Below, piece after piece: positions 1 through 63,463 of a stretch of 63,463 nt of DNA. Under the pieces are notes generated by a model. The model saw only the letters and a program-made list of their open reading frames with translations. It was not told the origin of the DNA and ran no database searches. This stretch comes from Balneolales bacterium (GTDB lineage: Bacteria > Bacteroidota > Rhodothermia > Balneolales > Cyclonatronaceae): contig JAIULZ010000006.1 in NCBI GenBank assembly GCA_022565805.1, positions 1 to 63,463 on the forward strand, given 5' to 3'. A program made the translations under genes and the position numbers. Numbering within the stretch: position 1 is the first letter of the stretch; each line of letters starts with the position of its first letter.

Positions 1-691
1 CTGGTGTCGTTTCCAGCTCGATAGCATCCCATAGCGCCCGGATCTCTTCGTTGGTGTATGTTCGTTCCCGTGAACTCTCGCTTGAAAGCTTATCCAGTCC
101 TGCTATCGGGTTGGTCTTTATTATCTCTTCATCAACTGCAAAGTTTAGCATTTTTGATAAAATAGCGTGAATCCGGTTTCCGGTGGTAGTATGCCCTTTA
201 ACTACAAACGTTTTTAAAAACTTTCTCAGCTCGCTACGTGTAAGCTCTTTTACGGGTCTGTTACCTAAAACAGCAACAATATTGCTTTGTATAGCGCTTT
301 GGTACCCTTTCCGGGTATTGGGCTTCAGCTTCGAAAAATGCCCGGCCTGAAAGTCTTTGGCAAGCTGGCTAATGGTTACGGGCTTATTCTGTACTGCTCT
401 CGCTTTAGCGTTCTTTGACTTTTCTGCTGAAGGATCAATTCCCTTAGATACCTGTACCCGTAACTCGCTTACTCTTTGACGTGCCAATACAAGTGAATAA
501 GCCGGATATCGCCCGATGGTATAGCGCTTTGTGTTCCTGCCCCAATAGTAGCAGAATACAAACGTCTTTGTTCCGGTTTGGGTAACACGAATGGCAAGGG
601 CTGGTTCTAAAGTATCGTGAAATTCGATCCGCTTGTTGGCTTCAGGCTGAAGCGCTTTTATTGTACGGTCGGTAAGCCTGATCTTTGGCAT
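1..691 (-). CDS. Tyrosine-type site-specific integrase, partial (C-terminus outside window)
   Basis: The frame opens at an ATG at 691 and stays open to the window edge, giving about 230 residues. The start MPKIRLTDRTIKAL followed by IEFHDTLEPALAIRV and RYTIGRYPAYSLVLAR is typical of the DUF4102 arm-binding domain (residues about 1-85). A SAM-like core-binding domain follows (about 100-180, with TISQLAKDFQAGHFSKLKP). The segment TYTNEEIRALWDAIE marks the start of the catalytic domain, but the active-site R..H-R-H..Y residues lie beyond the edge. The family catalyses integration and excision of genomic islands and prophages, commonly at tRNA genes. The gene points away from the tRNA fragment at 852-898, about 160 bp from its start codon, so the element it mobilises should extend to the left of this window. 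Confidence 0.93.
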   Translation of the reverse strand, partial: MPKIRLTDRTIKALQPEANKRIEFHDTLEPALAIRVTQTGTKTFVFCYYWGRNTKRYTIGRYPAYSLVLARQRVSELRVQVSKGIDPSAEKSKNAKARAVQNKPVTISQLAKDFQAGHFSKLKPNTRKGYQSAIQSNIVAVLGNRPVKELTRSELRKFLKTFVVKGHTTTGNRIHAILSKMLNFAVDEEIIKTNPIAGLDKLSSESSRERTYTNEEIRALWDAIELETTP

Positions 692-717
692 GTTTTGAAA
701 GTTAGGTATGTAATTCC

Positions 718-738
718 AGTACATGAATAGTACATGAA
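718..738 (+). repeat. Tandem direct repeats upstream of the integrase gene
   Basis: AGTACATGAA occurs twice with 11-bp periodicity (718-727 and 729-738). A second pair, CCTGAAAAT, occurs at 825-833 and 835-843. Short direct repeats between an integrase gene and its core att site are where arm-type integrase sites or directionality-factor sites usually lie. That role is inferred from position only. Confidence 0.5.
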
Positions 739-851
739 AAAACCGTGCTTAAATGAAATCTGTTGAAATCAAGTTAAATAAACTAACTATGTAAAACAAC
801 GGTTTATCTATGTTATTTTAACTTCCTGAAAATACCTGAAAATGCCGACCA

Positions 852-898
852 TCTGACTACGGATCAGAAGGTTGGGGGTTCGAATCCTCCCGAGCGCA
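852..898 (+). other. 3' fragment of tRNA-Arg(ACG), attachment-site (att) repeat
   Basis: The sequence folds as the 3' part of a tRNA. An anticodon stem TCTGA/TCAGA encloses the loop CTACGGA (anticodon ACG, Arg). A T-arm GGGGG-TTCGAAT-CCTCC follows, then the 3' acceptor strand CGAGCGC and discriminator A; CCA is not encoded. No D-arm or 5' acceptor strand (expected GCGCTCG) is found upstream, so this is not a functional tRNA gene. It is best read as the att copy left when an element integrated into tRNA-Arg. The intact tRNA should lie at the other, left-hand end of the element. Confidence 0.85.
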
Positions 899-910
899 CT
901 TATTGATTTT

Positions 911-947
911 AAGCTCTGTTAAATAAAAATTTAGCAGGGCTTTTTTT
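911..947 (+). terminator. Rho-independent terminator of the original tRNA-Arg gene
   Basis: A 14-bp stem (911-924 with 929-942, including G-U pairs) and an AAAA loop are followed by seven T. It lies 12 bp downstream of the tRNA fragment in the same orientation. This suggests that DNA to the right is the original chromosomal flank and that the inserted element lies to the left. Confidence 0.8.
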
Positions 948-1093
948 ATGATTTAAAATAGGCATGTCACATTATGGAATATAAGCCTGATTTTCTGCAA
1001 AGCCCGAAATTGAGCTGGCAAGCTGATCGTCTGAATGGAAATACAATCTATTACTAATTCCGCTTCCCGAAATAGCCGCACTTTTTTTAAAGA

Positions 1094-1600
1094 TTAAAGA
1101 TTCCCGCTTTTCACGTTAATCCAGCGAAGACATTTGTGAAATGGATCAAGGGGTTCAAGATGCTGCATGGGGCAGCTACCAGCAATAACAACGAGGCCGG
1201 CTTTTTTTGCTTTTTCGGCCGATTCTTCATCTACACTGCCAGTTTTTTGCTGGAGTCCACGGCCAAATTTTGGGTCGATGCCCATCATCCCGTGCATCCA
1301 AACCGCTGAAATTCCCAAAGTGATGCAAGATTCGGTAATAACGGCGCTCAGCTCTGGACGCGTAAATAGGAATACACCTTCTGGCTTATTGCCCGCCTCC
1401 ACAGCCTGTTCCAGCGTTGGAAAACAGCCGATTCCTTCCCATTTGTCGATATGCGAATGTATAGGTATAACCGAATAACCGAGCGCTATAAATTTACGCG
1501 CAATAGAATTTGCCGGAGAGCCTTTCCGGGAAAGACCGACAATAGCGATTCGCTTAAGGCTAAGAAAATAGTTGATATGTTGCTGATGTTGTTCTTTCAT
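1094..1600 (-). CDS. CoA-binding domain protein (CoA_binding_2 / YccU-like)
   Basis: This 168-residue soluble protein has a Rossmann-type CoA-binding fold. The N-terminal segment IAIVGLSRKGSPANSIARKF followed by LGYSVIPIHSHID, and the later VWMHGMMG and VIAGSCPMQHL, are typical of the YccU/CoA_binding_2 family. Members bind CoA or acyl-CoA and their role is poorly defined. I chose the start at 1600 because GGAGG at 1609-1613 lies 8 nt upstream of ATGAAAGAACAAC; an ATG five codons earlier overlaps that ribosome site. The C-terminal PFHKCLRWIN is the usual ending. It stands alone on the minus strand next to the accessory region and has no clear operon partner. Confidence 0.85.
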   Translation of the reverse strand: MKEQHQQHINYFLSLKRIAIVGLSRKGSPANSIARKFIALGYSVIPIHSHIDKWEGIGCFPTLEQAVEAGNKPEGVFLFTRPELSAVITESCITLGISAVWMHGMMGIDPKFGRGLQQKTGSVDEESAEKAKKAGLVVIAGSCPMQHLEPLDPFHKCLRWINVKSGNL

Positions 1601-1615
1601 AAAAATAGCCTCCAA

Positions 1616-1988
1616 ACTTATTTAAGAAGTAATAAAAGAGTTTTTGAAAACTCAGGCATAATATAATTACAATATTCATATTAAGTTATTGGTTTGCTGA
1701 TTTTTGGGTTCAGTAGAAGATTATGAGGGAGGTGTTTCTGTAAGCGAATTCGTTATTTAAACCATAAAAAAACTGCAACAAATGCTCACCTACAATGCTA
1801 TATTGGCAAGTGAAGCGTATGTTTGCTCAATATATAATTAAGTTATGAAACAACACACTTAAAATACCACCAAGCAAATGAGAGAATTTGGTTTATGCCG
1901 ATACGCAAACCTAGTTCAAAAAGACATCAAAAAGTCTGCTTTCTGCCAACGCTCAGAAGTATTCAACTAAAATTGAAAACGTAAAAAA
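1616..1988. other. Intergenic region without a recognisable gene
   Basis: This AT-rich stretch lies between the CoA-binding gene and a decayed reading frame. I see no convincing coding frame, tRNA or terminator. It probably contains the promoter of the leftward gene. Confidence 0.5.
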
Positions 1989-2213
1989 ATGAAAGGCGAT
2001 TTTAATATGGCAAAAACCTCTATTAACCCGAAAAAATAGCTCGACGAAAATGAACTCTTGGACAACTCACTTTGGGTAGGCAATAAAGTACCGCCCAAAA
2101 GCAAGGCGAACTCTGAACAAAAACAAAAAAAGCAACGCACCGAAACCACCAACGAAAAAACGAAAACCCAAAAAAATTCCGGGACCAAATAGGTGAAATC
2201 ATCTTTATGGATT
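1989..2213 (+). pseudogene. Decayed short reading frame, unknown origin
   Basis: From ATG at 1989 the frame reads MKGDFNMAKTSINPKK, meets TAG at 2037-2039, and then continues as LDENELLDNSLWVGNKVPP and a Lys/Thr/Gln-rich tail to TAG at 2190-2192. In another frame the last part reads DQIGEIIFMD and then a stop at 2213. The continuation across an in-frame stop and the sensible ending in a shifted frame suggest a small gene broken by point mutations. I do not recognise the family. The compositional bias means it could also be noise. Confidence 0.3.
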
Positions 2214-2271
2214 AAAGAGTTTGTTTAGAGTACAGAAATACAAACAGTAGTAATTTAGGATTATAAACCAT

Positions 2272-2958
2272 ATGCCAAAATACAATCCCCAAAAAACGCG
2301 CAACCGTAAGGCATTACCCCAACGCAGGTCAATCCGATTAGAAGGATACGATTATTCGCAGGCGGGTTTGTATTTTATTACAATATGTTGTCAAAACAGA
2401 ATTTGCCGATTTGGACATGTCGAAAATGGTAAAATGGTTTTAAATCAATACGGGCAAATTGCAAATGATGAATGGATGAAATTACCCGAACGATTCCCAA
2501 ATTTCGAATTGGATGTATTTCAAATAATGCCCAACCATATGCACGGCATTATCGCACTGGTAGCAACCCTTGCGGTTGCCCCAAATAATGCGGTTGCCCC
2601 AAATAATGCGGTTGCCCCAAATAATGCGGTTGCCCCAAATAATGCGGTTGCCCCAAATAATGCGGTTGCCCCAAATAATGCGGTTGCCCCAAATAATGCG
2701 GTTGCCAATGATATTCGGGCAGGCGCAAGTCCTGCCCCAAATACCAAAACGGTTGGTGATATTGTTGGAGCATATAAATCGTTGGTGGCAAATGGATGTT
2801 TGAACATTTTTAAAACCAAAAATGAAACAATGGGTAAATTATGGCAACGTAATTATTACGAGCACATTATCCGTAATGAACAATCGTATAACCGAATTTC
2901 AGAATACATTATCAATAATCCCCGAAATTGGAAGAATGATAAATTTAATGCAATATGA
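2272..2958 (+). CDS. IS200-like / REP-associated tyrosine transposase (RAYT) with internal repeats
   Basis: This is a 228-residue Y1 HUH transposase. SIRLEGYDYSQAGLYFITIC near the N-terminus and MPNHMHGII (His89 and His91 form the HUH pair) are diagnostic. SEYIINNPRNW near the C-terminus holds the likely catalytic Tyr212. Such enzymes cut single-stranded DNA at hairpins and, for RAYTs, act on REP palindromes. Residues 101-142 are seven copies of AVAPNN, followed by IRAGASPAPN, inserted between the HUH core and the VGDIVGAYKSL segment. An AGGA at 2257-2260 serves the ATG at 2272. The stop overlaps the first codon of the RhuM remnant by 4 bp. No flanking insertion-sequence ends were identified. 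Confidence 0.88.
   Translation: MPKYNPQKTRNRKALPQRRSIRLEGYDYSQAGLYFITICCQNRICRFGHVENGKMVLNQYGQIANDEWMKLPERFPNFELDVFQIMPNHMHGIIALVATLAVAPNNAVAPNNAVAPNNAVAPNNAVAPNNAVAPNNAVAPNNAVANDIRAGASPAPNTKTVGDIVGAYKSLVANGCLNIFKTKNETMGKLWQRNYYEHIIRNEQSYNRISEYIINNPRNWKNDKFNAI
2572..2697 (+). repeat. 18-bp tandem repeat, seven exact copies, inside the transposase gene
   Basis: The unit GCGGTTGCCCCAAATAAT is repeated seven times without a mismatch, and a partial eighth copy starts at 2698. The unit length is a multiple of three, so copy changes keep the frame. Identical copies suggest recent expansion by slippage or unequal recombination. Confidence 0.97.
2717..2737 (+). repeat. REP-like palindrome inside the transposase gene
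   Basis: GGGCAGG (2717-2723) and CCTGCCC (2731-2737) form a perfect 7-bp stem around the loop CGCAAGT. It is encoded within the transposase frame, where it specifies part of RAGASPAP. GC-rich palindromes of this size are the usual substrates of RAYT-type enzymes. No second copy was noticed in this window. Confidence 0.7.
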
Positions 2959-3161
2959 CTAGCGACATCCTCACATACGAAAATACTGACGGCAATATCA
3001 AAATAGATGTACGCTTAGGGGTGAAATACGTTGGCTTACTCGATCACAGATGGGGCAATTGTTCGGCAAGGGTAAACGCACCATCAGCGAGCATACTAGT
3101 AATGTTTTTAGTAAAGGCGAATTTAAAAAAAACAGTTATCAGTAATTTAAGGGCAACTTAA
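2955..3161 (+). pseudogene. RhuM-family protein remnant, frameshifted and truncated
   Basis: The start, with ILTYENTDGNIKIDVRL, matches the N-terminus of RhuM-family proteins. The expected continuation is found in a different frame just after the GGGG at about 3018-3021: GEIRWLTRSQMGQLFGKGKR followed by TISEHTSNVFSKGEF. Loss of one base, or an equivalent shift, near that G-run explains the switch. The match stops after about 65 residues, and the rest of the gene (RhuM proteins are normally a few hundred residues) is absent. RhuM genes commonly sit in genomic islands and near restriction loci; their function is unclear. Confidence 0.75.
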
Positions 3162-3178
3162 CAAGATTCTATTATTAA

Positions 3179-4537
3179 ATGAGTGAACGTCAAAACATAG
3201 AATGGAAACAACGTTGGCACGATGACTACCTCAAGTGGATTTGTGGTTTTGCAAATGCCATTGGCGGTACGATTTATATCGGTAAAGATGATGACGGTAA
3301 TGTGGTGAATCTACCGGACTATCGCACACTGCTTGAAAGCATTCCGCAGAAAATCCGCAATACGATGGGCATTATCTGCGACATCAACCTGCAGGAAGAG
3401 ACAGGTAAGAAATTCATCGAAATAAAAGTGAACCCCTATTCTGTTCCCGTTTCGCTCAGGGGTAGATATTATTACCGTTCCGGTAGCACCAAAATGGAGC
3501 TTACCGGGGTAGAGCTCAATGAGTTTTTGCTAAAAAAAACCGGTAAAAACTGGGATGATGTAGTGGAAGATGGTGCAACGATGCAAGACATTGATGAAGC
3601 AAGTATTGCCAAGTTTATAGAAGATAGCAAAGAAAAAGGCCGCATGCCTGAAACCAAAGGTTTGTCTCCTTTTCAGATTTTAGAAAAACTAAACCTGGCT
3701 GAAGGCGAGAAATTAAAAAGAGCAGCCATCATACTTTTTGGTAAAGACCCCAATCGGTTTTATTCCAATGTGCAAGTTAATATTGGCCGATTCGGGAGCG
3801 ATTCCACCGATTTAAAATTTCATGAGGTTGTTGAAGGTAACCTTGTGCAAATGCTAAATGAGGTTCAGGCACAATTGAATTATAAGTTTCTTACCCGTCC
3901 GGTTGATTTTGTTGGGATGCAACGGGTAGAAAGAGACGAATATCCAGTAGATGCCCTACGAGAAATGCTGCTAAACGCATTGGTGCATAAAGCTTATATG
4001 GGAGCTCATGTTCAGATGCGTGTGTATGATAACAGGCTTTCAATCTGGAATGAAGGCGGTTTACCGTTTGGGTTGACCCTGGAAGATCTGAAAGGTGAAC
4101 ATAGCTCTCGTCCCCGAAATCCCAAAATTGCTAAAGCTTGCTTTATGGCGGGCTATATCGATACATGGGGGCGTGGAACACTAAAGATTATTAATGCCTG
4201 TAAAGAAGCTAAACTTCCTGATCCTGAAATAATAGAGAAGGATGGTGGTGTTCAGGTAACTATTTATAAACTTCCTGATGGTGCTCAAGCAGGTGGTCAA
4301 GCAGGTGGTCAAGTAGGTGGTCAAGTAGGTGGTCAAGCAGGCAATTTAACTCCCCGCCAAAAAGAAGTTTATGAATTAATTGTAGCTAACCCAAAGGTTT
4401 CAAGAAAAGATCTTTCCGAAATACTTGGTATTAATGAATCTGCTGTACAGAAGCATACAGATGCTCTTAAAAAGAAAAAAGTAATAGAGCGAGACGGAGA
4501 GACAACAGGAAAATGGATAATTATTGGTGTAAGATAA
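3179..4537 (+). CDS. AlbA_2 (Schlafen-type) DNA/RNA-binding protein with RecG-like ATPase-fold domain
   Basis: This 452-residue protein begins with an AlbA_2 domain (about residues 5-125: IEWKQRWHDDYLKWICGFAN, GGTIYIGKDDDG). A HATPase_c_4/RecG C-terminal-like domain lies at about 255-350 (LREMLLNALVHKAY, LSIWNEGGLP, GYIDTWGRGTLKI). A Gly/Gln linker of five repeats (370-389) joins these to a winged-helix at about 395-452 (LTPRQKEVYELI, ISRKDLSEILG-like). Proteins of this architecture are scattered in genomic islands and are usually annotated as ATP-binding or transcriptional regulators. A defence or regulatory role is plausible but unproven. It lies 17 bp after the RhuM remnant, in the same orientation. 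Confidence 0.85.
   Translation: MSERQNIEWKQRWHDDYLKWICGFANAIGGTIYIGKDDDGNVVNLPDYRTLLESIPQKIRNTMGIICDINLQEETGKKFIEIKVNPYSVPVSLRGRYYYRSGSTKMELTGVELNEFLLKKTGKNWDDVVEDGATMQDIDEASIAKFIEDSKEKGRMPETKGLSPFQILEKLNLAEGEKLKRAAIILFGKDPNRFYSNVQVNIGRFGSDSTDLKFHEVVEGNLVQMLNEVQAQLNYKFLTRPVDFVGMQRVERDEYPVDALREMLLNALVHKAYMGAHVQMRVYDNRLSIWNEGGLPFGLTLEDLKGEHSSRPRNPKIAKACFMAGYIDTWGRGTLKIINACKEAKLPDPEIIEKDGGVQVTIYKLPDGAQAGGQAGGQVGGQVGGQAGNLTPRQKEVYELIVANPKVSRKDLSEILGINESAVQKHTDALKKKKVIERDGETTGKWIIIGVR
4286..4345 (+). repeat. 12-bp tandem repeat in the AlbA_2 protein linker
   Basis: Five copies of a CAAGCAGGTGGT-like unit encode a flexible Gln-Ala/Val-Gly-Gly linker. Copies 3 and 4 carry one C-to-T change and the last copy is degenerate. 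The repeat is in frame, so linker length could vary between strains. Confidence 0.95.
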
Positions 4538-4855
4538 AATGCATAGAAGCAAAACTACAGCAAACATTTACATAGCTTTTAGCCTATGCGGGCTGTCGGC
4601 ATTTTGCGGGCAGTAGTTTCGTGCGTACAGATGAAAGCGAAGTGCTTATAGCTGAAGACCTGAAATTCTGCTTGCTCGTACCCAATTAACCATTATTTGC
4701 GAATAATACAGGCTAAATATGTTCAATAGAATTTGGATTTTTTGCACCCCCACCCCAAAGATTCACCATTTGAACCTTTGGAGACACGGATGTGTAGCCC
4801 CTTAGCTTGACTGATCCACAAATACTTCCATCAACCAAAAAAATTCCGGACAGAC
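4538..4855. other. Intergenic region with a possible mobile-element end
   Basis: No gene is evident. Positions 4693-4716 (TTATTTGCGAATAATACAGG then CTAA) match 44133-44156 except at two positions, suggesting a shared repeat or the end of a mobile element. The core ATTATT-TGCG-AATAAT is itself a small palindrome. Confidence 0.55.
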
Positions 4856-5401
4856 TTAGTCGGGGTGCGCATCTCCGTAATACTGCTCTATGAGGCTGGC
4901 GAGATTTGCATTGCTTGGGATGCTTTTTAAAAGCAGTAGCAAAAGTATCCATACCGGAAATGTAAGCGCCCAAAGAAACGAATTTTGCTGTATTATTGCC
5001 GGATCTTCAACAATAATCATCATAAAAATAACGAGTGCGCCAAATGAAATAAATTCCAGCACTCCCATACGAAGCAGGTTTGCCATTCTGTAGGTGCCCA
5101 CAAACTCTTCTGCAGAGTGGATGTCGTTATATTTTAAATGATTGATGAAAAAGCGATGTCCAACAAATACTCCGATCACAGATAGCCCTATAACAAAGTA
5201 AGGCGACCACATATAAAAGGCAGAAACGTCCACTGCATCCGTTTGGAAATAGTCGAGCGGGCTTGTAAAATAAACAGCGAGTACGGTCAAGAAGAAAAAG
5301 AAAGCTCCTAAAAACAAACCCAGCGGTACTAAAAAAAGCACACGCTTGTCTTCGGGAGAAATAGATTGTGCAATTTCTTCTGCTTTTCTTCTGTCTATCA
5401 T
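4856..5401 (-). CDS. Integral membrane protein, unknown function
   Basis: This 181-residue protein begins with a charged cytoplasmic segment (MIDRRKAEEIAQSISPEDKR). About four hydrophobic helices follow: LVPLGLFLGAFFFFLTVLAV, YFVIGLSVIGVFVGH, LEFISFGALVIFMMIIV and LWALTFPVWILLLLLL. A short soluble tail ends in YYGDAHPD. I do not recognise a family. It lies downstream of the cus-like gene cluster on the same strand but is separated from it by a strong terminator at 5441-5479, so it is probably transcribed on its own. Confidence 0.75.
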   Translation of the reverse strand: MIDRRKAEEIAQSISPEDKRVLFLVPLGLFLGAFFFFLTVLAVYFTSPLDYFQTDAVDVSAFYMWSPYFVIGLSVIGVFVGHRFFINHLKYNDIHSAEEFVGTYRMANLLRMGVLEFISFGALVIFMMIIVEDPAIIQQNSFLWALTFPVWILLLLLLKSIPSNANLASLIEQYYGDAHPD

Positions 5402-5440
5402 GTCGGTAGATTTAAAATTAAAGTTTGCCGATAAAAAATG

Positions 5441-5479
5441 CAGGGATGTTCAGCGACTAATTGGTGCTGAACATCCCTG
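5441..5479 (-). terminator. Strong terminator after the cus-like operon
   Basis: CAGGGATGTTCAGC (5441-5454) pairs perfectly with GCTGAACATCCCTG (5466-5479) around an 11-nt loop. Read on the minus strand the stem is followed by CATTTTTTAT. It lies about 220 bp beyond the stop of the adaptor gene and is the likely end of the metal-efflux transcript. Confidence 0.8.
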
Positions 5480-5510
5480 TATTTAGAAGGCTTTGAAAAC
5501 CTTCTAAATA
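5480..5510. repeat. Second perfect hairpin, family also seen at 14256-14277
   Basis: TATTTAGAAGG (5480-5490) and CCTTCTAAATA (5500-5510) form an 11-bp stem with loop CTTTGAAAA. The core AGAAGG-CTTTGAAAA(A)-CCTTCT recurs at 14256-14277, at the other end of the copper-efflux gene group. Neither copy has a T-run, so a terminator role is not obvious. Confidence 0.75.
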
Positions 5511-5696
5511 CATAATTAAACACAGGCTTCAGGGTTTTAAGATAAGGATTTGCCCTTTTCCTCATAAAAGACTTTATGAAAAATTATTCTCCGCCACGTA
5601 TTAAAGAAAAAAAGTGACCTTCGAAGTTTCTGAGCCCCCGTTTTTTTGAATGATCTGGGGTAGAAAGCGAAAGAAACAAATAATCTCCTAAGTTTT

Positions 5697-7463
5697 TTAG
5701 TCTTCAATCGTTTCAATAAGTTCGCCGCACATTAGCATGGTTTCGGGAAGATACGGATTCATGATTTCGGGCTCGGAGCTTAGCCAGTAGCTCCCCTCAT
5801 CCCCGAATGTCATGGGGCAAAATTGCCTGTAAACAACTTTGGTTAAGCCAAACTGCCGCGTTGCAAGAACAAGTTCATCAGAGATAAAACGAAACTCAGA
5901 GCGAATTTCATCGAGATCAGTTTCCTGCAAAAGCGTATTAAGATGTGCCATTATATTTCTGTATCGTGTCATCCAGCTTTCGTGTCCGCTTCCGGAAAGT
6001 CCATGCTCCCCAATCTGCTCCATTCGCTCTTTCATTTGGCTAAATGCTTCGAGCGCTTCGGCTGCGCTACTTTCCACCAGCGCATCTTTTGCGGTTAAAT
6101 AAGACCGAACCACGTTTGTAAGCGAATTTTTGAAAGCTTCCGGAACGTCTTCATATCGGGATGCTTCTGCGGTTTGATGCGGGTCAGGTCGCTGACCCTG
6201 CAGAAATATTTCCAAGGGCTCGGCACGATTCATCATACTAAATTTCCCAGCGATTTGAGCCTCACTATCTATTTTAAAGGCTCCGTTCATCACAACTTTT
6301 TCTCCCGCTTCCAGACCGCTTAAAATGGAAATGTAATCGCCACGACGCAAGCCGGTTTCGACCTCACGGGGTTCAAAAGCCGCAATTTCGCTATCCTGCA
6401 GCTTTACATACACCAAAGAGCGGGTGCCCGTCCAAAGCAGGGCGGTTTCCGGTATAAGAAGTTCATCGCTCGCCGAACGGTGCACCACTTCGCCCTCCAA
6501 AAGCATACCGGGCCGTAGTATCCCACCCGGGTTTGCAAGCTCAGCACGAAAACCAAGGGTGCGGCGATTATTATCGATCAAAGGGTTTACAAAGGTGATG
6601 CGCGTTTCCTGCTCGAAGCTGCGGTTCTGCCTCGATTTCACATTCACAATTCCGCCTTCGCGTATATACTGCGAATCTTTTTCCCAAGCTTCAAACTCCA
6701 GCCATACTCTGCTTAGATCGGTAAGCGCGAATAAAATGGTGCCTTCCTGTACATAATCGTCTTTGCTAACCATTCTGCGGGTAATTGTGCCGCTGCGATT
6801 TGCGATGATGGGGAAGGTATCCCGAATCCGGCCGGTTTCGGCAATCCCGGCAATTACATCATCCGGAATTTCCAGAAGTCTTAAACGACGCTCGGCAGAC
6901 CGAAGCATTTCCGGCCGCTGATCTCTCTGGCTCAGCGCCTCCAGATATTCTCTTTGCGCAGGCAGTAGCTCCGGTGCGTAGATTTCGGCGATTATTTCAC
7001 CTTTTTGAACCTTCTGCCCCGTGTAGTTTGCGAATAATTGGGTAATTCGTCCGCCGTAGCGTGCGGTTACATAAGTTAGCTTTGTCTCGTCTGCGGCTAC
7101 AGTGCCCGGTACCCTAATACGCGCTTCTTCGCGCCCATAACGGGCTTCATAGGTCTGTATTTGGGCCAGCTCCACGGCAGCGGCTGTCATGGTAAGGAAG
7201 TATTCCCCGTCGGAGCCGTTATCGCCAACCGGAGTCAGGTCCATGGCGCAAAGCGGGCAAGTACCAGGTTCGCTTTGCCGTATTTGCGGGTGCATAGAGC
7301 AGGTGTAGATCGTTTCGCCCCCGTTAGAATCCCCGTGGTTGTGGCTATGGTGATGGTCTCCGTGGTCGTGTTGATGGCTTCCGCCAAAAATTAGCCACCC
7401 CAGCAGTAAACCAGCCAGAAGTACTGCCAGATAAGGAGTCCAGATACGAAATGAATTTTTCAT
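5697..7463 (-). CDS. cusB: CusB-like periplasmic adaptor of a metal-efflux RND pump
   Basis: This 588-residue membrane-fusion protein links the inner-membrane pump to the outer-membrane channel. A membrane anchor or signal (WTPYLAVLLAGLLLGWLIFG) precedes a His-rich stretch (GGSHQHDHGDHHHSHNHGD) that looks metal-binding. A heavy-metal-binding domain follows with CSMHPQIRQ and CPLCAMDLTPV (about residues 54-80). The barrel-sandwich and beta-barrel region covers about 110-410. The C-terminal 150 residues resemble DUF3347 (FKNSLTNVVRSYLTAKDAL, CPMTFGDEGSYWLSSEPEI), often found on copper adaptors. It is the last gene of the set, 53 bp after the TolC-like gene. The metal (Cu/Ag) is inferred from the domain types and the nearby copA. 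Confidence 0.92.
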   Translation of the reverse strand: MKNSFRIWTPYLAVLLAGLLLGWLIFGGSHQHDHGDHHHSHNHGDSNGGETIYTCSMHPQIRQSEPGTCPLCAMDLTPVGDNGSDGEYFLTMTAAAVELAQIQTYEARYGREEARIRVPGTVAADETKLTYVTARYGGRITQLFANYTGQKVQKGEIIAEIYAPELLPAQREYLEALSQRDQRPEMLRSAERRLRLLEIPDDVIAGIAETGRIRDTFPIIANRSGTITRRMVSKDDYVQEGTILFALTDLSRVWLEFEAWEKDSQYIREGGIVNVKSRQNRSFEQETRITFVNPLIDNNRRTLGFRAELANPGGILRPGMLLEGEVVHRSASDELLIPETALLWTGTRSLVYVKLQDSEIAAFEPREVETGLRRGDYISILSGLEAGEKVVMNGAFKIDSEAQIAGKFSMMNRAEPLEIFLQGQRPDPHQTAEASRYEDVPEAFKNSLTNVVRSYLTAKDALVESSAAEALEAFSQMKERMEQIGEHGLSGSGHESWMTRYRNIMAHLNTLLQETDLDEIRSEFRFISDELVLATRQFGLTKVVYRQFCPMTFGDEGSYWLSSEPEIMNPYLPETMLMCGELIETIED

Positions 7464-7516
7464 AGTATTGCACTTTTTGTGTTAGATAAAGAAAATGGAT
7501 GCTTCCGGCTTAATTA

Positions 7517-8854
7517 TTAATTCGACCGGGATGCAGAATCAGGATTCAGGGATTCGATGAATTTGTGCGCAAAATAGCCTTCAAGGGCAAGCATAGAAGC
7601 CGCAATGGAATTCAGCCGCCCCGCTGCATCTGTAAGCTCTGTGAAATATCTCATAAGTCTTTCCTGCTCGAAAATAAGCTCGCTAAATGGCGAAACTCCG
7701 GCGCTGTACTCCTCAAGCACAAGCCTGAAGGTAGTTTCAGAGTCTGGAATAAGGCTGTTTTTTAGTCTTTCTACGCTTCTGTATACCGCCTCAAACTCCG
7801 ATTCCAGCTCGTGCCAGTCGCTTTGTAATTGTAGGGTGATGGCTTCCCGGTCGAAATTTGCCGCTCGTTGTAAATGCTGCGCCTGCTGCAGCCCGGAGCG
7901 GTATGCGGGTCGGGATAGCGGAATAGAAATGCGTAGCTGACCAAAAAAAGAAGTCCTGCGGTTTCCGGGCATCATCATGGAAGCGTTTGGTCCCATGACT
8001 TCGAATCCAAGACCGAATGAGGGGTAAAAAGCCAGTCTTGCAGCTTCGGCCGCTGTTTCTGCTGCTCGTGTTACCGCTTCTCCCTGCTGTACCGCAGGAT
8101 GGTGCCCGATTTGATCTGCCGAGAACATATTCTCGTCAACAAATTCGAAAGCCCAGTAAACTGCCGAGGCATCTATTGAACCCGGCTCGGCTGCGGCAGA
8201 AATGCGAAAGCGGTCTTTGAGGCCGATAAGTCGAAATTCCTCAGCTTCAAGCCGGGTTTTCCACTCGTCTATAGTTAGCCGAATGCGCATAAGCCCCGAT
8301 TGTCTGCTTGCCGAGGCTTCGTAGGCAGCCCGTTGCTGTCGTTCCAGACTTTCCAGAATCTGAAGTTGTTCTTTATACCAATCTATTCTGCTTTGGCTTT
8401 CTGCAATCGAAAACCAGAGTTTGGTCCATTCATAACCGAGATCGTTCAGGCTTTTCATGGCGCCATAGCCTGCTGCATCTGCCTCGTAAATGGCTTGTAA
8501 CCGGGCCGCAGATCGAATGCCAAACCATGGAAACATCTGGAATACGCCGGCTGTAATCTGTTCATAAACCGGTCCGGTATTTTCAGGATTTATAAAATAC
8601 TGCATCATGAACTCCGGATCGGGCAGTGAAGCGCGCTGTGTGGGTACTTCTGCTGCAGCGGCCGACCGCGCAGATGCAGATTTTGTTTCCGGGTGTTTCT
8701 CAAGTGCTTCAGATAATATGGCGGTGAGCTCAGCAGGAAGCAGCCCGGAGCCGCCATGCTGAGCCTGCCCGGTTTCAATTCCGGCTTGCATCAGCAGAAT
8801 TGCCACAAATAAAAGGGAGGCAAGCAGCTTTGCGCGCGATTTGGAGATAATCAT
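7517..8854 (-). CDS. TolC-family outer-membrane channel of the metal-efflux pump
   Basis: This 445-residue protein begins with a basic signal sequence (KSRAKLLASLLFVAILLMQ). Two outer-efflux repeats follow, rich in long amphipathic helices (ILSEALEKHPETKSASARSA, SWTKLWFSIAES-like). Conserved phrases such as LRISIPLSRPAYRSG and the helical VLEEYSAGVSPFSELIFEQE are typical of CusC/TolC-type channels. The start codon overlaps the stop of the cusA-like gene by 4 bp (ATGA), indicating translational coupling. No lipobox was seen, unlike E. coli CusC. It would form the outer-membrane exit duct of the pump. Confidence 0.9.
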   Translation of the reverse strand: MIISKSRAKLLASLLFVAILLMQAGIETGQAQHGGSGLLPAELTAILSEALEKHPETKSASARSAAAAEVPTQRASLPDPEFMMQYFINPENTGPVYEQITAGVFQMFPWFGIRSAARLQAIYEADAAGYGAMKSLNDLGYEWTKLWFSIAESQSRIDWYKEQLQILESLERQQRAAYEASASRQSGLMRIRLTIDEWKTRLEAEEFRLIGLKDRFRISAAAEPGSIDASAVYWAFEFVDENMFSADQIGHHPAVQQGEAVTRAAETAAEAARLAFYPSFGLGFEVMGPNASMMMPGNRRTSFFGQLRISIPLSRPAYRSGLQQAQHLQRAANFDREAITLQLQSDWHELESEFEAVYRSVERLKNSLIPDSETTFRLVLEEYSAGVSPFSELIFEQERLMRYFTELTDAAGRLNSIAASMLALEGYFAHKFIESLNPDSASRSN

Positions 8855-11800
8855 AATACATCCTCTTTGTTTGAATTAGTTTCGGTACGTTCAGCTTTAT
8901 TTTTGAACTTTTGTTCCTGCCATAAGGCGTACAGAACCGGTACCACGAATAGCGTTAAAAGCTGTATACTCATCCCGCCAACGGCTGGTATAGCCATAGG
9001 AATCATAATATCTGAACCTCGGCCTGTTGAGGTAAGAATGGGAATTAAAGCCAGAATAGTGGTTGCGGAGGTCATTAAACACGGGCGAATACGTCGCATA
9101 CCAGCAGCTACTACTGCCTCCCGAATCTCTTTAATATTTGCCGGCGGGTTCTCACGGAAAGACTGTTTCAGGTAGGTTCCCATTACCACGCCATCATCCA
9201 CGGCAATACCGAATAGTGCCAGAAAACCTACCCATACGGCAACGCTCAGGTTAATCGTGCCCATGTTGAAGAGATCCCGGAATGAGGTCCCGAACAGATG
9301 AAAGTCCATAAACCAGGATTGTCCGTAAAACCAAAGCAGGATAAACCCGCCCGCCCATGCAACCGCAATTCCCGAAAAAATGATGGCTGCAACCACACCC
9401 GAGCGAAACTGCAAATACAGAATCATAAAGATGATGAGCAGGGAAAGCGGAATAATGACCTTTAGCCTTTCTTCGGCCCGGATTTGATTTTCGAACTGAC
9501 CCACGAAGCTATAACTTGCTCCATCGGGTACAATAAGCCTGCCGGATTGCACCGCATCGCGGAGCGCGTCGCGCGCGTTATCAACGGCAGTGATTTCTGC
9601 GACGGAGCGATCCCGGTCGAAAATGACATAGTTAATCAAAAACGTATTTTCGGAGCGTATTTCGGCCGGTCCTGTGGTGTAATGCAGGTTCACAAGATCG
9701 CTAAGCGGTATTTGTGCGCCATCGGATGCGGCAATAGGGAGTCGGAGAATATCGTCGGGATGGCTCCTGAAATCCCGTGCAAAGCGAATTCGAACGGGAT
9801 ACCGCTCTCTGCCCTCAACAGTGGTTGTGAGTGCCCGCCCGCCGATAGCGGTTTCGATGACCTCCTGCACATCCATCACAGACAAGCCGTAGCGTGCAAT
9901 CTGAAGGCGATCCAATTCGAGTTCGATATAGGGTTTCGCGGATGTCCGGTCGGCAAAAACAGAAGCCGGGTTTACTCCGGGTACATCCTGAAGAACCGAT
10001 TCTATATCGAGAGCAAAGGATGAAATCGTATCTAAATCCGGTCCGCTCACTTTTACGCCCATTGGAGCCCTCATGCCGGTCTGAAGCATAATAAGACGTG
10101 TTTCAATGGGCTGAAGCCGCGGGGCGCTTGTGGTTCCCGGAATACGTGATGCGGCCAGAATTTCATTCCAGATGTCGCCCGGATTTGTAATATGATCGCG
10201 CCACTGCCTGTAATAGCGTCCGCGGGAATCCGGAATGAGGTTTCCGCTGTCGTCGCGTACGAAGGAGCCATCCTCGTACCTGAACCGCTGTCTCATGCCC
10301 TGCTCGTTTGTCTTGTATTCGCTCTTATAGGTGATTACAGTCTCGAACATCGACATTGGCGCCGGATCAAGGGCTGTTTCGGCGCGTCCTGCTTTGCCTG
10401 CCACAATATTTACTTCGGGAATGGATGCAATGCGCATATCCATTTTCCTCATTTGGTCAACAATTTCCTCCACACCGGCATGAGGCATAGTAGTTGGCAT
10501 CAACAGGAAAGAGCCTTCGTCGAGTGCAGGCATAAACTCTCTGCCCATGCCCGGAAAACTGCTGCTCATTGCTTTCCAGAGCCTGGTTTCTTCAAGTGAG
10601 GGCAAAAGGTTAGTAGCGGGAGAGAAAACTTTTCCGAAACCCTGCCAGCTTAGTAAACCCAAAAGCACAATAAGAACAGGGAAAGCGAGAAAAGCGGCCT
10701 TTGACCGCAGGAAAATTCTTAGAAGGCTAGGGTAAAAAATGATAAATCCTCGGAAAAGTGCGAGCACCGTTCCTACGATTATCAAAACGAAAATCATATT
10801 CAGCAACAAGCTGTTTGCGGGTCCCAGTGGTAGCCAGTAGCCGGCAAAGAGCCAGCCAATGGTAAGAATAATAAGCGCAATGGCTGCATAATTGTAGTAG
10901 TTGCGGGACCATTTCTGCTGTTTATCGGCCCAGGCGACAAGGTTAATAAGGCCAAGTCCACACAATATTACGCCTGTCCAGGGTGCTACAAAAAAGCCAG
11001 CTGCAACACCGCCTGCAACAAGAATAATATTCCAGAAAAGCTGCGATTTTCTACTGCTTATTTTTCGGGTAAACAGCCAGTGTGCAAGCGGTGGAAGAAC
11101 CACTAAGGTTAGAAGAATTGCTGCAATAAGCGTGTAGGTTTTTGTATAGGCAAGCGGCCTGAATAGTTTGCCCTCTGCTGCAATCATTGTAAATACGGGC
11201 AGAAAACTCACAATAGTTGTAGACACGGCTGTTAAAACGGCAGAGCTTACTTCGGTTGTTGCCTTAAAAATAATTTCTTTTTTATCTGCGCCGGGTTCGG
11301 CTTCCTCCAGTCGCCTTAGCATATTTTCGGTTAGAATAATACCCATGTCCACAATGGTGCCAATTGCAATGGCAATTCCAGCAAGGGCCACCACATTGGC
11401 TTCAACCCCGGTGTAGCGCATTAAAATAAAGGTGATGAGTACAGCGGCGGGCAGTAAGGCAGATACCAGAAACGAAGCTCTAAGGTGCAGTACCATTACG
11501 ATAATCACGATAATGGTAATTAGAATCTGCAGCGTTAAAGCCTCCTGAAGCGTACCAAGCGTTTCCTGAATGAGTTCGGTACGATCGTAAAATGGCACAA
11601 TGGTTATCTGTGATTCCCTGCCGTCTTCTAAAGTGCGGGTCGGTAAGCCGGGCGAAACTTCTTCAATGGCGCGCTTTACATTTTCGATTACAGCCATAGG
11701 ATTTGCTCCATACCTGCTTACCACCACGCCACCCACTGCTTCGGCCCCGGCAATATCGAGGACACCTCGGCGCTGTGCGGGTCCGAGCTGTACCCGGGCC

Positions 11801-12669
11801 ACATCTTCAATACGGATGCCTGTTCTTGCGTCACTATCGACTTTCACGATGGCATTGGCCAAATCCCTGCTGTCTCTTATGTAGCCCAGGCCGCGAATGA
11901 GGTATTCCACCCGGTTAAGTTCGAGCGTGCGGGCACCTGTATCCATGTTGGATTCCTGCACGGCGCGCATCACATCGCGAACAGAGACTCCGTATTGCTG
12001 CATTGCGATGGGGTCTAATTCTATTTGGTACTCTTTCACAAAACCGCCAATACTGGCAACTTCGGCCACGCCGGAAGCGGAAGTAAGCGAAGGCTTTACA
12101 AAAAAGTCCTGAATTGAGCGAAGTTCGTGCGGATCCCAGCCTCCAGCCGGGTTTCCATCTTTATCTCTCCCCTCAAGGGTATACCAGAAAATTTGACCCA
12201 GCGCCGTAGCATCCGGGCCGAGAGATGGTTGTACGCCTTCGGGCAACGTACCGGGCGAAAGGGAGCTGAGTTTTTCCAGTATTCTTGCTCTTGACCAATA
12301 AAACTCGATGTTGTCTTCAAAGATGATGTAGATACTCGAAAAACCAAACATCGTGGTGCTTCGAACCGTGCTAACGCCGGGTATGCCAAGCAGTGCCGAT
12401 GTAAGCGGGTAGGTAATTTGGTCGTCTATATCTTGGGGAGAGCGGCCCGGCCACTCGGTGAAAACAATTTGCTGATTTTCGCCGATATCGGGAATAGCAT
12501 CTACAGGAACCGGACTGTTGGGCAGGCCAGTTTGCCAGTTAAAAGGAGCCGTTATAAGTCCCCAGACTACCAGAATAAGCAGCAGCAATAAGCTGATAAT
12601 CTTGTTTTCAATAAAAAATCGTATGGCTGAGTGTAGCATAAAAGCGCACGTATAGGATTGATGCAGCAT
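8851..12669 (-). CDS. cusA: CusA-like heavy-metal efflux RND transporter
   Basis: This is a large inner-membrane proton-driven pump of the HME-RND family. The ATG at 12669 gives 1272 residues; the ATG at 12639 (MLHSAIRFFIENK) fits the family start better. Visible features are the first helix (IISLLLLLILVVWGL), the porter motifs PGRSPQDIDDQITYPLTSAL and GFVKEYQIELDP, the TM4 region IAIGTIVDMGIILTENMLRR, the Met-containing LQTGMRAPMGVKVSGPDL, and the TM10 region FGIAVDDGVVMGTYLKQSF. It is longer than typical CusA (about 1050) because extra hydrophobic segments (KSQLFWNIILVAGGVAAGFF to about FIIFYPSLLRIF) lie in the centre. Its stop overlaps the TolC-like gene. It would export Cu(I)/Ag(I) from the periplasm or cytoplasm. 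Confidence 0.93.
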   Translation of the reverse strand: MLHQSYTCAFMLHSAIRFFIENKIISLLLLLILVVWGLITAPFNWQTGLPNSPVPVDAIPDIGENQQIVFTEWPGRSPQDIDDQITYPLTSALLGIPGVSTVRSTTMFGFSSIYIIFEDNIEFYWSRARILEKLSSLSPGTLPEGVQPSLGPDATALGQIFWYTLEGRDKDGNPAGGWDPHELRSIQDFFVKPSLTSASGVAEVASIGGFVKEYQIELDPIAMQQYGVSVRDVMRAVQESNMDTGARTLELNRVEYLIRGLGYIRDSRDLANAIVKVDSDARTGIRIEDVARVQLGPAQRRGVLDIAGAEAVGGVVVSRYGANPMAVIENVKRAIEEVSPGLPTRTLEDGRESQITIVPFYDRTELIQETLGTLQEALTLQILITIIVIIVMVLHLRASFLVSALLPAAVLITFILMRYTGVEANVVALAGIAIAIGTIVDMGIILTENMLRRLEEAEPGADKKEIIFKATTEVSSAVLTAVSTTIVSFLPVFTMIAAEGKLFRPLAYTKTYTLIAAILLTLVVLPPLAHWLFTRKISSRKSQLFWNIILVAGGVAAGFFVAPWTGVILCGLGLINLVAWADKQQKWSRNYYNYAAIALIILTIGWLFAGYWLPLGPANSLLLNMIFVLIIVGTVLALFRGFIIFYPSLLRIFLRSKAAFLAFPVLIVLLGLLSWQGFGKVFSPATNLLPSLEETRLWKAMSSSFPGMGREFMPALDEGSFLLMPTTMPHAGVEEIVDQMRKMDMRIASIPEVNIVAGKAGRAETALDPAPMSMFETVITYKSEYKTNEQGMRQRFRYEDGSFVRDDSGNLIPDSRGRYYRQWRDHITNPGDIWNEILAASRIPGTTSAPRLQPIETRLIMLQTGMRAPMGVKVSGPDLDTISSFALDIESVLQDVPGVNPASVFADRTSAKPYIELELDRLQIARYGLSVMDVQEVIETAIGGRALTTTVEGRERYPVRIRFARDFRSHPDDILRLPIAASDGAQIPLSDLVNLHYTTGPAEIRSENTFLINYVIFDRDRSVAEITAVDNARDALRDAVQSGRLIVPDGASYSFVGQFENQIRAEERLKVIIPLSLLIIFMILYLQFRSGVVAAIIFSGIAVAWAGGFILLWFYGQSWFMDFHLFGTSFRDLFNMGTINLSVAVWVGFLALFGIAVDDGVVMGTYLKQSFRENPPANIKEIREAVVAAGMRRIRPCLMTSATTILALIPILTSTGRGSDIMIPMAIPAVGGMSIQLLTLFVVPVLYALWQEQKFKNKAERTETNSNKEDVL

Positions 12670-12947
12670 AGTTTCCGCAGGTCTTCATGATGGCAATCTG
12701 CCATTCGCGAAAGTGTGCTTTAGAAACCTTGCATCGGGTTTTAGTTACAAAAAAAGCGTAAGCCGGCGGTCAATTAAACGGAAGGATAAAGGAATAAGGC
12801 TACAAAATGCCTTTAAATACACACAGCTTAAATCTGAGAGGCAGATTCAAAAAAGTAAAATGGTACCTGTGGTTAGGACATTTACTGCAGCGTAAGCCTT
12901 TTAAAGAGCCGTTTATGCCAAGCCTGATGGGGGGATTCAGGCAGTTT

Positions 12948-13511
12948 TCAAATAAGGAAAGTGCAGTTGAGTGTACGCAAAGGAGGGCTTGGCGCATACA
13001 CTTGATGAGATGAAGCATGGAATAAATAAGAAAGCTTATCCGAATTTTGAGCGTTTAGATAATCCGAAAAAAGAGTGTTACTCCAAAAAGACTCTGTTAA
13101 GAAAATATGTGAGTCTGCATTTTTATCGAAGTTTGATTGGGGGAGGACAGCATTTTTATTTACTGCTGCGAGTGGAGAAACGGGAGTACTTATAATACAA
13201 GGACAGTCTGCGCATGAAGTAACAGTAAAATCTGTTTCGGGTGTATGACAGGATGGTTCTTTTTTATCTAACAGATTTATTAAGCGGAAATCAGTGGTTT
13301 TTTTGTCAATAGAATTGATATCCGAGTTAGCGCAACAAGATGCAGCGGCATTTTCATGGGCAAAAATAGTTTTTCCGGGAGTAACCCAGCTACATAACGT
13401 AAACAAGCCCATACCGCAACTGATAAGCAGCGGCATGAGCATGTTAAAAATAAGTACAGACACAACTGAAGTTGTGCCCCACTTCATATATGCAGGTGAA
13501 TTTGACATCAT
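12948..13511 (-). CDS. Cysteine-rich membrane-anchored protein of the copper cluster, unknown
   Basis: This 187-residue protein has an N-terminal hydrophobic segment (SVVSVLIFNMLMPLLISCG) that could be a signal or anchor. It then has several cysteines, including AAASCCANSD and TSCADCPCIIS (a CxxCxC cluster), and ends VYAPSPPLRTLNCTFLI. The tail is like those of small uncharacterised proteins that accompany metal-efflux pumps. I cannot assign a family. It starts 2 bp after the HMA chaperone gene and lies 278 bp upstream of the cusA-like gene, all on one strand. A periplasmic metal-binding or sensing role is inferred from the cysteines and the neighbours. Confidence 0.65.
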   Translation of the reverse strand: MMSNSPAYMKWGTTSVVSVLIFNMLMPLLISCGMGLFTLCSWVTPGKTIFAHENAAASCCANSDINSIDKKTTDFRLINLLDKKEPSCHTPETDFTVTSCADCPCIISTPVSPLAAVNKNAVLPQSNFDKNADSHIFLTESFWSNTLFSDYLNAQNSDKLSYLFHASSHQVYAPSPPLRTLNCTFLI

Positions 13512-13513
13512 TT

Positions 13514-13741
13514 TTACATGGGAGCTTCTATTCCGGCAAATGTAAAGCCAGAATTATCAATTATTTCTGCAACAGTGGTTTCGGAAAAAATTCCTGTAAC
13601 CAGAGCGCTGCCATTAACATGATCTACCTCTGCCATGCTAATATCCGGATGCTTTTCTAGCTGTTTCTTGAGCCTGTCTGAGCACCCGGTACATGTCATT
13701 CCTTCGATTTTAACCTGCAACGAACGTTCCATAATGTACAA
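13514..13741 (-). CDS. Small HMA-domain copper chaperone (CopZ-like)
   Basis: This 75-residue protein is a single heavy-metal-associated domain. The metal motif GMTCTGC lies near residue 14-20, followed by the expected alpha/beta pattern (LKKQLEKHPDISMAEVDHVN, VAEIIDNSGFTF). Such proteins bind Cu(I) through the CxxC pair and pass it to a P-type ATPase or pump. The ATG at 13741 gives MYIMERSLQVKIEG; the ATG three codons on (13732) is an alternative. It is the first recognisable gene of the run leading into the Cys-rich protein and the RND pump. Confidence 0.88.
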   Translation of the reverse strand: MYIMERSLQVKIEGMTCTGCSDRLKKQLEKHPDISMAEVDHVNGSALVTGIFSETTVAEIIDNSGFTFAGIEAPM

Positions 13742-14422
13742 TCCCTTATGATTTTCACTTACCCAATAAGTAAAACCAACAACACCAGGACTGCAACTGA
13801 GACCTTAAATGCAGTCGCTTTTCTATTTCTCATACAGTCACCAATAAATATAAATGCTATTCTGTTCTTAACCCTTGGAAAGCGAATATACCTGATAGCA
13901 GGCACTATGGCAATACTGGTTTACAATAAAAATAGCATTATTTCAACTTGATTTTGATGACAGATGATTTTTGGAACAGAAATATCGGTTTAATATCACT
14001 TAAACAAAGCTTTTCAAAAGCTGAAAGCGTTTTTAATTTTTTCCTGATAGCTGTTCGGTCTCCTTAGATATTGATGGTTACTTAGTTGTTTAAATTAATA
14101 TTGATGATTCAGTACGTTTTCCGATCTCGTACCCAAGCAGGTATAAACTGCTTTAGAGCCAAAATGTTATTCAACTTAATTTTGATGTCAGATTTTAGCG
14201 CAAGACCAGAGAACCTAAACAAGAGTTGGTTAAAATACGGAGTGTTATGGTTTATAGAAGGCTTTGAAAAACCTTCTTATAGTGTTATGCATTTCAGTGG
14301 TATGATGACCTAAGGCTGAGAAACCTCAGTTTGGGACATCAACAGAAAGAACTCTTTGAGTTCGCAATTTTCTTTGCAATTGGTTGGTGCTTAGAGAATT
14401 AAAAGTGTTCATATACATCCGT
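13742..14422. other. Intergenic region between copA and the chaperone/RND group
   Basis: No confident gene is visible. On the minus strand a frame of 24 codons (13833 to 13759, MRNRKATAFKVSV plus a Leu/Val-rich tail) could encode a small hydrophobic peptide, but support is weak. A hairpin AGAAGG/CCTTCT lies at 14256-14277 and matches the one at 5485-5505. The region should hold the promoter for the chaperone gene. Confidence 0.5.
14256..14277. repeat. Short hairpin, second copy of the AGAAGG-CCTTCT family
   Basis: AGAAGG (14256-14261), loop CTTTGAAAAA, CCTTCT (14272-14277). The stem and loop are almost identical to the core of 5480-5510. It lies about 160 bp beyond the stop codon end of copA (14423) on the minus strand. 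Confidence 0.7.
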
Positions 14423-16894
14423 TTATAATCTTTTTATGCGAAGACTGTTGCTTACAACGCTTACCGAACTCAAGGCCATGGCAGCAGCGGCAAAAACCGG
14501 ACTTAATATACCCGCAGCTGCTAATGGAATACCGGCAGAGTTGTATACAAAGGCCCAAAATAAATTCTGTCGTATAATTCGTAAAGAACCGCGTGATAAG
14601 GCAATCGCCTCAGCAACTTTGTCGAGAGATTCACCCATTATGGTAATATCTGCCGAAGACATCGCAAGGTCTGTGCCACCCGCCAGCGCAATGCCTAAAT
14701 CGGCCTGCACCAGAGCTGCTGCATCATTAATGCCATCCCCGACCATGGCTACCCGCATTTCCTGCTTTTGTAATTTCTCTACCGCTGCGGCTTTCTCCCG
14801 GGGCTTTACTTCTGCAATAACTTCGTCTATACCAACTATGCCGGCTACATAAGCGGCGGTTCGGTACTGATCGCCGGTTAGCATAACGGGCTTTATACCC
14901 ATCTTTTTTAAACGGGAAATAAAAGCTTTGGCATCTTCGCGGATTTCATCACCAACCGAAATATAGCCGGCTACATCGCCATCAATCTTAACGATAATTA
15001 CGGTTGCGCCACTGTTTTGTTCGTTAAGGAAGCGTTCATCCTTTTGGTCATTTTCATCATCCAGCAACTCAACCGAGCCCAGCGAAAGAGTATGATCTTT
15101 AACAACGCCCTTTATACCTGTTCCGGCGAGGGTTTCTGAGGAAGAAGGTTTGGCTGTTTCTAATCCCAGCTCCCGGGCATGTGCTACAATTGCCTGCGCA
15201 ACAGGGTGATCAGACTCCTGCTCTAATGATGCAGCTAATCTAAGCATTTCATCTTTAGAATAGCTATCTGTCAAGCATTCGGCTTTGCGCACTTTCATCT
15301 TGCCTTTGGTAAGTGTACCCGTTTTATCCAGCAATATAGTGTCGATTTTTCGGGCTTCTTCCAGAGTTACTGCGTCTTTTATAAGAATTCCTTTCTCAGC
15401 TGCCCGGGCCGAACCAACCATAATCCCAGTGGGCGTTGCTAGTCCCAGGGCGCAGGGGCATGCGATAATTAAAACGGCCACCATATTCACAAGCGCTTTG
15501 GCAGGATCACCACCAATAAAAGTCCAGCCGATGAGGGTGAGTAGCGCAATAGCTATAACTACGGGCACAAATACTGCAGAAACCTTATCTACTAACCTTT
15601 GTATGGGTGGTTTTGAGCCCTGAGCTGTTTTTACAGTTTCGATAATTTGCGACAGAGCTGTTTCACTGCCAACCGCAGTGGCCTGCATCACAAAAGCCGT
15701 TGCGGTATTTCTTGTGCCTCCGGTTAATGGGGCGCCTTTGGTTTTATCTACGGGTAAGCTTTCACCGGTCATCATAGATTCGTCTATTGATGGCGAACCA
15801 TCCAGCAAGATGCCGTCTACCGGAACCTGTTCGTAGGCTTTTACCAGCAGGCGATCCCCTTCATTTACTTTGCTAAGCGGCACGGTTTGAGGTGTGGAAC
15901 TTCCGCTGAAATATTTATTAGCCCGCTGTGGATAAAGCTCCATGAGGCCCGAAAGAGCGTCCCGGCTTTGATGTCTTGCTCTTTCCTCCATCCATTTACC
16001 GAGTAAAATAAGCGCTATAATAATTGCTGCGGTATCGAAATACACATCCATTGGGGTAACGAAGCCACCTTCAACTCCCCAGAAAACGGCATAGGCGCTA
16101 AACAGCAGAGCAGAGCCGGTACCAAGTGCAACAAGGGTGTTCATATCTGCCCGAAGGTGGCGGGCTGATTTCCACGCGCCTGTAAAAAAGCTATTCCCTG
16201 CATAAAACAAGATGAAAGAGGTAAGCACGAGCTGAATCAGGTTCCATTGGAAGAGAATCGGATGAACAGCATCGTGCCAGGCCGGAATAAACATTGGCCC
16301 CATATCCATAATACTTACCAGGATGGCGAGTGGAAGGGCAATCCAGAACTTTCGCTTAAAACTAAGTGAGGTGCTCTTTTTTTGTGCTACAGGCTCTTCA
16401 TTTTGTTCTGCAGGTTCTGTGTAGCTTGCTTCATACCCGGCGTCTTGTATGGCCTTAATAATTGGGTTGATCTGCTCTGATTTAGCACGGAAGCGGGCCG
16501 TTTCTGTGGCCAGATTTACTGAAATATCTGAAGTGCCGCTTACCCTGCCAATGGCTTTTTCTACTCCAGCTACGCAGCTTGCGCAGGTCATTCCGCTTAT
16601 ATTCAGCTCGGTATCCACTAACCCGGTGCTTTTATCTTCCTGGATTGATGCTTCGTATCCGGCATCTGATATAGCTTGCGCGATTTGCTGTTGCGTAACT
16701 TTCTCAGGATCGAAGTAAACCGAAGCCTGCTCTGTAGCCAGGTTTACTTCGGCTTTGGAAACTCCATCGAGTCGAAGAACAGATTTTTCGACCCCGGCTA
16801 CGCAACTTGCGCAAGACATGCCGGAGATTTCCAGCCAAATATGCCGGGATTCTGATTCAAGCGTTTCGGGATTTTTTATTTCGGGAGTCGTCAT
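14423..16894 (-). CDS. copA: Copper-translocating P1B-type ATPase CopA
   Basis: This 823-residue pump exports cytoplasmic Cu(I) using ATP. Two N-terminal HMA domains carry GMSCASC (Cys28/Cys31) and GMTCASC (about residue 102). Eight membrane helices follow. All P1B-1 landmarks are visible: MMTGESLPVDK (actuator), IACPCALGLATPTG (CPC in the transport helix), DKTGTLTKGK (phosphorylated Asp), HPVAQAI (nucleotide-binding HP) and MVGDGINDAAALVQADLG. It lies between the HMA-AraC regulator gene, about 430 bp upstream, and the chaperone/RND group, all on the minus strand. Copper induction is likely but no operator could be recognised. Confidence 0.96.
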   Translation of the reverse strand: MTTPEIKNPETLESESRHIWLEISGMSCASCVAGVEKSVLRLDGVSKAEVNLATEQASVYFDPEKVTQQQIAQAISDAGYEASIQEDKSTGLVDTELNISGMTCASCVAGVEKAIGRVSGTSDISVNLATETARFRAKSEQINPIIKAIQDAGYEASYTEPAEQNEEPVAQKKSTSLSFKRKFWIALPLAILVSIMDMGPMFIPAWHDAVHPILFQWNLIQLVLTSFILFYAGNSFFTGAWKSARHLRADMNTLVALGTGSALLFSAYAVFWGVEGGFVTPMDVYFDTAAIIIALILLGKWMEERARHQSRDALSGLMELYPQRANKYFSGSSTPQTVPLSKVNEGDRLLVKAYEQVPVDGILLDGSPSIDESMMTGESLPVDKTKGAPLTGGTRNTATAFVMQATAVGSETALSQIIETVKTAQGSKPPIQRLVDKVSAVFVPVVIAIALLTLIGWTFIGGDPAKALVNMVAVLIIACPCALGLATPTGIMVGSARAAEKGILIKDAVTLEEARKIDTILLDKTGTLTKGKMKVRKAECLTDSYSKDEMLRLAASLEQESDHPVAQAIVAHARELGLETAKPSSSETLAGTGIKGVVKDHTLSLGSVELLDDENDQKDERFLNEQNSGATVIIVKIDGDVAGYISVGDEIREDAKAFISRLKKMGIKPVMLTGDQYRTAAYVAGIVGIDEVIAEVKPREKAAAVEKLQKQEMRVAMVGDGINDAAALVQADLGIALAGGTDLAMSSADITIMGESLDKVAEAIALSRGSLRIIRQNLFWAFVYNSAGIPLAAAGILSPVFAAAAMALSSVSVVSNSLRIKRL

Positions 16895-17327
16895 AAGTAA
16901 ATAGGTCGTTTTGATTCACTCTGTGTGATATGGGCGAAATAACACTTATAACTTATGGGAACTAAAGCCTTTTTACTTTCATCTAAACAGAAAGTTCGTA
17001 TATAATTTTCGGTTTTGTACCAATCCAATCATTTAATCCCACTCTTTACAGGGTAAAGTGGTTTTCTAAGTATTTAAAAAAAGTAACTGGAAAAATGGCC
17101 AGATTTTTATATTTTTATATTTTTATGTAGGGCATATCCGTTAGATCCTGTATTCGTTCAGCAAAGCTGACTTAGGACATCTGGTATGCCCTATTTTTTT
17201 TATCAGCTATTTTGCCCGCTACTAAGTACTTTGCAGCCCTCCCTTTTTTGCGATCCCGATTTATGTACCTCTCTGTCGGTTAATTTTGCCTGCCCGATGA
17301 AATTCATTTTCCGTAAAACATTACGTC
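16895..17327. other. copA upstream region with structured elements
   Basis: This gap between copA and its likely regulator contains a structured-RNA candidate (17128-17201). It also has a smaller hairpin near 17037-17060 (CTTTAC-agg-GTAAAG core) and an A/T-rich repeat TATTTTTA around 17105-17125. The copA promoter and leader must lie here on the minus strand. Confidence 0.6.
17128..17201 (+). ncRNA. Candidate structured small RNA or terminator in the copA upstream region
   Basis: TAGGGCATA (17128-17136) pairs with TATGCCCTA (17185-17193). Nested pairs are CC/GG (17138-17139 with 17183-17184), TCCT/AGGA (17146-17149 with 17174-17177) and CAGC/GCTG (17159-17162 with 17166-17169). Eight T follow on the plus strand. 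No plus-strand gene lies upstream for over 3 kb, so this is either the end of an antisense or small RNA or a structured leader of copA read from the other strand. Strand and function are inferred. Confidence 0.45.
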
Positions 17328-17903
17328 TTAAATAAGCTCTCTTGATACACGATCACCCGGGTTCTTTCTCCATTCTCCAGGCGATTTTCCAGTATATTTA
17401 CGAAATTGAGCCGAAAAGTGCTGTGATGAGCTGTAACCAAGTTGCAGGGCTATTTCACTAACACTTAGCCCTGTACTATTCGATGTGAGCAATTCCTTAG
17501 CCCGCTCTGCTCTAAATTCAATAAGTGTTTTTTCGATGGTCTTACCAGCTTCATTTTTATACTGTTCGCTAATGTGCCCGTAATGTCTCTGCAGTTCTTT
17601 TGATATAAAAGCAGATAGTTTTTCGGGTGCTTTGTTTTCTTCTACGCGCTTAAGATAGTGCAGCAGTGCCGCTTTAACGGCAGTGGCATACCAGCCGCTA
17701 TCGGGTTCAATGAGATCGAAACCACGAGCGGCGAGATTTGTTTTCAATCGATTCTTTTTGTCTTGAGCAATGGAGGCTTGTTCTTCCAGAATGGCTTCAC
17801 CAAGAGTAACTTTCGCCGGGTTAAAGCCCAAATGCTGTAATTCTTCCTCTACGGCTTCAATACAGCGCGGACAAACCATATTTTTTATGCGGAGTTTGAT
17901 CAT
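17328..17903 (-). CDS. HMA-like domain fused to AraC-type helix-turn-helix regulator
   Basis: This 191-residue protein starts MIKLRIKNMVCPRCIEAVEE. That is an HMA-like ferredoxin fold with Cys11/Cys14 (CPRC) and a following strand VTLGEAILEE. The C-terminal half (about 95-190) is an AraC/XylS DNA-binding domain: GLSVSEIALQLGYSSSQHFS and AQFRKYTGKSPGEWRK. Such short CxxC-AraC proteins occur next to copper genes in Bacteroidota, but their ligand is not well characterised. The position directly upstream of copA, on the same strand, suggests a copper-sensing activator of copA and the efflux set. That role is inferred. Confidence 0.87.
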   Translation of the reverse strand: MIKLRIKNMVCPRCIEAVEEELQHLGFNPAKVTLGEAILEEQASIAQDKKNRLKTNLAARGFDLIEPDSGWYATAVKAALLHYLKRVEENKAPEKLSAFISKELQRHYGHISEQYKNEAGKTIEKTLIEFRAERAKELLTSNSTGLSVSEIALQLGYSSSQHFSAQFRKYTGKSPGEWRKNPGDRVSRELI

Positions 17904-17992
17904 GGGTTAACTAATGAAGTTCCGAATTGTAAAGAAATCTGATCTATGTGGGAAAAAATTACCTGATTTGGAAAGCCATCACAATAAAAAAA

Positions 17993-18029
17993 GGCAAGAC
18001 AAATGGTTGTGAAAACCGAATGTCTTGCC
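17993..18029 (-). terminator. Terminator of glmS
   Basis: GGCAAGACA (17993-18001) pairs with TGTCTTGCC (18021-18029). Read on the minus strand the stem is followed by a seven-T run. It lies about 60 bp past the glmS stop codon and separates glmS from the regulator gene. Confidence 0.85.
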
Positions 18030-18088
18030 TTTGTAAACAATGTATCGGCTCAAAAAGTTGGGTGAGCCGTTCTGTGTAGTAGAATCCT

Positions 18089-19924
18089 TTACTCTACCGT
18101 AACGCTTTTCGCCAGATTTCGCGGCTGATCGACATTACATTTGCGGTAAACGGCAATCTGATACGAAAGAATTTGCAGCGGAATTACTGTAAGTAGTGGT
18201 GTAAGCACGTCGTGCGTTTCGGGTATGGTAATGCAGTACTCGGCAAGATTACGAACATCGTGATTATTTTCGGTTGTAATGGCAATAATACGGCCCTTAC
18301 GTGCCCTTACTTCCTCGATATTACTTATGATTTTCTCGTTGGTATGGTCTGTAACTGCAATTACAACTACGGGCATATACTCATCGATAAGAGCAATAGG
18401 GCCGTGCTTCATTTCGGCAGCAGGATAGCCCTCGGCGTGGATATAAGAAATTTCTTTAAGTTTAAGGGCGCCTTCAAGAGCAACGGGGAAGTTATAGCTT
18501 CGACCAAGGTACAGGAAGTTAGGAGCGTAGGCAAAAAGACGTGAAATCTGATCAATTTCTTCCTTTTTCTCCATAATCTCAGCAACTTTTCCGGGAATTT
18601 CATGCAGTGCTTTAATCATAGCAGCGGCATCGGTTTCGCTTAACACCTTACGACGCTGACCAAGCAGAATAGCCATCATGCTAAGAACGGTAACCTGCGC
18701 GGTAAAAGCTTTGGTTGAAGCAACCCCGATTTCGGGTCCGGCATGGGTGTAAATACCGGCATCTGTTTCGCGGGCGATAGTAGAGCCAACCACGTTGCAA
18801 ATGCCGATTACAAGGGCGCCGCGTTTACGGGCTTCCCTAATAGCTGCGAGCGTATCGGCTGTTTCCCCACTTTGAGAAATAACGAGCATTACATCTTCCG
18901 GACCGATAAGCGGATCGCGATAGCGAAATTCGGAGGCATATTCAACTTCTACAGGAAGTTTGGAAATGTACTCAAAAAGATATTCGCCAACGAGGCCGGC
19001 GTGCCAGCTTGTGCCACAGGCAGCGATGATGAGTCGTTTAGCGTTGGTTAAACGATCCAGAACGCGCTCGATGCCGCCAAGCACAATTTTATTTTGGTCT
19101 GGCAACAGTCTGCCGCGCATACAGTCTGCAATTGTAACACTTTGCTCATGAATTTCTTTGAGCATGAAGTGGGGGTAGCCGCCTTTTTCTATTTGTTCTA
19201 TACTCATTTCGAGCTCATGTACTTCTTTAGTGAGCTCGATATTACTAATGGTTTTTACCTGATAGCCATCTCTTGAAATAATAGCCATTTCGTCGTCGTC
19301 CAGATAAACCACTTTATTAGTGTATTCGATAATTGGAGAAGCATCGGAGGCAATAAAAACTTCATCTTCTCCAATACCCAGCAACAGCGGGGAGCCTTTT
19401 CTGGCTACAATAATCTTGTCTTTTTCATGCTTATTAACAATGGCAATACCATAGGTACCATCAACTTGCTTCAGGGCCATTTGAACAGCCGTTTCGAAAT
19501 CAACCTTGCCTACAAGCTCGATTTCCTCAATAAGGTGAGCCAGTACTTCGGTATCGGTTTCTCCATCAAATATGTGGCCTTTTTTGGTTAGTTCTTTTTT
19601 GAGTGCATCGTAATTTTCGATAATTCCGTTATGAACCAGCGCAAAGTTGTGTTTGCCATCCCAGTGAGGATGGGCATTTACGTCGTTTGGTTCTCCGTGA
19701 GTTGCCCAGCGTGTATGACCTATACCCACATTGCCTTTAATGCCGCTTTCAATAAGCATGTTTTCAAGGTTTATTACCTTGCCTTTTCCTTTTCTAACTT
19801 TTACGTCTCCATTAAGAATAGCAATACCGGCTGAGTCGTAGCCACGATATTCAAGTCGTTTAAGTCCTTTGATGATCACATCTGATGCATCTCTGAATCC
19901 AATGTATCCGACGATTCCGCACAT
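18089..19924 (-). CDS. glmS: Glutamine-fructose-6-phosphate aminotransferase GlmS
   Basis: This cytoplasmic 611-residue enzyme makes glucosamine-6-phosphate, the first step to UDP-GlcNAc. The mature N-terminal Cys is in MCGIVGYIG. The glutaminase domain shows GHTRWATHGEPNDVNAHPH and ALVHNGIIENYDAL. Two SIS isomerase domains follow with ACGTSWHAGLVGEY, VISQSGETADTLAA and LKLKEISYIHAEGYPAAEMK. The C-terminus NVDQPRNLAKSVTVE is canonical. Length is normal for the family. It lies divergently from a GlmU-like gene of the same pathway, with 440 bp between them. No glmS ribozyme-like leader was recognised. Confidence 0.98.
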   Translation of the reverse strand: MCGIVGYIGFRDASDVIIKGLKRLEYRGYDSAGIAILNGDVKVRKGKGKVINLENMLIESGIKGNVGIGHTRWATHGEPNDVNAHPHWDGKHNFALVHNGIIENYDALKKELTKKGHIFDGETDTEVLAHLIEEIELVGKVDFETAVQMALKQVDGTYGIAIVNKHEKDKIIVARKGSPLLLGIGEDEVFIASDASPIIEYTNKVVYLDDDEMAIISRDGYQVKTISNIELTKEVHELEMSIEQIEKGGYPHFMLKEIHEQSVTIADCMRGRLLPDQNKIVLGGIERVLDRLTNAKRLIIAACGTSWHAGLVGEYLFEYISKLPVEVEYASEFRYRDPLIGPEDVMLVISQSGETADTLAAIREARKRGALVIGICNVVGSTIARETDAGIYTHAGPEIGVASTKAFTAQVTVLSMMAILLGQRRKVLSETDAAAMIKALHEIPGKVAEIMEKKEEIDQISRLFAYAPNFLYLGRSYNFPVALEGALKLKEISYIHAEGYPAAEMKHGPIALIDEYMPVVVIAVTDHTNEKIISNIEEVRARKGRIIAITTENNHDVRNLAEYCITIPETHDVLTPLLTVIPLQILSYQIAVYRKCNVDQPRNLAKSVTVE

Positions 19925-20365
19925 AAATTATATCTCTAAGCTTAGTTTATTATAAATCAGGTTTACCGTTAAGCAAATCTGCCGGCATTGCGATAATACA
20001 AATCTTGTGCACGTAATTCTGTTATAAAAAAAAATATGGCACATTGGTCGTAAAAAAGATATAGCAATAATCTTGCCAGCCTGAGTGCTACCTCAATTTG
20101 TTACATTGTTTAATGCAGGTCGGTTAACCGTGTTATGGTTATTCCTGTTTCGCAGGAAATAATTTAAAAAGGGTTGATGGTTGCTTGTGTTGAAACTTCT
20201 TAATTTAAGAAAAATTAAAGCTAGGAAAAACACCTCGTGAAATATAGCTGAGGCCTCGCTCCAAACCAGAGCTCAAAAACCGCTTACGATAGAAAAAAAT
20301 TTGGGATATTCAGTATCATGTTCTCATCTTCCGCTTAAAGTTTCTTTAAATACAACATAACTATT
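19925..20365. other. Divergent promoter region between glmS and the GlmU-like gene
   Basis: The 441-bp AT-rich gap contains no coding frame or tRNA. It must carry the promoters of both genes. I could not single out a specific operator or riboswitch. Confidence 0.5.
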
Positions 20366-21583
20366 ATGAATATGCAAGTATGCTTTTTTGATGATACCAA
20401 CGCTTCTTGCCTGATGCCCCTAACTCTTACCAGGCCTGCTCATATGCTGAGGTCTGGAATTCTTTTGATTTGTGAAAAGTGGCAGAAATACCTGTCTGTA
20501 AGCAAATCAAGCAGTTTATTACCGCCTTATATGAAGGGCGTGTATGAATCAGCACCCATAAGTGGAGAATCGGATTGTATCTGGATTAATGGCAGGTTTT
20601 TGCCCGATCATCTTGTTGTTACAGATATCCTGAAGCTAAAGACCGGCGAAGGACTTACCTCCCGGGGCACACCGGTAGCTATTCGGGCCGATGGTAAACT
20701 TAGTAGCTCGCTATATGAATCCGGCAAATACCCGGAGTCTGGAATTGAGTTTTCGCCAACAGACGGAGGAACGTTACTGAAGGCTCCATGGATGATTTTC
20801 TCGGTAAACGGAGAGCAAATTCAGCAGGACATTAGTCTTACAAAACCTAAGGCTTATCGTGTTGATCCCGACAGGTATCCCGGCGTGCATTTTTTGAATA
20901 CAGCGGAAATTTTTGTGATGGATGGTGTTCGTATTGAGCCGGGCAGTGTTATTAGTGCCGCAGATGGCCCTGTTTTCCTGGATTCATCTGCATGGGTTAT
21001 GGCAGGTAGTCTGGTACAAGGACCTTTCTATCTGGGCAGGCACTCTGTCTTAAAATTAGGGGCAAAAGTATATGGCAACTCTTCTTTAGGCCCTTACTGC
21101 AAAGTGGGCGGAGAAATAAATAATGTAGTATTTCAGGCTTATTCGAATAAAGGCCATGATGGCTTTTTGGGCAACAGCGCAGTTGGGGAATGGTGTAACT
21201 TTGGCGCAGATACCAATAACTCGAACCTTAAAAATAACTACAGCACGGTAAGGCTTGCAGACTGGAACAGCAGAAAAGAATATGACACCGGCCTACAGTT
21301 TTGTGGTACTATTATGGGGGATCATTCCAAAACGGCCATAAATACGATGCTTAATACCGGCACAGTGTGTGGTGTTTTTGCCAATATTTTCTGCGGAACG
21401 TTTCCTCCCAAGCTTATTCCTTCATTTAGCTGGCTTGGGCCCGATAAAACAGAAACCTATCGGTTCGATAAGGCCATGGAGGCCGCAAAGCGCATGATGG
21501 ATCGGCGTGGGGTTGAAATGAGCGAAGCATACGTAGATATGCTTCGCCATATCTTTGAAAATAAGCCGCCACAGATTAGCTGA
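20366..21583 (+). CDS. GlmU-like sugar nucleotidyltransferase / acetyltransferase
   Basis: This 405-residue protein belongs to the bacteroidete-type GlmU-like family. It has an N-terminal nucleotidyltransferase-like part with a short start motif (MQVCFFDDT, LMPLTLTRPAHMLRSGIL) and a C-terminal left-handed beta-helix (about 200-360: MDGVRIEPGSVISA, LGRHSVLKLGAKVYG, GEWCNFGADTNNSNLKNNYS, GTIMGDHSKTAINT). The predicted role is acetylation and uridylylation of glucosamine-1-phosphate to UDP-GlcNAc. The divergent position next to glmS supports this. The substrate could also be another sugar phosphate. Confidence 0.85.
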   Translation: MNMQVCFFDDTNASCLMPLTLTRPAHMLRSGILLICEKWQKYLSVSKSSSLLPPYMKGVYESAPISGESDCIWINGRFLPDHLVVTDILKLKTGEGLTSRGTPVAIRADGKLSSSLYESGKYPESGIEFSPTDGGTLLKAPWMIFSVNGEQIQQDISLTKPKAYRVDPDRYPGVHFLNTAEIFVMDGVRIEPGSVISAADGPVFLDSSAWVMAGSLVQGPFYLGRHSVLKLGAKVYGNSSLGPYCKVGGEINNVVFQAYSNKGHDGFLGNSAVGEWCNFGADTNNSNLKNNYSTVRLADWNSRKEYDTGLQFCGTIMGDHSKTAINTMLNTGTVCGVFANIFCGTFPPKLIPSFSWLGPDKTETYRFDKAMEAAKRMMDRRGVEMSEAYVDMLRHIFENKPPQIS

Positions 21584-21593
21584 AAACCAGGTT

Positions 21594-22007
21594 TTAATTT
21601 AAAATAATGGTATTTCCGGCAGACTCATCTTCATGATCCGGCTCGGTTACCGTTGTAACCCCATGGGGTTTAGGTCTGCCGTTTTCATCTACATGAACGA
21701 ATACAATTTTGTCGATAGTAAGAATATTCTCTTTTGTAAACTTATTGCGAACTACGCACTTAAACGTTATGGAAGTACGGCCGAACATGAGCACTTCCAT
21801 ACCCATTTCGATAATGTCGCCAGCTCTTGCAGAGTTTATAAAGTTAATTTCAGAAATAAACTTTGTAACAAGTTTATCGGTGTTAAGCTGGCAGATTGCA
21901 AAAATAGCGGCCTCCTCATCAATCCATCGGAGCAAGCTTCCGCCAAATAACGTATGGTTTGGATTAAGGTCTTCTGGTTTAATAAGTTTTCTGGAATAAA
22001 AATTCAT
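21594..22007 (-). CDS. Acyl-CoA thioesterase, hotdog fold (YciA-like)
   Basis: This 137-residue protein fits the hotdog acyl-CoA thioesterase family. LNPNHTLFGGSLLRWIDEEA contains the typical N..G motif with the catalytic Asp, and ARAGDIIEMGMEVLMFGRTS is the central strand pair. It would hydrolyse acyl-CoA to free acid and CoA in the cytoplasm; the chain-length preference cannot be read. It ends 10 bp from the GlmU-like gene in convergent orientation, with no separate terminator seen. Confidence 0.88.
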   Translation of the reverse strand: MNFYSRKLIKPEDLNPNHTLFGGSLLRWIDEEAAIFAICQLNTDKLVTKFISEINFINSARAGDIIEMGMEVLMFGRTSITFKCVVRNKFTKENILTIDKIVFVHVDENGRPKPHGVTTVTEPDHEDESAGNTIILN

Positions 22008-22535
22008 GGTATTAAATAGTAGCGGTTAGTTGAATTGGGCGGGAAAAAGCCACCCTGGTAAATATTTGCATTAACCCGTTTACCCACAAAGGGTGTCGCC
22101 CTTTATTTCTGTAGATATATACATAGCTGAGGCTTACATTAGTAAAATATTCTGTTGCTAAGTTTACTGAATGGGAAATATGGTAAGGAATATGCTATGC
22201 ATAAACTGGTCTTATTGGTACAATTTTTGTTGTTTTAGGCTAAAACACATAGTTAGCAGCTGATTTATACAAACCTTTTTATTCGTTTTGTCGTTGCATA
22301 AACGTAGCTTTACAGCAAAGGTGAAAAAGCGGTTCTAAACAAGATTTGCCGGTGCAGATGAATATTTTGTTATTGAAACTGTTTTGGAATTAACCATAAT
22401 ATGAAGAGACTAAATATAGTTATAATCGACTTTTAAAGCCTTTCTTGTCACGAAATTTCAGCAAAAGTTATTTTGACAGTTTATTAATTAGCCGGAGTTA
22501 CTTAGAAAAATTATCTCCGATTTTAACCTCAATTA
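22008..22535. other. Divergent intergenic region, no gene seen
   Basis: This 528-bp AT-rich stretch lies between divergent genes. The only structure noticed is a small hairpin AAAGGG-TGTCG-CCCTTT at 22088-22104. No coding frame was credible. Confidence 0.45.
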
Positions 22536-23426
22536 TTGCTAAACGCTTACGGCAACTCATTTTTGAAACCTCTTAATTCCGAAATAGAATCTTTAATTTA
22601 TCTGCTTGAGGATCCCGATGATTTCATTCAGGAGCAGGTAATACAGCGTCTTACGCAAATTGGAGAGTCTGCTGTTCCGTTACTCGACCAAAAGAGAGTA
22701 ACAGTTCGAGATGCAGATACCCGACTTATATTTGATAATCTAATCCATACGATTACCTACCATTCTTTCCAGCAGGATGTGGCCTTAATTGCCAATGATG
22801 GTATTTACACAATCGAAGATCTCGAGGATGCCGTTTTTCTCTTTTCAAGATTCGATAATCCTACAATACGCATGCAGCCCTTTTCTGTGCTGTTGGATCA
22901 AATGGCAGACGAGATTGCGCTGAAGCTCAGGAAAGCGGAAACCGACAGAAAGAAAATGCAGATTTTCCTGCAATACCTATACTCACAAAAGCAGTTTGAA
23001 GGGTGCCAAAACGAGTATTTGCATCCACACCATTCTTACATTCATCACGTGCTTAAAAATAAAAAGGGAATACCGCTGTCTCTGGCATTCGTAATTCTTT
23101 TTTTGGCACGACGGCTTCATCTTCCTTTTTTTGGTATCAACATGCCATTACATTTTTTGGTAAAGTATGTAACCGTTAATAATGATCATGTGCTGGTAGA
23201 TCCTTTCAACAATGGTTCGGTACTCAGCCGGGAGCAGTGTCAGCTTTTTTTGCGTAAAAGTGGTATCAAATTTTATGATCAGTATTTCGAGGTCGCATCA
23301 CCCTATGCAATGTTTAGCCGCTTTGTAAGGAACTTAATAAACGGGTATACCGAAATGGGAAAGCAAGAAAAAGCCCGGCAGCTGCAGGAATTATTCGGTC
23401 AAATAGAAAGTCTCAGAGAGCTATAG
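22536..23426 (+). CDS. SirB1-like / transglutaminase-fold protein
   Basis: The frame gives 296 residues from a TTG at 22536. No ATG is available early; a later TTG near residue 10 is possible. A helical N-terminal part (IESLIYLLEDPDDFIQEQVI, HEAT-like) precedes a transglutaminase-like core2 domain at about 150-240: HHSYIHHVLKNKKGIPLSLA, LPFFGINMPLHFLVKY and VLVDPFNNG. The usual catalytic Cys before PLSLA is not obvious; the segment reads GIPLSLAFVILFLARRL. Family members are of uncertain biochemical function. It ends about 90 bp from the CHAT gene, in convergent orientation. Confidence 0.8.
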   Translation: MLNAYGNSFLKPLNSEIESLIYLLEDPDDFIQEQVIQRLTQIGESAVPLLDQKRVTVRDADTRLIFDNLIHTITYHSFQQDVALIANDGIYTIEDLEDAVFLFSRFDNPTIRMQPFSVLLDQMADEIALKLRKAETDRKKMQIFLQYLYSQKQFEGCQNEYLHPHHSYIHHVLKNKKGIPLSLAFVILFLARRLHLPFFGINMPLHFLVKYVTVNNDHVLVDPFNNGSVLSREQCQLFLRKSGIKFYDQYFEVASPYAMFSRFVRNLINGYTEMGKQEKARQLQELFGQIESLREL

Positions 23427-23518
23427 TTCTTATCGGGATGATCTCGTTTAAGTCGACTTTACATGCGCTGCCGTAGTAATAGCGCTCAGTATTTAGAAAT
23501 GCTTAGTCTAATTATATT

Positions 23519-26356
23519 TCATATTCCCGTAAAAACAAAGGATGCCCAGTGTATGGGATGTCTATAGGCGCTTTGTTGCATTAATTCTACGCGTGCCATG
23601 CGTAGAGCGGTTTCATAGGTAAGCCGGCTTCCAATGTCTCCGGCGGCCGAGGCAAGATTTCGGTAGAAACTGCGCATAAGTAGTGATGTGCTTCTGTCTT
23701 CCACACTCCAAAGGGTAACGGCTACCGCATCGGAACCTGCAAAGAGAAATGCTCTTTGAAAGCCGAGAACACCTTCACCGTTTACAATGCGACCAATACC
23801 GGTATTGCAAGCGCTTAAAACGACAAGATCTGCATTAAGCCTTAGCTGGTAAATTTCTGAGGTGCGTAAAAACCCATCTGTGGTGTCGTTTTCGCCATCG
23901 GGAACCGATAAGACAATGCCGCTAAAGGCAGGGTTTCGTTCATCCAGCAGACCGTGTGATGCAAAATGCAAAAGTCTGTACCGGCTCAACTCTTTGCTAC
24001 GAATGGCTTTTTCTGTGGCATCGGCACCGCTAATGAGCGTGGTTTCGCCCGGAAAAAACTGCTTTATCCAATCGCCCTCAAGCTTGCTGAAAGGTAGCGC
24101 CCTTAGCTCTATATCGTCGCGAAAAATAGCTCTTCTTTCGTCCATGCTACCGCCCATAATGGGATTTACAACGGCCATGGCCCGGATATTTCCTGCCAGC
24201 TCACGATGCTTACGCCGCTCTCTTAGTATCGATTCTATGGTAAAAGAAGGAACCTGACGAATGCTAAATGATTCCGTAAAATATTTATTATTAAATCGCA
24301 GCGCTTCAAATGGTATAAATGCAAGAATGCCGTCTGTAGAAATCGTTACGCTATCGAGTATCCAAATGAGATTAAGCGCATTTTCCGAAAAGATTTGCAG
24401 GGCAGCTTCGGCAAGCATTGCGTTTACTTCTTCAAGCGGTGCAATGGAAACAATCGATTCGCGCAATGAGTTTACAAGCTCGAGCTGATTGTCGCGGTCT
24501 ATATTTTTTTGCCAGCTGTACACTCCGTTTCTGGTAATAATAAAACCGGTAATTCTTTCTGCCGATACTGAAAACTGTATGGCTCCTTCTCCACGACCGA
24601 GATCGCGTTGTATATCTCGGAGGCCCGCCAGAGCTGGCTCTTTAAAAGATTGTATGTGAGGATTGGCGCGCAACACATCTGTGGTTATAAGCTCTTTTCG
24701 AAGCTTTATCTCTTCTATAGCGCGCTCTGTTTCGGAGTGCAGTACAGTATAATCGTGGTCTGTATTTTGGTTGCCGGCCAGTAGCTGATTTTCGAGAGAC
24801 TCAATCTCTCCCGACAGGTTTTGGTAACGGTTTCTTTGCTCTGCCGACATAAAAGGAAAAAGAGCTTCATCATCCATCATTAAATCTTCTGCAAAAGAAC
24901 GGGATTTATAGGATTCTATAATCCGGAAAGCCCGGTCCGGATCTCCGCGACGTTCATAAACTGCCGCCAGCTCGGCGAAATGATGACTTAAATGCTGTAT
25001 GAAAAATGTTCTGAATTGACCAGTTGCCGGAGACTCGTTACGGTAGGTGAAGGTATACTCCGCGGCCTCATCACCAAGCTGCAGCGCTTTATCCACATCT
25101 AAATGCATCATGTTAAAAGCACGCATCCAGTAAAGTCGTGGGTCTGCGCGTTCATCGGTTTCCCGGGTTAGGGCCAAATACGCCAGGTAGCTTTCTTCGG
25201 CAAGCTGATGATCACCACTCTGCTTATAAAAGTTTCCCTCAAAAAAATAAAGCTCTCTCCGGAATCTTGTACTGTCGTTACCCTGTAGGTGCTCGCGTGT
25301 TTTGGTAAGCCATTTTCGGGCTTCTTCTGTTTGGCTACGGCCAATATAAAAACTAAGCAGCTGTAAATATGCACCGCCAAGTTGAGGCGAGTCTACGGTA
25401 GAAAGTAGCTCAACGGCTTCGAGAATATATTTTTCTGCTTGCCCGAAGTCTTCCAGAACGAGATAAATACCCCCTATATTCGAAGAAATTTGACCTTTTA
25501 TCCAATTATTGCCTAAATCGCCGGCAATATTGTATGCCTTACTATAATACACGAGCGCCGCGTCGTTATTGCCGGTATCGTACTGCAGGTTGCCCATTGT
25601 GTTTACAACCTGAAAGCGAAGTACCTCTGAGCCGGCTTCATCCAGTAGTTCTGTTGCCTGCAGCATATACCGTATGGCTTCGCTGCGGTTTCCAATTAAA
25701 TAATGTATGCGGCCTTTAAAAAAGTAGCCTAAACACCAGTCGTACGCGCTGGCATTAAAGTTATCCCGAAAACCAAAAGCTGCCCGTTGATAGTTAAGCG
25801 CGTTTTGGTACTGACCCATTTCGGAATACACATTCGAAAGGTTATGGTGCAGGTTGTGCATCCGGAAATGATAAACCTCGGTTTCCGGGTCCATGAAACG
25901 CTCTACATTATTGATGTTTCTGTAGTTGTAATCCAGCGCTAAGCTATAGTTGCCGGTAAAGGAGTAGTAACGCGCATATTCTAACAGAGTAGGATAAATA
26001 AACTCGATATCGGGATGGCGGCTGGCGAAGGCTTCCATTTTTTCCAGGTAAATGAGAGACTCGGCCGGGTAACCAGTGTTGCGCATTCGGCGATACTCCT
26101 GCAACCATTCATCGAAAACCGCAGAACTGTCGTTAACGGCCGCAAAAGCATCTTTTTTTACTAAATAATCTGCTCTTGGGTGTAAATTCTGAACGAAACC
26201 AGAGGGGCTTTCATACAGCCCGGAATAAACGGAGTTTTTATCTAAATAGATATTTGCCGCCGTATACAAAGATTCTGTATGCGGGGGGGGTGTGGTGCCA
26301 GCTATAGTGGTATATGCCAAAGTGGCAATCAGAAGTAAACAGCGTATTTTTTCCAT
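23519..26356 (-). CDS. TPR-CHAT protein (caspase-like protease domain), secreted or periplasmic
   Basis: This 945-residue protein starts with a signal-like segment (CLLLIATLAYTTIAG). Residues about 80-450 form tetratricopeptide repeats (ALDYNYRNINN, ALNYQRAAFGFRDNF, ALVYYSKAYNIAGDLG). A coiled-coil linker leads to a C-terminal CHAT domain (about 640-945). The catalytic pair is present: His near residue 800 in LLHFASHGLLDERNP and Cys near 850 in VVLSACNTGIG, followed by GEGVLGFQRAFLFAGSDAVA. CHAT proteases are caspase-related; with TPRs they often act in signalling or defence. No partner gene is adjacent. A C8 tract lies just after the signal segment. Confidence 0.9.
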   Translation of the reverse strand: MEKIRCLLLIATLAYTTIAGTTPPPHTESLYTAANIYLDKNSVYSGLYESPSGFVQNLHPRADYLVKKDAFAAVNDSSAVFDEWLQEYRRMRNTGYPAESLIYLEKMEAFASRHPDIEFIYPTLLEYARYYSFTGNYSLALDYNYRNINNVERFMDPETEVYHFRMHNLHHNLSNVYSEMGQYQNALNYQRAAFGFRDNFNASAYDWCLGYFFKGRIHYLIGNRSEAIRYMLQATELLDEAGSEVLRFQVVNTMGNLQYDTGNNDAALVYYSKAYNIAGDLGNNWIKGQISSNIGGIYLVLEDFGQAEKYILEAVELLSTVDSPQLGGAYLQLLSFYIGRSQTEEARKWLTKTREHLQGNDSTRFRRELYFFEGNFYKQSGDHQLAEESYLAYLALTRETDERADPRLYWMRAFNMMHLDVDKALQLGDEAAEYTFTYRNESPATGQFRTFFIQHLSHHFAELAAVYERRGDPDRAFRIIESYKSRSFAEDLMMDDEALFPFMSAEQRNRYQNLSGEIESLENQLLAGNQNTDHDYTVLHSETERAIEEIKLRKELITTDVLRANPHIQSFKEPALAGLRDIQRDLGRGEGAIQFSVSAERITGFIITRNGVYSWQKNIDRDNQLELVNSLRESIVSIAPLEEVNAMLAEAALQIFSENALNLIWILDSVTISTDGILAFIPFEALRFNNKYFTESFSIRQVPSFTIESILRERRKHRELAGNIRAMAVVNPIMGGSMDERRAIFRDDIELRALPFSKLEGDWIKQFFPGETTLISGADATEKAIRSKELSRYRLLHFASHGLLDERNPAFSGIVLSVPDGENDTTDGFLRTSEIYQLRLNADLVVLSACNTGIGRIVNGEGVLGFQRAFLFAGSDAVAVTLWSVEDRSTSLLMRSFYRNLASAAGDIGSRLTYETALRMARVELMQQSAYRHPIHWASFVFTGI

Positions 26357-26475
26357 AACATCATATTTACTTTAAAAGTAGATAGCTAAGCGACAGATTT
26401 TCCCTTACGGGTTAATGCTTAATCCAAATAAGGGAGAATTAGTCAATTTAAATGATATGAACTATAAATCTCTGC

Positions 26476-27444
26476 TCAGCTTTTTAGCTCTTTTTCGAAT
26501 AAGGCATTCACAAATCGTTCACGTTCAAAAATCTGCAGGTCATCGGCCTGTTCGCCTACTCCTATATATTTAACGGGCACGCTAAGCTCAGAGGAAATAC
26601 CAATTACGATCCCGCCTTTGGCGGTTCCGTCGAGCTTGGTGAGAGCAAGGCCAGTAATATCTACAGCTTCTGTAAAAGCAAGGGCCTGTTGCATGGCATT
26701 CTGCCCGGTTGACGCATCCAGAACCAGGAGAACTTCGTGTGGTGCTTCCGGCACGACTTTACTCATAACACGCTTTATTTTCGTAAGCTCGTCCATAAGC
26801 CCTTTTTTATTGTGAAGCCTGCCGGCGGTGTCTATAAGCACTACATCGGCTCCCTTAGACTTTGCAGAAGAAACCGTATCGAATGCAACGGCCGCGGGGT
26901 CGGCTCCCTGCCCTTGCTGTATGATGGAAACATTTGCCCGCTCGCTCCATATTTTGAGCTGGTTTACCGCCGCCGCGCGAAAGGTGTCGGCGGCACCGAG
27001 CATAACATTTCGACCGGCATTTTTATAGTGCCAGGCTAACTTGCCAATAGTTGTGGTTTTGCCAACACCGTTAACGCCAACTACCATTATAACATGCGGC
27101 TTGTATGGCGAAACCGCATCGAATTCGGCAGGCTTGTCGGAGTCGCTTTCTTTAAGCAAAAGCACAATTTCTTCGCGAAGAATGCGCTGAAGCTCGCTGG
27201 TGTTGAGATATTTGTCCCGCTTTACCCGCTCTTCAATTCGTTTAATAATTTTAAGCGTGGTTTTAACTCCTACATCTGAGGTGATGAGCACTTCTTCGAG
27301 CTCATCGAGTACCTCGTCGTCTACAGTGTCTTTCCCGGCTATTGCCTTTCCTAATTTGCCTAAAAGACCGCTACGGCTTTTTTCGAGGCCATCCTGCAGA
27401 CGTTCCTGTTTCTTCTTAAAACCAAGTTTTTCAAAAAAGCCCAT
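26476..27444 (-). CDS. ftsY: Signal recognition particle receptor FtsY
   Basis: This 322-residue SRP GTPase docks ribosome-SRP complexes at the inner membrane for co-translational insertion. The NG domain is complete: VVGVNGVGKTTTIGKLAW (P-loop), DTFRAAAVNQLKIW, DTAGRLHNKKGLMDEL, TKLDGTAKGG and ISSELSVPVKYIGVGEQADD. The acidic A domain is very short, as is common outside Enterobacteria; the protein starts MGFFEKLGFKKKQE. It stands 119 bp from the CHAT gene on the same strand; functional linkage is unlikely. Confidence 0.97.
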   Translation of the reverse strand: MGFFEKLGFKKKQERLQDGLEKSRSGLLGKLGKAIAGKDTVDDEVLDELEEVLITSDVGVKTTLKIIKRIEERVKRDKYLNTSELQRILREEIVLLLKESDSDKPAEFDAVSPYKPHVIMVVGVNGVGKTTTIGKLAWHYKNAGRNVMLGAADTFRAAAVNQLKIWSERANVSIIQQGQGADPAAVAFDTVSSAKSKGADVVLIDTAGRLHNKKGLMDELTKIKRVMSKVVPEAPHEVLLVLDASTGQNAMQQALAFTEAVDITGLALTKLDGTAKGGIVIGISSELSVPVKYIGVGEQADDLQIFERERFVNALFEKELKS

Positions 27445-27865
27445 AAATACCTAAAAAATGACGCAAGTAATAAGTTCCAAAGAAATTAAAATACCATAAT
27501 CCCCTTAATTTTTCATGAATAGTATGGAATTTAGGAAGGAAAGATGCCAATTAAAGTTTTGTGGCATTTAGTTCCAAAAGTCGACTTGTTTTAAAACAAT
27601 AGTGGGATGAAATTTGGTACAGCAGATTTAGGGTTAAATTTAGGCTGAATTGTGATTTGCGATGATCAATTTGAAAGTTTTCCTAACGGCTGTTTTACAC
27701 TCTTATACGACAAAGCCATACGGGGGCAAACTCGTTTCATCACGCATTTTATGCGGGCGAACCCTTTGTTTAAGGCGTCTGTCACATAAAGTATAATTGA
27801 GTGGGTATTTCCCCGAATTTAGCATTGAACAATACATTAAATGCTAACTAACCGGAGAAACAGAC
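27445..27865. other. Divergent intergenic region, no gene seen
   Basis: This 421-bp stretch upstream of ftsY and the small secreted ORF holds no recognisable RNA or gene. It should contain both promoters. Confidence 0.45.
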
Positions 27866-28252
27866 ATGTTTACACCCCTTTTGAAATCTGCACTGCTTTT
27901 CGGCTTATTGCCATTCATCATAAGCCTGATGCCGGTGCAGTCTTTTGCTACCGGAAACGGCGTATCTGCCCACGATTCAACGAAAACCATAATCCCCGAT
28001 ACCCCGAAATCTGCAGAAAACGCTGTTCGAACTACCCCGAACAGCTGGTGTCTTTTCTGGGGATTAATCGGAAACGGATGCCCGCAAACGGCAAAATTAG
28101 CCACTGAGACTGCCGAAAAGCCCGATAACTCAAATGAACGCAGCCTTGTAGCTCAGGAAGACTCGCATCAGAGGTCGATACTGTGGGGTGCTGTTAAATG
28201 GCGGATGAGCAGAAGCGTGACCGTTTACAAAGAAGATGCGGAGGTCGAGTAG
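27866..28252 (+). CDS. Small exported hypothetical protein
   Basis: This 128-residue frame starts MFTPLLKSALLFGLLPFIIS with a signal peptide that likely ends at VQSFA. A Ser/Thr/Asn-rich mature part follows, with CLFWGLIGNGCP and a basic end WGAVKWRMSRSVTVYKED. A weak GGAGA precedes the ATG. Its last codons lie just upstream of the next gene's start at 28254, so the two are likely cotranscribed. I do not recognise the family. Confidence 0.55.
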   Translation: MFTPLLKSALLFGLLPFIISLMPVQSFATGNGVSAHDSTKTIIPDTPKSAENAVRTTPNSWCLFWGLIGNGCPQTAKLATETAEKPDNSNERSLVAQEDSHQRSILWGAVKWRMSRSVTVYKEDAEVE

Positions 28253-28253
28253 T

Positions 28254-29660
28254 ATGGGCAAGTTTATATATCTTTCTGCTGTAAACTTGCTGGCCACTCT
28301 GTTTCTGCTAATCGGATGCTCATCAACAGAGCGCACAAATGAGCGTATCTTTACCCAAATACCAGATGACTGGGCTCAGAAATACATTCATCCTCTGTCT
28401 GCAGACCATACAGATTTAAGCGACCTGCATTTTCTGCAAGCGCTTATTGGAGATAGGCGCATTGTAGCGCTGGGAGAGCAAACGCACTTTGATGGAGCCA
28501 CATTCGATATCCGCTCACGAATAGTTCAATACCTGATTTCAGAGATGGGTTTTGATGTCGTGCTGTTCGAAAATGGAATGTTTGATATGCAGTTAGCTTC
28601 AGATCGGTTTGCAGAATCATTAGACATAGAAGATATTCGCGCGAATCTCTATACCTTTTGGAAGGTACAAGAGCACGAAAATATGTTTCGTCACTGGCAG
28701 GAAGTAACCGACTCAGGGAAAAAGCTTGGCTTCGGCGGTTTCGACATAAAGCATACTTCGGAAGGCTATACAGCAAATAGCTACAGCAGAAGCATGCGGG
28801 AAACCATGCAGCGTGTTAATCCTGAGGCAGTGAAAAGCGATGCATTTTCTGAATACATCGCGATTTGGGAGGATATTGAGCGCCGCGCCGACCGTAGCGG
28901 CTTTCGGGGCGCATTAGGGAAGTTGCGCTATAAGATGAATAATCGCAAGAAGAAAGAGTTCGCACAGTTAAGCAATGATGTTGCCGGAATGTTTGAAGAA
29001 GCCGATGAATTATGGTGGGCTCATACCGTTAACATGCTAGATCAAGGCATTCTTGCCTACTCAAACGTTCGCTTGTGGAGACTTCTGCTTAACCGATCCA
29101 GCTTTATTCCTGTTAATAACCGCAGAGATGTACTCATGGCCGAAAATCTGGCCTGGCAGCTCGAAAACAAATACCCGGACAGGAAAGTGATTCTGATAGG
29201 CGCAACCTATCACTTTATACGAAACAATCGCCATCTTGAACCAATTAAGGTGCAGGGAATACCGCTGCACGAGGCTGTGGTGATGGGCGAAGTGCTTCGC
29301 AAAGGGATGGATGAGGAGGTATTCACGATTGGATTTAGCGCCTATGAAGGCGCGCATGGGATAATTCGTCTTGGTGAAGAAGGCACCGAGGTGGTTCCGC
29401 CTCATGAGTTTAGTATAGAGCATGAGGTTGTTCGTCTGTGGCACGAACAGGCTTTCCTTGTACTGCGAGATTCTGAGCCTTCGCCAGGCTTCTGGGAAAA
29501 AGGACCGGTTATCAGACTTTTTGATTACGAAAGTGATACGCGTAGTAAAAAGTGGAATCAGATTCTGGACGCGGTAGTCGTAATTCGGGAAATGTACCCG
29601 GCCCGTGGCTACCAGATTGTAAGTAGCTCAATTGATGCAGATCAAAATCAGGAACAATGA
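28254..29660 (+). CDS. Erythromycin-esterase-family lipoprotein
   Basis: I chose the ATG at 28254 over one six codons upstream. GGAGG at 28241-28245 is well placed, and the protein then begins MGKFIYLSAVNLLATLFLLI followed by GCSS, a good lipobox. The mature part is an EreA/ChaN-like fold: RIVALGEQTHFDGATFDIRS, FDVVLFENGMFDMQLA and GFGGFDIKH, with later residues KVILIGATYHFIRN. The family includes macrolide esterases, but most members are not resistance enzymes; a lipoprotein location argues for another hydrolase role. It directly follows the small exported ORF. Confidence 0.82.
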   Translation: MGKFIYLSAVNLLATLFLLIGCSSTERTNERIFTQIPDDWAQKYIHPLSADHTDLSDLHFLQALIGDRRIVALGEQTHFDGATFDIRSRIVQYLISEMGFDVVLFENGMFDMQLASDRFAESLDIEDIRANLYTFWKVQEHENMFRHWQEVTDSGKKLGFGGFDIKHTSEGYTANSYSRSMRETMQRVNPEAVKSDAFSEYIAIWEDIERRADRSGFRGALGKLRYKMNNRKKKEFAQLSNDVAGMFEEADELWWAHTVNMLDQGILAYSNVRLWRLLLNRSSFIPVNNRRDVLMAENLAWQLENKYPDRKVILIGATYHFIRNNRHLEPIKVQGIPLHEAVVMGEVLRKGMDEEVFTIGFSAYEGAHGIIRLGEEGTEVVPPHEFSIEHEVVRLWHEQAFLVLRDSEPSPGFWEKGPVIRLFDYESDTRSKKWNQILDAVVVIREMYPARGYQIVSSSIDADQNQEQ

Positions 29661-30047
29661 GAGTCGCTTCGGTCTAAATGGTGAATGGTGAATGGTGAAT
29701 TGACCGATGAAGGGGTCCAGAAGCAGAGGTCGGGCATCAGTTATCGATCAAAAAATGACTGCTAATAACAGTGGTGGCAGGCACATCTGTTAGTGAAATG
29801 CAAAACCTCCCGAGTTTGTACATCATAAAAACACGTTAATTTAACGTGTTTTTATGATTCTGATTGATGATTTCATCAAAACACAAACTTCCAAGATTCA
29901 AAACTAAATCCAGCTACAGGTTGCAAAATCCGAAATTCGAATCTTGAAAAACCTGATGTCTGATTTCTGATCGCGTAATTCGAACAGCCAAAGTTGAGTA
30001 AGTCAATTGTGATAAAGGGAATCTGCTTCAACCCGGCAGAATCGGGA
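29661..30047. other. Intergenic region with short repeats and a long palindrome
   Basis: GAATGGT repeats occur at about 29680-29700, and a 37-bp palindrome lies at 29822-29858. AAGATTC near 29893 and GAATCTT near 29938 form a distant inverted repeat. No gene was seen. Confidence 0.55.
29822..29858. terminator. Near-perfect 37-bp palindrome, probable bidirectional terminator
   Basis: Eighteen bases (29822-29839, ATCATAAAAACACGTTAA) pair perfectly with 29841-29858 around one central T. The arms contain A5 and T5 runs, so both strands could terminate here. It separates the esterase-family gene from the convergent pgsA-like gene. The loop must open by at least one or two pairs to fold as RNA. 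Confidence 0.65.
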
Positions 30048-30629
30048 CTATTGGTAATTTGCCCCGCCCAATATGTCCCGCATTCGCTTAAGATAAATAA
30101 GGCTGGAGTAAACCAGCATGGCAACGCTTGCATATTTGAACACAAGGCTCAGTTCGGTCATATCGGGTAAAAAGATGATCGTAAGCCAGTAAAGCGCGAG
30201 AATATTAACAGCAATTTTACCTGCCATTACAGACATGGCAACTTTGCCCCTTTTTTGTAGGATAAAATAGGAGCCCGCGAGAATGGCAAGATCGCGAACT
30301 ACTATAAAACCAAAAAGCCAGTCGGGAACCAGCCCGATAACCCAAACATAGGCAAAAAGAACAGTAGCGCATACTTTATCGGCCAATGGATCTAGCCACT
30401 TGCCAAGTTCGCTAACCTGGTTGAGTGCGCGAGATGCATACCCATCCAGGAAATCGGAAGCAAGAATATATATCACAATAATTTTTAACTCGATACTCGG
30501 CTGGTAATTATTAGCCTGATGCAGCCAGATTAAAATAGGCAACACGAGAATTCTGGATATCGACAGGAAATTTCCCAGCGTCCAGATTTGGTTCGTAACC
30601 TTAATAGCTTGTGTTGCAGAGCGTTCCAA
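30048..30629 (-). CDS. pgsA: CDP-alcohol phosphatidyltransferase (PgsA-like)
   Basis: This 193-residue membrane enzyme is likely CDP-diacylglycerol-glycerol-3-phosphate 3-phosphatidyltransferase, which makes phosphatidylglycerol-phosphate. The metal-binding signature is SDFLDGYASRALNQVSELGK followed by WLDPLADK. It fits DG-x2-AR-x8-G-x3-D-x3-D except that the Ala of AR is Ser. Several hydrophobic helices are visible (VCATVLFAYVWVIGLVPDWL, GKIAVNILALYWLTIIFLP). The substrate alcohol cannot be proved from sequence. Confidence 0.88.
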   Translation of the reverse strand: MERSATQAIKVTNQIWTLGNFLSISRILVLPILIWLHQANNYQPSIELKIIVIYILASDFLDGYASRALNQVSELGKWLDPLADKVCATVLFAYVWVIGLVPDWLFGFIVVRDLAILAGSYFILQKRGKVAMSVMAGKIAVNILALYWLTIIFLPDMTELSLVFKYASVAMLVYSSLIYLKRMRDILGGANYQ

Positions 30630-31582
30630 AAATCTACCTTTCTGTAAGATGTGTAATAAATAAATTCGAAAAATCTGTGAGGTTTGTAGCAGACCGTTTT
30701 AACTGTAAATAGATATCTAAGTCAGTTTTGGAATACAAGTTATTATCCATTAACAAAATAAAATCCGCGAATAGATAGTCTATACTCTGCTTTTATTTTT
30801 GCTTCGGCATCGAATGCGAACAAAATAGAAGCTTTTTTAAAACCTCTTCTTACTACAATATTAAATGTAAAAGACTGCATTGCAATAACCAGGCTTTCAT
30901 AAGCTTTCTATTGCAGGTTTCTCGAAGGTTTTACACTTAAGAAAACATTTCAAGACCAACGGGATTAGAATTTACTTGAGGTTATATAAAAACCGGTAAC
31001 TTCTAAATTTGGGTAAAACGGGCCATAATCGTTCGTATACTAAACCTAATCCAAAGTATACTTTTGCAATATACCAATGGGTTATTCTGCCTGAAATACA
31101 TGATATCGTATTTCGGATTATGGTGTGGCTTCTTTAATATACGTAGCCGTATAAATTAAAAATTGGAGCCTCATAAAGGCTTTGAAAAAAAATTTCCGAA
31201 ACTAAGTGCAGTACTGTTTAGTTAATTTAGCACCACGGCCTTTCATAGACAAAATTAATGATCAAAATTTTATGTACCGCTTACAAATTAAGAGTTAGCC
31301 TGTGGTAGTTTCGAACACCGAACCTGCTTCCTGTTCTGTATTTTATGGCCTTAGAACTTCTTTAATAAGTACGATAAAGGCAAAGAAGAAAGGCATATGC
31401 TTACTTAGAAAACTGCTTTTGCGGGAGATTGAGTACCGAATTCGCTATATTTAACGCTTATGCAACGGCCAGTAAGCCATTTATACGTTTAGAATTAATA
31501 AATCTGTTTTTGATAACAGCGGTTCCGTAATGTTACCCGGCCCCGAAGCCTCTTATACGAACACCATCTAAAATTGCGATCT
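30630..31582. other. Long AT-rich intergenic region, no gene seen
   Basis: A 953-bp gap separates two divergent genes. No coding frame of credible length, tRNA or strong terminator was found on either strand. It is unusually long for this window, but no specific structure stands out. Confidence 0.5.
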
Positions 31583-32176
31583 ATGAGTTTATTATCCCGC
31601 TGGGATTCCATCACCTTAAAACTAAAAGAAGAAACGCTGGAACAGCAGCAGGTATTTAAAGGGGATTTATTGAACGTGTGGAGAGACCGGGTGAAACTGC
31701 CCGATGGTAAGGAGTCGCATCGGGAGTATATTCGACATCCCGGAGCTGCAGCCGTATTGCCGGTTTTCGAAAATGGTGATATACTGCTGGTTGGTCAGTA
31801 TCGGTACCCATTGCGAAAAGCGATGCTGGAAGTGCCGGCTGGTAAACTCGATGCAAACGAGCCTCCGCTTCAAACCGCAACCCGAGAACTTAAGGAGGAA
31901 ACCGGGCTCGAAGCCGCTCATATAGCAGAAATTGGCAGCTATCATCCTGCTATTGGCTTTGCAGACGAAATTATCTATCTGTACGCGGCCTGGGGCTTAA
32001 GCCAGAGTGCATCGAATATGGATGATGATGAATTTCTGACTCACCACCGGCTGCCGTTTGCAGAAGCTATTGAACTGGTGCACAGTGGGTTTATATCAGA
32101 CTCCAAGACGATTATCTGTTTGCTTAAAGGTTGGCACTGGTGGCAAAAAAACGCCCCGTTTCCGGTTAAGGGATGA
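31583..32176 (+). CDS. Nudix hydrolase, ADP-ribose pyrophosphatase type
   Basis: The 197-residue protein from ATG at 31583 (an in-frame TTG lies three codons earlier) carries a full Nudix box at about residues 93-115: GKLDANEPPLQTATRELKEE followed by TGLEA. The preceding VGQYRYPLRKAMLEVPAG and the later YHPAIGFADEIIYLYAAWGL are typical of NudF/ADP-ribose pyrophosphatases, which split ADP-ribose or similar NDP-sugars. It is the first gene after the long gap and precedes the HAD phosphatase by about 260 bp. Confidence 0.9.
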   Translation: MSLLSRWDSITLKLKEETLEQQQVFKGDLLNVWRDRVKLPDGKESHREYIRHPGAAAVLPVFENGDILLVGQYRYPLRKAMLEVPAGKLDANEPPLQTATRELKEETGLEAAHIAEIGSYHPAIGFADEIIYLYAAWGLSQSASNMDDDEFLTHHRLPFAEAIELVHSGFISDSKTIICLLKGWHWWQKNAPFPVKG

Positions 32177-32437
32177 GCAAAAGAATTAAGAGGCAAAACC
32201 GGTTGCAGCGTGTTTTGTCTTAAAAACACATTTATTTTTGATATAAAACTTACTTAAGACTTTGGGAAACTGTTTTTTTAACCTGTCTTGTGGTAAAAAT
32301 GAAATACTCAAATGGATAGATTATACTACGCTTTTCTCTCTGGCGCCGATACGACGCAACCCTCACTACTGTGTTTTTTTGAATCTGGTTTTAAAAGGCC
32401 TTCTACAAACTCATTCAACTGAAATCTGATAATTTAC

Positions 32438-33028
32438 ATGCAGCACAAAAATAAAGCTATTTTTCTGGACAGAGACGGCACTCTAAACATAGATTACGAC
32501 TTTGTGCATAAACCCCGGGAGTGGGACTGGATACCCGGAGTGCCACAAATTCTGTATAAGCTGAAAATGAGCGGGTACAAACTGATTGTAGTTACAAATC
32601 AATCTGGCGTTGCCCGGAAAAAGTTTACCCTTTCAGATGTGCATCACCTTCATAAGCATGTTGATGAAAACCTGAAAAAACGATACAACTTTATGATAGA
32701 TGGCTGGTACATAGCTCCTTGGCATCCCGATTTTCATAATGGCAAGGATGATGCGCTTCTGTATGAACGTAAGCCCGGGACTGCGCTGTTTTTAAAGGCC
32801 GCAGAGCAGCACGGCATAGACATTAAAGGCTCTGTTATGGTCGGTGATAAATCTACAGATTTGCAACCGGCCCTTGAGTTGGGTATGCGGCCATTTCTGG
32901 TTAAATCCAGATTTTATGATGATAATCTGCAGCTCTGGTGCAGGGAAAAAGGTATTCCTGTATACAAAGATCTGGTGCAGCTGTATTATGATAAGCTGAG
33001 CAGAAATGAAGAACTACTTGATAATTGA
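32438..33028 (+). CDS. HAD-IIIA phosphatase (histidinol-phosphate / heptose-bisphosphate type)
   Basis: This 196-residue cytoplasmic HAD enzyme shows the nucleophile motif IFLDRDGTLNID, motif II VVTNQSGVAR and the motif III/IV region SVMVGDKSTDLQPALELG. The insertion WYIAPWHPDFHNGKDD is where GmhB-type enzymes carry zinc cysteines. Those cysteines are absent here, so the substrate is open: heptose-1,7-bisphosphate is possible, a generic sugar phosphate equally so. It is followed 23 bp later by a second HAD gene. Confidence 0.85.
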   Translation: MQHKNKAIFLDRDGTLNIDYDFVHKPREWDWIPGVPQILYKLKMSGYKLIVVTNQSGVARKKFTLSDVHHLHKHVDENLKKRYNFMIDGWYIAPWHPDFHNGKDDALLYERKPGTALFLKAAEQHGIDIKGSVMVGDKSTDLQPALELGMRPFLVKSRFYDDNLQLWCREKGIPVYKDLVQLYYDKLSRNEELLDN

Positions 33029-33051
33029 TCTCTTAACTAAAAGAAGGCAAA

Positions 33052-33801
33052 ATGGGCAGTAAAAAGAAGCCATTTGTATCCATAGATTTTTGGAACACTA
33101 TTGTAATTGCGCACACCAATGGAGAGAAGCGCCAAAAGCGACGCATTGAAGGCCTTAAAGAGCTTGCCGCTGCAAGCAACAGGCAAATTACTCCCGACGA
33201 AATAAAGGATGCTCATCGCACTGCCAGCAAAAGATTCGACGAAATCTGGCTGGGAACACATCGTACGCCAGGCTCTTTTGAGCTGGTAGGCTACACATTA
33301 GAAGCACTTGAGATATCGGCTACAGAAGCTGATAAAAAGAATTTGGCCCTAATTTATGAAGAGTCGCTTAGAGATGGTCCGCCTGAATTGGCGCCCGGCG
33401 TTGAAACAGCATTGCAACAGCTTGCGACCAGCTTTCATCTTGGTATCATATCCGATACCATGTTTTCGCCGGGCCGTGTCTTGAAAGCCTATTTACACGA
33501 AAAGGGAATTGGTAAGTATTTCAGTGCTTTTGCTTTTTCCGACGAAGTAGGGGTAAGCAAGCCCCACCCGGATATGTTCAAAAAAGTTGAAAGCGAAACC
33601 GGCGGCATAAAAGAAGGTGCTTTTCATGTTGGAGATATACAATCTACGGATATTCGCGGTGCTCAGCAGTTTGGTATAAACGCAATTTTATATACTGGCA
33701 TAAGCGATGCGCATGCCCAAGGCACCACTGCGGATTACGTTTGTGATAGCTGGGATGCGGTATGTGGTTGTATCCTTAAATACCACAGTAGTAAGTTGTA
33801 G
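33052..33801 (+). CDS. HAD-superfamily hydrolase
   Basis: This 249-residue protein begins with KKKPFVSIDFWNTIVI. The usual DxDxT nucleophile motif reads D-F-W-N-T, so the second Asp is replaced by Trp. A helical cap domain follows. Motif II is LGIISDTMFSPG, the conserved Lys is in DEVGVSKPHPDMF, and motif IV is FHVGDIQSTDIRGAQQFG. This fits the haloacid-dehalogenase subfamily IA. The missing acid in motif I suggests altered phosphatase chemistry. The substrate is unknown. It ends 52 bp before the queA start. Confidence 0.83.
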   Translation: MGSKKKPFVSIDFWNTIVIAHTNGEKRQKRRIEGLKELAAASNRQITPDEIKDAHRTASKRFDEIWLGTHRTPGSFELVGYTLEALEISATEADKKNLALIYEESLRDGPPELAPGVETALQQLATSFHLGIISDTMFSPGRVLKAYLHEKGIGKYFSAFAFSDEVGVSKPHPDMFKKVESETGGIKEGAFHVGDIQSTDIRGAQQFGINAILYTGISDAHAQGTTADYVCDSWDAVCGCILKYHSSKL

Positions 33802-33853
33802 GTATGGCGTAGTTATAAAAGTTCAATTCTTGTTAATAACATATTTCCCTGCA

Positions 33854-34852
33854 ATGGCTGGTAAATTATCTCTTTCTGATTACGATTATATTCTGCCCGA
33901 AAAGCTGATTGCGCAAACTCCGGCCATGCCGCGCGATCATTCGCGGCTGCTTGTGTATAATCGCAAAACCGGCACCATTACCGACGCCCGTTTTTACGAA
34001 ATAGGCTCCTACTTAACGCCCGGCACAACCTTGGTTATGAACAATAGCCGTGTAGAAAAAGCGCGGCTTTTGTTCGATAATCGCGAAATCTTTATTACGC
34101 ATACCCATAATTCCACCACAGTAGATGCAATGGTGAGGCCGGGCCGTAAATTTAAGGCGGGGAAAATAGTGGAGTTGGCAGATGGGATTACCGCAGAAGT
34201 GATCTCGGTAGCTGAAGACGGACTTCGCCGAATTGTGTTTAATCGTCCGCTGGATCATGCCTCGTTCGAGCCCTATCGACACACTCCTTTTCCGCCCTAC
34301 ATTAAGGCTGATGAAGAACTTGCCGAGCGTTATCAAACGGTTTTTGCCAAGCCTGAGGGCAGTAAGGCCGCCCCAACAGCGGGATTGCATTTTACTAACG
34401 AATTATTGGATAATCTGAGGAAAGGCGGTATTCAAACGGCAGAAGTTACCCTTCATGTTGGCCTGGGTACATTTGCGCCCGTCAAAAATGATGACATCAC
34501 CGAGCATAAGCTACATTCAGAATCCTGGCACATTAGCGAGAAGGTAGCCGAAAAGCTTGGCAATGCCTCTCATATTACGGCTGTTGGAACAACTTCTACA
34601 AGAACGCTCGAGTCGGTGCCGGGTAAACGTAATTTTAAAGCTGGAAGCGGAGAAACCGATATCTTTATATATCCGGGCTATCAGTTTCGTAATACCGACC
34701 AAATGGTTACGAATTTTCATCTGCCCAAAAGTACTCTGCTAATGATGATTGCCGCTTTTATGGGTTATGATGAAATGCGCCGGGTTTATGAACATGCCAT
34801 TCGGGAAGAGTATCGCTTTTATTCTTTTGGGGATGCCATGCTGATTCTTTAG
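33854..34852 (+). CDS. queA: S-adenosylmethionine:tRNA ribosyltransferase-isomerase QueA
   Basis: This 332-residue enzyme moves the ribosyl part of SAM to preQ1 at the tRNA wobble position to make epoxyqueuosine. The ATG at 33854 (MAGKLSLSDYDYILPEKLIA) is the family start; a longer open frame upstream overlaps the HAD gene and does not look like QueA. Signature segments are MPRDHSRLLVYNR, TLVMNNSRVEKARLL, APTAGLHFTNELLDNL, EVTLHVGLGTFAPV, VGTTSTRTLES and NFHLPKSTLLMMIAAFMGY. Confidence 0.96.
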   Translation: MAGKLSLSDYDYILPEKLIAQTPAMPRDHSRLLVYNRKTGTITDARFYEIGSYLTPGTTLVMNNSRVEKARLLFDNREIFITHTHNSTTVDAMVRPGRKFKAGKIVELADGITAEVISVAEDGLRRIVFNRPLDHASFEPYRHTPFPPYIKADEELAERYQTVFAKPEGSKAAPTAGLHFTNELLDNLRKGGIQTAEVTLHVGLGTFAPVKNDDITEHKLHSESWHISEKVAEKLGNASHITAVGTTSTRTLESVPGKRNFKAGSGETDIFIYPGYQFRNTDQMVTNFHLPKSTLLMMIAAFMGYDEMRRVYEHAIREEYRFYSFGDAMLIL

Positions 34853-34937
34853 ATTAAACGTCTGGAAAATAAAGTATCTGAGCCTTAAAATACTACTGGC
34901 AGATAGGGTGAGCCGTTTGACCACATTAGGAATGTCT

Positions 34938-36083
34938 ATGAGTAAAAAAAGAGATTTAAAATCTATACGGGAAGAGCTCGACAGAATCGATCAGTCGCTC
35001 CTGAGGGCGCTTTCCGACCGGCATCAGCTGATTCAGGAAACAGCAGCCTTCAAAAAAGATTCGAAAGAGGCGGTTCGCCATCCCGACAGAGAGCACGAAA
35101 TTTTGAATCGGATTGGCCATATGGCTCGGAGTAACGGAGTTGACCGATACTTCGCCATGTCGCTTTTTCGCCAGATAATCGACTATTCGGTTCGTTTTCA
35201 GACAGATTATCTCATAGATCTTGAAAACGCACGAAACCGGGAAACTCTTCTTAAAGTGGGTTATCAAGGTACCGATGGTGCCTACAGTCAGCAGGCGGTT
35301 TTTTCTCATTTTAGCGCTAAACCCAACGAAATTGCTTCTATTGGTTTCGAAACCTTTCGGGAAGTGGTAGAAGCCGTAGATTCGGGTGAGCTCGACTATG
35401 GTATGCTCCCCATAGAAAACACAACCGCCGGATCAATTAACGATACCTACGATCTTCTTCACAAGCATTCTGTTTTTATTGTTGGGGAAGAGGTCGTGCG
35501 CGTAAATCATTGTCTTGTTGCAATGCGGGATGTTCCGCTTGGAAATATAAAGCGCGTTTTTTCGCATCCACAGGCCATAGCGCAATGCTCCGAGTATCTT
35601 TCAAGGTTACATCATACTAAAGTAGAGACTTTTCTAGACACGGCCATGGCTGCCAAGAAAGTTCTGGAAGATGCCGATTTGTCACAGGCAGCAATTGCAA
35701 GCGAGCGTGCTGCTGAGCTATATGGCCTCAAAATAATAGCGAGGAATATTGCGAATCAGAAAAATAATTTTACGCGTTTTGTTGTAATTTCCCGCAACGA
35801 AATAAGCTGCGACAGCAATATAACAACTAAGACATCCATAATAATGAGTGCAGCACACCGTAAAGGAGCGCTTGCACATTGTCTCAATATCTTACAAAAC
35901 TACGATTTAAACCTGACCAAGCTGGAATCGCGCCCGCAGCCCGGAACACCGTGGGAGTATCTGTTTTATATAGATTTCGAAGGCAATTTAGCTTCGCCTC
36001 AGGTACAGGAAGCACTTGAAAAGTTGAAAGAATTCTCGGGTATGCTAAAAGTACTGGGATCTTATCCATCACGTATATCATAA
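34938..36083 (+). CDS. pheA: Bifunctional chorismate mutase / prephenate dehydratase PheA
   Basis: This 381-residue enzyme converts chorismate to phenylpyruvate for Phe synthesis. A chorismate mutase domain (about 1-85: IREELDRIDQSLLRALSDRH) is followed by prephenate dehydratase (about 95-275: GYQGTDGAYSQQAVFSHF, MLPIENTTAGSINDTYDLL, NNFTRFVVIS). A C-terminal ACT domain (about 290-375: LTKLESRPQPGTPWEYLFYI) allows feedback control by Phe. I prefer the ATG at 34938, with AGGA six bases upstream; ATG 34932 and GTG 34908 are alternatives. Confidence 0.95.
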   Translation: MSKKRDLKSIREELDRIDQSLLRALSDRHQLIQETAAFKKDSKEAVRHPDREHEILNRIGHMARSNGVDRYFAMSLFRQIIDYSVRFQTDYLIDLENARNRETLLKVGYQGTDGAYSQQAVFSHFSAKPNEIASIGFETFREVVEAVDSGELDYGMLPIENTTAGSINDTYDLLHKHSVFIVGEEVVRVNHCLVAMRDVPLGNIKRVFSHPQAIAQCSEYLSRLHHTKVETFLDTAMAAKKVLEDADLSQAAIASERAAELYGLKIIARNIANQKNNFTRFVVISRNEISCDSNITTKTSIIMSAAHRKGALAHCLNILQNYDLNLTKLESRPQPGTPWEYLFYIDFEGNLASPQVQEALEKLKEFSGMLKVLGSYPSRIS

Positions 36084-36566
36084 TCGGCTTGTTTTACGTT
36101 AGATAGAAACTTTGTACGGGTTCTTTGGTCGTAGACAAGTACTGAAAAAGAAAAGTAAGAAAACTATGCTTATTTAATAATTCCAAACTGTCAGGCAGTT
36201 TATAATACATGTGCCGCCTTTACAGAGAGCACGAAATCGGCATGGTATATGTTATTTTGTACTTAATCTCAGAAAATTCTTTTTATAATTCCGCTATGTT
36301 CACAAAGCAGGCATAAATTTTCAATAAGTCTTTGGAGCTAAGAGACCTTAAATACTATTAGAAAGAGGCTTGCAAAATCATCTGTTTTGCTTGTATTCGA
36401 TGTCTTATCACAAAAAAAACGGAGTTTAGTTACTATAATAAAGATTTGATTTTTGATGCGAGGCAGAAGACAAGCAACAGGGTAGTTTCGCAGAGCTTTT
36501 TTGTGCAGAAAAGAGCAATAATTATATTAGCAACAATATTTCACCAACCATAAAACAGAAAAAAAT
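36084..36566. other. Intergenic region upstream of htpX
   Basis: This 483-bp AT-rich gap contains one modest hairpin near 36371-36392 (GCAAAA-TCATCTG-TTTTGC). No coding frame was accepted. A heat-shock type promoter for htpX is expected here but could not be identified. Confidence 0.45.
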
Positions 36567-37454
36567 ATGTTACGTGTAGGATTATTTCTCCTTACTAACC
36601 TTGCCATTATAGTAGTGGCGTTTATTGTGATGAGCCTTTTGGGCGTGGGGTCTATGCTGGATGAAGCCGGCGGTTTAAATCTCACTAACCTGCTCATTAT
36701 ATCCTTTATTTTCGGTATGGCCAGTTCCCTCGTGGCGCTGCTCATGTCTAAAACGATTGCAAAATGGTCTACCAAGGCTGTGATTATTCAGGAGCCGCGC
36801 AATCAGGTAGAGCGCTGGTTACTTAACGAGGTGCGCGATATGGCTACTCGTGCAGGTATCGATATGCCCGATGTTGCTATTTTCCCGATGACACAGGCAA
36901 ACGCTTTTGCTACCGGCTGGAACCGGAATAAAGCCCTTGTGGCCGTAAGTACAGGTATGCTCGAGCGGTTCACAAAAGATGAAATAAAAGCGGTAATGGG
37001 CCACGAAATCGGCCACGTTGCCAATGGCGATATGGTTACGCTAACCCTTATTCAGGGCGTTGTGAATACCTTCGTAATTTTCTTTGCCCGCATTATCGGC
37101 TATGCGGTAGATAAGTTTGTTTTCAGAAGCGAAAGCGGCGTAGGTATTGGATATTTTGTGGTATCTATTGTGATGCAAATCGTACTGGGAATACTGGCCT
37201 CTACCATTGTGATGTGGTTCTCGCGCAGACGTGAGTTTATTGCAGATTACGCCGGTGCAGAACTTGGCGGTAAAGCAGGTATGATTAGTGCCCTTCGCAG
37301 ACTAAAAGCAGAGTCTGGTGTGCCAGACCAAATGCCTGAGTCTATGAATGCGTTTGGAATTAACTCCGGCGCCAGAAAAGGCTTAAAAGCTCTGTTTATG
37401 AGCCATCCGCCACTGGATGACCGAATTAAAGCGCTTGAAGCGGCAAATATTTGA
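36567..37454 (+). CDS. htpX: Membrane zinc metalloprotease HtpX
   Basis: This 295-residue M48 protease degrades misfolded inner-membrane proteins. Two N-terminal helices ([40 protein letters not shown]) precede the catalytic motif [14 protein letters not shown] (HEIGH, about residues 140-150). Two further helices ([37 protein letters not shown]) follow, then the third zinc ligand region [20 protein letters not shown]. The end, [18 protein letters not shown], is canonical. Confidence 0.96.
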
Positions 37455-37477
37455 TTTGGCAATAATTTAATGGTCAT

Positions 37478-37513
37478 AAAAAAAGCCCGTACAACGCGTA
37501 TGGGCTTTTTTTA
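37478..37513. terminator. Bidirectional terminator between htpX and the LacI-type gene
   Basis: AAAAAAAGCCC (37478-37488) and GGGCTTTTTTT (37502-37512) form the stem, with TAC/GTA inside. Runs of A and T flank both sides. It serves two convergent genes. Confidence 0.88.
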
Positions 37514-37557
37514 TGGGATGATGAAAGCAAAAAGGGAAACACTTTAAAAAGTCGGTA

Positions 37558-38589
37558 TTACTTAGATATTTTAGGAGCTGTAGATTGTCTTGCAACCACT
37601 TCTACAGGTACAAAAGAAAGCATGCCGGTATGCACTTCAAGCTCTTCTTTCTGCAAATACATAGACTTAATGGCGTTAATTGACATGTTGCCAAGGCGAA
37701 TAAAATCTGTTTTTACAGAAGAAATACCGGGATACATAAGTTCGCAAGTCGGAAGATTGTCGTAACCCATAATGGCTACATCGCCGGGAATTGAAAGGCC
37801 TGCTCTATGGGCAGCATTCAAAAAACCGAAAGCCATTAAATCGTTGCTCAGAAAAACAGCCTCCGGTTTATCGGCAAGCTTAATATAGCTATTAAAAGCC
37901 CGGATACCGTCGTCATATTGGTAGTTGCCTTCAAATTCCCAAATGATAGATGTATCGGAAGTGCTGCTCACAAAGTCTTTGAATCCATTGTGCCTGAAAC
38001 GGGTTTCAGGCTTAAAACCGGGCCCACGAACAATACCAAATCGCTTGTAACCTTGTTCGCGCAAATGAGTACCCGCCTGATAACCCCCACTATAGCCGTC
38101 GAATGTTAATGTAGTTAGCAACGGATTGTCGATAAGCGCATTTGAAAGAATAGGATACCCCTTTGGAATAAGCCGCGTAATCTGGATATAGTCTTCCTTC
38201 TCTAACTCGGGCAGCATTATAATAATACCATCAAAAAAATCTTCCTGAATGATTGACTTGATGCAGGGTTCTGCCTCTTCTCTGGGATTAAATACATTAA
38301 TTAAATGAACATCGGTTTGCTGTTCATGGGCTGTTATAAAAAAACCATTAATGAAAGAGGCATAAAACTCGCCAAGATGAAAATCACAGATAAGCGCAAT
38401 TCTGGACATCTTTCTCTTTTTACCATTTGTGACCGGGAGCCGGCCAACGCGATATCCTAACCGAACTGCTGCCTCAAGAATCTCTTCTCTCGTGGCAGAA
38501 CTTATCTTGTCGGAGTTGGATAGCACTCGCGACACGGTAGACACAGAGTAGCCTGTATCTGATGCAATATCTTTAAGCGTGATTTTCAT
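37558..38589 (-). CDS. LacI/GalR-family transcriptional regulator
   Basis: The 343-residue protein from ATG at 38589 starts MKITLKDIASDTGYSVSTVS followed by RVLSNSDKISSATREEI, a textbook LacI helix-turn-helix and hinge. An upstream ATG (38667) adds 26 unlikely residues. The ligand domain is of the periplasmic-binding type (RIALICDFHLGEFYASFING, AVFLSNDLMAFGFLNAAHRA, VAIMGYDNLPTCELMYPGIS, SVKTDFIRLG). Ligand and target operon are not evident; no sugar-use genes are adjacent. The transporters starting at 39.6 kb are the nearest divergent genes. Confidence 0.92.
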   Translation of the reverse strand: MKITLKDIASDTGYSVSTVSRVLSNSDKISSATREEILEAAVRLGYRVGRLPVTNGKKRKMSRIALICDFHLGEFYASFINGFFITAHEQQTDVHLINVFNPREEAEPCIKSIIQEDFFDGIIIMLPELEKEDYIQITRLIPKGYPILSNALIDNPLLTTLTFDGYSGGYQAGTHLREQGYKRFGIVRGPGFKPETRFRHNGFKDFVSSTSDTSIIWEFEGNYQYDDGIRAFNSYIKLADKPEAVFLSNDLMAFGFLNAAHRAGLSIPGDVAIMGYDNLPTCELMYPGISSVKTDFIRLGNMSINAIKSMYLQKEELEVHTGMLSFVPVEVVARQSTAPKISK

Positions 38590-39632
38590 CGAAGATTTTT
38601 TAGAAAAAAATAGACCGTAATATATCATTTTCCTGACTCTGTTTAAAAATATGGGATATTTTTGCATCTTTTATGCAAAAATGGCGCCATGTTTTTGAAA
38701 GAAAAACAACTATTCAAAAGTTTAGTTTAGTAGTAGACGAGATTGGGTTTTTGAAAATTGGTTAAATACACTTGATAAAAGCCACTAGTTCCTAAAGTAT
38801 AAGAACAATGACTGTAGTAGCCATATTCTGCCTGTCTGTAGACAGTGCAGGTTCGAGAAAGCTTGAGGATGCCTGCTGGAAATTGTAATTAGTTCATCTT
38901 TCTAAGTAAGGTGTTTTAAAAAAAAAGCACAGCTACTGTCAAATAGCTGTGCTTATCAATAAAATAAGTCTGGAGATCATGTATGCCTTTTCCGTTCTCT
39001 GATCTCCGGTTTTTATTTCACTGATTCCTTGCCTTTATGGTCTGTAAGCTATGCGGTAGCCCTGCCGGGGAGGTAAATAAAAAGGTCGCAATATGGCTGC
39101 CAAAAGCAAAAAATTAGTGGAGTAATGTTAATGCACATAAGTTGTATTGATTGAAAAATTATTTCTAAATATGCAAAAAAATGATGATTTCATCAAACGG
39201 CAGTTCAGTCTATTGTCATTAATCTGAAAATTGTTTTCAATTCATAGCTAGATTAAAAGGTTGTCTTGCGGGCATTTGGTACAGCCACAATTAAACCCAT
39301 GGCTTTACTTTAGTGTCGTAATCTGTTTTCCGCCCATTAAGTGGCCAGTTTTTTTCACAGACTGCAGGAACGTTAACACCCTTGCATGTGTAGCATGCCT
39401 TTGCATAAACTTATGGTAGCTTGCTGCCTTGGTTAAGATTACGGCAGCATAGAATCATGTTACCCGGATTGTACTTTCATAGAATGAAGGGCTAATCTTT
39501 AAAGAATCATTTTGCTTTGCCAGCTGTTTATCACAAAGCTAAAATTCCTGAATAGCTTGGCTGTAGCTCGTTTCTGTTTTTGCACTACTTTATACGGGCT
39601 TCATTAAAGCCTTCATTAATTGAAATACTAAA
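38590..39632. other. Long non-coding stretch with two back-to-back hairpins
   Basis: This 1043-bp gap contains no credible coding frame. Its main structure is the pair of hairpins at 38925-38954 and 38972-39007. The part nearest 38590 must hold the promoter of the LacI-type gene, and the right end that of the MFS gene. Confidence 0.55.
38917..39017 (-). ncRNA. Candidate small RNA locus with two terminator-like hairpins
   Basis: AAGCACAGCTA (38925-38935) pairs with TAGCTGTGCTT (38944-38954), and on the minus strand it is followed by nine T. GGAGATCA (38972-38979) pairs with TGATCTCC (39000-39007), and on the plus strand it is followed by TTTTTATTT. No gene lies immediately upstream on either strand, so the terminators have no obvious protein-coding customer. 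A short structured RNA on the minus strand is one explanation. Confidence 0.35.
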
Positions 39633-40910
39633 TTGAATAGATCCTCAGAAAATCCCTATTTGCGGCTAATTCGTGAAAACGCCAATTTTCGCAGACTATG
39701 GTTTTCTCAGATGGTTTCGAATCTAGGCGACTGGTTTGGCGTACTTGCAGTATATGCCCTGATACTGGATTTCTCCGGTTCCGAACTTTTGCTTGGGCTT
39801 ATTATCGTAATTAAGATGATGAGTTTCGCCGTTTTTTCACCTATTGCCGGGTATATTGCAGATCGGTACGACAGGCGGAAGCTCATGATTATCTGTGACT
39901 TTGGCAGGGGGTTTACGGTATTGGCTTTTCTTCTTGTACGTACAGAAGACCTGCTGTGGCTTATTTATATGCTCACGGCAGTGCAAATGATCTTTGCTGC
40001 TGTTTTCGAGCCGGCAAAGCAGGCTTCCATCCCCAATATTACCAGCGGTGAAGAGCTGGTGCGCGCAAACGTACTGTCGAACTTAAGCTGGAGCATCATC
40101 TTTACAAGCGGTATGGGCATTGGCGGACTCGCGACCGCTTTTCTTGGAACCGACTTCGTATTTACAGTAAACGGACTCGGTTATATGCTTTCCACTATTT
40201 TTATATTTCGCGCAACCATACCTCACATCCGCGATGCCGATACGCTCGAAGGGCTCAGAAATCCTTTTAGGGGAATTTGGGACGGGTACGTTTATTTGTG
40301 GAAAGACAGCAGTATTTTTAGGCCGGCTCTGGCCAAAGGCACCATGAGTCTGTTTCTGGGCGCGCTCGTGTACCTGCTTATTTTAATCTCCGAGCAGGTT
40401 CTTTTGGCAGGAAGTCTTGGTATCGGTCTCATGTATGCGGCAAGAGGAGCCGGTACTGCTGTGGGGCCACTGGCGGTTCGCCGCTTTTTCCCGGATGATA
40501 AAAACTGGATTAATATTATTGGTTATACGATGATTGCCGGTGGTCTTTGCTATATGGCTCTGGGATTCACGGAATCGCTGGCAATAATGATGATTTTCGT
40601 ATTTCTTGCCCATATCGGCAACGGAGCCCTGTGGGTATCGAGCACGGTGCTTTTGCAAACCCGCACCGCCGACCGTTTTCGGGGCCGGGTATTTAGCGCA
40701 GAATTTCTGCTTTTTACCGTGGCGCAATCGGTTTCAACATTTTTAGTTTCGATATTACTCGAGTATGATGTACTCACTATTCAGCAGGCTATAATCGGGG
40801 CTTCTACCGGCTTTATGTTAACGGGAGTTACTTGGCTGTATACGGTAGGGAGAAAAGAGCGGGAGTGGCAACAGCAGCAGCATGAACAGACGGCTGCAGG
40901 GGTACTATAA
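39633..40910 (+). CDS. MFS transporter (MFS_3 / enterobactin-exporter-like)
   Basis: This 425-residue major-facilitator protein has about 12 helices. It starts at a TTG (39633) with NPYLRLIRENANFRRLWFSQ followed by MVSNLGDWFGVLAVYALIL, which is characteristic of the MFS_3 subgroup. The loop motif AGYIADRYDRRKLMIICD matches the MFS loop 2-3 signature, and EPAKQASIPNITSGEELVRA the later conserved motif. Substrates in this subgroup include siderophores, drugs and metal-related compounds; none can be assigned. A poly-Gln tail (EWQQQQHEQ) ends the protein. Confidence 0.88.
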   Translation: MNRSSENPYLRLIRENANFRRLWFSQMVSNLGDWFGVLAVYALILDFSGSELLLGLIIVIKMMSFAVFSPIAGYIADRYDRRKLMIICDFGRGFTVLAFLLVRTEDLLWLIYMLTAVQMIFAAVFEPAKQASIPNITSGEELVRANVLSNLSWSIIFTSGMGIGGLATAFLGTDFVFTVNGLGYMLSTIFIFRATIPHIRDADTLEGLRNPFRGIWDGYVYLWKDSSIFRPALAKGTMSLFLGALVYLLILISEQVLLAGSLGIGLMYAARGAGTAVGPLAVRRFFPDDKNWINIIGYTMIAGGLCYMALGFTESLAIMMIFVFLAHIGNGALWVSSTVLLQTRTADRFRGRVFSAEFLLFTVAQSVSTFLVSILLEYDVLTIQQAIIGASTGFMLTGVTWLYTVGRKEREWQQQQHEQTAAGVL

Positions 40911-41118
40911 GCTGATTTATTCAAATATTTGGGGTTGATGCCGATGCTGACTATTTTCATTTCTTTCAATAAAGAAATCTATCCCCTTCAATCGGTTCAT
41001 AAAAGCAATTACACAATAGGATCGGCCAAAAGGATAGCCGGTAGTACCGCCTCAGATATTGTTCAGGCCGCACCAAACTCAACAGCTCATAATTTATTAA
41101 TGTAGATGTGATGTGTCC

Positions 41119-42492
41119 ATGAAGTTTAAAATGCCTCAAACCTTAACACTATTGTTCTTTCTGATGGTTGCAGCCCTTGTAGCCACCTGGATTATACCGC
41201 AGGGTTCGTTTGAAACCGAATTAAATGAAGCCGGCAGAGAAGTTGTAATTCCCGGCTCCTACGAAACATCCGAGGCTTTTTACCTGAGTCCGATGAATCT
41301 CTTCACAGGAATTCCCAGAGCATTTGCTGCTGCGCAGGATATTATATTCTTCCTGTTTATAATCGGCGGAGTACTGGCCATAATCCGGAAAACCGGAACC
41401 GTTGATGCTCTGCTTGGTAAACTGCTGCAAAATCTGGGCACGCGGCCACAGGTGCTCATTTTTACAGTAATTTTTGTCTTCGCAGTAGCATCCAGCGCGA
41501 TGGGGGCTTCCGGAGAATATATTCCGTTTGTGCTTATTCTGGTCGCCTTGTGCCGCGCTATGAATATGGATGCTCTTACCGCTGTAGCCATTGTAATTAC
41601 AGGTTACGGAATTGGCTATGGAACAGCCGCATTTAACCAGTATACCGTGGTAGTGGCGCAGGGAGTCGCCGATTTGCCCACATATTCGGGCTGGCAGTTT
41701 AGAGCAGGCATTCTGCTGCCTTTTGTAATGATTGGGGCGCATCATGTGTGGAGCTATGCCAAACATGTGCAGCTTGATCCAACTAAAAGCCTGATGTACG
41801 GCATTGCTGCCCCCGAAGGTGGAGCGCCGCCCGCAAGCTATCCTCCTCTTACCGTAAAACACATCCTTATTTTGGTATCGTTTATTGCGGCTCTTGGAAC
41901 GGCCGTTTGGGGAATTGCCACGCTTCAATGGTATCTTACCGAACTTGGTGCTGCTTTCATAATACTGGGGATTGTTACGGCTATAATTGGCCGTTTGGGG
42001 CCAGATACGGCAGCAAAAGAATTTGTTTTGGGCGCGCGCGACCTAACGGAAACAGCTTTGCTGGTTGGTGTGGCAAGAGGCATTGCGCTCATGCTCGAAG
42101 ACGGTCAGATTCTGCACACAATTGTTCACTACCTTTCAATACCGCTTTCTGTGGTAGGACCCGAGCTTGCCGGAGTTGGAATGATGCTGATGCAAACAAT
42201 CCTAAATCTTTTTGTGCCGTCGGGCAGCGGACAAGCATTTGTAACCATGCCGCTAATGGCTCCACTGGGAGACATTGTAGGTGTTTCGCGTCAGATTGCC
42301 GTACTCGCTTTCCTTTTCGGTGATGGATTTGCAAACATGCTGGTACCAACCAATGCCGTTCTAATGGGAATTTTAGGCATGGCCGGCGTTCCATACGACC
42401 GCTGGTTCCGGTTCTGTTTCCCGCTGCTGCTTAAAATACTGGCAGCCGCAGCTGTTGTAATCGTACTCTGTGTCTGGTTCGGTTACTCATGA
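41119..42492 (+). CDS. YfcC-family membrane transporter (PF03606-type)
   Basis: This 457-residue transporter has about 12 helices. I prefer ATG 41119 over GTG 41113. The start MPQTLTLLFFLMVAALVATW and the motif IIPQGSFETE are typical of YfcC/ArcD-like carriers. FIIGGVLAIIRKTGTVDALLG, SSAMGASGEYIPFVLI, and LFVPSGSGQAFVTMPLMAPL with the second half-repeat ANMLVPTNAVLMGILGMAG match the family. Substrates are thought to be basic amino acids or C4-dicarboxylates; the substrate here is unknown. It lies 85 bp before a sodium:solute symporter on the same strand. Confidence 0.88.
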   Translation: MKFKMPQTLTLLFFLMVAALVATWIIPQGSFETELNEAGREVVIPGSYETSEAFYLSPMNLFTGIPRAFAAAQDIIFFLFIIGGVLAIIRKTGTVDALLGKLLQNLGTRPQVLIFTVIFVFAVASSAMGASGEYIPFVLILVALCRAMNMDALTAVAIVITGYGIGYGTAAFNQYTVVVAQGVADLPTYSGWQFRAGILLPFVMIGAHHVWSYAKHVQLDPTKSLMYGIAAPEGGAPPASYPPLTVKHILILVSFIAALGTAVWGIATLQWYLTELGAAFIILGIVTAIIGRLGPDTAAKEFVLGARDLTETALLVGVARGIALMLEDGQILHTIVHYLSIPLSVVGPELAGVGMMLMQTILNLFVPSGSGQAFVTMPLMAPLGDIVGVSRQIAVLAFLFGDGFANMLVPTNAVLMGILGMAGVPYDRWFRFCFPLLLKILAAAAVVIVLCVWFGYS

Positions 42493-42577
42493 AAAAACAC
42501 TGCATCATACTTTATCCTCAAGGATGATGGGTTTAAAATTAAGCGGTAAGTCAGTCTAAAACGTAAAACAGTTCGCT

Positions 42578-44041
42578 TTGAATCTACTTTTTTTTGGTGT
42601 TGTACTCGCCTACCTGCTCATCTTAATGGCCGTTTCGATTGTTAAGAGTTTTGCTGTTAAAAACCAGGAAGACTTTATGGTAGCGGGCAGAAGTGTGCCA
42701 ACCTACAAGCTGGTGGCAACCTTGCTCTGCACCTGGATCGGCTCCGGAGGCTTGCTCGCCGGTGCCGGGCTGGCTGCGCGGGTAGGGCTCAGCGAGCTTT
42801 GGATGGCAGCCGGCGCATGGGTAGGAATTATTCTGGTATTCTTTCTGGCTGGGAAAGTGCGAAGAATAGCGCAGTACACTGTACCGGATATTTTAGAACT
42901 CAGATACAATAAGTGGGCCAGAGTGCTGGGCACCATTGTAATCGTAATCGCCTATACAACTATTGTGGGCTATCAGTTCAGGGGCGGCGCATTCGTGCTC
43001 GAGCTGGTTGCTGGTATACCGCAATGGCAGGGAGTTCTGCTAACGGCCGGCTTCATCATCATATTTACCGCTTTTGCAGGAATGCTTTCGATTGTGTCGG
43101 TAGATATTATAAACGGAGCGGTCATCACTATAGCTTTGCTGGTTGCGGTTCCGCTGGTATTCTTTCATTTGGGTGGTACGGGCTATGTGCAGGCCGAGCT
43201 CGATCCCCAACTGTTTAGTTTGTTCGGCTCGTATAATTTTTTATGGGCGATGGGCGTATTTCTGCCCACTTTGCTTTTACTGCTGGGCGAGTCGAATATG
43301 TACCAAAAGTTTTTCTCCGCAAAAAGTGAGAAAGCAGCAAAACACGCCGTCGTATGGTGGGTTTCCGGCACAATTATAATAGAAACTGCAATTGCCACCC
43401 TGGCCATCCTGGCCTTTAGCTACTTTAACCGGCTCGATGCCGCATCACCCTTTTTCCTGGCCGTTGAAAATGCTGAGCAGGTAATTTTGCACACCGCCCG
43501 TTTCGGGGTGGAAATAGGTATACCTCAGGTGGGCGGACTCCTTCTAATCTGCGCTGCCGTTGCCATAATTACGTCTACCGGAAATAGTTTTCTTCTGGCA
43601 CCTTCCACTAATCTTACTCGAGATATTTATCAGCGATTTATAGCACCCGAGGCAGCAGAATCCAGAATTGTTTTGGTGCAGCGCATGCTGGTAGTAGTTC
43701 TTGGGGTTGCGGCCTATCTCATGCTTACTCTCTACGACTCGATTCTTGCAATGGCATTTACGGCCTACACTATGATTGGCGCCGGTCTTACCCCTGCATT
43801 GCTCGCTGCTTTTTTATGGAAGCGGGTTACAACCGCAGGTGGTGTGGCGTCTATTGCTACGGGAATGGCCGTTACGCTGTGTATAACGGTGCTCAATAAC
43901 GTTCTATCCACACCATTTCTGGACGAAGCCTATATTGTGCTTCCGGCGGCGGGAGCGTCTGTTTTAGTGCTAATCGTGGTCTCGCTGCTTACTTCTCCCG
44001 AGTCAAAAGAGAAATGGGGTAAATTTTATACAGCAGATTAA
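42578..44041 (+). CDS. Sodium:solute symporter (SSS family)
   Basis: This 487-residue SSS transporter starts at a TTG (42578): NLLFFGVVLAYLLILMAVSI. It has about 13 helices. Family landmarks are FMVAGRSVPTYKLVATLLCT, GGLLAGAGLAARVGLSELWM, YTVPDILELRYNKWARVLG and ITSTGNSFLLAPSTNLTRDI (the sodium-site region). The substrate is not predictable. The pair with the YfcC-like gene suggests a shared physiological role, perhaps amino-acid or organic-acid uptake. Confidence 0.9.
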   Translation: MNLLFFGVVLAYLLILMAVSIVKSFAVKNQEDFMVAGRSVPTYKLVATLLCTWIGSGGLLAGAGLAARVGLSELWMAAGAWVGIILVFFLAGKVRRIAQYTVPDILELRYNKWARVLGTIVIVIAYTTIVGYQFRGGAFVLELVAGIPQWQGVLLTAGFIIIFTAFAGMLSIVSVDIINGAVITIALLVAVPLVFFHLGGTGYVQAELDPQLFSLFGSYNFLWAMGVFLPTLLLLLGESNMYQKFFSAKSEKAAKHAVVWWVSGTIIIETAIATLAILAFSYFNRLDAASPFFLAVENAEQVILHTARFGVEIGIPQVGGLLLICAAVAIITSTGNSFLLAPSTNLTRDIYQRFIAPEAAESRIVLVQRMLVVVLGVAAYLMLTLYDSILAMAFTAYTMIGAGLTPALLAAFLWKRVTTAGGVASIATGMAVTLCITVLNNVLSTPFLDEAYIVLPAAGASVLVLIVVSLLTSPESKEKWGKFYTAD

Positions 44042-44350
44042 TCTACTTAGCATTATTCACAGCGTAGAACAGAACTTTATATTTTATATGATCTATCTAG
44101 TTGATGTACATCGAGATAGGGTCAATTGGCCTTTATTTGTGAATAATGCAGGCTAAGAAGATAATCTGCTTGTCGTAATGTGTTGTGAATCATCCCGAAG
44201 CAGTCGTACCTTTCACAGGTGATTCGGGAAATGTTCCCGATGCGCTCCGAAACCTGACCGGGCCCCGGTAAACCGGAGTTTGGTTTGAATATGCAGCTGT
44301 ATTCAAACAAAATGATCTGTAAGGCCCGCATTACTGAAGAATACACTCTA
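44042..44350. other. Intergenic region holding a MITE-like repeat
   Basis: The left part is the inverted-repeat element at 44046-44157. The remainder (44158-44350) contains GC-rich ACCTGACCGGGCCCCGGTAA near 44251-44270, with a GGGCCC centre, but no gene. Confidence 0.55.
44046..44157. mobile_element. MITE-like element with imperfect terminal inverted repeats
   Basis: The left end CTTAGCATTATTCACA (44046-44061) is matched by the right end (44138-44157), whose complement reads CTTAGCCTGCATTATTCACA. The two differ by a 4-base insertion. About 76 bp lie between and no coding frame is present. The right-end sequence also occurs at 4693-4716. A small non-autonomous element is the simplest reading; the parent transposase is not in the window. 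Confidence 0.5.
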
Positions 44351-44938
44351 ATGGATGTTATGGAAGTGCAAACCGGTTTCGACTGGTTTGCCTGGGTAGT
44401 TTTACCATTTCTTATTTTTCTGGCAAGAATTGTTGATCAGTCGCTGGGTACGCTTCGAATTATTTTTGTATCCAGAAGTTTACGAAAACTGGCTGCGCTT
44501 GTAGGCTTTTTTGAATCCCTGATCTGGCTTATTGCAATTAGTCAGATAATCCAAAATCTGGATAACTGGATATCGTTTCTGGCATTTGCCAGCGGTTTTG
44601 CAATGGGTAACTTCGTGGGTATTTATATTGAAAGCAAATTAGCCATGGGGCTTCTTTGTTTGCGAATTATAACGCATGAAGATGCTACAAAGCTTACCGA
44701 TGTCTTAAGAGAGCATAAGTATGGGGTTACAACGGTTTCTGCAACCGGCAAAAGCGGCCAAGTACGACTCATACTAACCATCATTAAAAGAAAAGATCTT
44801 AATAAAGTTCAGCAAATTGTTAAGCAGTATAACCCGAAAGCGTTTGTTTCGGTAGAAGATGTGCGAACGGTTAATGAAGGCGTTTTCCCCGATCCATCTC
44901 CGGGGCTTATGAGTCGTTTAAATCCTATTAGGAAATGA
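44351..44938 (+). CDS. UPF0316 / DUF2179-type membrane protein
   Basis: The 195-residue protein from ATG 44351 (MDVMEVQTGFDWFAWVVLPF) has three helices, with the conserved LIFLARIVDQSLGTLRIIFV and SRSLRKLAALVGFFESLIWL. A soluble DUF2179-like domain follows (ITHEDATKLTDVLREHKYGV, GKSGQVRLILTIIKRKDLNK). The ORF is open for 22 more codons upstream, but family members begin near this Met. The function is unknown. A terminator follows at 44944-44980. Confidence 0.87.
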   Translation: MDVMEVQTGFDWFAWVVLPFLIFLARIVDQSLGTLRIIFVSRSLRKLAALVGFFESLIWLIAISQIIQNLDNWISFLAFASGFAMGNFVGIYIESKLAMGLLCLRIITHEDATKLTDVLREHKYGVTTVSATGKSGQVRLILTIIKRKDLNKVQQIVKQYNPKAFVSVEDVRTVNEGVFPDPSPGLMSRLNPIRK

Positions 44939-44943
44939 GCTCT

Positions 44944-44980
44944 TAGAAACAACCTTTACGCAAAAGGGTTTCTGTTTTTT
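44944..44980 (+). terminator. Terminator after the UPF0316 gene
   Basis: AGAAAC and GTTTCT form the base of the stem, with CCTTT/AAAGG pairing inside. The sequence then reads GTTTTTTTA on the plus strand, just after the stop codon. Confidence 0.7.
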
Positions 44981-45000
44981 TAAATTCCGGAACCCACAAA

Positions 45001-45050
45001 AAAACCCGCATCAAATGAAGTTAACATCTGAGCGGGTTTTTATTTTTTTA
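45001..45050. terminator. Terminator between convergent UPF0316 and mdh genes
   Basis: AAAACCCGC (45001-45009) pairs with GCGGGTTTT (45032-45040). It is flanked by A-runs on the left and T-runs on the right, so it can serve mdh on the minus strand and back up the plus strand. Confidence 0.85.
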
Positions 45051-45109
45051 CTCGGTTCGTGTATTATTCCGGCTTGGATGTAACCGGCTGGTAATACTTC
45101 TCCACTGCC

Positions 45110-46063
45110 TTACGATGTAATGCGTTTGAGGTCTTCCATTGCAGAGCGAACGGCATCTGCAGATTTATTCATCAGCTCCTGTTCATCTTTGTCTAACTCG
45201 ATTTCGATGATCTGCTTAATCCCGCCTTTTCCAAGCTTCACCGGAACGCCAACGTATAGATCTTTTTGGCCAAACTCGCCATTTAAATATGCAGAACATG
45301 GGAAAATGCGGTTTTGATCGAGTGCAATGGCTTCTGCCATTTGTGCAGCAGCCGCACCCGGAGCATACCATGCAGAGGTACCCATTAGCCCGACGAGTTC
45401 GCCGCCGCCAACTTTGGCTCTTTCAATAATTGCATCCAGTTTTTCTTTGTCGATTAGCTGAGTAACCGGAATACCGGAAACGGTTGTATAGCGCGGTAGC
45501 GGCACCATGGTGTCGCCGTGGCCACCCAGAATTTGGGCTTGAATGTCTTTAGGGGATACCTGTAGTTCTTCTGCAAGAAAAGCACGATAGCGGGCGGTAT
45601 CCAGAATACCGGCCATGCCCATAACACGCTCAGAAGGTAAGCCGGAAGCTTTCCATGCTACGTAGGTCATAACGTCGAGCGGGTTAGATACTACAATAAT
45701 TATGGTATCTGGCGACTTGGCCACAAGCTGCTCGGTAACCGATTTCACAATATTGGCGTTAATGCTCAATAAATCGTCGCGGCTCATACCGGGTCTGCGG
45801 GGCACACCGGCTGTAATTATACAAATATCGGAGCCTTTGGTGTCTTCGTAATCACTGCTGCCAAAAAGGTGGGTGTCGAATCCGTGGATCGGAGAAGTTT
45901 GCCACTGATCAAGAGCGCGGCCTTTAGCCGGATGAAATGTTTTTTCGCCATCTTTTCTCTCAAGATCGATGGCAACTACGGTTTTAGCGAAATCGCGCTG
46001 TGCGATAGTTAAGGCAACAGTTGAGCCAACGTTTCCGCCGGCGCCTACTACAGTAATTTTCAT
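45110..46063 (-). CDS. mdh: Malate dehydrogenase
   Basis: This 317-residue LDH-like NAD-dependent enzyme interconverts malate and oxaloacetate. The NAD site is MKITVVGAGGNVGSTVA. Substrate and catalytic residues are in CIITAGVPRRPGMSRDDLL, VVSNPLDVMTYVAW and ILGGHGDTMVPLPRYTTVSG (catalytic His). The Arg-Arg-Pro-Gly loop marks malate rather than lactate specificity. Length is normal. nadK lies 59 bp upstream on the same strand. Confidence 0.97.
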   Translation of the reverse strand: MKITVVGAGGNVGSTVALTIAQRDFAKTVVAIDLERKDGEKTFHPAKGRALDQWQTSPIHGFDTHLFGSSDYEDTKGSDICIITAGVPRRPGMSRDDLLSINANIVKSVTEQLVAKSPDTIIIVVSNPLDVMTYVAWKASGLPSERVMGMAGILDTARYRAFLAEELQVSPKDIQAQILGGHGDTMVPLPRYTTVSGIPVTQLIDKEKLDAIIERAKVGGGELVGLMGTSAWYAPGAAAAQMAEAIALDQNRIFPCSAYLNGEFGQKDLYVGVPVKLGKGGIKQIIEIELDKDEQELMNKSADAVRSAMEDLKRITS

Positions 46064-46122
46064 AATAATAATTGGTTTAGTTTAAAGAATGAGCGTTGAT
46101 TAAATGCGTTTAATTAAGGAAT

Positions 46123-46980
46123 TTACTCTCTGAGGTCTATACCCCACATTAGTTTATTCCGGAGTGTTTCGAAATAATTGCTTTCCAGAAGCTGAATAAG
46201 CTGTATGTGTTTACTTGATTTAGTAATGGCAAATGGTGTGTTAACGGGTACTTGAAGGTCACAAATTTTGCCATCATTCGAAAATAAAATTTGATGCTTG
46301 CCGGGAGAAGGAACCACCGAGATTTGGCTACTGGCAGGCAGCACAAGGGGCCTTAGTGTTAAGGCATGTGCACAAATGGGAGTTATTACCATTACATCTG
46401 TTTCCGGGTGCAGAATAGGACCACCGGCTGATAGATTGTAAGCAGTAGAGCCAGTGGGTGTCGCAATAATGAGACCATCTGCCCAGTATTTGTTTATTTT
46501 TTGCCCATCACAGAAGACTTCGAGTGTTATCATAGAAACTCCCTCCTGTTTGGCAAAGACAAATTCATTAAGTGCAAGCAGGGAATGTTCGCCAAAATCT
46601 GCTTTAAGCATTTGTCGTTTTTGGGTAGTCCATTTACCGCTGCATAGCTGCTGCAGGGCGTGGTCTACGTCTTCCATTTGTGTATCGGCTAAAAAACCAA
46701 GCTTGCCGTAATTTATACCAAGTACAGGTATATTGGCTTTGGATATCATTTGAGCGGCACGCAACAGCGTGCCGTCTCCACCAATAGTTATTACGACTTC
46801 GCTACTGTTTATAGCATCGGCTTCTTTTTCATGCACAATACCACCGTTTATCCCGCAGGCTTTAGCAAGCTTCGTGCTAAGATGTACCGTATTGCCCATG
46901 GTAATAAGCCTGGACCGAATTACGGATGCTGCCTGTACTCGTTCGGCCTGTTTGGGGTCGGCAAGGAGAGATATCTGCAT
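46123..46980 (-). CDS. nadK: NAD kinase
   Basis: This 285-residue enzyme makes NADP from NAD and ATP or polyphosphate. The family motifs are VVITIGGDGTLLRAAQMISK (GGDGT), VLGINYGKLGFLAD and GLIIATPTGSTAYNLSAGGP. The order and length match NadK/PpnK. It starts MQISLLADPKQAERVQAASV. It precedes mdh on the same strand with a short gap, so cotranscription is plausible; both genes serve cofactor and redox metabolism. Confidence 0.96.
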   Translation of the reverse strand: MQISLLADPKQAERVQAASVIRSRLITMGNTVHLSTKLAKACGINGGIVHEKEADAINSSEVVITIGGDGTLLRAAQMISKANIPVLGINYGKLGFLADTQMEDVDHALQQLCSGKWTTQKRQMLKADFGEHSLLALNEFVFAKQEGVSMITLEVFCDGQKINKYWADGLIIATPTGSTAYNLSAGGPILHPETDVMVITPICAHALTLRPLVLPASSQISVVPSPGKHQILFSNDGKICDLQVPVNTPFAITKSSKHIQLIQLLESNYFETLRNKLMWGIDLRE

Positions 46981-47610
46981 TTCTAAGTTTGATATTGTAA
47001 TATGAATTATGTTAATATACGCAGTTTTAAATTAAGCCTCAAACTTGCCTTATTCGCCTATATAGAGACCGCTTAAAGCCGAATTTTTTTAATGCAAAAG
47101 TTGAAAGTATGAGAAGACTTTTTAAAACCCTTTTTTCCCCATGGGGCAAAAAATGCCCCATTTACTCGATTGGGATTCGTTGGATCTGGTTTTTAAAGCT
47201 CTCTCCAAAAATACCGTTTTGAAAAAGCGCCTGTCGCTACTCAAGATACTCTTCCCTTGCCGTTTTATTGTCTTTCGAAGACAATAAAGATGAAAAAAAT
47301 GGTTTTTTGAAAGCCTACTCTAAAGATGTTAATTTAGCCGGAATAAATAATACTTTGCGGTGTTAAAAAAACACTCGCTAAATAAGGTCTTATAATTGCG
47401 ATAAAAAGAGGTATTCTCGAATAAATAATATATATCACAATTTAAATGGATGTTTACCTTTCGGTAGCTGGTTTCATTCGTTTATTATGGGAACCACGTA
47501 TTCTTTTGAGAGAAAAAAAGTTAATTTTTTCGCATGCTGATTAGTAAAGTTAATTACATCTGCAGATTTCTTTGATTTGATTCCTGTTGAGATATGGAGA
47601 CGCAACCCTT
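46981..47610. other. Divergent intergenic region with a GC-rich hairpin
   Basis: ATGGGGCA (47141-47148) pairs with TGCCCCAT (47154-47161) around A5. The overlapping CCCCATGGGG (47137-47146) is a self-complementary alternative. No T-run follows. The rest of the 630 bp has no gene. Confidence 0.5.
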
Positions 47611-48894
47611 TTGAAGATTCTATTCTTTACCCAGTATTATCCGCCGGAAATCGGAGCCGGTGCGGTTCGTGCTAATGCTATTGTATCGTATTTCAGAAAA
47701 ATAAACTGGAATGTTAAGGTACTTTGCGAGCGCCCGAATTATCCCACGGGTATTGTTCCCGAAGGCTACCGAAATAACGACCGGTCGGTCGAAACCGATG
47801 GCGGCATAACGGTATACCGAGTGCCAGTTTGGGCCTCGCGTCGCGAAAACAGATGGCAGCAAACGCTTCAGTTTGGCAGCTATATGCTAAGCTCTTTCTT
47901 TACTGCCTTAAAGCTAAATCCAAATTTCGACATCATATATATTTCTAGCCCGCCACTTTTTGGTGCAGTAGCGGCAGCTGTATATGCACGCATAACCGGA
48001 ATTCCCTGGGTTTTTGAAGTAAGAGATCTATGGCCGGATTCGATGTTGGCAGCTAAAGGATCCAGTAATGAATCTGGTTTATTCCGGCTTTTAAAAATAC
48101 TTGAGCATAGCTTGTATATGCGGGCAGCAGCTGTTGTTTGCGTAACAGAGGCAGCCGCCAGGCGAGTACGAGAAATGTCGCCTAATGCCCAAGTACATGT
48201 TGTGAGCAATGGAGCAGATACCAATATTTTCCGGGCATTAGAAGAAGATGAGAAGGAAGAATCTGCGCCGGAACTATCTCAGCAGGTCTTTTATGAAGGA
48301 GATGGTCTTAAAGCTAACCAGTCTGAAGGGGTAAAAAAGTTTAGAGTCGGTTATGTGGGGTCGGTAGGCGTTATTCACGACTTTCTGCCGGTTATAAAGG
48401 CTGCTAAACTTTGCGAAGCACTTCCCGAAATTGAATTTTATATTGTGGGAGATGGTAGCAAAAGCAGGCAGCTTAACGAGCTGCTGGAACAATACAAGCC
48501 GGCAAATGTTAAATGGGTAGGGCTTCGCCCGCACGCTCAGGTTCCTGCTATTATCCGCACGTTTAATATAGGACTTAATCCGATTCGGAATGTTTCTGTT
48601 TTTAACTCGATTATAACCGTTAAATTTTATGAATATCTGGCTTGTGGTGTTCCGGTTATATCGCTGGGCAAAGGTATGATGAAGCAAGCCGGAGACGATA
48701 GTGGAGCTGCTGTAACGCTGCCACCAGGAGATGCAGAAGCTTTATCTGCCGAAATACAGGCTATTATGCACAATAGAAAGAGATGGAATGCTATGCGCAG
48801 GGCTGCTATACAGTATACACAAGAAAATTACGACCGGGATATACAGTCTGCGCGGCTTGCAGAAATTCTGAAATCCATTGCGCGAAAGGATTAA
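47611..48894 (+). CDS. Glycosyltransferase family 4 (WbuB-like)
   Basis: The 427-residue GT-B enzyme probably starts at TTG 47611 (KILFFTQYYPPEIGAGAVRA), with GGAG at 47596-47599. The frame is also open from TTG 47587. The N-terminal acceptor domain includes VKVLCERPNYPTG and GIPWVFEVRDLWPDSMLA. The C-terminal nucleotide-sugar domain includes RVGYVGSVGVIHDFLPVI and KFYEYLACGVPVISLGKG (E-x7-E-like region). WbuB-type enzymes add amino sugars such as FucNAc to O-antigen or exopolysaccharide. It is followed by the export protein gene, supporting a surface-polysaccharide role. Confidence 0.9.
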   Translation: MKILFFTQYYPPEIGAGAVRANAIVSYFRKINWNVKVLCERPNYPTGIVPEGYRNNDRSVETDGGITVYRVPVWASRRENRWQQTLQFGSYMLSSFFTALKLNPNFDIIYISSPPLFGAVAAAVYARITGIPWVFEVRDLWPDSMLAAKGSSNESGLFRLLKILEHSLYMRAAAVVCVTEAAARRVREMSPNAQVHVVSNGADTNIFRALEEDEKEESAPELSQQVFYEGDGLKANQSEGVKKFRVGYVGSVGVIHDFLPVIKAAKLCEALPEIEFYIVGDGSKSRQLNELLEQYKPANVKWVGLRPHAQVPAIIRTFNIGLNPIRNVSVFNSIITVKFYEYLACGVPVISLGKGMMKQAGDDSGAAVTLPPGDAEALSAEIQAIMHNRKRWNAMRRAAIQYTQENYDRDIQSARLAEILKSIARKD

Positions 48895-48999
48895 CAGCTC
48901 TTGTTTGAATCAGCTTTTTAAGTTCTTATTTTAACAGACTGTGTTTGTTTTGAACAACCCCGCCCACTTTTACCGATAGAAAAGATCTGGAAAACCTTA

Positions 49000-50715
49000 A
49001 TGATTAGCCGTTTTAATTTTGCCAAGCCGGGAATATATCTTTGTTTCCTGCTTTTACCGCTACTGTACACAGACTTATTCGCTCAACAAGCCAGAAACGA
49101 TACGGATCGAAGAAGCCGAGCTAATGTACAAACCGGCACGCAGCTTACCCTGCCAGCCGGAGACGGTACCTTCTACTTTATAGATCCGATTGGGATTAAT
49201 TTATTGTCGGAACGCCTGGTTTCTCGAGATGCAATAGATATTACAACGTACAGGCTGGGGCCGGGCGATATGCTTTCTATTAGCGTAACAGGCGGCATGA
49301 ACGGTACTTTTCGTGGTATTGTGGTAAATCCGCAGGGGATGGTAACCATTCCTAATGTTGGCTCTGTAGAAGTAGATAACTTACTTGTAATGGATGCCCG
49401 GGAAAAAATCGGAGCCCTCATCAGCTCGAGTTTCAGGGATACTGAAACGGTGGTATCTATAGAAGTGCCCCGCTATATTAAAGTTCATGTAACGGGCGAT
49501 GTTACCTTTCCGGGTATTCATTATGTTCCGGCACAATCAAGAGTAGATATGTTGCTCGCAATTGCACTTACAGAACAGCCGGCCGAAGAGGATAAGCAAA
49601 TGATTCCAGCACTCGATCGTGAAACAGTTTTGTCTGGGCCTCTGGCTACCCGAAATATAAAAATACAGCGCGAAGATGAGGTATTAACGAGCGATCTCGT
49701 TGCATATATTCTTGGCGGCGAAAAGGATGCCAACCCTATCTTAAGGAGTGGAGATGTCGTTCGTATTTCGCAAAAACCGACTTTTACTCCGCAGGTTTCG
49801 GTGTCGGGCTCTGTAAATAGTCAATTTATTGCAGAATATAGCGACAAAGATACTATTGAGCGTCTTTTGCATATGGCCGGTGGATTTGCTTTCGATGCAG
49901 ATGAATCCGATTTGTTTGTATACCGGTATAGTTTCGATGGTATTCAAAAGATACAAGTCGAAGATTATAACGCGTTTCAGCTACAGCCCAACGATCGTAT
50001 TGTTGTTGGGTTTGATGAAGAGCGCAGATTTAGCCAAATGGCGCGGGTTTCGGGCGAAGTGACCCTTCCCGGTATTTTTCCTATTAAAGAAGGAGTTACT
50101 ACCGTAAAAGATCTTCTGGAAATGGCCGGCGGTCTAACCGAAAGAGCTCAGACAAATTCGGCAAGACTTATTCGTTCACGCCCCTGGAGCAATATAAACG
50201 AGCTCAAAAGAACTTCCGATCAGCTTCTCGAAGGGTTTGAGTACCTCGACCTTGAGAATAGTATTGGTAATAATAATGTCTTTATAGACCTTAATAACGA
50301 AGAGCAATTAGCGAGCGTTAAACTTTTTAATAACGATATTCTTTCTATACCAAGAACGCAGCGTAGCATATATGTTTTTGGCCAGGTAATGAATTCTGGC
50401 TACTATAATTTTGATGAGCTTATTTCGGCCTATGATTATATAGGCATGGCCGGAGGGTATGCACTGGCTGCAGATCCGTCGCGGGTGTTTGTTATTAAGG
50501 CGGGTACTCAGGCATGGAAACGGCCGGGAGAAACTAGTATAGAGCCGGGGGATATTGTATTTGTTGACCGTGAACCTTTGGAAAGCCTTGCCCTTGTTAG
50601 GCAAGAGCAGTTTCACAGACGTGAAATCCGGAACCGTAATATCCAGCTTATTTTCTCTGGTTTAGCTACAATTACCAGCGTTATTACCGCGTATGTAGCA
50701 ATTCGCCGCCGATAA
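49000..50715 (+). CDS. Polysaccharide export protein, Wza-like, with SLBB domains
   Basis: This 571-residue protein has a signal peptide (GIYLCFLLLPLLYTDLFAQ). A Poly_export domain follows (TYRLGPGDMLSISVTGGMNG, GIVVNPQGMVTIPNVGSVEV), then about four SLBB domains (VHVTGDVTFPGIHYVPAQSR, VSVSGSVNSQFIAEYSDKDT, ARVSGEVTLPGIFPIKEGVT, IYVFGQVMNSGYYNFDELIS). A C-terminal helix (IQLIFSGLATITSVITAYVA) may anchor it. Such proteins form the outer-membrane exit for capsule or exopolysaccharide. No lipobox Cys is visible at the signal cleavage site. Confidence 0.9.
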   Translation: MISRFNFAKPGIYLCFLLLPLLYTDLFAQQARNDTDRRSRANVQTGTQLTLPAGDGTFYFIDPIGINLLSERLVSRDAIDITTYRLGPGDMLSISVTGGMNGTFRGIVVNPQGMVTIPNVGSVEVDNLLVMDAREKIGALISSSFRDTETVVSIEVPRYIKVHVTGDVTFPGIHYVPAQSRVDMLLAIALTEQPAEEDKQMIPALDRETVLSGPLATRNIKIQREDEVLTSDLVAYILGGEKDANPILRSGDVVRISQKPTFTPQVSVSGSVNSQFIAEYSDKDTIERLLHMAGGFAFDADESDLFVYRYSFDGIQKIQVEDYNAFQLQPNDRIVVGFDEERRFSQMARVSGEVTLPGIFPIKEGVTTVKDLLEMAGGLTERAQTNSARLIRSRPWSNINELKRTSDQLLEGFEYLDLENSIGNNNVFIDLNNEEQLASVKLFNNDILSIPRTQRSIYVFGQVMNSGYYNFDELISAYDYIGMAGGYALAADPSRVFVIKAGTQAWKRPGETSIEPGDIVFVDREPLESLALVRQEQFHRREIRNRNIQLIFSGLATITSVITAYVAIRRR

Positions 50716-50750
50716 GAGCTTTTTCTAATCGAGCAAGTGGATCCCTTTAT

Positions 50751-50789
50751 AAAAAAAGCAGCAGACCTTAGGTTCTGCTGCTTTTTTTT
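50751..50789. terminator. Bidirectional terminator
   Basis: AAAAAAAGCAGCAGA and TCTGCTGCTTTTTTT pair around CCTTAGGT. A- and T-runs on both sides allow termination of the export-protein gene and of the convergent 606-residue gene. Confidence 0.9.
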
Positions 50790-50849
50790 AGTTTAAGAGC
50801 GGCAAACAAGTTGTTGCCGTAATTTTGTGCCGGGGCTTTTTGTCTAAAT

Positions 50850-52670
50850 TTAAGCTGTAGTTCCGGCAGTTTGAAATAAGCGGTCGAGCCGGCATCGCTG
50901 TTCGTAAACGGTATCGGCAAGTGAATTTAGGTTTTCACCTTTAAATGGTTTCTGCATCGAAAGTACATAGCAACTATCCATACCCTGCTCAATGTTAGCC
51001 TTCATCTTAAGCAGTTTGCGATAGCCGGCTTTATCGTCGCCGGTAAGTACAAGCATTTTTTCGAGATAGTTTACGTATTGGGTAAGCTCTTTAGCAAACA
51101 TATGCGGGCGATCGTTATCTACAATAGATTTGTCATAACGGCCGCTCCTGCCATAGATATGATCCACCATTTCGTCCATCGAATAGGTGCGGCTAAAGTA
51201 GGCGAGGTTGGGGCCGGGACATACAGACTGCCGCCCGTGGGAATCAGGAACTATGCCCAGACGTATAAGTGCAGAAAAGCCCAGATTGTTGCATAGACAG
51301 TCTTTATCGAGTACTTGTTCAATGAGCGCTTCTTTTGTAGAAGCATCGGTTTGCTGCTGTCTTATCGATTCAATTTTTAACAGTTGATATTGAGCCGATG
51401 CTGTGCAAATAGGGTTTTGGGTGAACTCTGTGTTATAGGCTAAAAAGCCTTTTGGGCATTTCGAGCCGGGTTTGCCATTTTCGATTTGTTGCCTGTTATA
51501 TTTCTCCGAGCCCGAATTGCGCACATTATTAAACGGTACGCCAAGAGGAGAAACATTACTGAGATAAAAATCTTCTTCGGTCGCATCACCAAGTAGAGTC
51601 ATGGTTTCGGTATCTACGCAGGTTGCTTCTGGTACCAGTAAAAACGGACTCCCCCAGCCGGTGCCGTCTACACCATAGTGCTCGAGCAGGCGACGCATTT
51701 CACCATTGGTGCCAATACCACCCTGAACTGTAACTTTAGGTGTAAGATCAGACTCGGAAAGACCAGGCCACTGCATTTCATTATCTTCATAATATGCTTG
51801 TATCAAGGGTAGGAAAGTGCGGGCCAGCTCCTCTTTCTTTTGGGCAAACTCTTCCAGCACGGTTGGCAGTAAAATACCATCGGAGGCAAATGCGTGTCCA
51901 CCACAATTAATACCCGACTCAATACGGAACTCGGCTACTTCGATTCCTTTTTTAGCTAAAAACTTACCCTGTATCAGGGCCGACCGGAAATCACTTACTT
52001 TAAGGATTACTCTTTTTTCGGGCTTTTTACCATTTAAACGATAAAAACCGCTGAATTCCGGTAAATAGCCATAAAGCCGTGGATTAAATCCCGCTGATAA
52101 AACGAGCGATCCGTTAACAGTACTTTCTGCAAATCCTCGCAGTGCGGTGCTGGCATCGCTGTAGGTTGCCGGTAAGGCAAGGCCGTCGTCTCCATTCCGG
52201 AGCACATCAACTTTCGACATTATATTAACCTGTATTTCGCCCGGACGCATTTGTTCGGTTAGTTCATCTTCGAGCAGCCTGCGGGTTGTGCTGTCGGTCA
52301 TGAAATAGAGCTCTTTATACGCCTTACGCAGCGGGTGCCCGTTAGGAAGTAGCTGAAAGTAGCGGTCTTTTTCAGATTCGGTGAACAGCTGTTGCTGTTT
52401 AATCGACTCGAACCTGCTCTGCACAATGGCATCCATCATATCGAGAAAAGCACGAACCCGCCGGGTACGCCCATCTTTAGCGTTACGGCCTATATTTTGG
52501 TATGGCAGATTATGAATCGAACTGTAATGCCGGCGAACCTTTTCCAGCAGGAGATCGTCCACAATGGAAACGGCCGAGTTAATACCAAGATGACCAACCC
52601 GTATAGGGCTGTCGATGGTAAATCCGAGCCCCATTACGGGAATATGAAATTGATGCGGACTAAGTTGCAT
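50850..52670 (-). CDS. Large conserved-looking protein of unknown function, possible TIM-barrel
   Basis: This 606-residue soluble protein has no signal peptide or helix pattern for membranes. FHIPVMGLGFTIDSPIRVGH at the start and VTVQGGIGTNGEMRRLLEHY followed by GVDGTGWGSPFLLVPEAT resemble beta/alpha-barrel flavin or phosphate-binding enzymes of the nitronate-monooxygenase/IMPDH type, but I cannot confirm a family. Cysteines are grouped in DKDCLCNNLGFSAL and RQSVCPGPNLAYFSR, with others in FRIESGINCGGHAF, GKPGSKCPKGF and TQNPICTASA. It stands between polysaccharide export and flippase genes but has its own terminator. Confident as a gene; the function is open. Confidence 0.8.
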   Translation of the reverse strand: MQLSPHQFHIPVMGLGFTIDSPIRVGHLGINSAVSIVDDLLLEKVRRHYSSIHNLPYQNIGRNAKDGRTRRVRAFLDMMDAIVQSRFESIKQQQLFTESEKDRYFQLLPNGHPLRKAYKELYFMTDSTTRRLLEDELTEQMRPGEIQVNIMSKVDVLRNGDDGLALPATYSDASTALRGFAESTVNGSLVLSAGFNPRLYGYLPEFSGFYRLNGKKPEKRVILKVSDFRSALIQGKFLAKKGIEVAEFRIESGINCGGHAFASDGILLPTVLEEFAQKKEELARTFLPLIQAYYEDNEMQWPGLSESDLTPKVTVQGGIGTNGEMRRLLEHYGVDGTGWGSPFLLVPEATCVDTETMTLLGDATEEDFYLSNVSPLGVPFNNVRNSGSEKYNRQQIENGKPGSKCPKGFLAYNTEFTQNPICTASAQYQLLKIESIRQQQTDASTKEALIEQVLDKDCLCNNLGFSALIRLGIVPDSHGRQSVCPGPNLAYFSRTYSMDEMVDHIYGRSGRYDKSIVDNDRPHMFAKELTQYVNYLEKMLVLTGDDKAGYRKLLKMKANIEQGMDSCYVLSMQKPFKGENLNSLADTVYEQRCRLDRLFQTAGTTA

Positions 52671-53209
52671 GGCAGAGAAGTGTCTAAGATTAGAAGCTTT
52701 GATTAACAGATGTGCTCAGCCGATACAGTTGGTGCAGGCTAAAACTAAATCACCTAATACTAAAATTATAATTTTTATATTAGATTTAAAAATCAACTTT
52801 TGATAATCTTAAAATGTTGGAAAACGGCTATCATTAGTATCCTGAGCTGGATTTAAACTAAATGTTGATCTTCCAAAATAAAATAGTCTCAACTTTTCTA
52901 CTTAATTGTGATGGCGCTTATTGCTCTGGTTAGACCTGATATTTCGGGCTATCCCCAAATGAAATTTTTTATACACCAAATCGGAGTCGATATCTAAGTG
53001 CATGAACTTCTTTATCCCATATCACATTTTTGCACAATATATGCGTTGATATGCTACCTTGCTGGGCAAAGAATGGAGATATCAATTTTATCCAATTTTT
53101 TTGCCCTTTCATAACTAATGCTGAGTTCCTGGCTGTTGTTGTTTTAATGCGGCTATGTTTAAGATCTGATGATGTAAATAGAGCCGCAAGTAATTAAATA
53201 TTTAAGTAT
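52671..53209. other. Intergenic region, no gene seen
   Basis: This AT-rich 539-bp gap has one long-loop inverted repeat, GGGCAAA (53064-53070) with TTTGCCC (53100-53106). No coding frame or RNA was recognised. Confidence 0.45.
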
Positions 53210-54499
53210 TTAGCGTTGCTCGAGTTTTAGCGTTAGTCTGTAAAACCACACAAGGAGAATACTATTAAAAAGTATTCCGGTTGCTGAATATAGATATAAA
53301 GCGGTAATTACGCTGTTAAACCATACTCCGGTTAGCAGCGCCATAACCCGGACTACCAGATAGCAGATATCGATTAAAAAGGCGGCCCGCTGTTTGTCGG
53401 CAAGTAGGGCAATAAAGTTAAAGGGGCTGGAAATGAAGGTAAGGTAGATGAAGGGCGTGAGAATCTGCACATAAATACCGGTTTGCTCCCATCCTTCTCC
53501 CAGCAGCCAGGTGAAAAATGCGGGGCCAAATAAAAACAAAAAACCAAAAGGTAGGAGTCCTGCTGCAGCAAGCATACCCATATTCCGGAAGAAGAATGGC
53601 GTGAGTGCCTCTCTTTTGTGATGCTTTTCTGCAATACGTTGACCAAAAACCTGATAAACGGCCTGTGAAATAACCTGAACCGGAGAGTAGCAGATTTTAA
53701 CGGCCATTGCGTAAAAACCGGCAATCGCCTCAGAAAAGCTTACGTTAAACAGCAGAACCGGAAAATTATTGGATGTTGAAGTCGTAAGAGCATGAGGCGC
53801 ATTGTATAGTGGAAAATTTTTATACCTTAATGCCATAGCTCTAAGCCTTTTGGGAGTTACACCAGCCCGCAGCGCTTGCCCGATTTTATTGGTTTTCCAT
53901 ATCAGGAAAATTAGTCCGGCAGTATCTCCTGCTGCTTTTCCGAGTATAAGACCCGCATGATTTAGCAGTGCCGGCACCTGACTTAAGCTAACCTGACCCA
54001 AAGCTATAGTAGAAGATGCTGTAATTTTACCTCCCGCGATGGTGCCGTACTCTTTGCTTCTGTTTAAATGAAAGGTAAGAATCATAAAAACCGAGTAGGC
54101 AAAAACCGAAAATGGCATCAGATAAAGCAGATTGCCGGCTGCATCTAAACCGGTTAAGGCCGCGATGGCATCACCCGAAATAAAAAGGAAAAACATAAAT
54201 AGTGCCGAAAAAACCGAGGCAAAAAGCAGGGCAAGTACGGTTATGTTCCGGGCTGCAGCTGGGTTCGATGGCAGTAGAGTTGCATATTCATACCTGAGGG
54301 AAGCCACTGGAGATAGCAGCATGAAGACCGCGATATATGCCGCAAAAATACCGATATCTTCGGGGGTGTATATGCGCGTGAGCACCGGATAAACTAGAAT
54401 GGCAATAATATGCGCAAAGCCCGTACCCGACATCATCTTGCTGATGTTGCGCAGAAAAGGGTTCGTAAATATATCGGTAATTCGCTTGCGAATCGGCAT
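53210..54499 (-). CDS. Polysaccharide flippase (Wzx/PST-like membrane protein)
   Basis: This 429-residue protein has about 12 hydrophobic helices in the MATE/PST pattern. The start FLRNISKMMSGTGFAHIIAI, VYPVLTRIYTPEDIGIFAAY and MLLSPVASLRYEYATLLP are typical of O-antigen or exopolysaccharide flippases. FYAMAVKICYSPVQVISQAV followed by YQVFGQRIAEK is the conserved central region. It would move undecaprenyl-linked sugar units across the inner membrane, fitting the nearby glycosyltransferase and Wza-like genes although the strands differ. Confidence 0.88.
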   Translation of the reverse strand: MPIRKRITDIFTNPFLRNISKMMSGTGFAHIIAILVYPVLTRIYTPEDIGIFAAYIAVFMLLSPVASLRYEYATLLPSNPAAARNITVLALLFASVFSALFMFFLFISGDAIAALTGLDAAGNLLYLMPFSVFAYSVFMILTFHLNRSKEYGTIAGGKITASSTIALGQVSLSQVPALLNHAGLILGKAAGDTAGLIFLIWKTNKIGQALRAGVTPKRLRAMALRYKNFPLYNAPHALTTSTSNNFPVLLFNVSFSEAIAGFYAMAVKICYSPVQVISQAVYQVFGQRIAEKHHKREALTPFFFRNMGMLAAAGLLPFGFLFLFGPAFFTWLLGEGWEQTGIYVQILTPFIYLTFISSPFNFIALLADKQRAAFLIDICYLVVRVMALLTGVWFNSVITALYLYSATGILFNSILLVWFYRLTLKLEQR

Positions 54500-54692
54500 G
54501 GAGTGAAATGAAAAAACAGTTTAATAATGGCAGGATTCGAAATCTGAAAACATCAGTTAATCACGAACAATCCGGCAGGATTGAAAGTAGCACTTTTAAG
54601 AGTGCGAATCTCAATGATGCTTCGATTTTCTATTTGAGCTTCAGGTCGTATTTTGTTGTCCCATTAAGGCCTATTCCATTAATCACGAAACC

Positions 54693-57167
54693 GTGCAACG
54701 CGAACAACACAGCAAACCGCTTTATGCAGATATAGCATTTCCGTCTCCGGTAAGAGAGTTGTTTACCTATGCTGTTCCAAAGCATTTGGCAAATATCTTA
54801 AAACCGGGAATGCGTGCCTGGGTGCCGCTGCAAAACAGGATTTCCATCGGTATGGTGATTAAGCTGCACGGACAAAAGCCGGATTTTGAAACTAAAGATG
54901 TGCGAGAAATTCTGGATCAGGAGCCAGTTTTAGGATCCGACTTGCTGTCGCTTACTTCGTGGATGTCGAAGTTCTATTTTTGTGGTCCCGGAGAAGCGGT
55001 ACAGGCTGCGCTACCGTCGGGGCTTAATTTTTCGTCCCAAACGAAAATTCGTATTGTAGATGCGGATACAAAGCTTGTTTCGCTTACCAAAGAAGAGCAG
55101 AAACTGTTGGATGAACTGCTTCTTACCGGAGATTATCTCTATAAAGAAGCTCTTTCACGCTGGAATAAAGCGGGACCTTTAATTCGGTCGCTGGTAAAAA
55201 AAGGGCTTGCAGAGCTCTGGGAAGTACCCATGCTGGACATGAAGCCGAAAATAATACGGGTGTGGGATTGGGTTAAGAAGCCGGTAAAGCCAAGTCTGCC
55301 TTCAGAAGAAAAAACAGATGATGGTTCTGAAGAAATAAAAATGCATAAATGGCAGATCGTTTGGGAAGCTTTAAATGAGAATTCCGCTCTTTTACCCGCT
55401 ACTACTTCCAGGCTAACAGATGAAATACCGGAGTGTTCGCCCTATGCGCTGAAGCGATTGGAAAAGGAAGGCGTGTTGTGTCAGAAAGAAACAGAACAAG
55501 GACTTGCCGAGCCACCGTACCCGTTTAAGCCGGAAAGTCTGTCTGCCTTAAATGCAGAACAAGAGCAAGTGGTTGGGAAGATTCGCCAAAGTATGGAAAA
55601 CGAGCATTTTTGTTCTCATTTACTATACGGTATAACAGGTAGTGGAAAAACCGAGGTGTACATACATGCTCTAAAGCTGGCCTTGGATAAGGGTAAAAGC
55701 GCTCTTGTATTGGTTCCCGAAATCGCCTTAACGCCACAGACTGTACGGCGCTTTTATCTGGTTTTCGGTTCTCAAATTGCGATATTGCACAGCCGGCTTA
55801 ATGAAAGAGAGCGCTACGAAGCCTGGCAGGCGCTGCGAAAAGGTGAAAAGAAAATTGTTATTGGCGCCCGTTCGGCTGTGTTTGCGCCTTTAAAGAATCC
55901 CGGTATAATAATTATAGATGAAGAGCACGACAGCTCGTACTATCAGGCAGACCCAGCTCCGCGATATCACGCCAGGGAAGTTGCGATGATGCGCGCCTAT
56001 GCTGCTTCTGCACCCGTGGTACTGGGTTCGGCTACTCCCGGTTTAAGCTCTTTGGTTGCATCAGCCCGAAAAAACGGATCGCTGCTTAGATTGGGCGCAA
56101 GGCATTCCGGAGCAACACTGCCCGAAGTACATCTCATTCATCTTACAGAATACAAGCATGCTATGAAAGGGCCGTTGGCAATGCCGCTTTACAACGCTAT
56201 AGAAGAAGCGGTGCAACGGGGCGAACAAGCTATTTTATTATACAATCGCCGGGGCTTTGCCGGCTACATGCAGTGCGACGATTGTGGTGAGGTAGTGGAA
56301 TGTCCGCACTGTTCGGTAAGTCTTACTTATCATCGCACCCTGCAGCACTTGCGCTGCCACTATTGTGGCTACACCAGCGGTGTACCCTATACTTGCCCTT
56401 CCTGCGACAGCCATGAGCTGCAAATGCTGGGAAGCGGTACGCAGCAAGTCGAGCAAGGGCTGGAGTCGCTTTTTCCAGAATTTCGGATTTTGCGAATGGA
56501 TCAGGATACAACGAGTCGTAAAAACGCACACGATGAAATGCTTTCGGCTTTTGGCAGACGTGAATATGATATCATGATAGGCACACAGCTTGTAGCAAAA
56601 GGCCTCGATTTTGCAAATGTTACGGTAGTGGGAGTCATAAACGCAGATACAGAGCTGGCTTTCCCGTCTTACAGAAGTAACGAGCGCATGTTCCAGCTGC
56701 TTAGTCAGGTTGCCGGCAGAAGCGGAAGGGCGGGCAAAAAAGGAGTTGTGTACCTGCAAACCAGGCAGCCCGAACACTTTGCAATACAGTTCGCCAAAAA
56801 ACACGACTACGAGGGATTCGCCCGGCACGAACTAGCCCTGCGCAAATCGCTGTTGTATCCGCCTTATTCCAGATTACTTACCGTTCAGCTAAAGGCTAAA
56901 GATGGCGATTTATGTCGCCGGGCCGCAGAAGTTTTTGCACGTGTGATGCGGGATGCCCAAACCCCATACCCCGTACTTGGCCCGGGACCCGATGTAATTG
57001 AGCGGCTCAAAGATGAATTCAGATGGGTAATTACCATGAAGTTACCATCCGATATAAAAACCAAGCGCCTTGAAAATTTGTGTACCCATTTTATGAAATG
57101 GTACGATACCTATAAACCTGACGGAGCAAGTGGGGTAAGGGTTACCATAAGTCACGAAATGATGTAA
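54693..57167 (+). CDS. priA: Primosomal protein N' (PriA helicase)
   Basis: This 824-residue helicase restarts stalled replication forks. It starts at a GTG (54693), followed by LYADIAFPSPVRELFTYAVP, the 3'-end-binding domain. The helicase core has LLYGITGSGKTEVYIHAL (Walker A), IIIDEEHDSSYYQADPAPRY (DEEH box) and QVAGRSGRAGKKG (motif VI). A zinc-binding insert supplies eight Cys in CDDCGEVVECPHC and CHYCGYTSGVPYTCPSC. The linker at about 195-215 is acidic and longer than usual. All landmarks for an active enzyme are present. Confidence 0.96.
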   Translation: MQREQHSKPLYADIAFPSPVRELFTYAVPKHLANILKPGMRAWVPLQNRISIGMVIKLHGQKPDFETKDVREILDQEPVLGSDLLSLTSWMSKFYFCGPGEAVQAALPSGLNFSSQTKIRIVDADTKLVSLTKEEQKLLDELLLTGDYLYKEALSRWNKAGPLIRSLVKKGLAELWEVPMLDMKPKIIRVWDWVKKPVKPSLPSEEKTDDGSEEIKMHKWQIVWEALNENSALLPATTSRLTDEIPECSPYALKRLEKEGVLCQKETEQGLAEPPYPFKPESLSALNAEQEQVVGKIRQSMENEHFCSHLLYGITGSGKTEVYIHALKLALDKGKSALVLVPEIALTPQTVRRFYLVFGSQIAILHSRLNERERYEAWQALRKGEKKIVIGARSAVFAPLKNPGIIIIDEEHDSSYYQADPAPRYHAREVAMMRAYAASAPVVLGSATPGLSSLVASARKNGSLLRLGARHSGATLPEVHLIHLTEYKHAMKGPLAMPLYNAIEEAVQRGEQAILLYNRRGFAGYMQCDDCGEVVECPHCSVSLTYHRTLQHLRCHYCGYTSGVPYTCPSCDSHELQMLGSGTQQVEQGLESLFPEFRILRMDQDTTSRKNAHDEMLSAFGRREYDIMIGTQLVAKGLDFANVTVVGVINADTELAFPSYRSNERMFQLLSQVAGRSGRAGKKGVVYLQTRQPEHFAIQFAKKHDYEGFARHELALRKSLLYPPYSRLLTVQLKAKDGDLCRRAAEVFARVMRDAQTPYPVLGPGPDVIERLKDEFRWVITMKLPSDIKTKRLENLCTHFMKWYDTYKPDGASGVRVTISHEMM

Positions 57168-57411
57168 TTCCTGGCTATAAAAAACAAACAGACGTTCGCT
57201 ATTGACAGATTGAATGTAGCGTTATAAACCCTTCGGGCAGTATTATTTGGCATATTATTAGATACATATTAGAATTAGAAAGGTTGTATCTTGATCGGCT
57301 GGTGTAAAAGATAAATATTATCCTAACAAGCGCCAGCCGTGAATACCAGCAGTTCCCTGAAATTTATGATCTTAAACGAATTCTGGAACCTCAAATTTAA
57401 ATTTATCTACA

Positions 57412-58074
57412 ATGAACAAATATTGGATTGTAACCTTACTGCTTGCCTGCGCAGTACTTTTTTTTAGCCATAAAGAAGCATCGGCACAATTTCAGGGGCT
57501 GGAGATTAATCAAACTTCGGGCTTTGGAGTGAAAGCAGGTTTTACGGCCTATCAAATTAGCTCTTCTTTAGGAAGTGAGACCGAAAGTTCTGATTTACGC
57601 CTTGGATGGACTATTGGCGTTTTTGGCCATATACCGCTCACAGATGCGATTAGCTTTCAGCCGGAGCTGCTTTTTGCTCAGAAAGGCGGGAGTGGTTCTG
57701 AGGCAGGATTTAATGGCGAAATTATTCTTAATTATATAGATGTACCCTTATTGGTGAGATATACATTTCCGATTGATGCTGCCGTGTTGCCATCGGTAAC
57801 TGGCGGACCTGTTGTTGGTTTTTTAGCGGGTGCTACGGGAAAAGCTAGTGGTAATGGCAATAGTTCCAGCACAGATATTAGCGATGCTTACAAGTCTGTG
57901 AATTTTGGATTATCGCTTGGTGTAGGTCTGCAGCTCGACCGCTTTAATCTGGATTACCGCTATGAATTCGGGCTTGCTAATATCAGCGATTTAGATTTGC
58001 CTTCTGATGTTGGTAATGTGGATTTTAGCCAGAAAAACAGAGGGTTTACCGTAAGTTTAGGATATCGTTTTTAG
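57412..58074 (+). CDS. Outer-membrane beta-barrel protein (PF13568-like)
   Basis: This 220-residue protein has a signal peptide cleaved near KEASA-QFQ. The mature part alternates short amphipathic strands ending in aromatic residues: FGVKAGFTAYQISSSLGSE, IGVFGHIPLTDAISFQPEL, YIDVPLLVRYTF, VNFGLSLGVGLQLDRFNLDY, and the C-terminal GFTVSLGYRF with a terminal Phe. These are marks of small 8-stranded barrels of the porin_2/OmpA-like group. Role unknown. A terminator follows at 58127-58165. Confidence 0.88.
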   Translation: MNKYWIVTLLLACAVLFFSHKEASAQFQGLEINQTSGFGVKAGFTAYQISSSLGSETESSDLRLGWTIGVFGHIPLTDAISFQPELLFAQKGGSGSEAGFNGEIILNYIDVPLLVRYTFPIDAAVLPSVTGGPVVGFLAGATGKASGNGNSSSTDISDAYKSVNFGLSLGVGLQLDRFNLDYRYEFGLANISDLDLPSDVGNVDFSQKNRGFTVSLGYRF

Positions 58075-58126
58075 CCAATAAGCGCGATAACTGCAGCGTT
58101 TAGCGATACGAAAGTATTTATTTTGT

Positions 58127-58165
58127 AAAACCCCTGTCTGATTCAACTCGGGCAGGGGTTTTTTT
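58127..58165 (+). terminator. Terminator of the beta-barrel gene
   Basis: AAAACCCCTG and CAGGGGTTTT form the stem around a 16-nt loop, followed by a T-run to 58165. It is oriented with the upstream gene. Confidence 0.88.
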
Positions 58166-58375
58166 ATGACACAGTTCCGGGAGTTTTTTCGCATGGGAAA
58201 ATAACTACAGCGAGTAATGAAATGATTCTATAAATGCCCTTGGCTACCGATTCTTAAAAGTAATTTTCTTGCCGATTTCTAAAAAAAGGGCTGAGTATTC
58301 CCTCTTAGAAGCAGTACAAAACATTTAAAGATAACCCGATTGTTGACGCATCTCACTCACCTCCAAATATCCTTT

Positions 58376-58453
58376 CTCTTCAGTTCACAACGCTTGACCC
58401 ATCTGAAGAGATAAGACAAAGCCTCCGGACTGCCCTTCGGAGGCTTTATTTTT
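58376..58453 (+). ncRNA. Candidate small RNA ending in a terminator, 3' part visible
   Basis: CTCTTCAG (58376-58383) pairs with CTGAAGAG (58403-58410). AAAGCCTCCG (58418-58427) pairs with CGGAGGCTTT (58438-58447), followed by ATTTTTT. The preceding gene already has its own terminator 210 bp earlier, and the next gene starts 350 bp later, so this terminator lacks a coding gene. A small RNA is the simplest reading; its 5' end could not be set. Confidence 0.4.
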
Positions 58454-58810
58454 TAAAAAACTTTTAGCTTGGTCGAAACCCAAAAAGCTATTTATCTAAA
58501 TAATACGATGGTTTGCAGATACACTCTGCGTTTAAAGACAGGCGGTTTGCAAAGTAATGAAACAGGAAAGCATGCTAATGCAGATAATTAAAAACAATTA
58601 AATTGCGCATAAAAAGGCCCATATTCATCTTTTAAGAGAGCATAACCTTAGTTGTAATTATTTTTATATTGTTCAGCCGGAAAAACCTTACGCTCTAAAA
58701 CCACATTGTAATAGATTGCATTAAATTAATGAACTTTAGTGCATGGTTTGGAATCAGCTTTATTAACAGAATTGCCGGTTATTTTTCTGAACATTTTTAC
58801 TTCTTAGTTT

Positions 58811-59545
58811 ATGAAGAGATTTACATACCTGAGTCTTTTTGGATTTATTTTTGCAACAGCAATATTGCTATTAGGCGGTTGCCGGAACGCAGAAGTAGAT
58901 CGCCTTACACAGCAAGTTAGCCAGCTTGGGCGCCAGAATCAGGAAATGCGCCGCACCCATGAGCAACAGCTCGAAGAGTTACGCAGCGAGATGGAGGCGG
59001 CCCGAGAGGGTACTACCCGTCTCGAAGAACTCGCTTTATTTATGCAGGGAGTACGCGCCAGGATAGTTACCAGTCAGGGCACTATAGATGTGGAGTTCTA
59101 TCCGGAAGCGGCGCCGCTTCATGTACTTAGTTTTGTATCCAGGGCAGAAAGCGGGTTTTATAACGGAACCCGGTTCCATAGAGTAATTCCAGGGTTTATG
59201 ATACAGGGTGGCGACCCGCTGAGTAAAAGCGGTGATAAAGAACGAATGGGCTCTGGTGGACCGATACATGCGATACCGCACGAGTTTAACTCTATTTCGC
59301 ACGAGCGTGGAATTCTTTCTATGGCAAGAGTAAGCGACCGCAGACAGGGTGCCGGTTCTCAATTTTTTATAATGCATGCCGATACGCCTCGCCTCGACAA
59401 CGATTATACCGTTTTTGGCAGAGTAACTTCAGGCATGGATGTGGTAGATCGTATTGCAACAACCGAAACACACCGCGATAATCCACGTCTGCAAAACCAT
59501 CCGGTAAATCCAATGATAATCGAACGTATTGAAATATTTCGCTGA
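58811..59545 (+). CDS. Lipoprotein cyclophilin-type peptidyl-prolyl isomerase
   Basis: This 244-residue protein starts with a lipoprotein signal: LFGFIFATAILLLGGC, lipobox LGGC. A coiled-coil spacer follows (about 28-80: RLTQQVSQLGRQNQEMRRTH). The cyclophilin domain (about 85-244) shows VEFYPEAAPLHVLSFVSRAE, RFHRVIPGFMIQGGDPLSK, FNSISHERGILSMARVSD, GSQFFIMHADTPRLDNDYTV and FGRVTSGMDVVDRIAT. It would act as a periplasmic foldase tethered to a membrane by the lipid. The RFHR active-site Arg and GSQFFI motif are intact. Confidence 0.93.
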   Translation: MKRFTYLSLFGFIFATAILLLGGCRNAEVDRLTQQVSQLGRQNQEMRRTHEQQLEELRSEMEAAREGTTRLEELALFMQGVRARIVTSQGTIDVEFYPEAAPLHVLSFVSRAESGFYNGTRFHRVIPGFMIQGGDPLSKSGDKERMGSGGPIHAIPHEFNSISHERGILSMARVSDRRQGAGSQFFIMHADTPRLDNDYTVFGRVTSGMDVVDRIATTETHRDNPRLQNHPVNPMIIERIEIFR

Positions 59546-59637
59546 TCAACGCGGCATAATTATCTGTTTTAGCAAAATGAAATTCATTGCCGGGAGAATC
59601 TTTGGCAAAGTACACTCTGAATAAATAATCGTATTGA

Positions 59638-60270
59638 ATGGAAAAGGGTCGACCTGAAGAAACTGAACTAAAACAGGTAATAGAAGCACTTATATTTTCG
59701 ACTCCAGAGCCTGTAAGTCTCGGGAGTTTAAAATCGATTATTGCAGCTAAAGCAGACGGTTTCGAAGTGTCGGACGACACCCTTATGGATTGCATAGGGC
59801 AGTTAAATGAAGATTACGATGAGCAGCAGCGGGCCTTTCGTATACGAAATATGGGGGGCGGCTTTAGCTTTGCAACGAGGGAGCAATATTACCCATGGCT
59901 AGAGCACCTGCAGCACCAAAATGCGCTTAGGAAAATAACACAGACTGCTTTAGAAACGCTTGCAATAGTTGCATATCGGCAACCAATTACAAAGCCGGAG
60001 GTAGACCATATTCGTGGTGTCGATTCGGGTTATGTGGTAAAGCAGCTGCTCGAAAAGGGATTAATTGCCGTAGCAGGCCGGCACGACGGCCCGGGTAGAG
60101 CTCTTCTTTATAAAACCAGCGAACGTTTCCTGCAGCATTTTGGCCTTACAAGCGTAGATGAGCTACCAAAGCCCAGAGAAATTGAGGAAATCTTACAGGA
60201 TGATGACATGGCCAAGCACCGGCAGCTTATTCTGGAATTGAAGGCAGGGATGGAGGAAAACGAAAATTAA
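59638..60270 (+). CDS. scpB: Segregation and condensation protein ScpB
   Basis: This 210-residue winged-helix protein is a partner of SMC-ScpA in chromosome condensation. Landmarks are VIEALIFSTPEPVSLGSLKS, ALETLAIVAYRQPITKPEVD and HIRGVDSGYVVKQLLEKGLI, then RHDGPGRALLYKTSERFLQH (the wing). scpA is not in the window. Placement before rluB is the common order. Confidence 0.95.
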   Translation: MEKGRPEETELKQVIEALIFSTPEPVSLGSLKSIIAAKADGFEVSDDTLMDCIGQLNEDYDEQQRAFRIRNMGGGFSFATREQYYPWLEHLQHQNALRKITQTALETLAIVAYRQPITKPEVDHIRGVDSGYVVKQLLEKGLIAVAGRHDGPGRALLYKTSERFLQHFGLTSVDELPKPREIEEILQDDDMAKHRQLILELKAGMEENEN

Positions 60271-60730
60271 TTTGATGTGTGACTAGGCCCAATATTGCCA
60301 TCTGTAATTGTTGCCGGTAAAATTGAATTCCACGTTATTAAGCAGCATACTAATGATTTCACTAATACATAGAAAAAGCTCCTAAGGCTGCTGCAAACGC
60401 TTATTTGAGTTTAATGTATTTTTGAAATGTTAATGGGTTTGTTGTCGCATAGCGCATAATGGATCTTTCAGATAAAATTTTTTCACCTTAATTCGCTATA
60501 ACAAAGCTTTGCAAAACCACTCTTTTGCCAGACTTCTGCCTTGTTACCCCGATCTTTCCCGACTACGGCCTTCATACGAACAAAGTAGAAGGGTACTCAA
60601 TGCCTTCTATAATCATATACCCAAAAGAAGTGCTTTTTTTAAATCAATATTAATTCGGTTTGGTTTATCCATTTTGATTAACCAATTTAAAGCACATAGG
60701 CATATTGCCAACCAAGATATTTAAAAATTT
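60271..60730. other. Intergenic region between scpB and rluB
   Basis: This 460-bp AT-rich gap is longer than usual for the scpB-rluB pair. No terminator with a strong stem, tRNA or convincing small gene was found. Confidence 0.45.
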
Positions 60731-61750
60731 ATGGAACCAGACAGAAAAAAAAGTAAAGGCAGAAAAAAAGCCGTAACCGAAAGAACATCTCCCGCTAAAA
60801 AAGCCAAAAGAAAAGACAGTGGTAGGAAAGAGAAAAAAACATTTTCCAGAGATGAAAAAAAATCGACTTCTGAAGAAGAGCAAAGCCCGAGAAGAGGACA
60901 TAGCAAAGCAACAGGATTTATAAAGGGAAAAGGAAGAAAAGTTCAAAAAGAATCTTTACCCCGCACCTCAAGAAAGCCATTGCTGCCCGGTTCTGAGCGG
61001 TATAAAGAAAATGAACCGGTTCGGTTAAACAAGTATATAGCCTCCGCTGGTATTTGCTCCAGAAGAGAAGCTGATCAGCTGATAGAATCCGGCAAAGTAC
61101 TCGTTAACGGTAAGACTGTTACTGAAATGGGCACAAAAATAAAGCCTGCGGATACGGTAATTGTAGATGGCCATGAGCTTAAGCCCGAAGAGTTTGTCTA
61201 CATTTTGTTAAACAAACCCAAAAATACAATTTCAACCACACAGGACGAAAAAGACCGCAAAACCGTGCTCGATGTTATAGAAAACGCAACCGGAAAAAGA
61301 GTTTACCCGGTTGGCAGGCTCGACCGGAATACAACCGGGCTAATGCTTTTAACTAACGATGGTGAATTAGCCAACAGGTTAATGCATCCATCATACCGAA
61401 TCAGAAAGGTGTACCAGGTAGACTGCGACCGTATTCTTACAGATGAACAAATAAGTAGTCTTCGTAATGGAGTTGAGCTCGAAGATGGAAAAGCAAGGGC
61501 TTATAAGGCAGATAGACATCCGGTACTTGCAAATGTCATACGAATGTCTATTATTGAAGGACGAAACCATCAGGTTAAGCGAATGATAGAGGCCGTTGGT
61601 GCTTCTGTGCTTAATCTAAAAAGAATTGTTTACGCCGGACTCGAGATCGAAGGCTTAAGAAACGGGCAGTGGAGAAACCTTACCCGAAAAGAAGTTTTTG
61701 AACTTCGGCAACTAACACAACTCCTTGATAAAAAAACACTTGATTTATGA
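60731..61750 (+). CDS. rluB: 23S rRNA pseudouridine synthase RluB family
   Basis: This 339-residue enzyme isomerises a uridine in 23S rRNA. A highly basic N-terminal extension of about 95 residues (PDRKKSKGRKKAVTERTSPA and following) precedes an S4 RNA-binding domain (RLNKYIASAGICSRREADQL). The catalytic domain follows with the Asp in VYPVGRLDRNTTGLMLLTND and the later IIEGRNHQVKRMIEAVG. RluB, RluE and RluF cannot be told apart with certainty; the scpB neighbour favours RluB. It overlaps the hydrolase gene by 4 bp. Confidence 0.92.
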   Translation: MEPDRKKSKGRKKAVTERTSPAKKAKRKDSGRKEKKTFSRDEKKSTSEEEQSPRRGHSKATGFIKGKGRKVQKESLPRTSRKPLLPGSERYKENEPVRLNKYIASAGICSRREADQLIESGKVLVNGKTVTEMGTKIKPADTVIVDGHELKPEEFVYILLNKPKNTISTTQDEKDRKTVLDVIENATGKRVYPVGRLDRNTTGLMLLTNDGELANRLMHPSYRIRKVYQVDCDRILTDEQISSLRNGVELEDGKARAYKADRHPVLANVIRMSIIEGRNHQVKRMIEAVGASVLNLKRIVYAGLEIEGLRNGQWRNLTRKEVFELRQLTQLLDKKTLDL

Positions 61751-62631
61751 GACACACATCCATTAAGAAAGAATCCGGGGCTATACAATCTACAGAAGAT
61801 CTACCTATAACCTATGATATGTATCTTCCCTCTAACGCCGTAGCTTCGCTGCCCGTAGTTATATTTATCCATGGATTTAAAGGTTTTAAAGACTGGGGTG
61901 CCTTTCCCGATGCGTGTTTCGAGATTGCCCGTTCGGGCTGTGCCGTTATCGCCATGAATTTTTCCAGAAACGGAGTTGAAGGACATAATGATACTTTCGA
62001 CCGGCTGGATTTATTTCAGGATGAAACCTTTACACAAGATTTAGCAGACATCCGTTCGGTTATTGATGCCCTGCAATCCCAAAAAATTAAGAGTAATTCC
62101 ACAACACTCGAAACAGATTATATCGCTCTAATTGGCCACTCACGTGGGGGGCACACTGCCGTAACAGCGGCCGCAGAATTTAATGAAGTAAGTACGCTTA
62201 TAACCTGGGCTGCGGTTGCAGATTATACCAAACATTTCCCGCCGGAAATGATTAAAGACTGGGAAAAGAAAGGATATACCGAAATTAAAAACAGTCGTAC
62301 TGGCCAGCTAATGCGTGTAAATAAGTCTGTATATGACGACTTGCTGGAAAACGCCGATTTACTCGTAGCCGTAAAAAGAGTACAAAGCCTTATGATTCCT
62401 TGTTGCTTTATTCATGGTACTTTGGATAAAGCCGTACCTATGAATAACTCCCAAATGCTCTTCCAAATGTGCAGAAGTGCCGAAAAAGAGCGAATAATGA
62501 TAAATGGAGCAGACCACACGTTCGGAATTAGCCATCCCTGGGTCGAAGACGATATTTCCGAGCATTTTTCCACAGTAGTTGAAAAAACAATAGAATGGCT
62601 GGAAACTTATTTTTTGAGGCACAATATGTAG
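61747..62631 (+). CDS. Alpha/beta-hydrolase (dienelactone-hydrolase-like)
   Basis: This 294-residue protein has the alpha/beta-hydrolase fold. LPVVIFIHGFKGFKDWGAFP contains the oxyanion HGF motif. IALIGHSRGGHTAVTAAAEF gives nucleophile Ser in GHSRGG. CCFIHGTLDKAVPMNNSQML likely supplies Asp, and MINGADHTFGISHPW the catalytic His. Substrate unknown. The start overlaps rluB by 4 bp, so translation is probably coupled. Confidence 0.88.
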   Translation: MRHTSIKKESGAIQSTEDLPITYDMYLPSNAVASLPVVIFIHGFKGFKDWGAFPDACFEIARSGCAVIAMNFSRNGVEGHNDTFDRLDLFQDETFTQDLADIRSVIDALQSQKIKSNSTTLETDYIALIGHSRGGHTAVTAAAEFNEVSTLITWAAVADYTKHFPPEMIKDWEKKGYTEIKNSRTGQLMRVNKSVYDDLLENADLLVAVKRVQSLMIPCCFIHGTLDKAVPMNNSQMLFQMCRSAEKERIMINGADHTFGISHPWVEDDISEHFSTVVEKTIEWLETYFLRHNM

Positions 62632-62957
62632 TTATACACACTATCTAAAAATCTAATTTCTTCCGGTCTTCATCGTTAATAATCAACGATATAAGAGAGA
62701 TTTAAAATTTGGCCATGAATCTGAACAAAAAGGATAAAGTACGACTGGATGACAAACTGTAATTTTGGCTGTGATGGACTTAAGACGAAAACCAGGTTAC
62801 TCGAAATCCTGAACTTGAACTGTGCGTATTTCAAGCATTTCCTGCTGCCGTGTAAGCATTTGTTGCCTATGTTCATGCATGGTCGCTACGCAGTTTAATC
62901 GCTAACCGTTATATGGCAAAACCCGACAGGTTTTATTTTGGAAAACTTATATGCGAT
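62632..62957. other. Intergenic region, no gene seen
   Basis: This 326-bp stretch has no terminator with a clear T-run and no accepted coding frame. An in-frame extension of the next gene (from 62913) is possible but lacks a signal-like start. Confidence 0.45.
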
Positions 62958-63284
62958 ATGAAGTGTAAGCTTCTACTTATGATAATTTTTTCTTTTTTTT
63001 GTACAAATGTATTTGCACAAAATGAAGTTGTAGTAGATTTTTTGAAGAGCGCTAAAGTCGTAAATACTACAGATTTCAGGTTTTCGATTGAATCATCATC
63101 TGACACAGTGTCTGTCTTCAAGTTTAGTGCTTTAGATGGTTACATAAGAAAAATAAACACGGTTTCAGCTGCCTCAGAGACTCTTAAAGGTGTGATTGAA
63201 TTTAAAGTTGGCCATAATTCCTGGGAAGCGATAGAATACGAGTTCGATGTTGATCCAAATGATCTTAAAAGAATTGAAATTTAA
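62958..63284 (+). CDS. Small exported protein, possibly interrupted by a stop codon
   Basis: From ATG 62958 the protein begins MKCKLLLMIIFSFFCTNVFA, a signal peptide cleaved before QNEVVVDF. The mature 89 residues look like a beta-rich domain (TDFRFSIESSSDTVSVFKFS, GVIEFKVGHNSWEAIEYEFD). TAA at 63282-63284 ends it. The same frame continues open to the window edge as LLFGANDNGIEFLQDFTVDK and beyond, which looks like coding sequence of the same type. It may be a nonsense-mutated longer protein. Family not recognised. Confidence 0.6.
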   Translation: MKCKLLLMIIFSFFCTNVFAQNEVVVDFLKSAKVVNTTDFRFSIESSSDTVSVFKFSALDGYIRKINTVSAASETLKGVIEFKVGHNSWEAIEYEFDVDPNDLKRIEI

Positions 63285-63463
63285 CTTTTATTTGGTGCTA
63301 ATGACAATGGTATAGAATTTCTTCAAGACTTCACTGTTGATAAGATTTATCACACCAATCAAGTTTCAATTCATGGTGATCAATTTACAATTGAAGATCG
63401 TCCAGTATTCATTTTGGAAAGTCATTCTGATTACGAGCTTTGGGGATCAAGCATGACAAATCA

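Follow-up and report, generated by a model that had tools for sequence, protein, structure and literature searches.

A putative copper-responsive AraC-type regulator with an HMA-like domain upstream of copA in Balneolales and other Bacteroidota

A small AraC-type protein encoded beside copA in a Balneolales bacterium raises the question of whether a chaperone-like domain, fused to a DNA-binding domain, could sense cytosolic copper and control the copper pump. We analyzed the 63,463-nucleotide stretch that carries the gene (contig JAIULZ010000006.1, positions 1–63,463, assembly GCA_022565805.1; here called the window), together with homologous loci, genomes and plasmids of Bacteroidota.

Domain structure of the regulator and its locus

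A sequence-only reading of the window had placed a probable copper sensor at 17328–17903, without naming a strand. The interval holds one open reading frame of 191 residues on the minus strand, and the plus-strand frame is riddled with stops. The protein starts with MIKLRIKNMVCPRC and carries cysteines at positions 11 and 14, exactly the CxxC pair stated in that reading. The AraC helix-turn-helix proposed as its fusion partner is confirmed by Pfam, as HTH_18 matches residues 101–180 (E-value 1.3e-18; 67.5 bits, cut-off 33.6) and HTH_AraC scores 48.3 bits (cut-off 26.6). Structural comparison of an AlphaFold2 model gives Z-scores of up to 14 with AraC-family DNA-binding domains (model residues 70–184). 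The regulator thus contains the C-terminal two-helix-turn-helix domain of AraC/XylS proteins (PF12833/PF00165). Only AraC helix-turn-helix models match it: the MerR-type CueR model TIGR02044 does not exceed its cut-off, and the helical-bundle fold of CsoR (PF02583) returned no match in Pfam/NCBIfam searches.

A single-sequence Pfam search of the regulator gave no match to PF00403 (HMA), and we therefore call the N-terminal domain HMA-like rather than a member of the Pfam HMA family. The ferredoxin-like fold suggested for it earlier is borne out by a family profile, the AlphaFold2 model and structural comparison. The profile, built from 85 homologues at loci drawn across the phylum, matches HMA domains over positions 2–69 (ATP7B, 3e-14; bacterial CopA, 1e-7; CopZ, 2e-5) and AraC-type proteins in its second half, and hhalign of the regulator domain against local HMA domains returns a probability of 76% (P-value 2e-5). 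Modeled with the family alignment (mean pLDDT 92), residues 1–66 adopt the β-α-β-β-α-β arrangement of HMA domains (strands 2–7, 29–33, 36–39 and 63–65; helices 12–24 and 47–59) with MxCxxC in loop 1, followed by helix 71–88 and the AraC domain. GolB, ATP7B, CopZ and Atx1 align with the domain at Z-scores of about 7–8. A few non-metal ferredoxin-like folds reach values comparable to those of the copper chaperones, and the fold alone is thus no proof of chaperone kinship. We regard loop conservation as the decisive feature for the predicted chaperone-like identity of the first domain: among the 85 homologues Met9 and Cys14 are invariant (85/85 each), Cys11 is kept in 84 and Arg13 in 82. The residue preceding Cys11 is Val, Cys or Ala and never Asp, which is usual before the first Cys in Zn/Cd-type HMA loops.

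Table 1. Features of the regulator and its surroundings in the window
Feature	Positions	Strand	Basis
CusA/CzcA-family heavy-metal RND pump, same metal-resistance block	8851..12669	minus	TIGR00914 over cut-off
Small CopZ-like HMA protein, possible further target	13514..13741	minus	PF00403 7e-12
copA, P1B-1 Cu(I)-exporting ATPase with two HMA domains, presumed target	14423..16894	minus	CPC, NX6YNX4P and MX2SSX5 all present
Candidate operator CCGAAAATTATATACGA, about 100 bp before copA start	16996..17012	minus	Balneolales PWM
AraC-HMA regulator gene	17328..17903	minus	ORF, 191 aa, ATG start; HTH_18 1.3e-18; 85-member family alignment
AraC-type DNA-binding domain, residues 96-181	17361..17618	minus	Pfam HTH_18/HTH_AraC; structure comparison
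Helix 71-88, joins sensor domain to DNA-binding domain	17640..17693	minus	AlphaFold2 model
N-terminal HMA-like ferredoxin-fold domain, residues 1-66	17706..17903	minus	AlphaFold2 model; family profile; structural Z 7-8
Cys11-Pro-Arg-Cys14, candidate Cu(I) site within K-N-M-V-C-x-R-C	17862..17873	minus	Conservation in 85 homologues
glmS, conserved upstream neighbor in Balneolales, no functional link	18089..19924	minus	Next upstream, same strand, 15 loci

The regulator gene does lie directly upstream of copA, as had been proposed: copA comes next downstream in the same orientation, after a 433-bp gap, and its 823-residue product is the sole TIGR01511 match over cut-off in the genome. The corresponding gap measures 113 bp in a second genome of the genus (G022) and 118 bp in a third (G104). 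Within the window's gap a strong hairpin (17127–17196; minimum free energy −26 kcal/mol, z −4.7 on the plus strand) sits between araC and the candidate operator and adds to the length of the gap; it has a T-run at its 3′ side on the plus strand and no plus-strand gene ahead. We rejected it as a repeated element, since it is single-copy in the genome. A perfect inverted repeat, CTTTAC-AGG-GTAAAG (17044–17058), lies about 150 bp upstream of copA and was not seen in those gaps of relatives that were inspected. Further along the block, a 187-residue, Cys-containing putative exported protein is encoded between the CopZ-like gene and cusA (12948–13511, minus strand); it has no significant Pfam or NCBIfam match.

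Family distribution, gene linkage and other copper sensors

Matches to the fusion, here called the AraC-HMA family, were found in 142 of 296 sampled Bacteroidota genomes (E ≤ 1e-10) and in 31 plasmid records, all from Bacteroidota genera. The plasmid copies among those listed are mostly annotated as AraC family or helix-turn-helix regulators, and plasmid copies adjoin genes for metal P-type ATPases, cupredoxins, SO_0444 Cu/Zn efflux proteins and bilirubin oxidases. The regulator therefore belongs to a large Bacteroidota family and is no rare oddity.

Linkage was assessed at 105 loci with open reading frames called in each: 100 segments from the sampled genomes, reaching at most ∼15 kb and centered on family members, and five Balneolota loci from a genome-contig scan. 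A CPC P-type ATPase is encoded at most four genes away in 74 of the 105 tree rows, where ∼0.5 would be expected by a rough estimate that ignores relatedness. The ATPase is the next same-strand gene in 35 rows, and a small CopZ-like gene takes this place in 19 more. All three P1B-1 Cu(I) motifs are present in 70 of 80 linked ATPases. Gaps between regulator and pump range from 31 to 433 bp and mostly measure 60–150 bp. Balneolales preserve the gene order glmS-araC-(CopZ)-copA, and at 15 loci glmS directly precedes the regulator on its strand. Other neighbors in the family include CusA-type pumps, copper-resistance multicopper oxidases (TIGR01480-like) and HYC_CC_PP proteins. No CPC pump lies close by in the other 31 of the 105 rows, which comprise neighbors of other metal genes as well as orphans.

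We looked for CsoR, CueR and CopY in the window's genome and found no convincing standard cytosolic copper sensor. It has no CsoR-family gene, its best CueR-model match is unconvincing (E-value 3.6e-4), and its one BlaI/CopY relative contains no cysteine and adjoins a BlaR1-like peptidase. CusRS-type two-component copper sensors act on periplasmic copper. Across the phylum, none of 292 Bacteroidota genomes holds a CueR match over cut-off; some Balneolales encode MerR proteins that score 110–137 bits on the CueR model and could be CueR-like. CsoR-family genes occur in 84 of the 292 genomes, only 9 of which also carry an AraC-HMA gene, versus about 40 expected (Fisher p 8e-18), a shortfall driven largely by a single GTDB family, f23. 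CsoR is concentrated in f23, where we found no AraC-HMA match in the sample, and one copper sensor has possibly been replaced by another there. A 2024 copper-gene survey of the marine Bacteroidota species Bizionia argentinensis names MerR, CopY-like and other candidates, reports the known copper sites to be missing from the MerR and CopY-like ones, and makes no mention of AraC (PMC11213822). Searches of open-licence papers turned up no account of an AraC-HMA copper regulator, although a subscription paper could exist, and this absence agrees with the earlier remark that the design appears little studied.

A direct-repeat candidate operator and the limits of the family

De novo motif searches of the gaps between regulator and pump returned TTTCCAAAATTnTGTAAC in 39 non-Balneolales gaps (LLR 207, versus 59–62 for shuffled gaps) and, in a separate search, AAAAATTTTACACAT in 18 Balneolales gaps (LLR 168, versus about 60 for shuffles). 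The candidate operator consists of a half-site of ∼11 bp, AATTnTGTAAC, directly repeated at exactly 21 bp. In full it reads AATnTTRYAAA-N10-AATTnTGTAAC, with the half-sites two helical turns apart. Scored with leave-one-out matrices over both strands of the whole ∼14-kb locus, the gap site ranks first in 24 of 39 cases, where chance would give 0.15. With the second half-site as matrix, the sole strong direct repeat appears at exactly −21 bp (mean 5.5 bits); the other tested offsets average −9.8 bits (S.D. 3.5), and the best inverted arrangement is weaker. A Bacteroidota −7 box, TAnnTTTG, follows the site by 20–21 bp in 28 of 34 cases, with ∼2% expected per site, and the candidate operator occupies the place of the −33 element. 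Scanning 1.2 Mb of loci with a 32-bp matrix yields 77 sites, more than half of them right before genes for P-type ATPases, CopZ-type or HMA-containing proteins. In three Rufibacter loci (L057, L072 and L087), direct-repeat sites precede His-rich (HSHTHEHSHHHGHSH) genes resembling cation-diffusion facilitators, which are possible further targets.

In AraC-family activators, the activating dimer occupies two half-sites at a 21-bp spacing that immediately precede the core promoter (araI1-I2), and a site in place of the −33 element is at the usual position of this family's class II activators. The candidate operator is, by this comparison, of AraC-dimer geometry at an activator position, and we therefore favor an activator model. 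The 21-bp direct repeat appears to be a previously unreported candidate operator.

The direct repeat near the promoter, typical of AraC/XylS regulators, is found family-wide; in the window only its first half is clear. When the window is withheld from training, a Balneolales PWM places positions 16996–17012 at the top of the 63 kb (12.8 bits, versus 9.4 for the next site), and a degenerate form of the site has its sole zero-mismatch match in the genome there. Three other genomes of the genus carry CCCAAAAAATATATACAAA (G022 and G112) or CCAAAAATTTTATACAAA (G104) at the equivalent position after araC. The second half-site in the window is poor and the dimer site there incomplete; binding may rest on one strong half-site. 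The conserved parts of the repeat differ between Balneolales and the other loci, and for this reason the non-Balneolales PWM, which mostly picks the same gap site in Balneolales, gives it a modest rank (29 of 126,892 positions in the window). Genome-wide near-matches to the degenerate site number 34, versus 62 for a reversed control, and are thus not commoner than the control, so that no wider regulon can be read in the window's genome.

Several branches of the family depart from this pattern. The window's genome encodes a second AraC-HMA paralogue (L002, 1501–2061) with the loop MVCLRCK, which belongs to an orphan clade not linked to metal genes; we found no direct repeat around it. A member of this clade in another genome (L152) has Cys11 replaced by Ser. 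Direct-repeat sites lie before other genes next to orphan-clade regulators in L152 (7590–7622) and L207 (7910–7942), and the clade may keep its DNA-binding preference with different targets. Another subclade (L125, L128, L133 and L135) carries MVCSHC, in which Arg is replaced by His, and sits beside ATPase-IB2_Cd (Zn/Cd-type) pumps and CzcA-like RND pumps; three of the four loci contain related repeats whose half-sites are altered. This suggests a changed metal specificity, and since such proteins neighbor Zn/Cd pumps, metal identity does not follow from the fold in itself. The AraC-HMA family is probably not uniformly copper-specific, with a few subclades sensing something other than copper. 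We also collected a Hymenobacter-dominated sample of 80 loci by a pattern scan seeded with KNMVCPRC and left it out of the cysteine-conservation counts. Pump linkage there amounts to 14 of 80, and the operator is mostly absent. In a held-out operator test on 75 loci (mostly Hymenobacter), 20 had a match of at least 12 bits, 14 of these directly after the regulator. The operator pattern therefore does not extend to the majority of the Hymenobacter orthologous group.

Proposed mechanism, alternatives and comparison with known systems

Both the gene linkage and the candidate operator at copA expected of a cytosolic copper-responsive copA regulator were found at this locus. The idea of a probable copper sensor gains support from the phylum-wide association of the regulator gene with those for Cu(I) P1B-1 ATPases, CopZ-type chaperones and multicopper oxidases and from the conserved putative operator. 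We infer copper binding, DNA binding and the direction of control from sequence, and estimate at roughly 0.77 the probability that the regulator is a cytosolic Cu(I)-responsive transcription activator of copA. In this model, an increase in cytosolic Cu(I) would load the Cys11/Cys14 pair of the HMA-like domain, either directly or through handover by a CopZ-like chaperone or a CopA HMA domain. Helix 71–88 would relay the change to the DNA-binding domain, and the regulator, sitting as a dimer on the direct repeat with 21-bp spacing that immediately precedes the copA core promoter, would then recruit RNA polymerase. A broader proposal, toward which we lean only slightly, is that AraC-HMA proteins form an undescribed class of cytosolic copper sensor and serve as a main copper-export regulator across much of Bacteroidota, where the class would largely replace CueR, CsoR and CopY and act as an activator at the direct repeat, and that changes in and around its CxRC loop gave rise to Zn/Cd-type and non-metal offshoots that keep related operators.

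The same gene and operator could also work with the logic of CopY and CsoR, the apo-protein blocking copA and Cu(I) releasing it. A site in this position might indeed exclude polymerase, but it ends 20–21 bp before the −7 box and replaces the −33 element, the usual class II activator place, and its 21-bp repeat matches the established araI1-I2 activator geometry; we consider a copper-released repressor unlikely. We also assign a low probability to a sensor of another metal (Zn, Cd, Ag or Hg), or of a range of soft metals without specificity for Cu(I). Thiophilic metals of several kinds bind to CxxC sites, and the MVCSHC subclade keeps company with ATPase-IB2_Cd and CzcA-type RND pumps, whereas the window's own neighbor is a P1B-1 Cu(I) pump, like 70 of the 80 linked pumps, and no Asp precedes Cys11. 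Ag(I) would act as a gratuitous inducer and may be sensed as well.

Copper might also not be the regulator's own signal, if the HMA-like domain served as a docking or redox domain that senses thiol oxidation or, by contact, the loading of CopZ or of CopA HMA domains. HMA domains are known to pair with one another, a disulfide is possible at CxxC, and CxRC with its near-invariant Arg is unlike ordinary chaperone loops. Yet the linked genes are copper genes rather than redox genes, and Met9, part of the MxCxxC motif of copper chaperones, is invariant, which makes this an improbable account. That an ordinary AraC regulator unrelated to copA came to lie here by chance, with a vestigial CxxC, we find hardly credible: orphan clades do exist, and one of their members has lost Cys11, but linkage and operator are conserved across families and the CxxC is almost invariant.

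Taking the regulator to be a Cu(I)-responsive activator of copA, the AraC-HMA family offers a concrete candidate regulator, with likely target promoters and defined candidate residues, for cytosolic copper sensing in Bacteroidota. Members of this phylum abound in animal guts and in soils and sediments under selection by copper, and some AraC-HMA copies reside on plasmids. Like CueR, the regulator appears to be cytosolic, to sense through two cysteines and to activate a copA gene that is often nearby. CueR, however, is a MerR-type protein whose dyad operator sits within the over-long spacer that separates −35 from −10, whereas the AraC-HMA regulator combines an AraC DNA-binding domain and an HMA-like sensor with a direct-repeat candidate operator upstream of the −7 box. 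CsoR (PF02583) and CopY are likewise cytosolic copper sensors of copA operons, but have other folds and work by derepression. With the AraC/XylS activators AraC, MarA and SoxS the regulator shares its DNA-binding domain and an araI1-I2-like 21-bp direct repeat; its sensor is HMA-like, whereas that of AraC is of the cupin type and MarA and SoxS have none. Archaeal CopR/CopT similarly join a metal-binding domain and a helix-turn-helix in one cytosolic protein but use a TRASH-type metal domain and an Lrp-type helix-turn-helix. In Ada, thiolate chemistry switches an AraC-type DNA-binding domain, in response to methylation at a Zn-Cys4 site rather than to copper; Ada entered our list of structural matches through its AraC-like part only. 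The HMA domains of CopZ/Atx1 and CopA/ATP7B share the fold and the MxCxxC loop, whereas the regulator's domain has an MVCxRC loop with a near-invariant Arg, is fused to a DNA-binding domain and falls below Pfam HMA detection. Our best reading is that cytosolic copper sensing by an HMA-like/AraC fusion would represent a new architecture; if so, a metallochaperone-like domain would itself be the sensor of a transcription factor, a design to be added to those of the known copper regulators.
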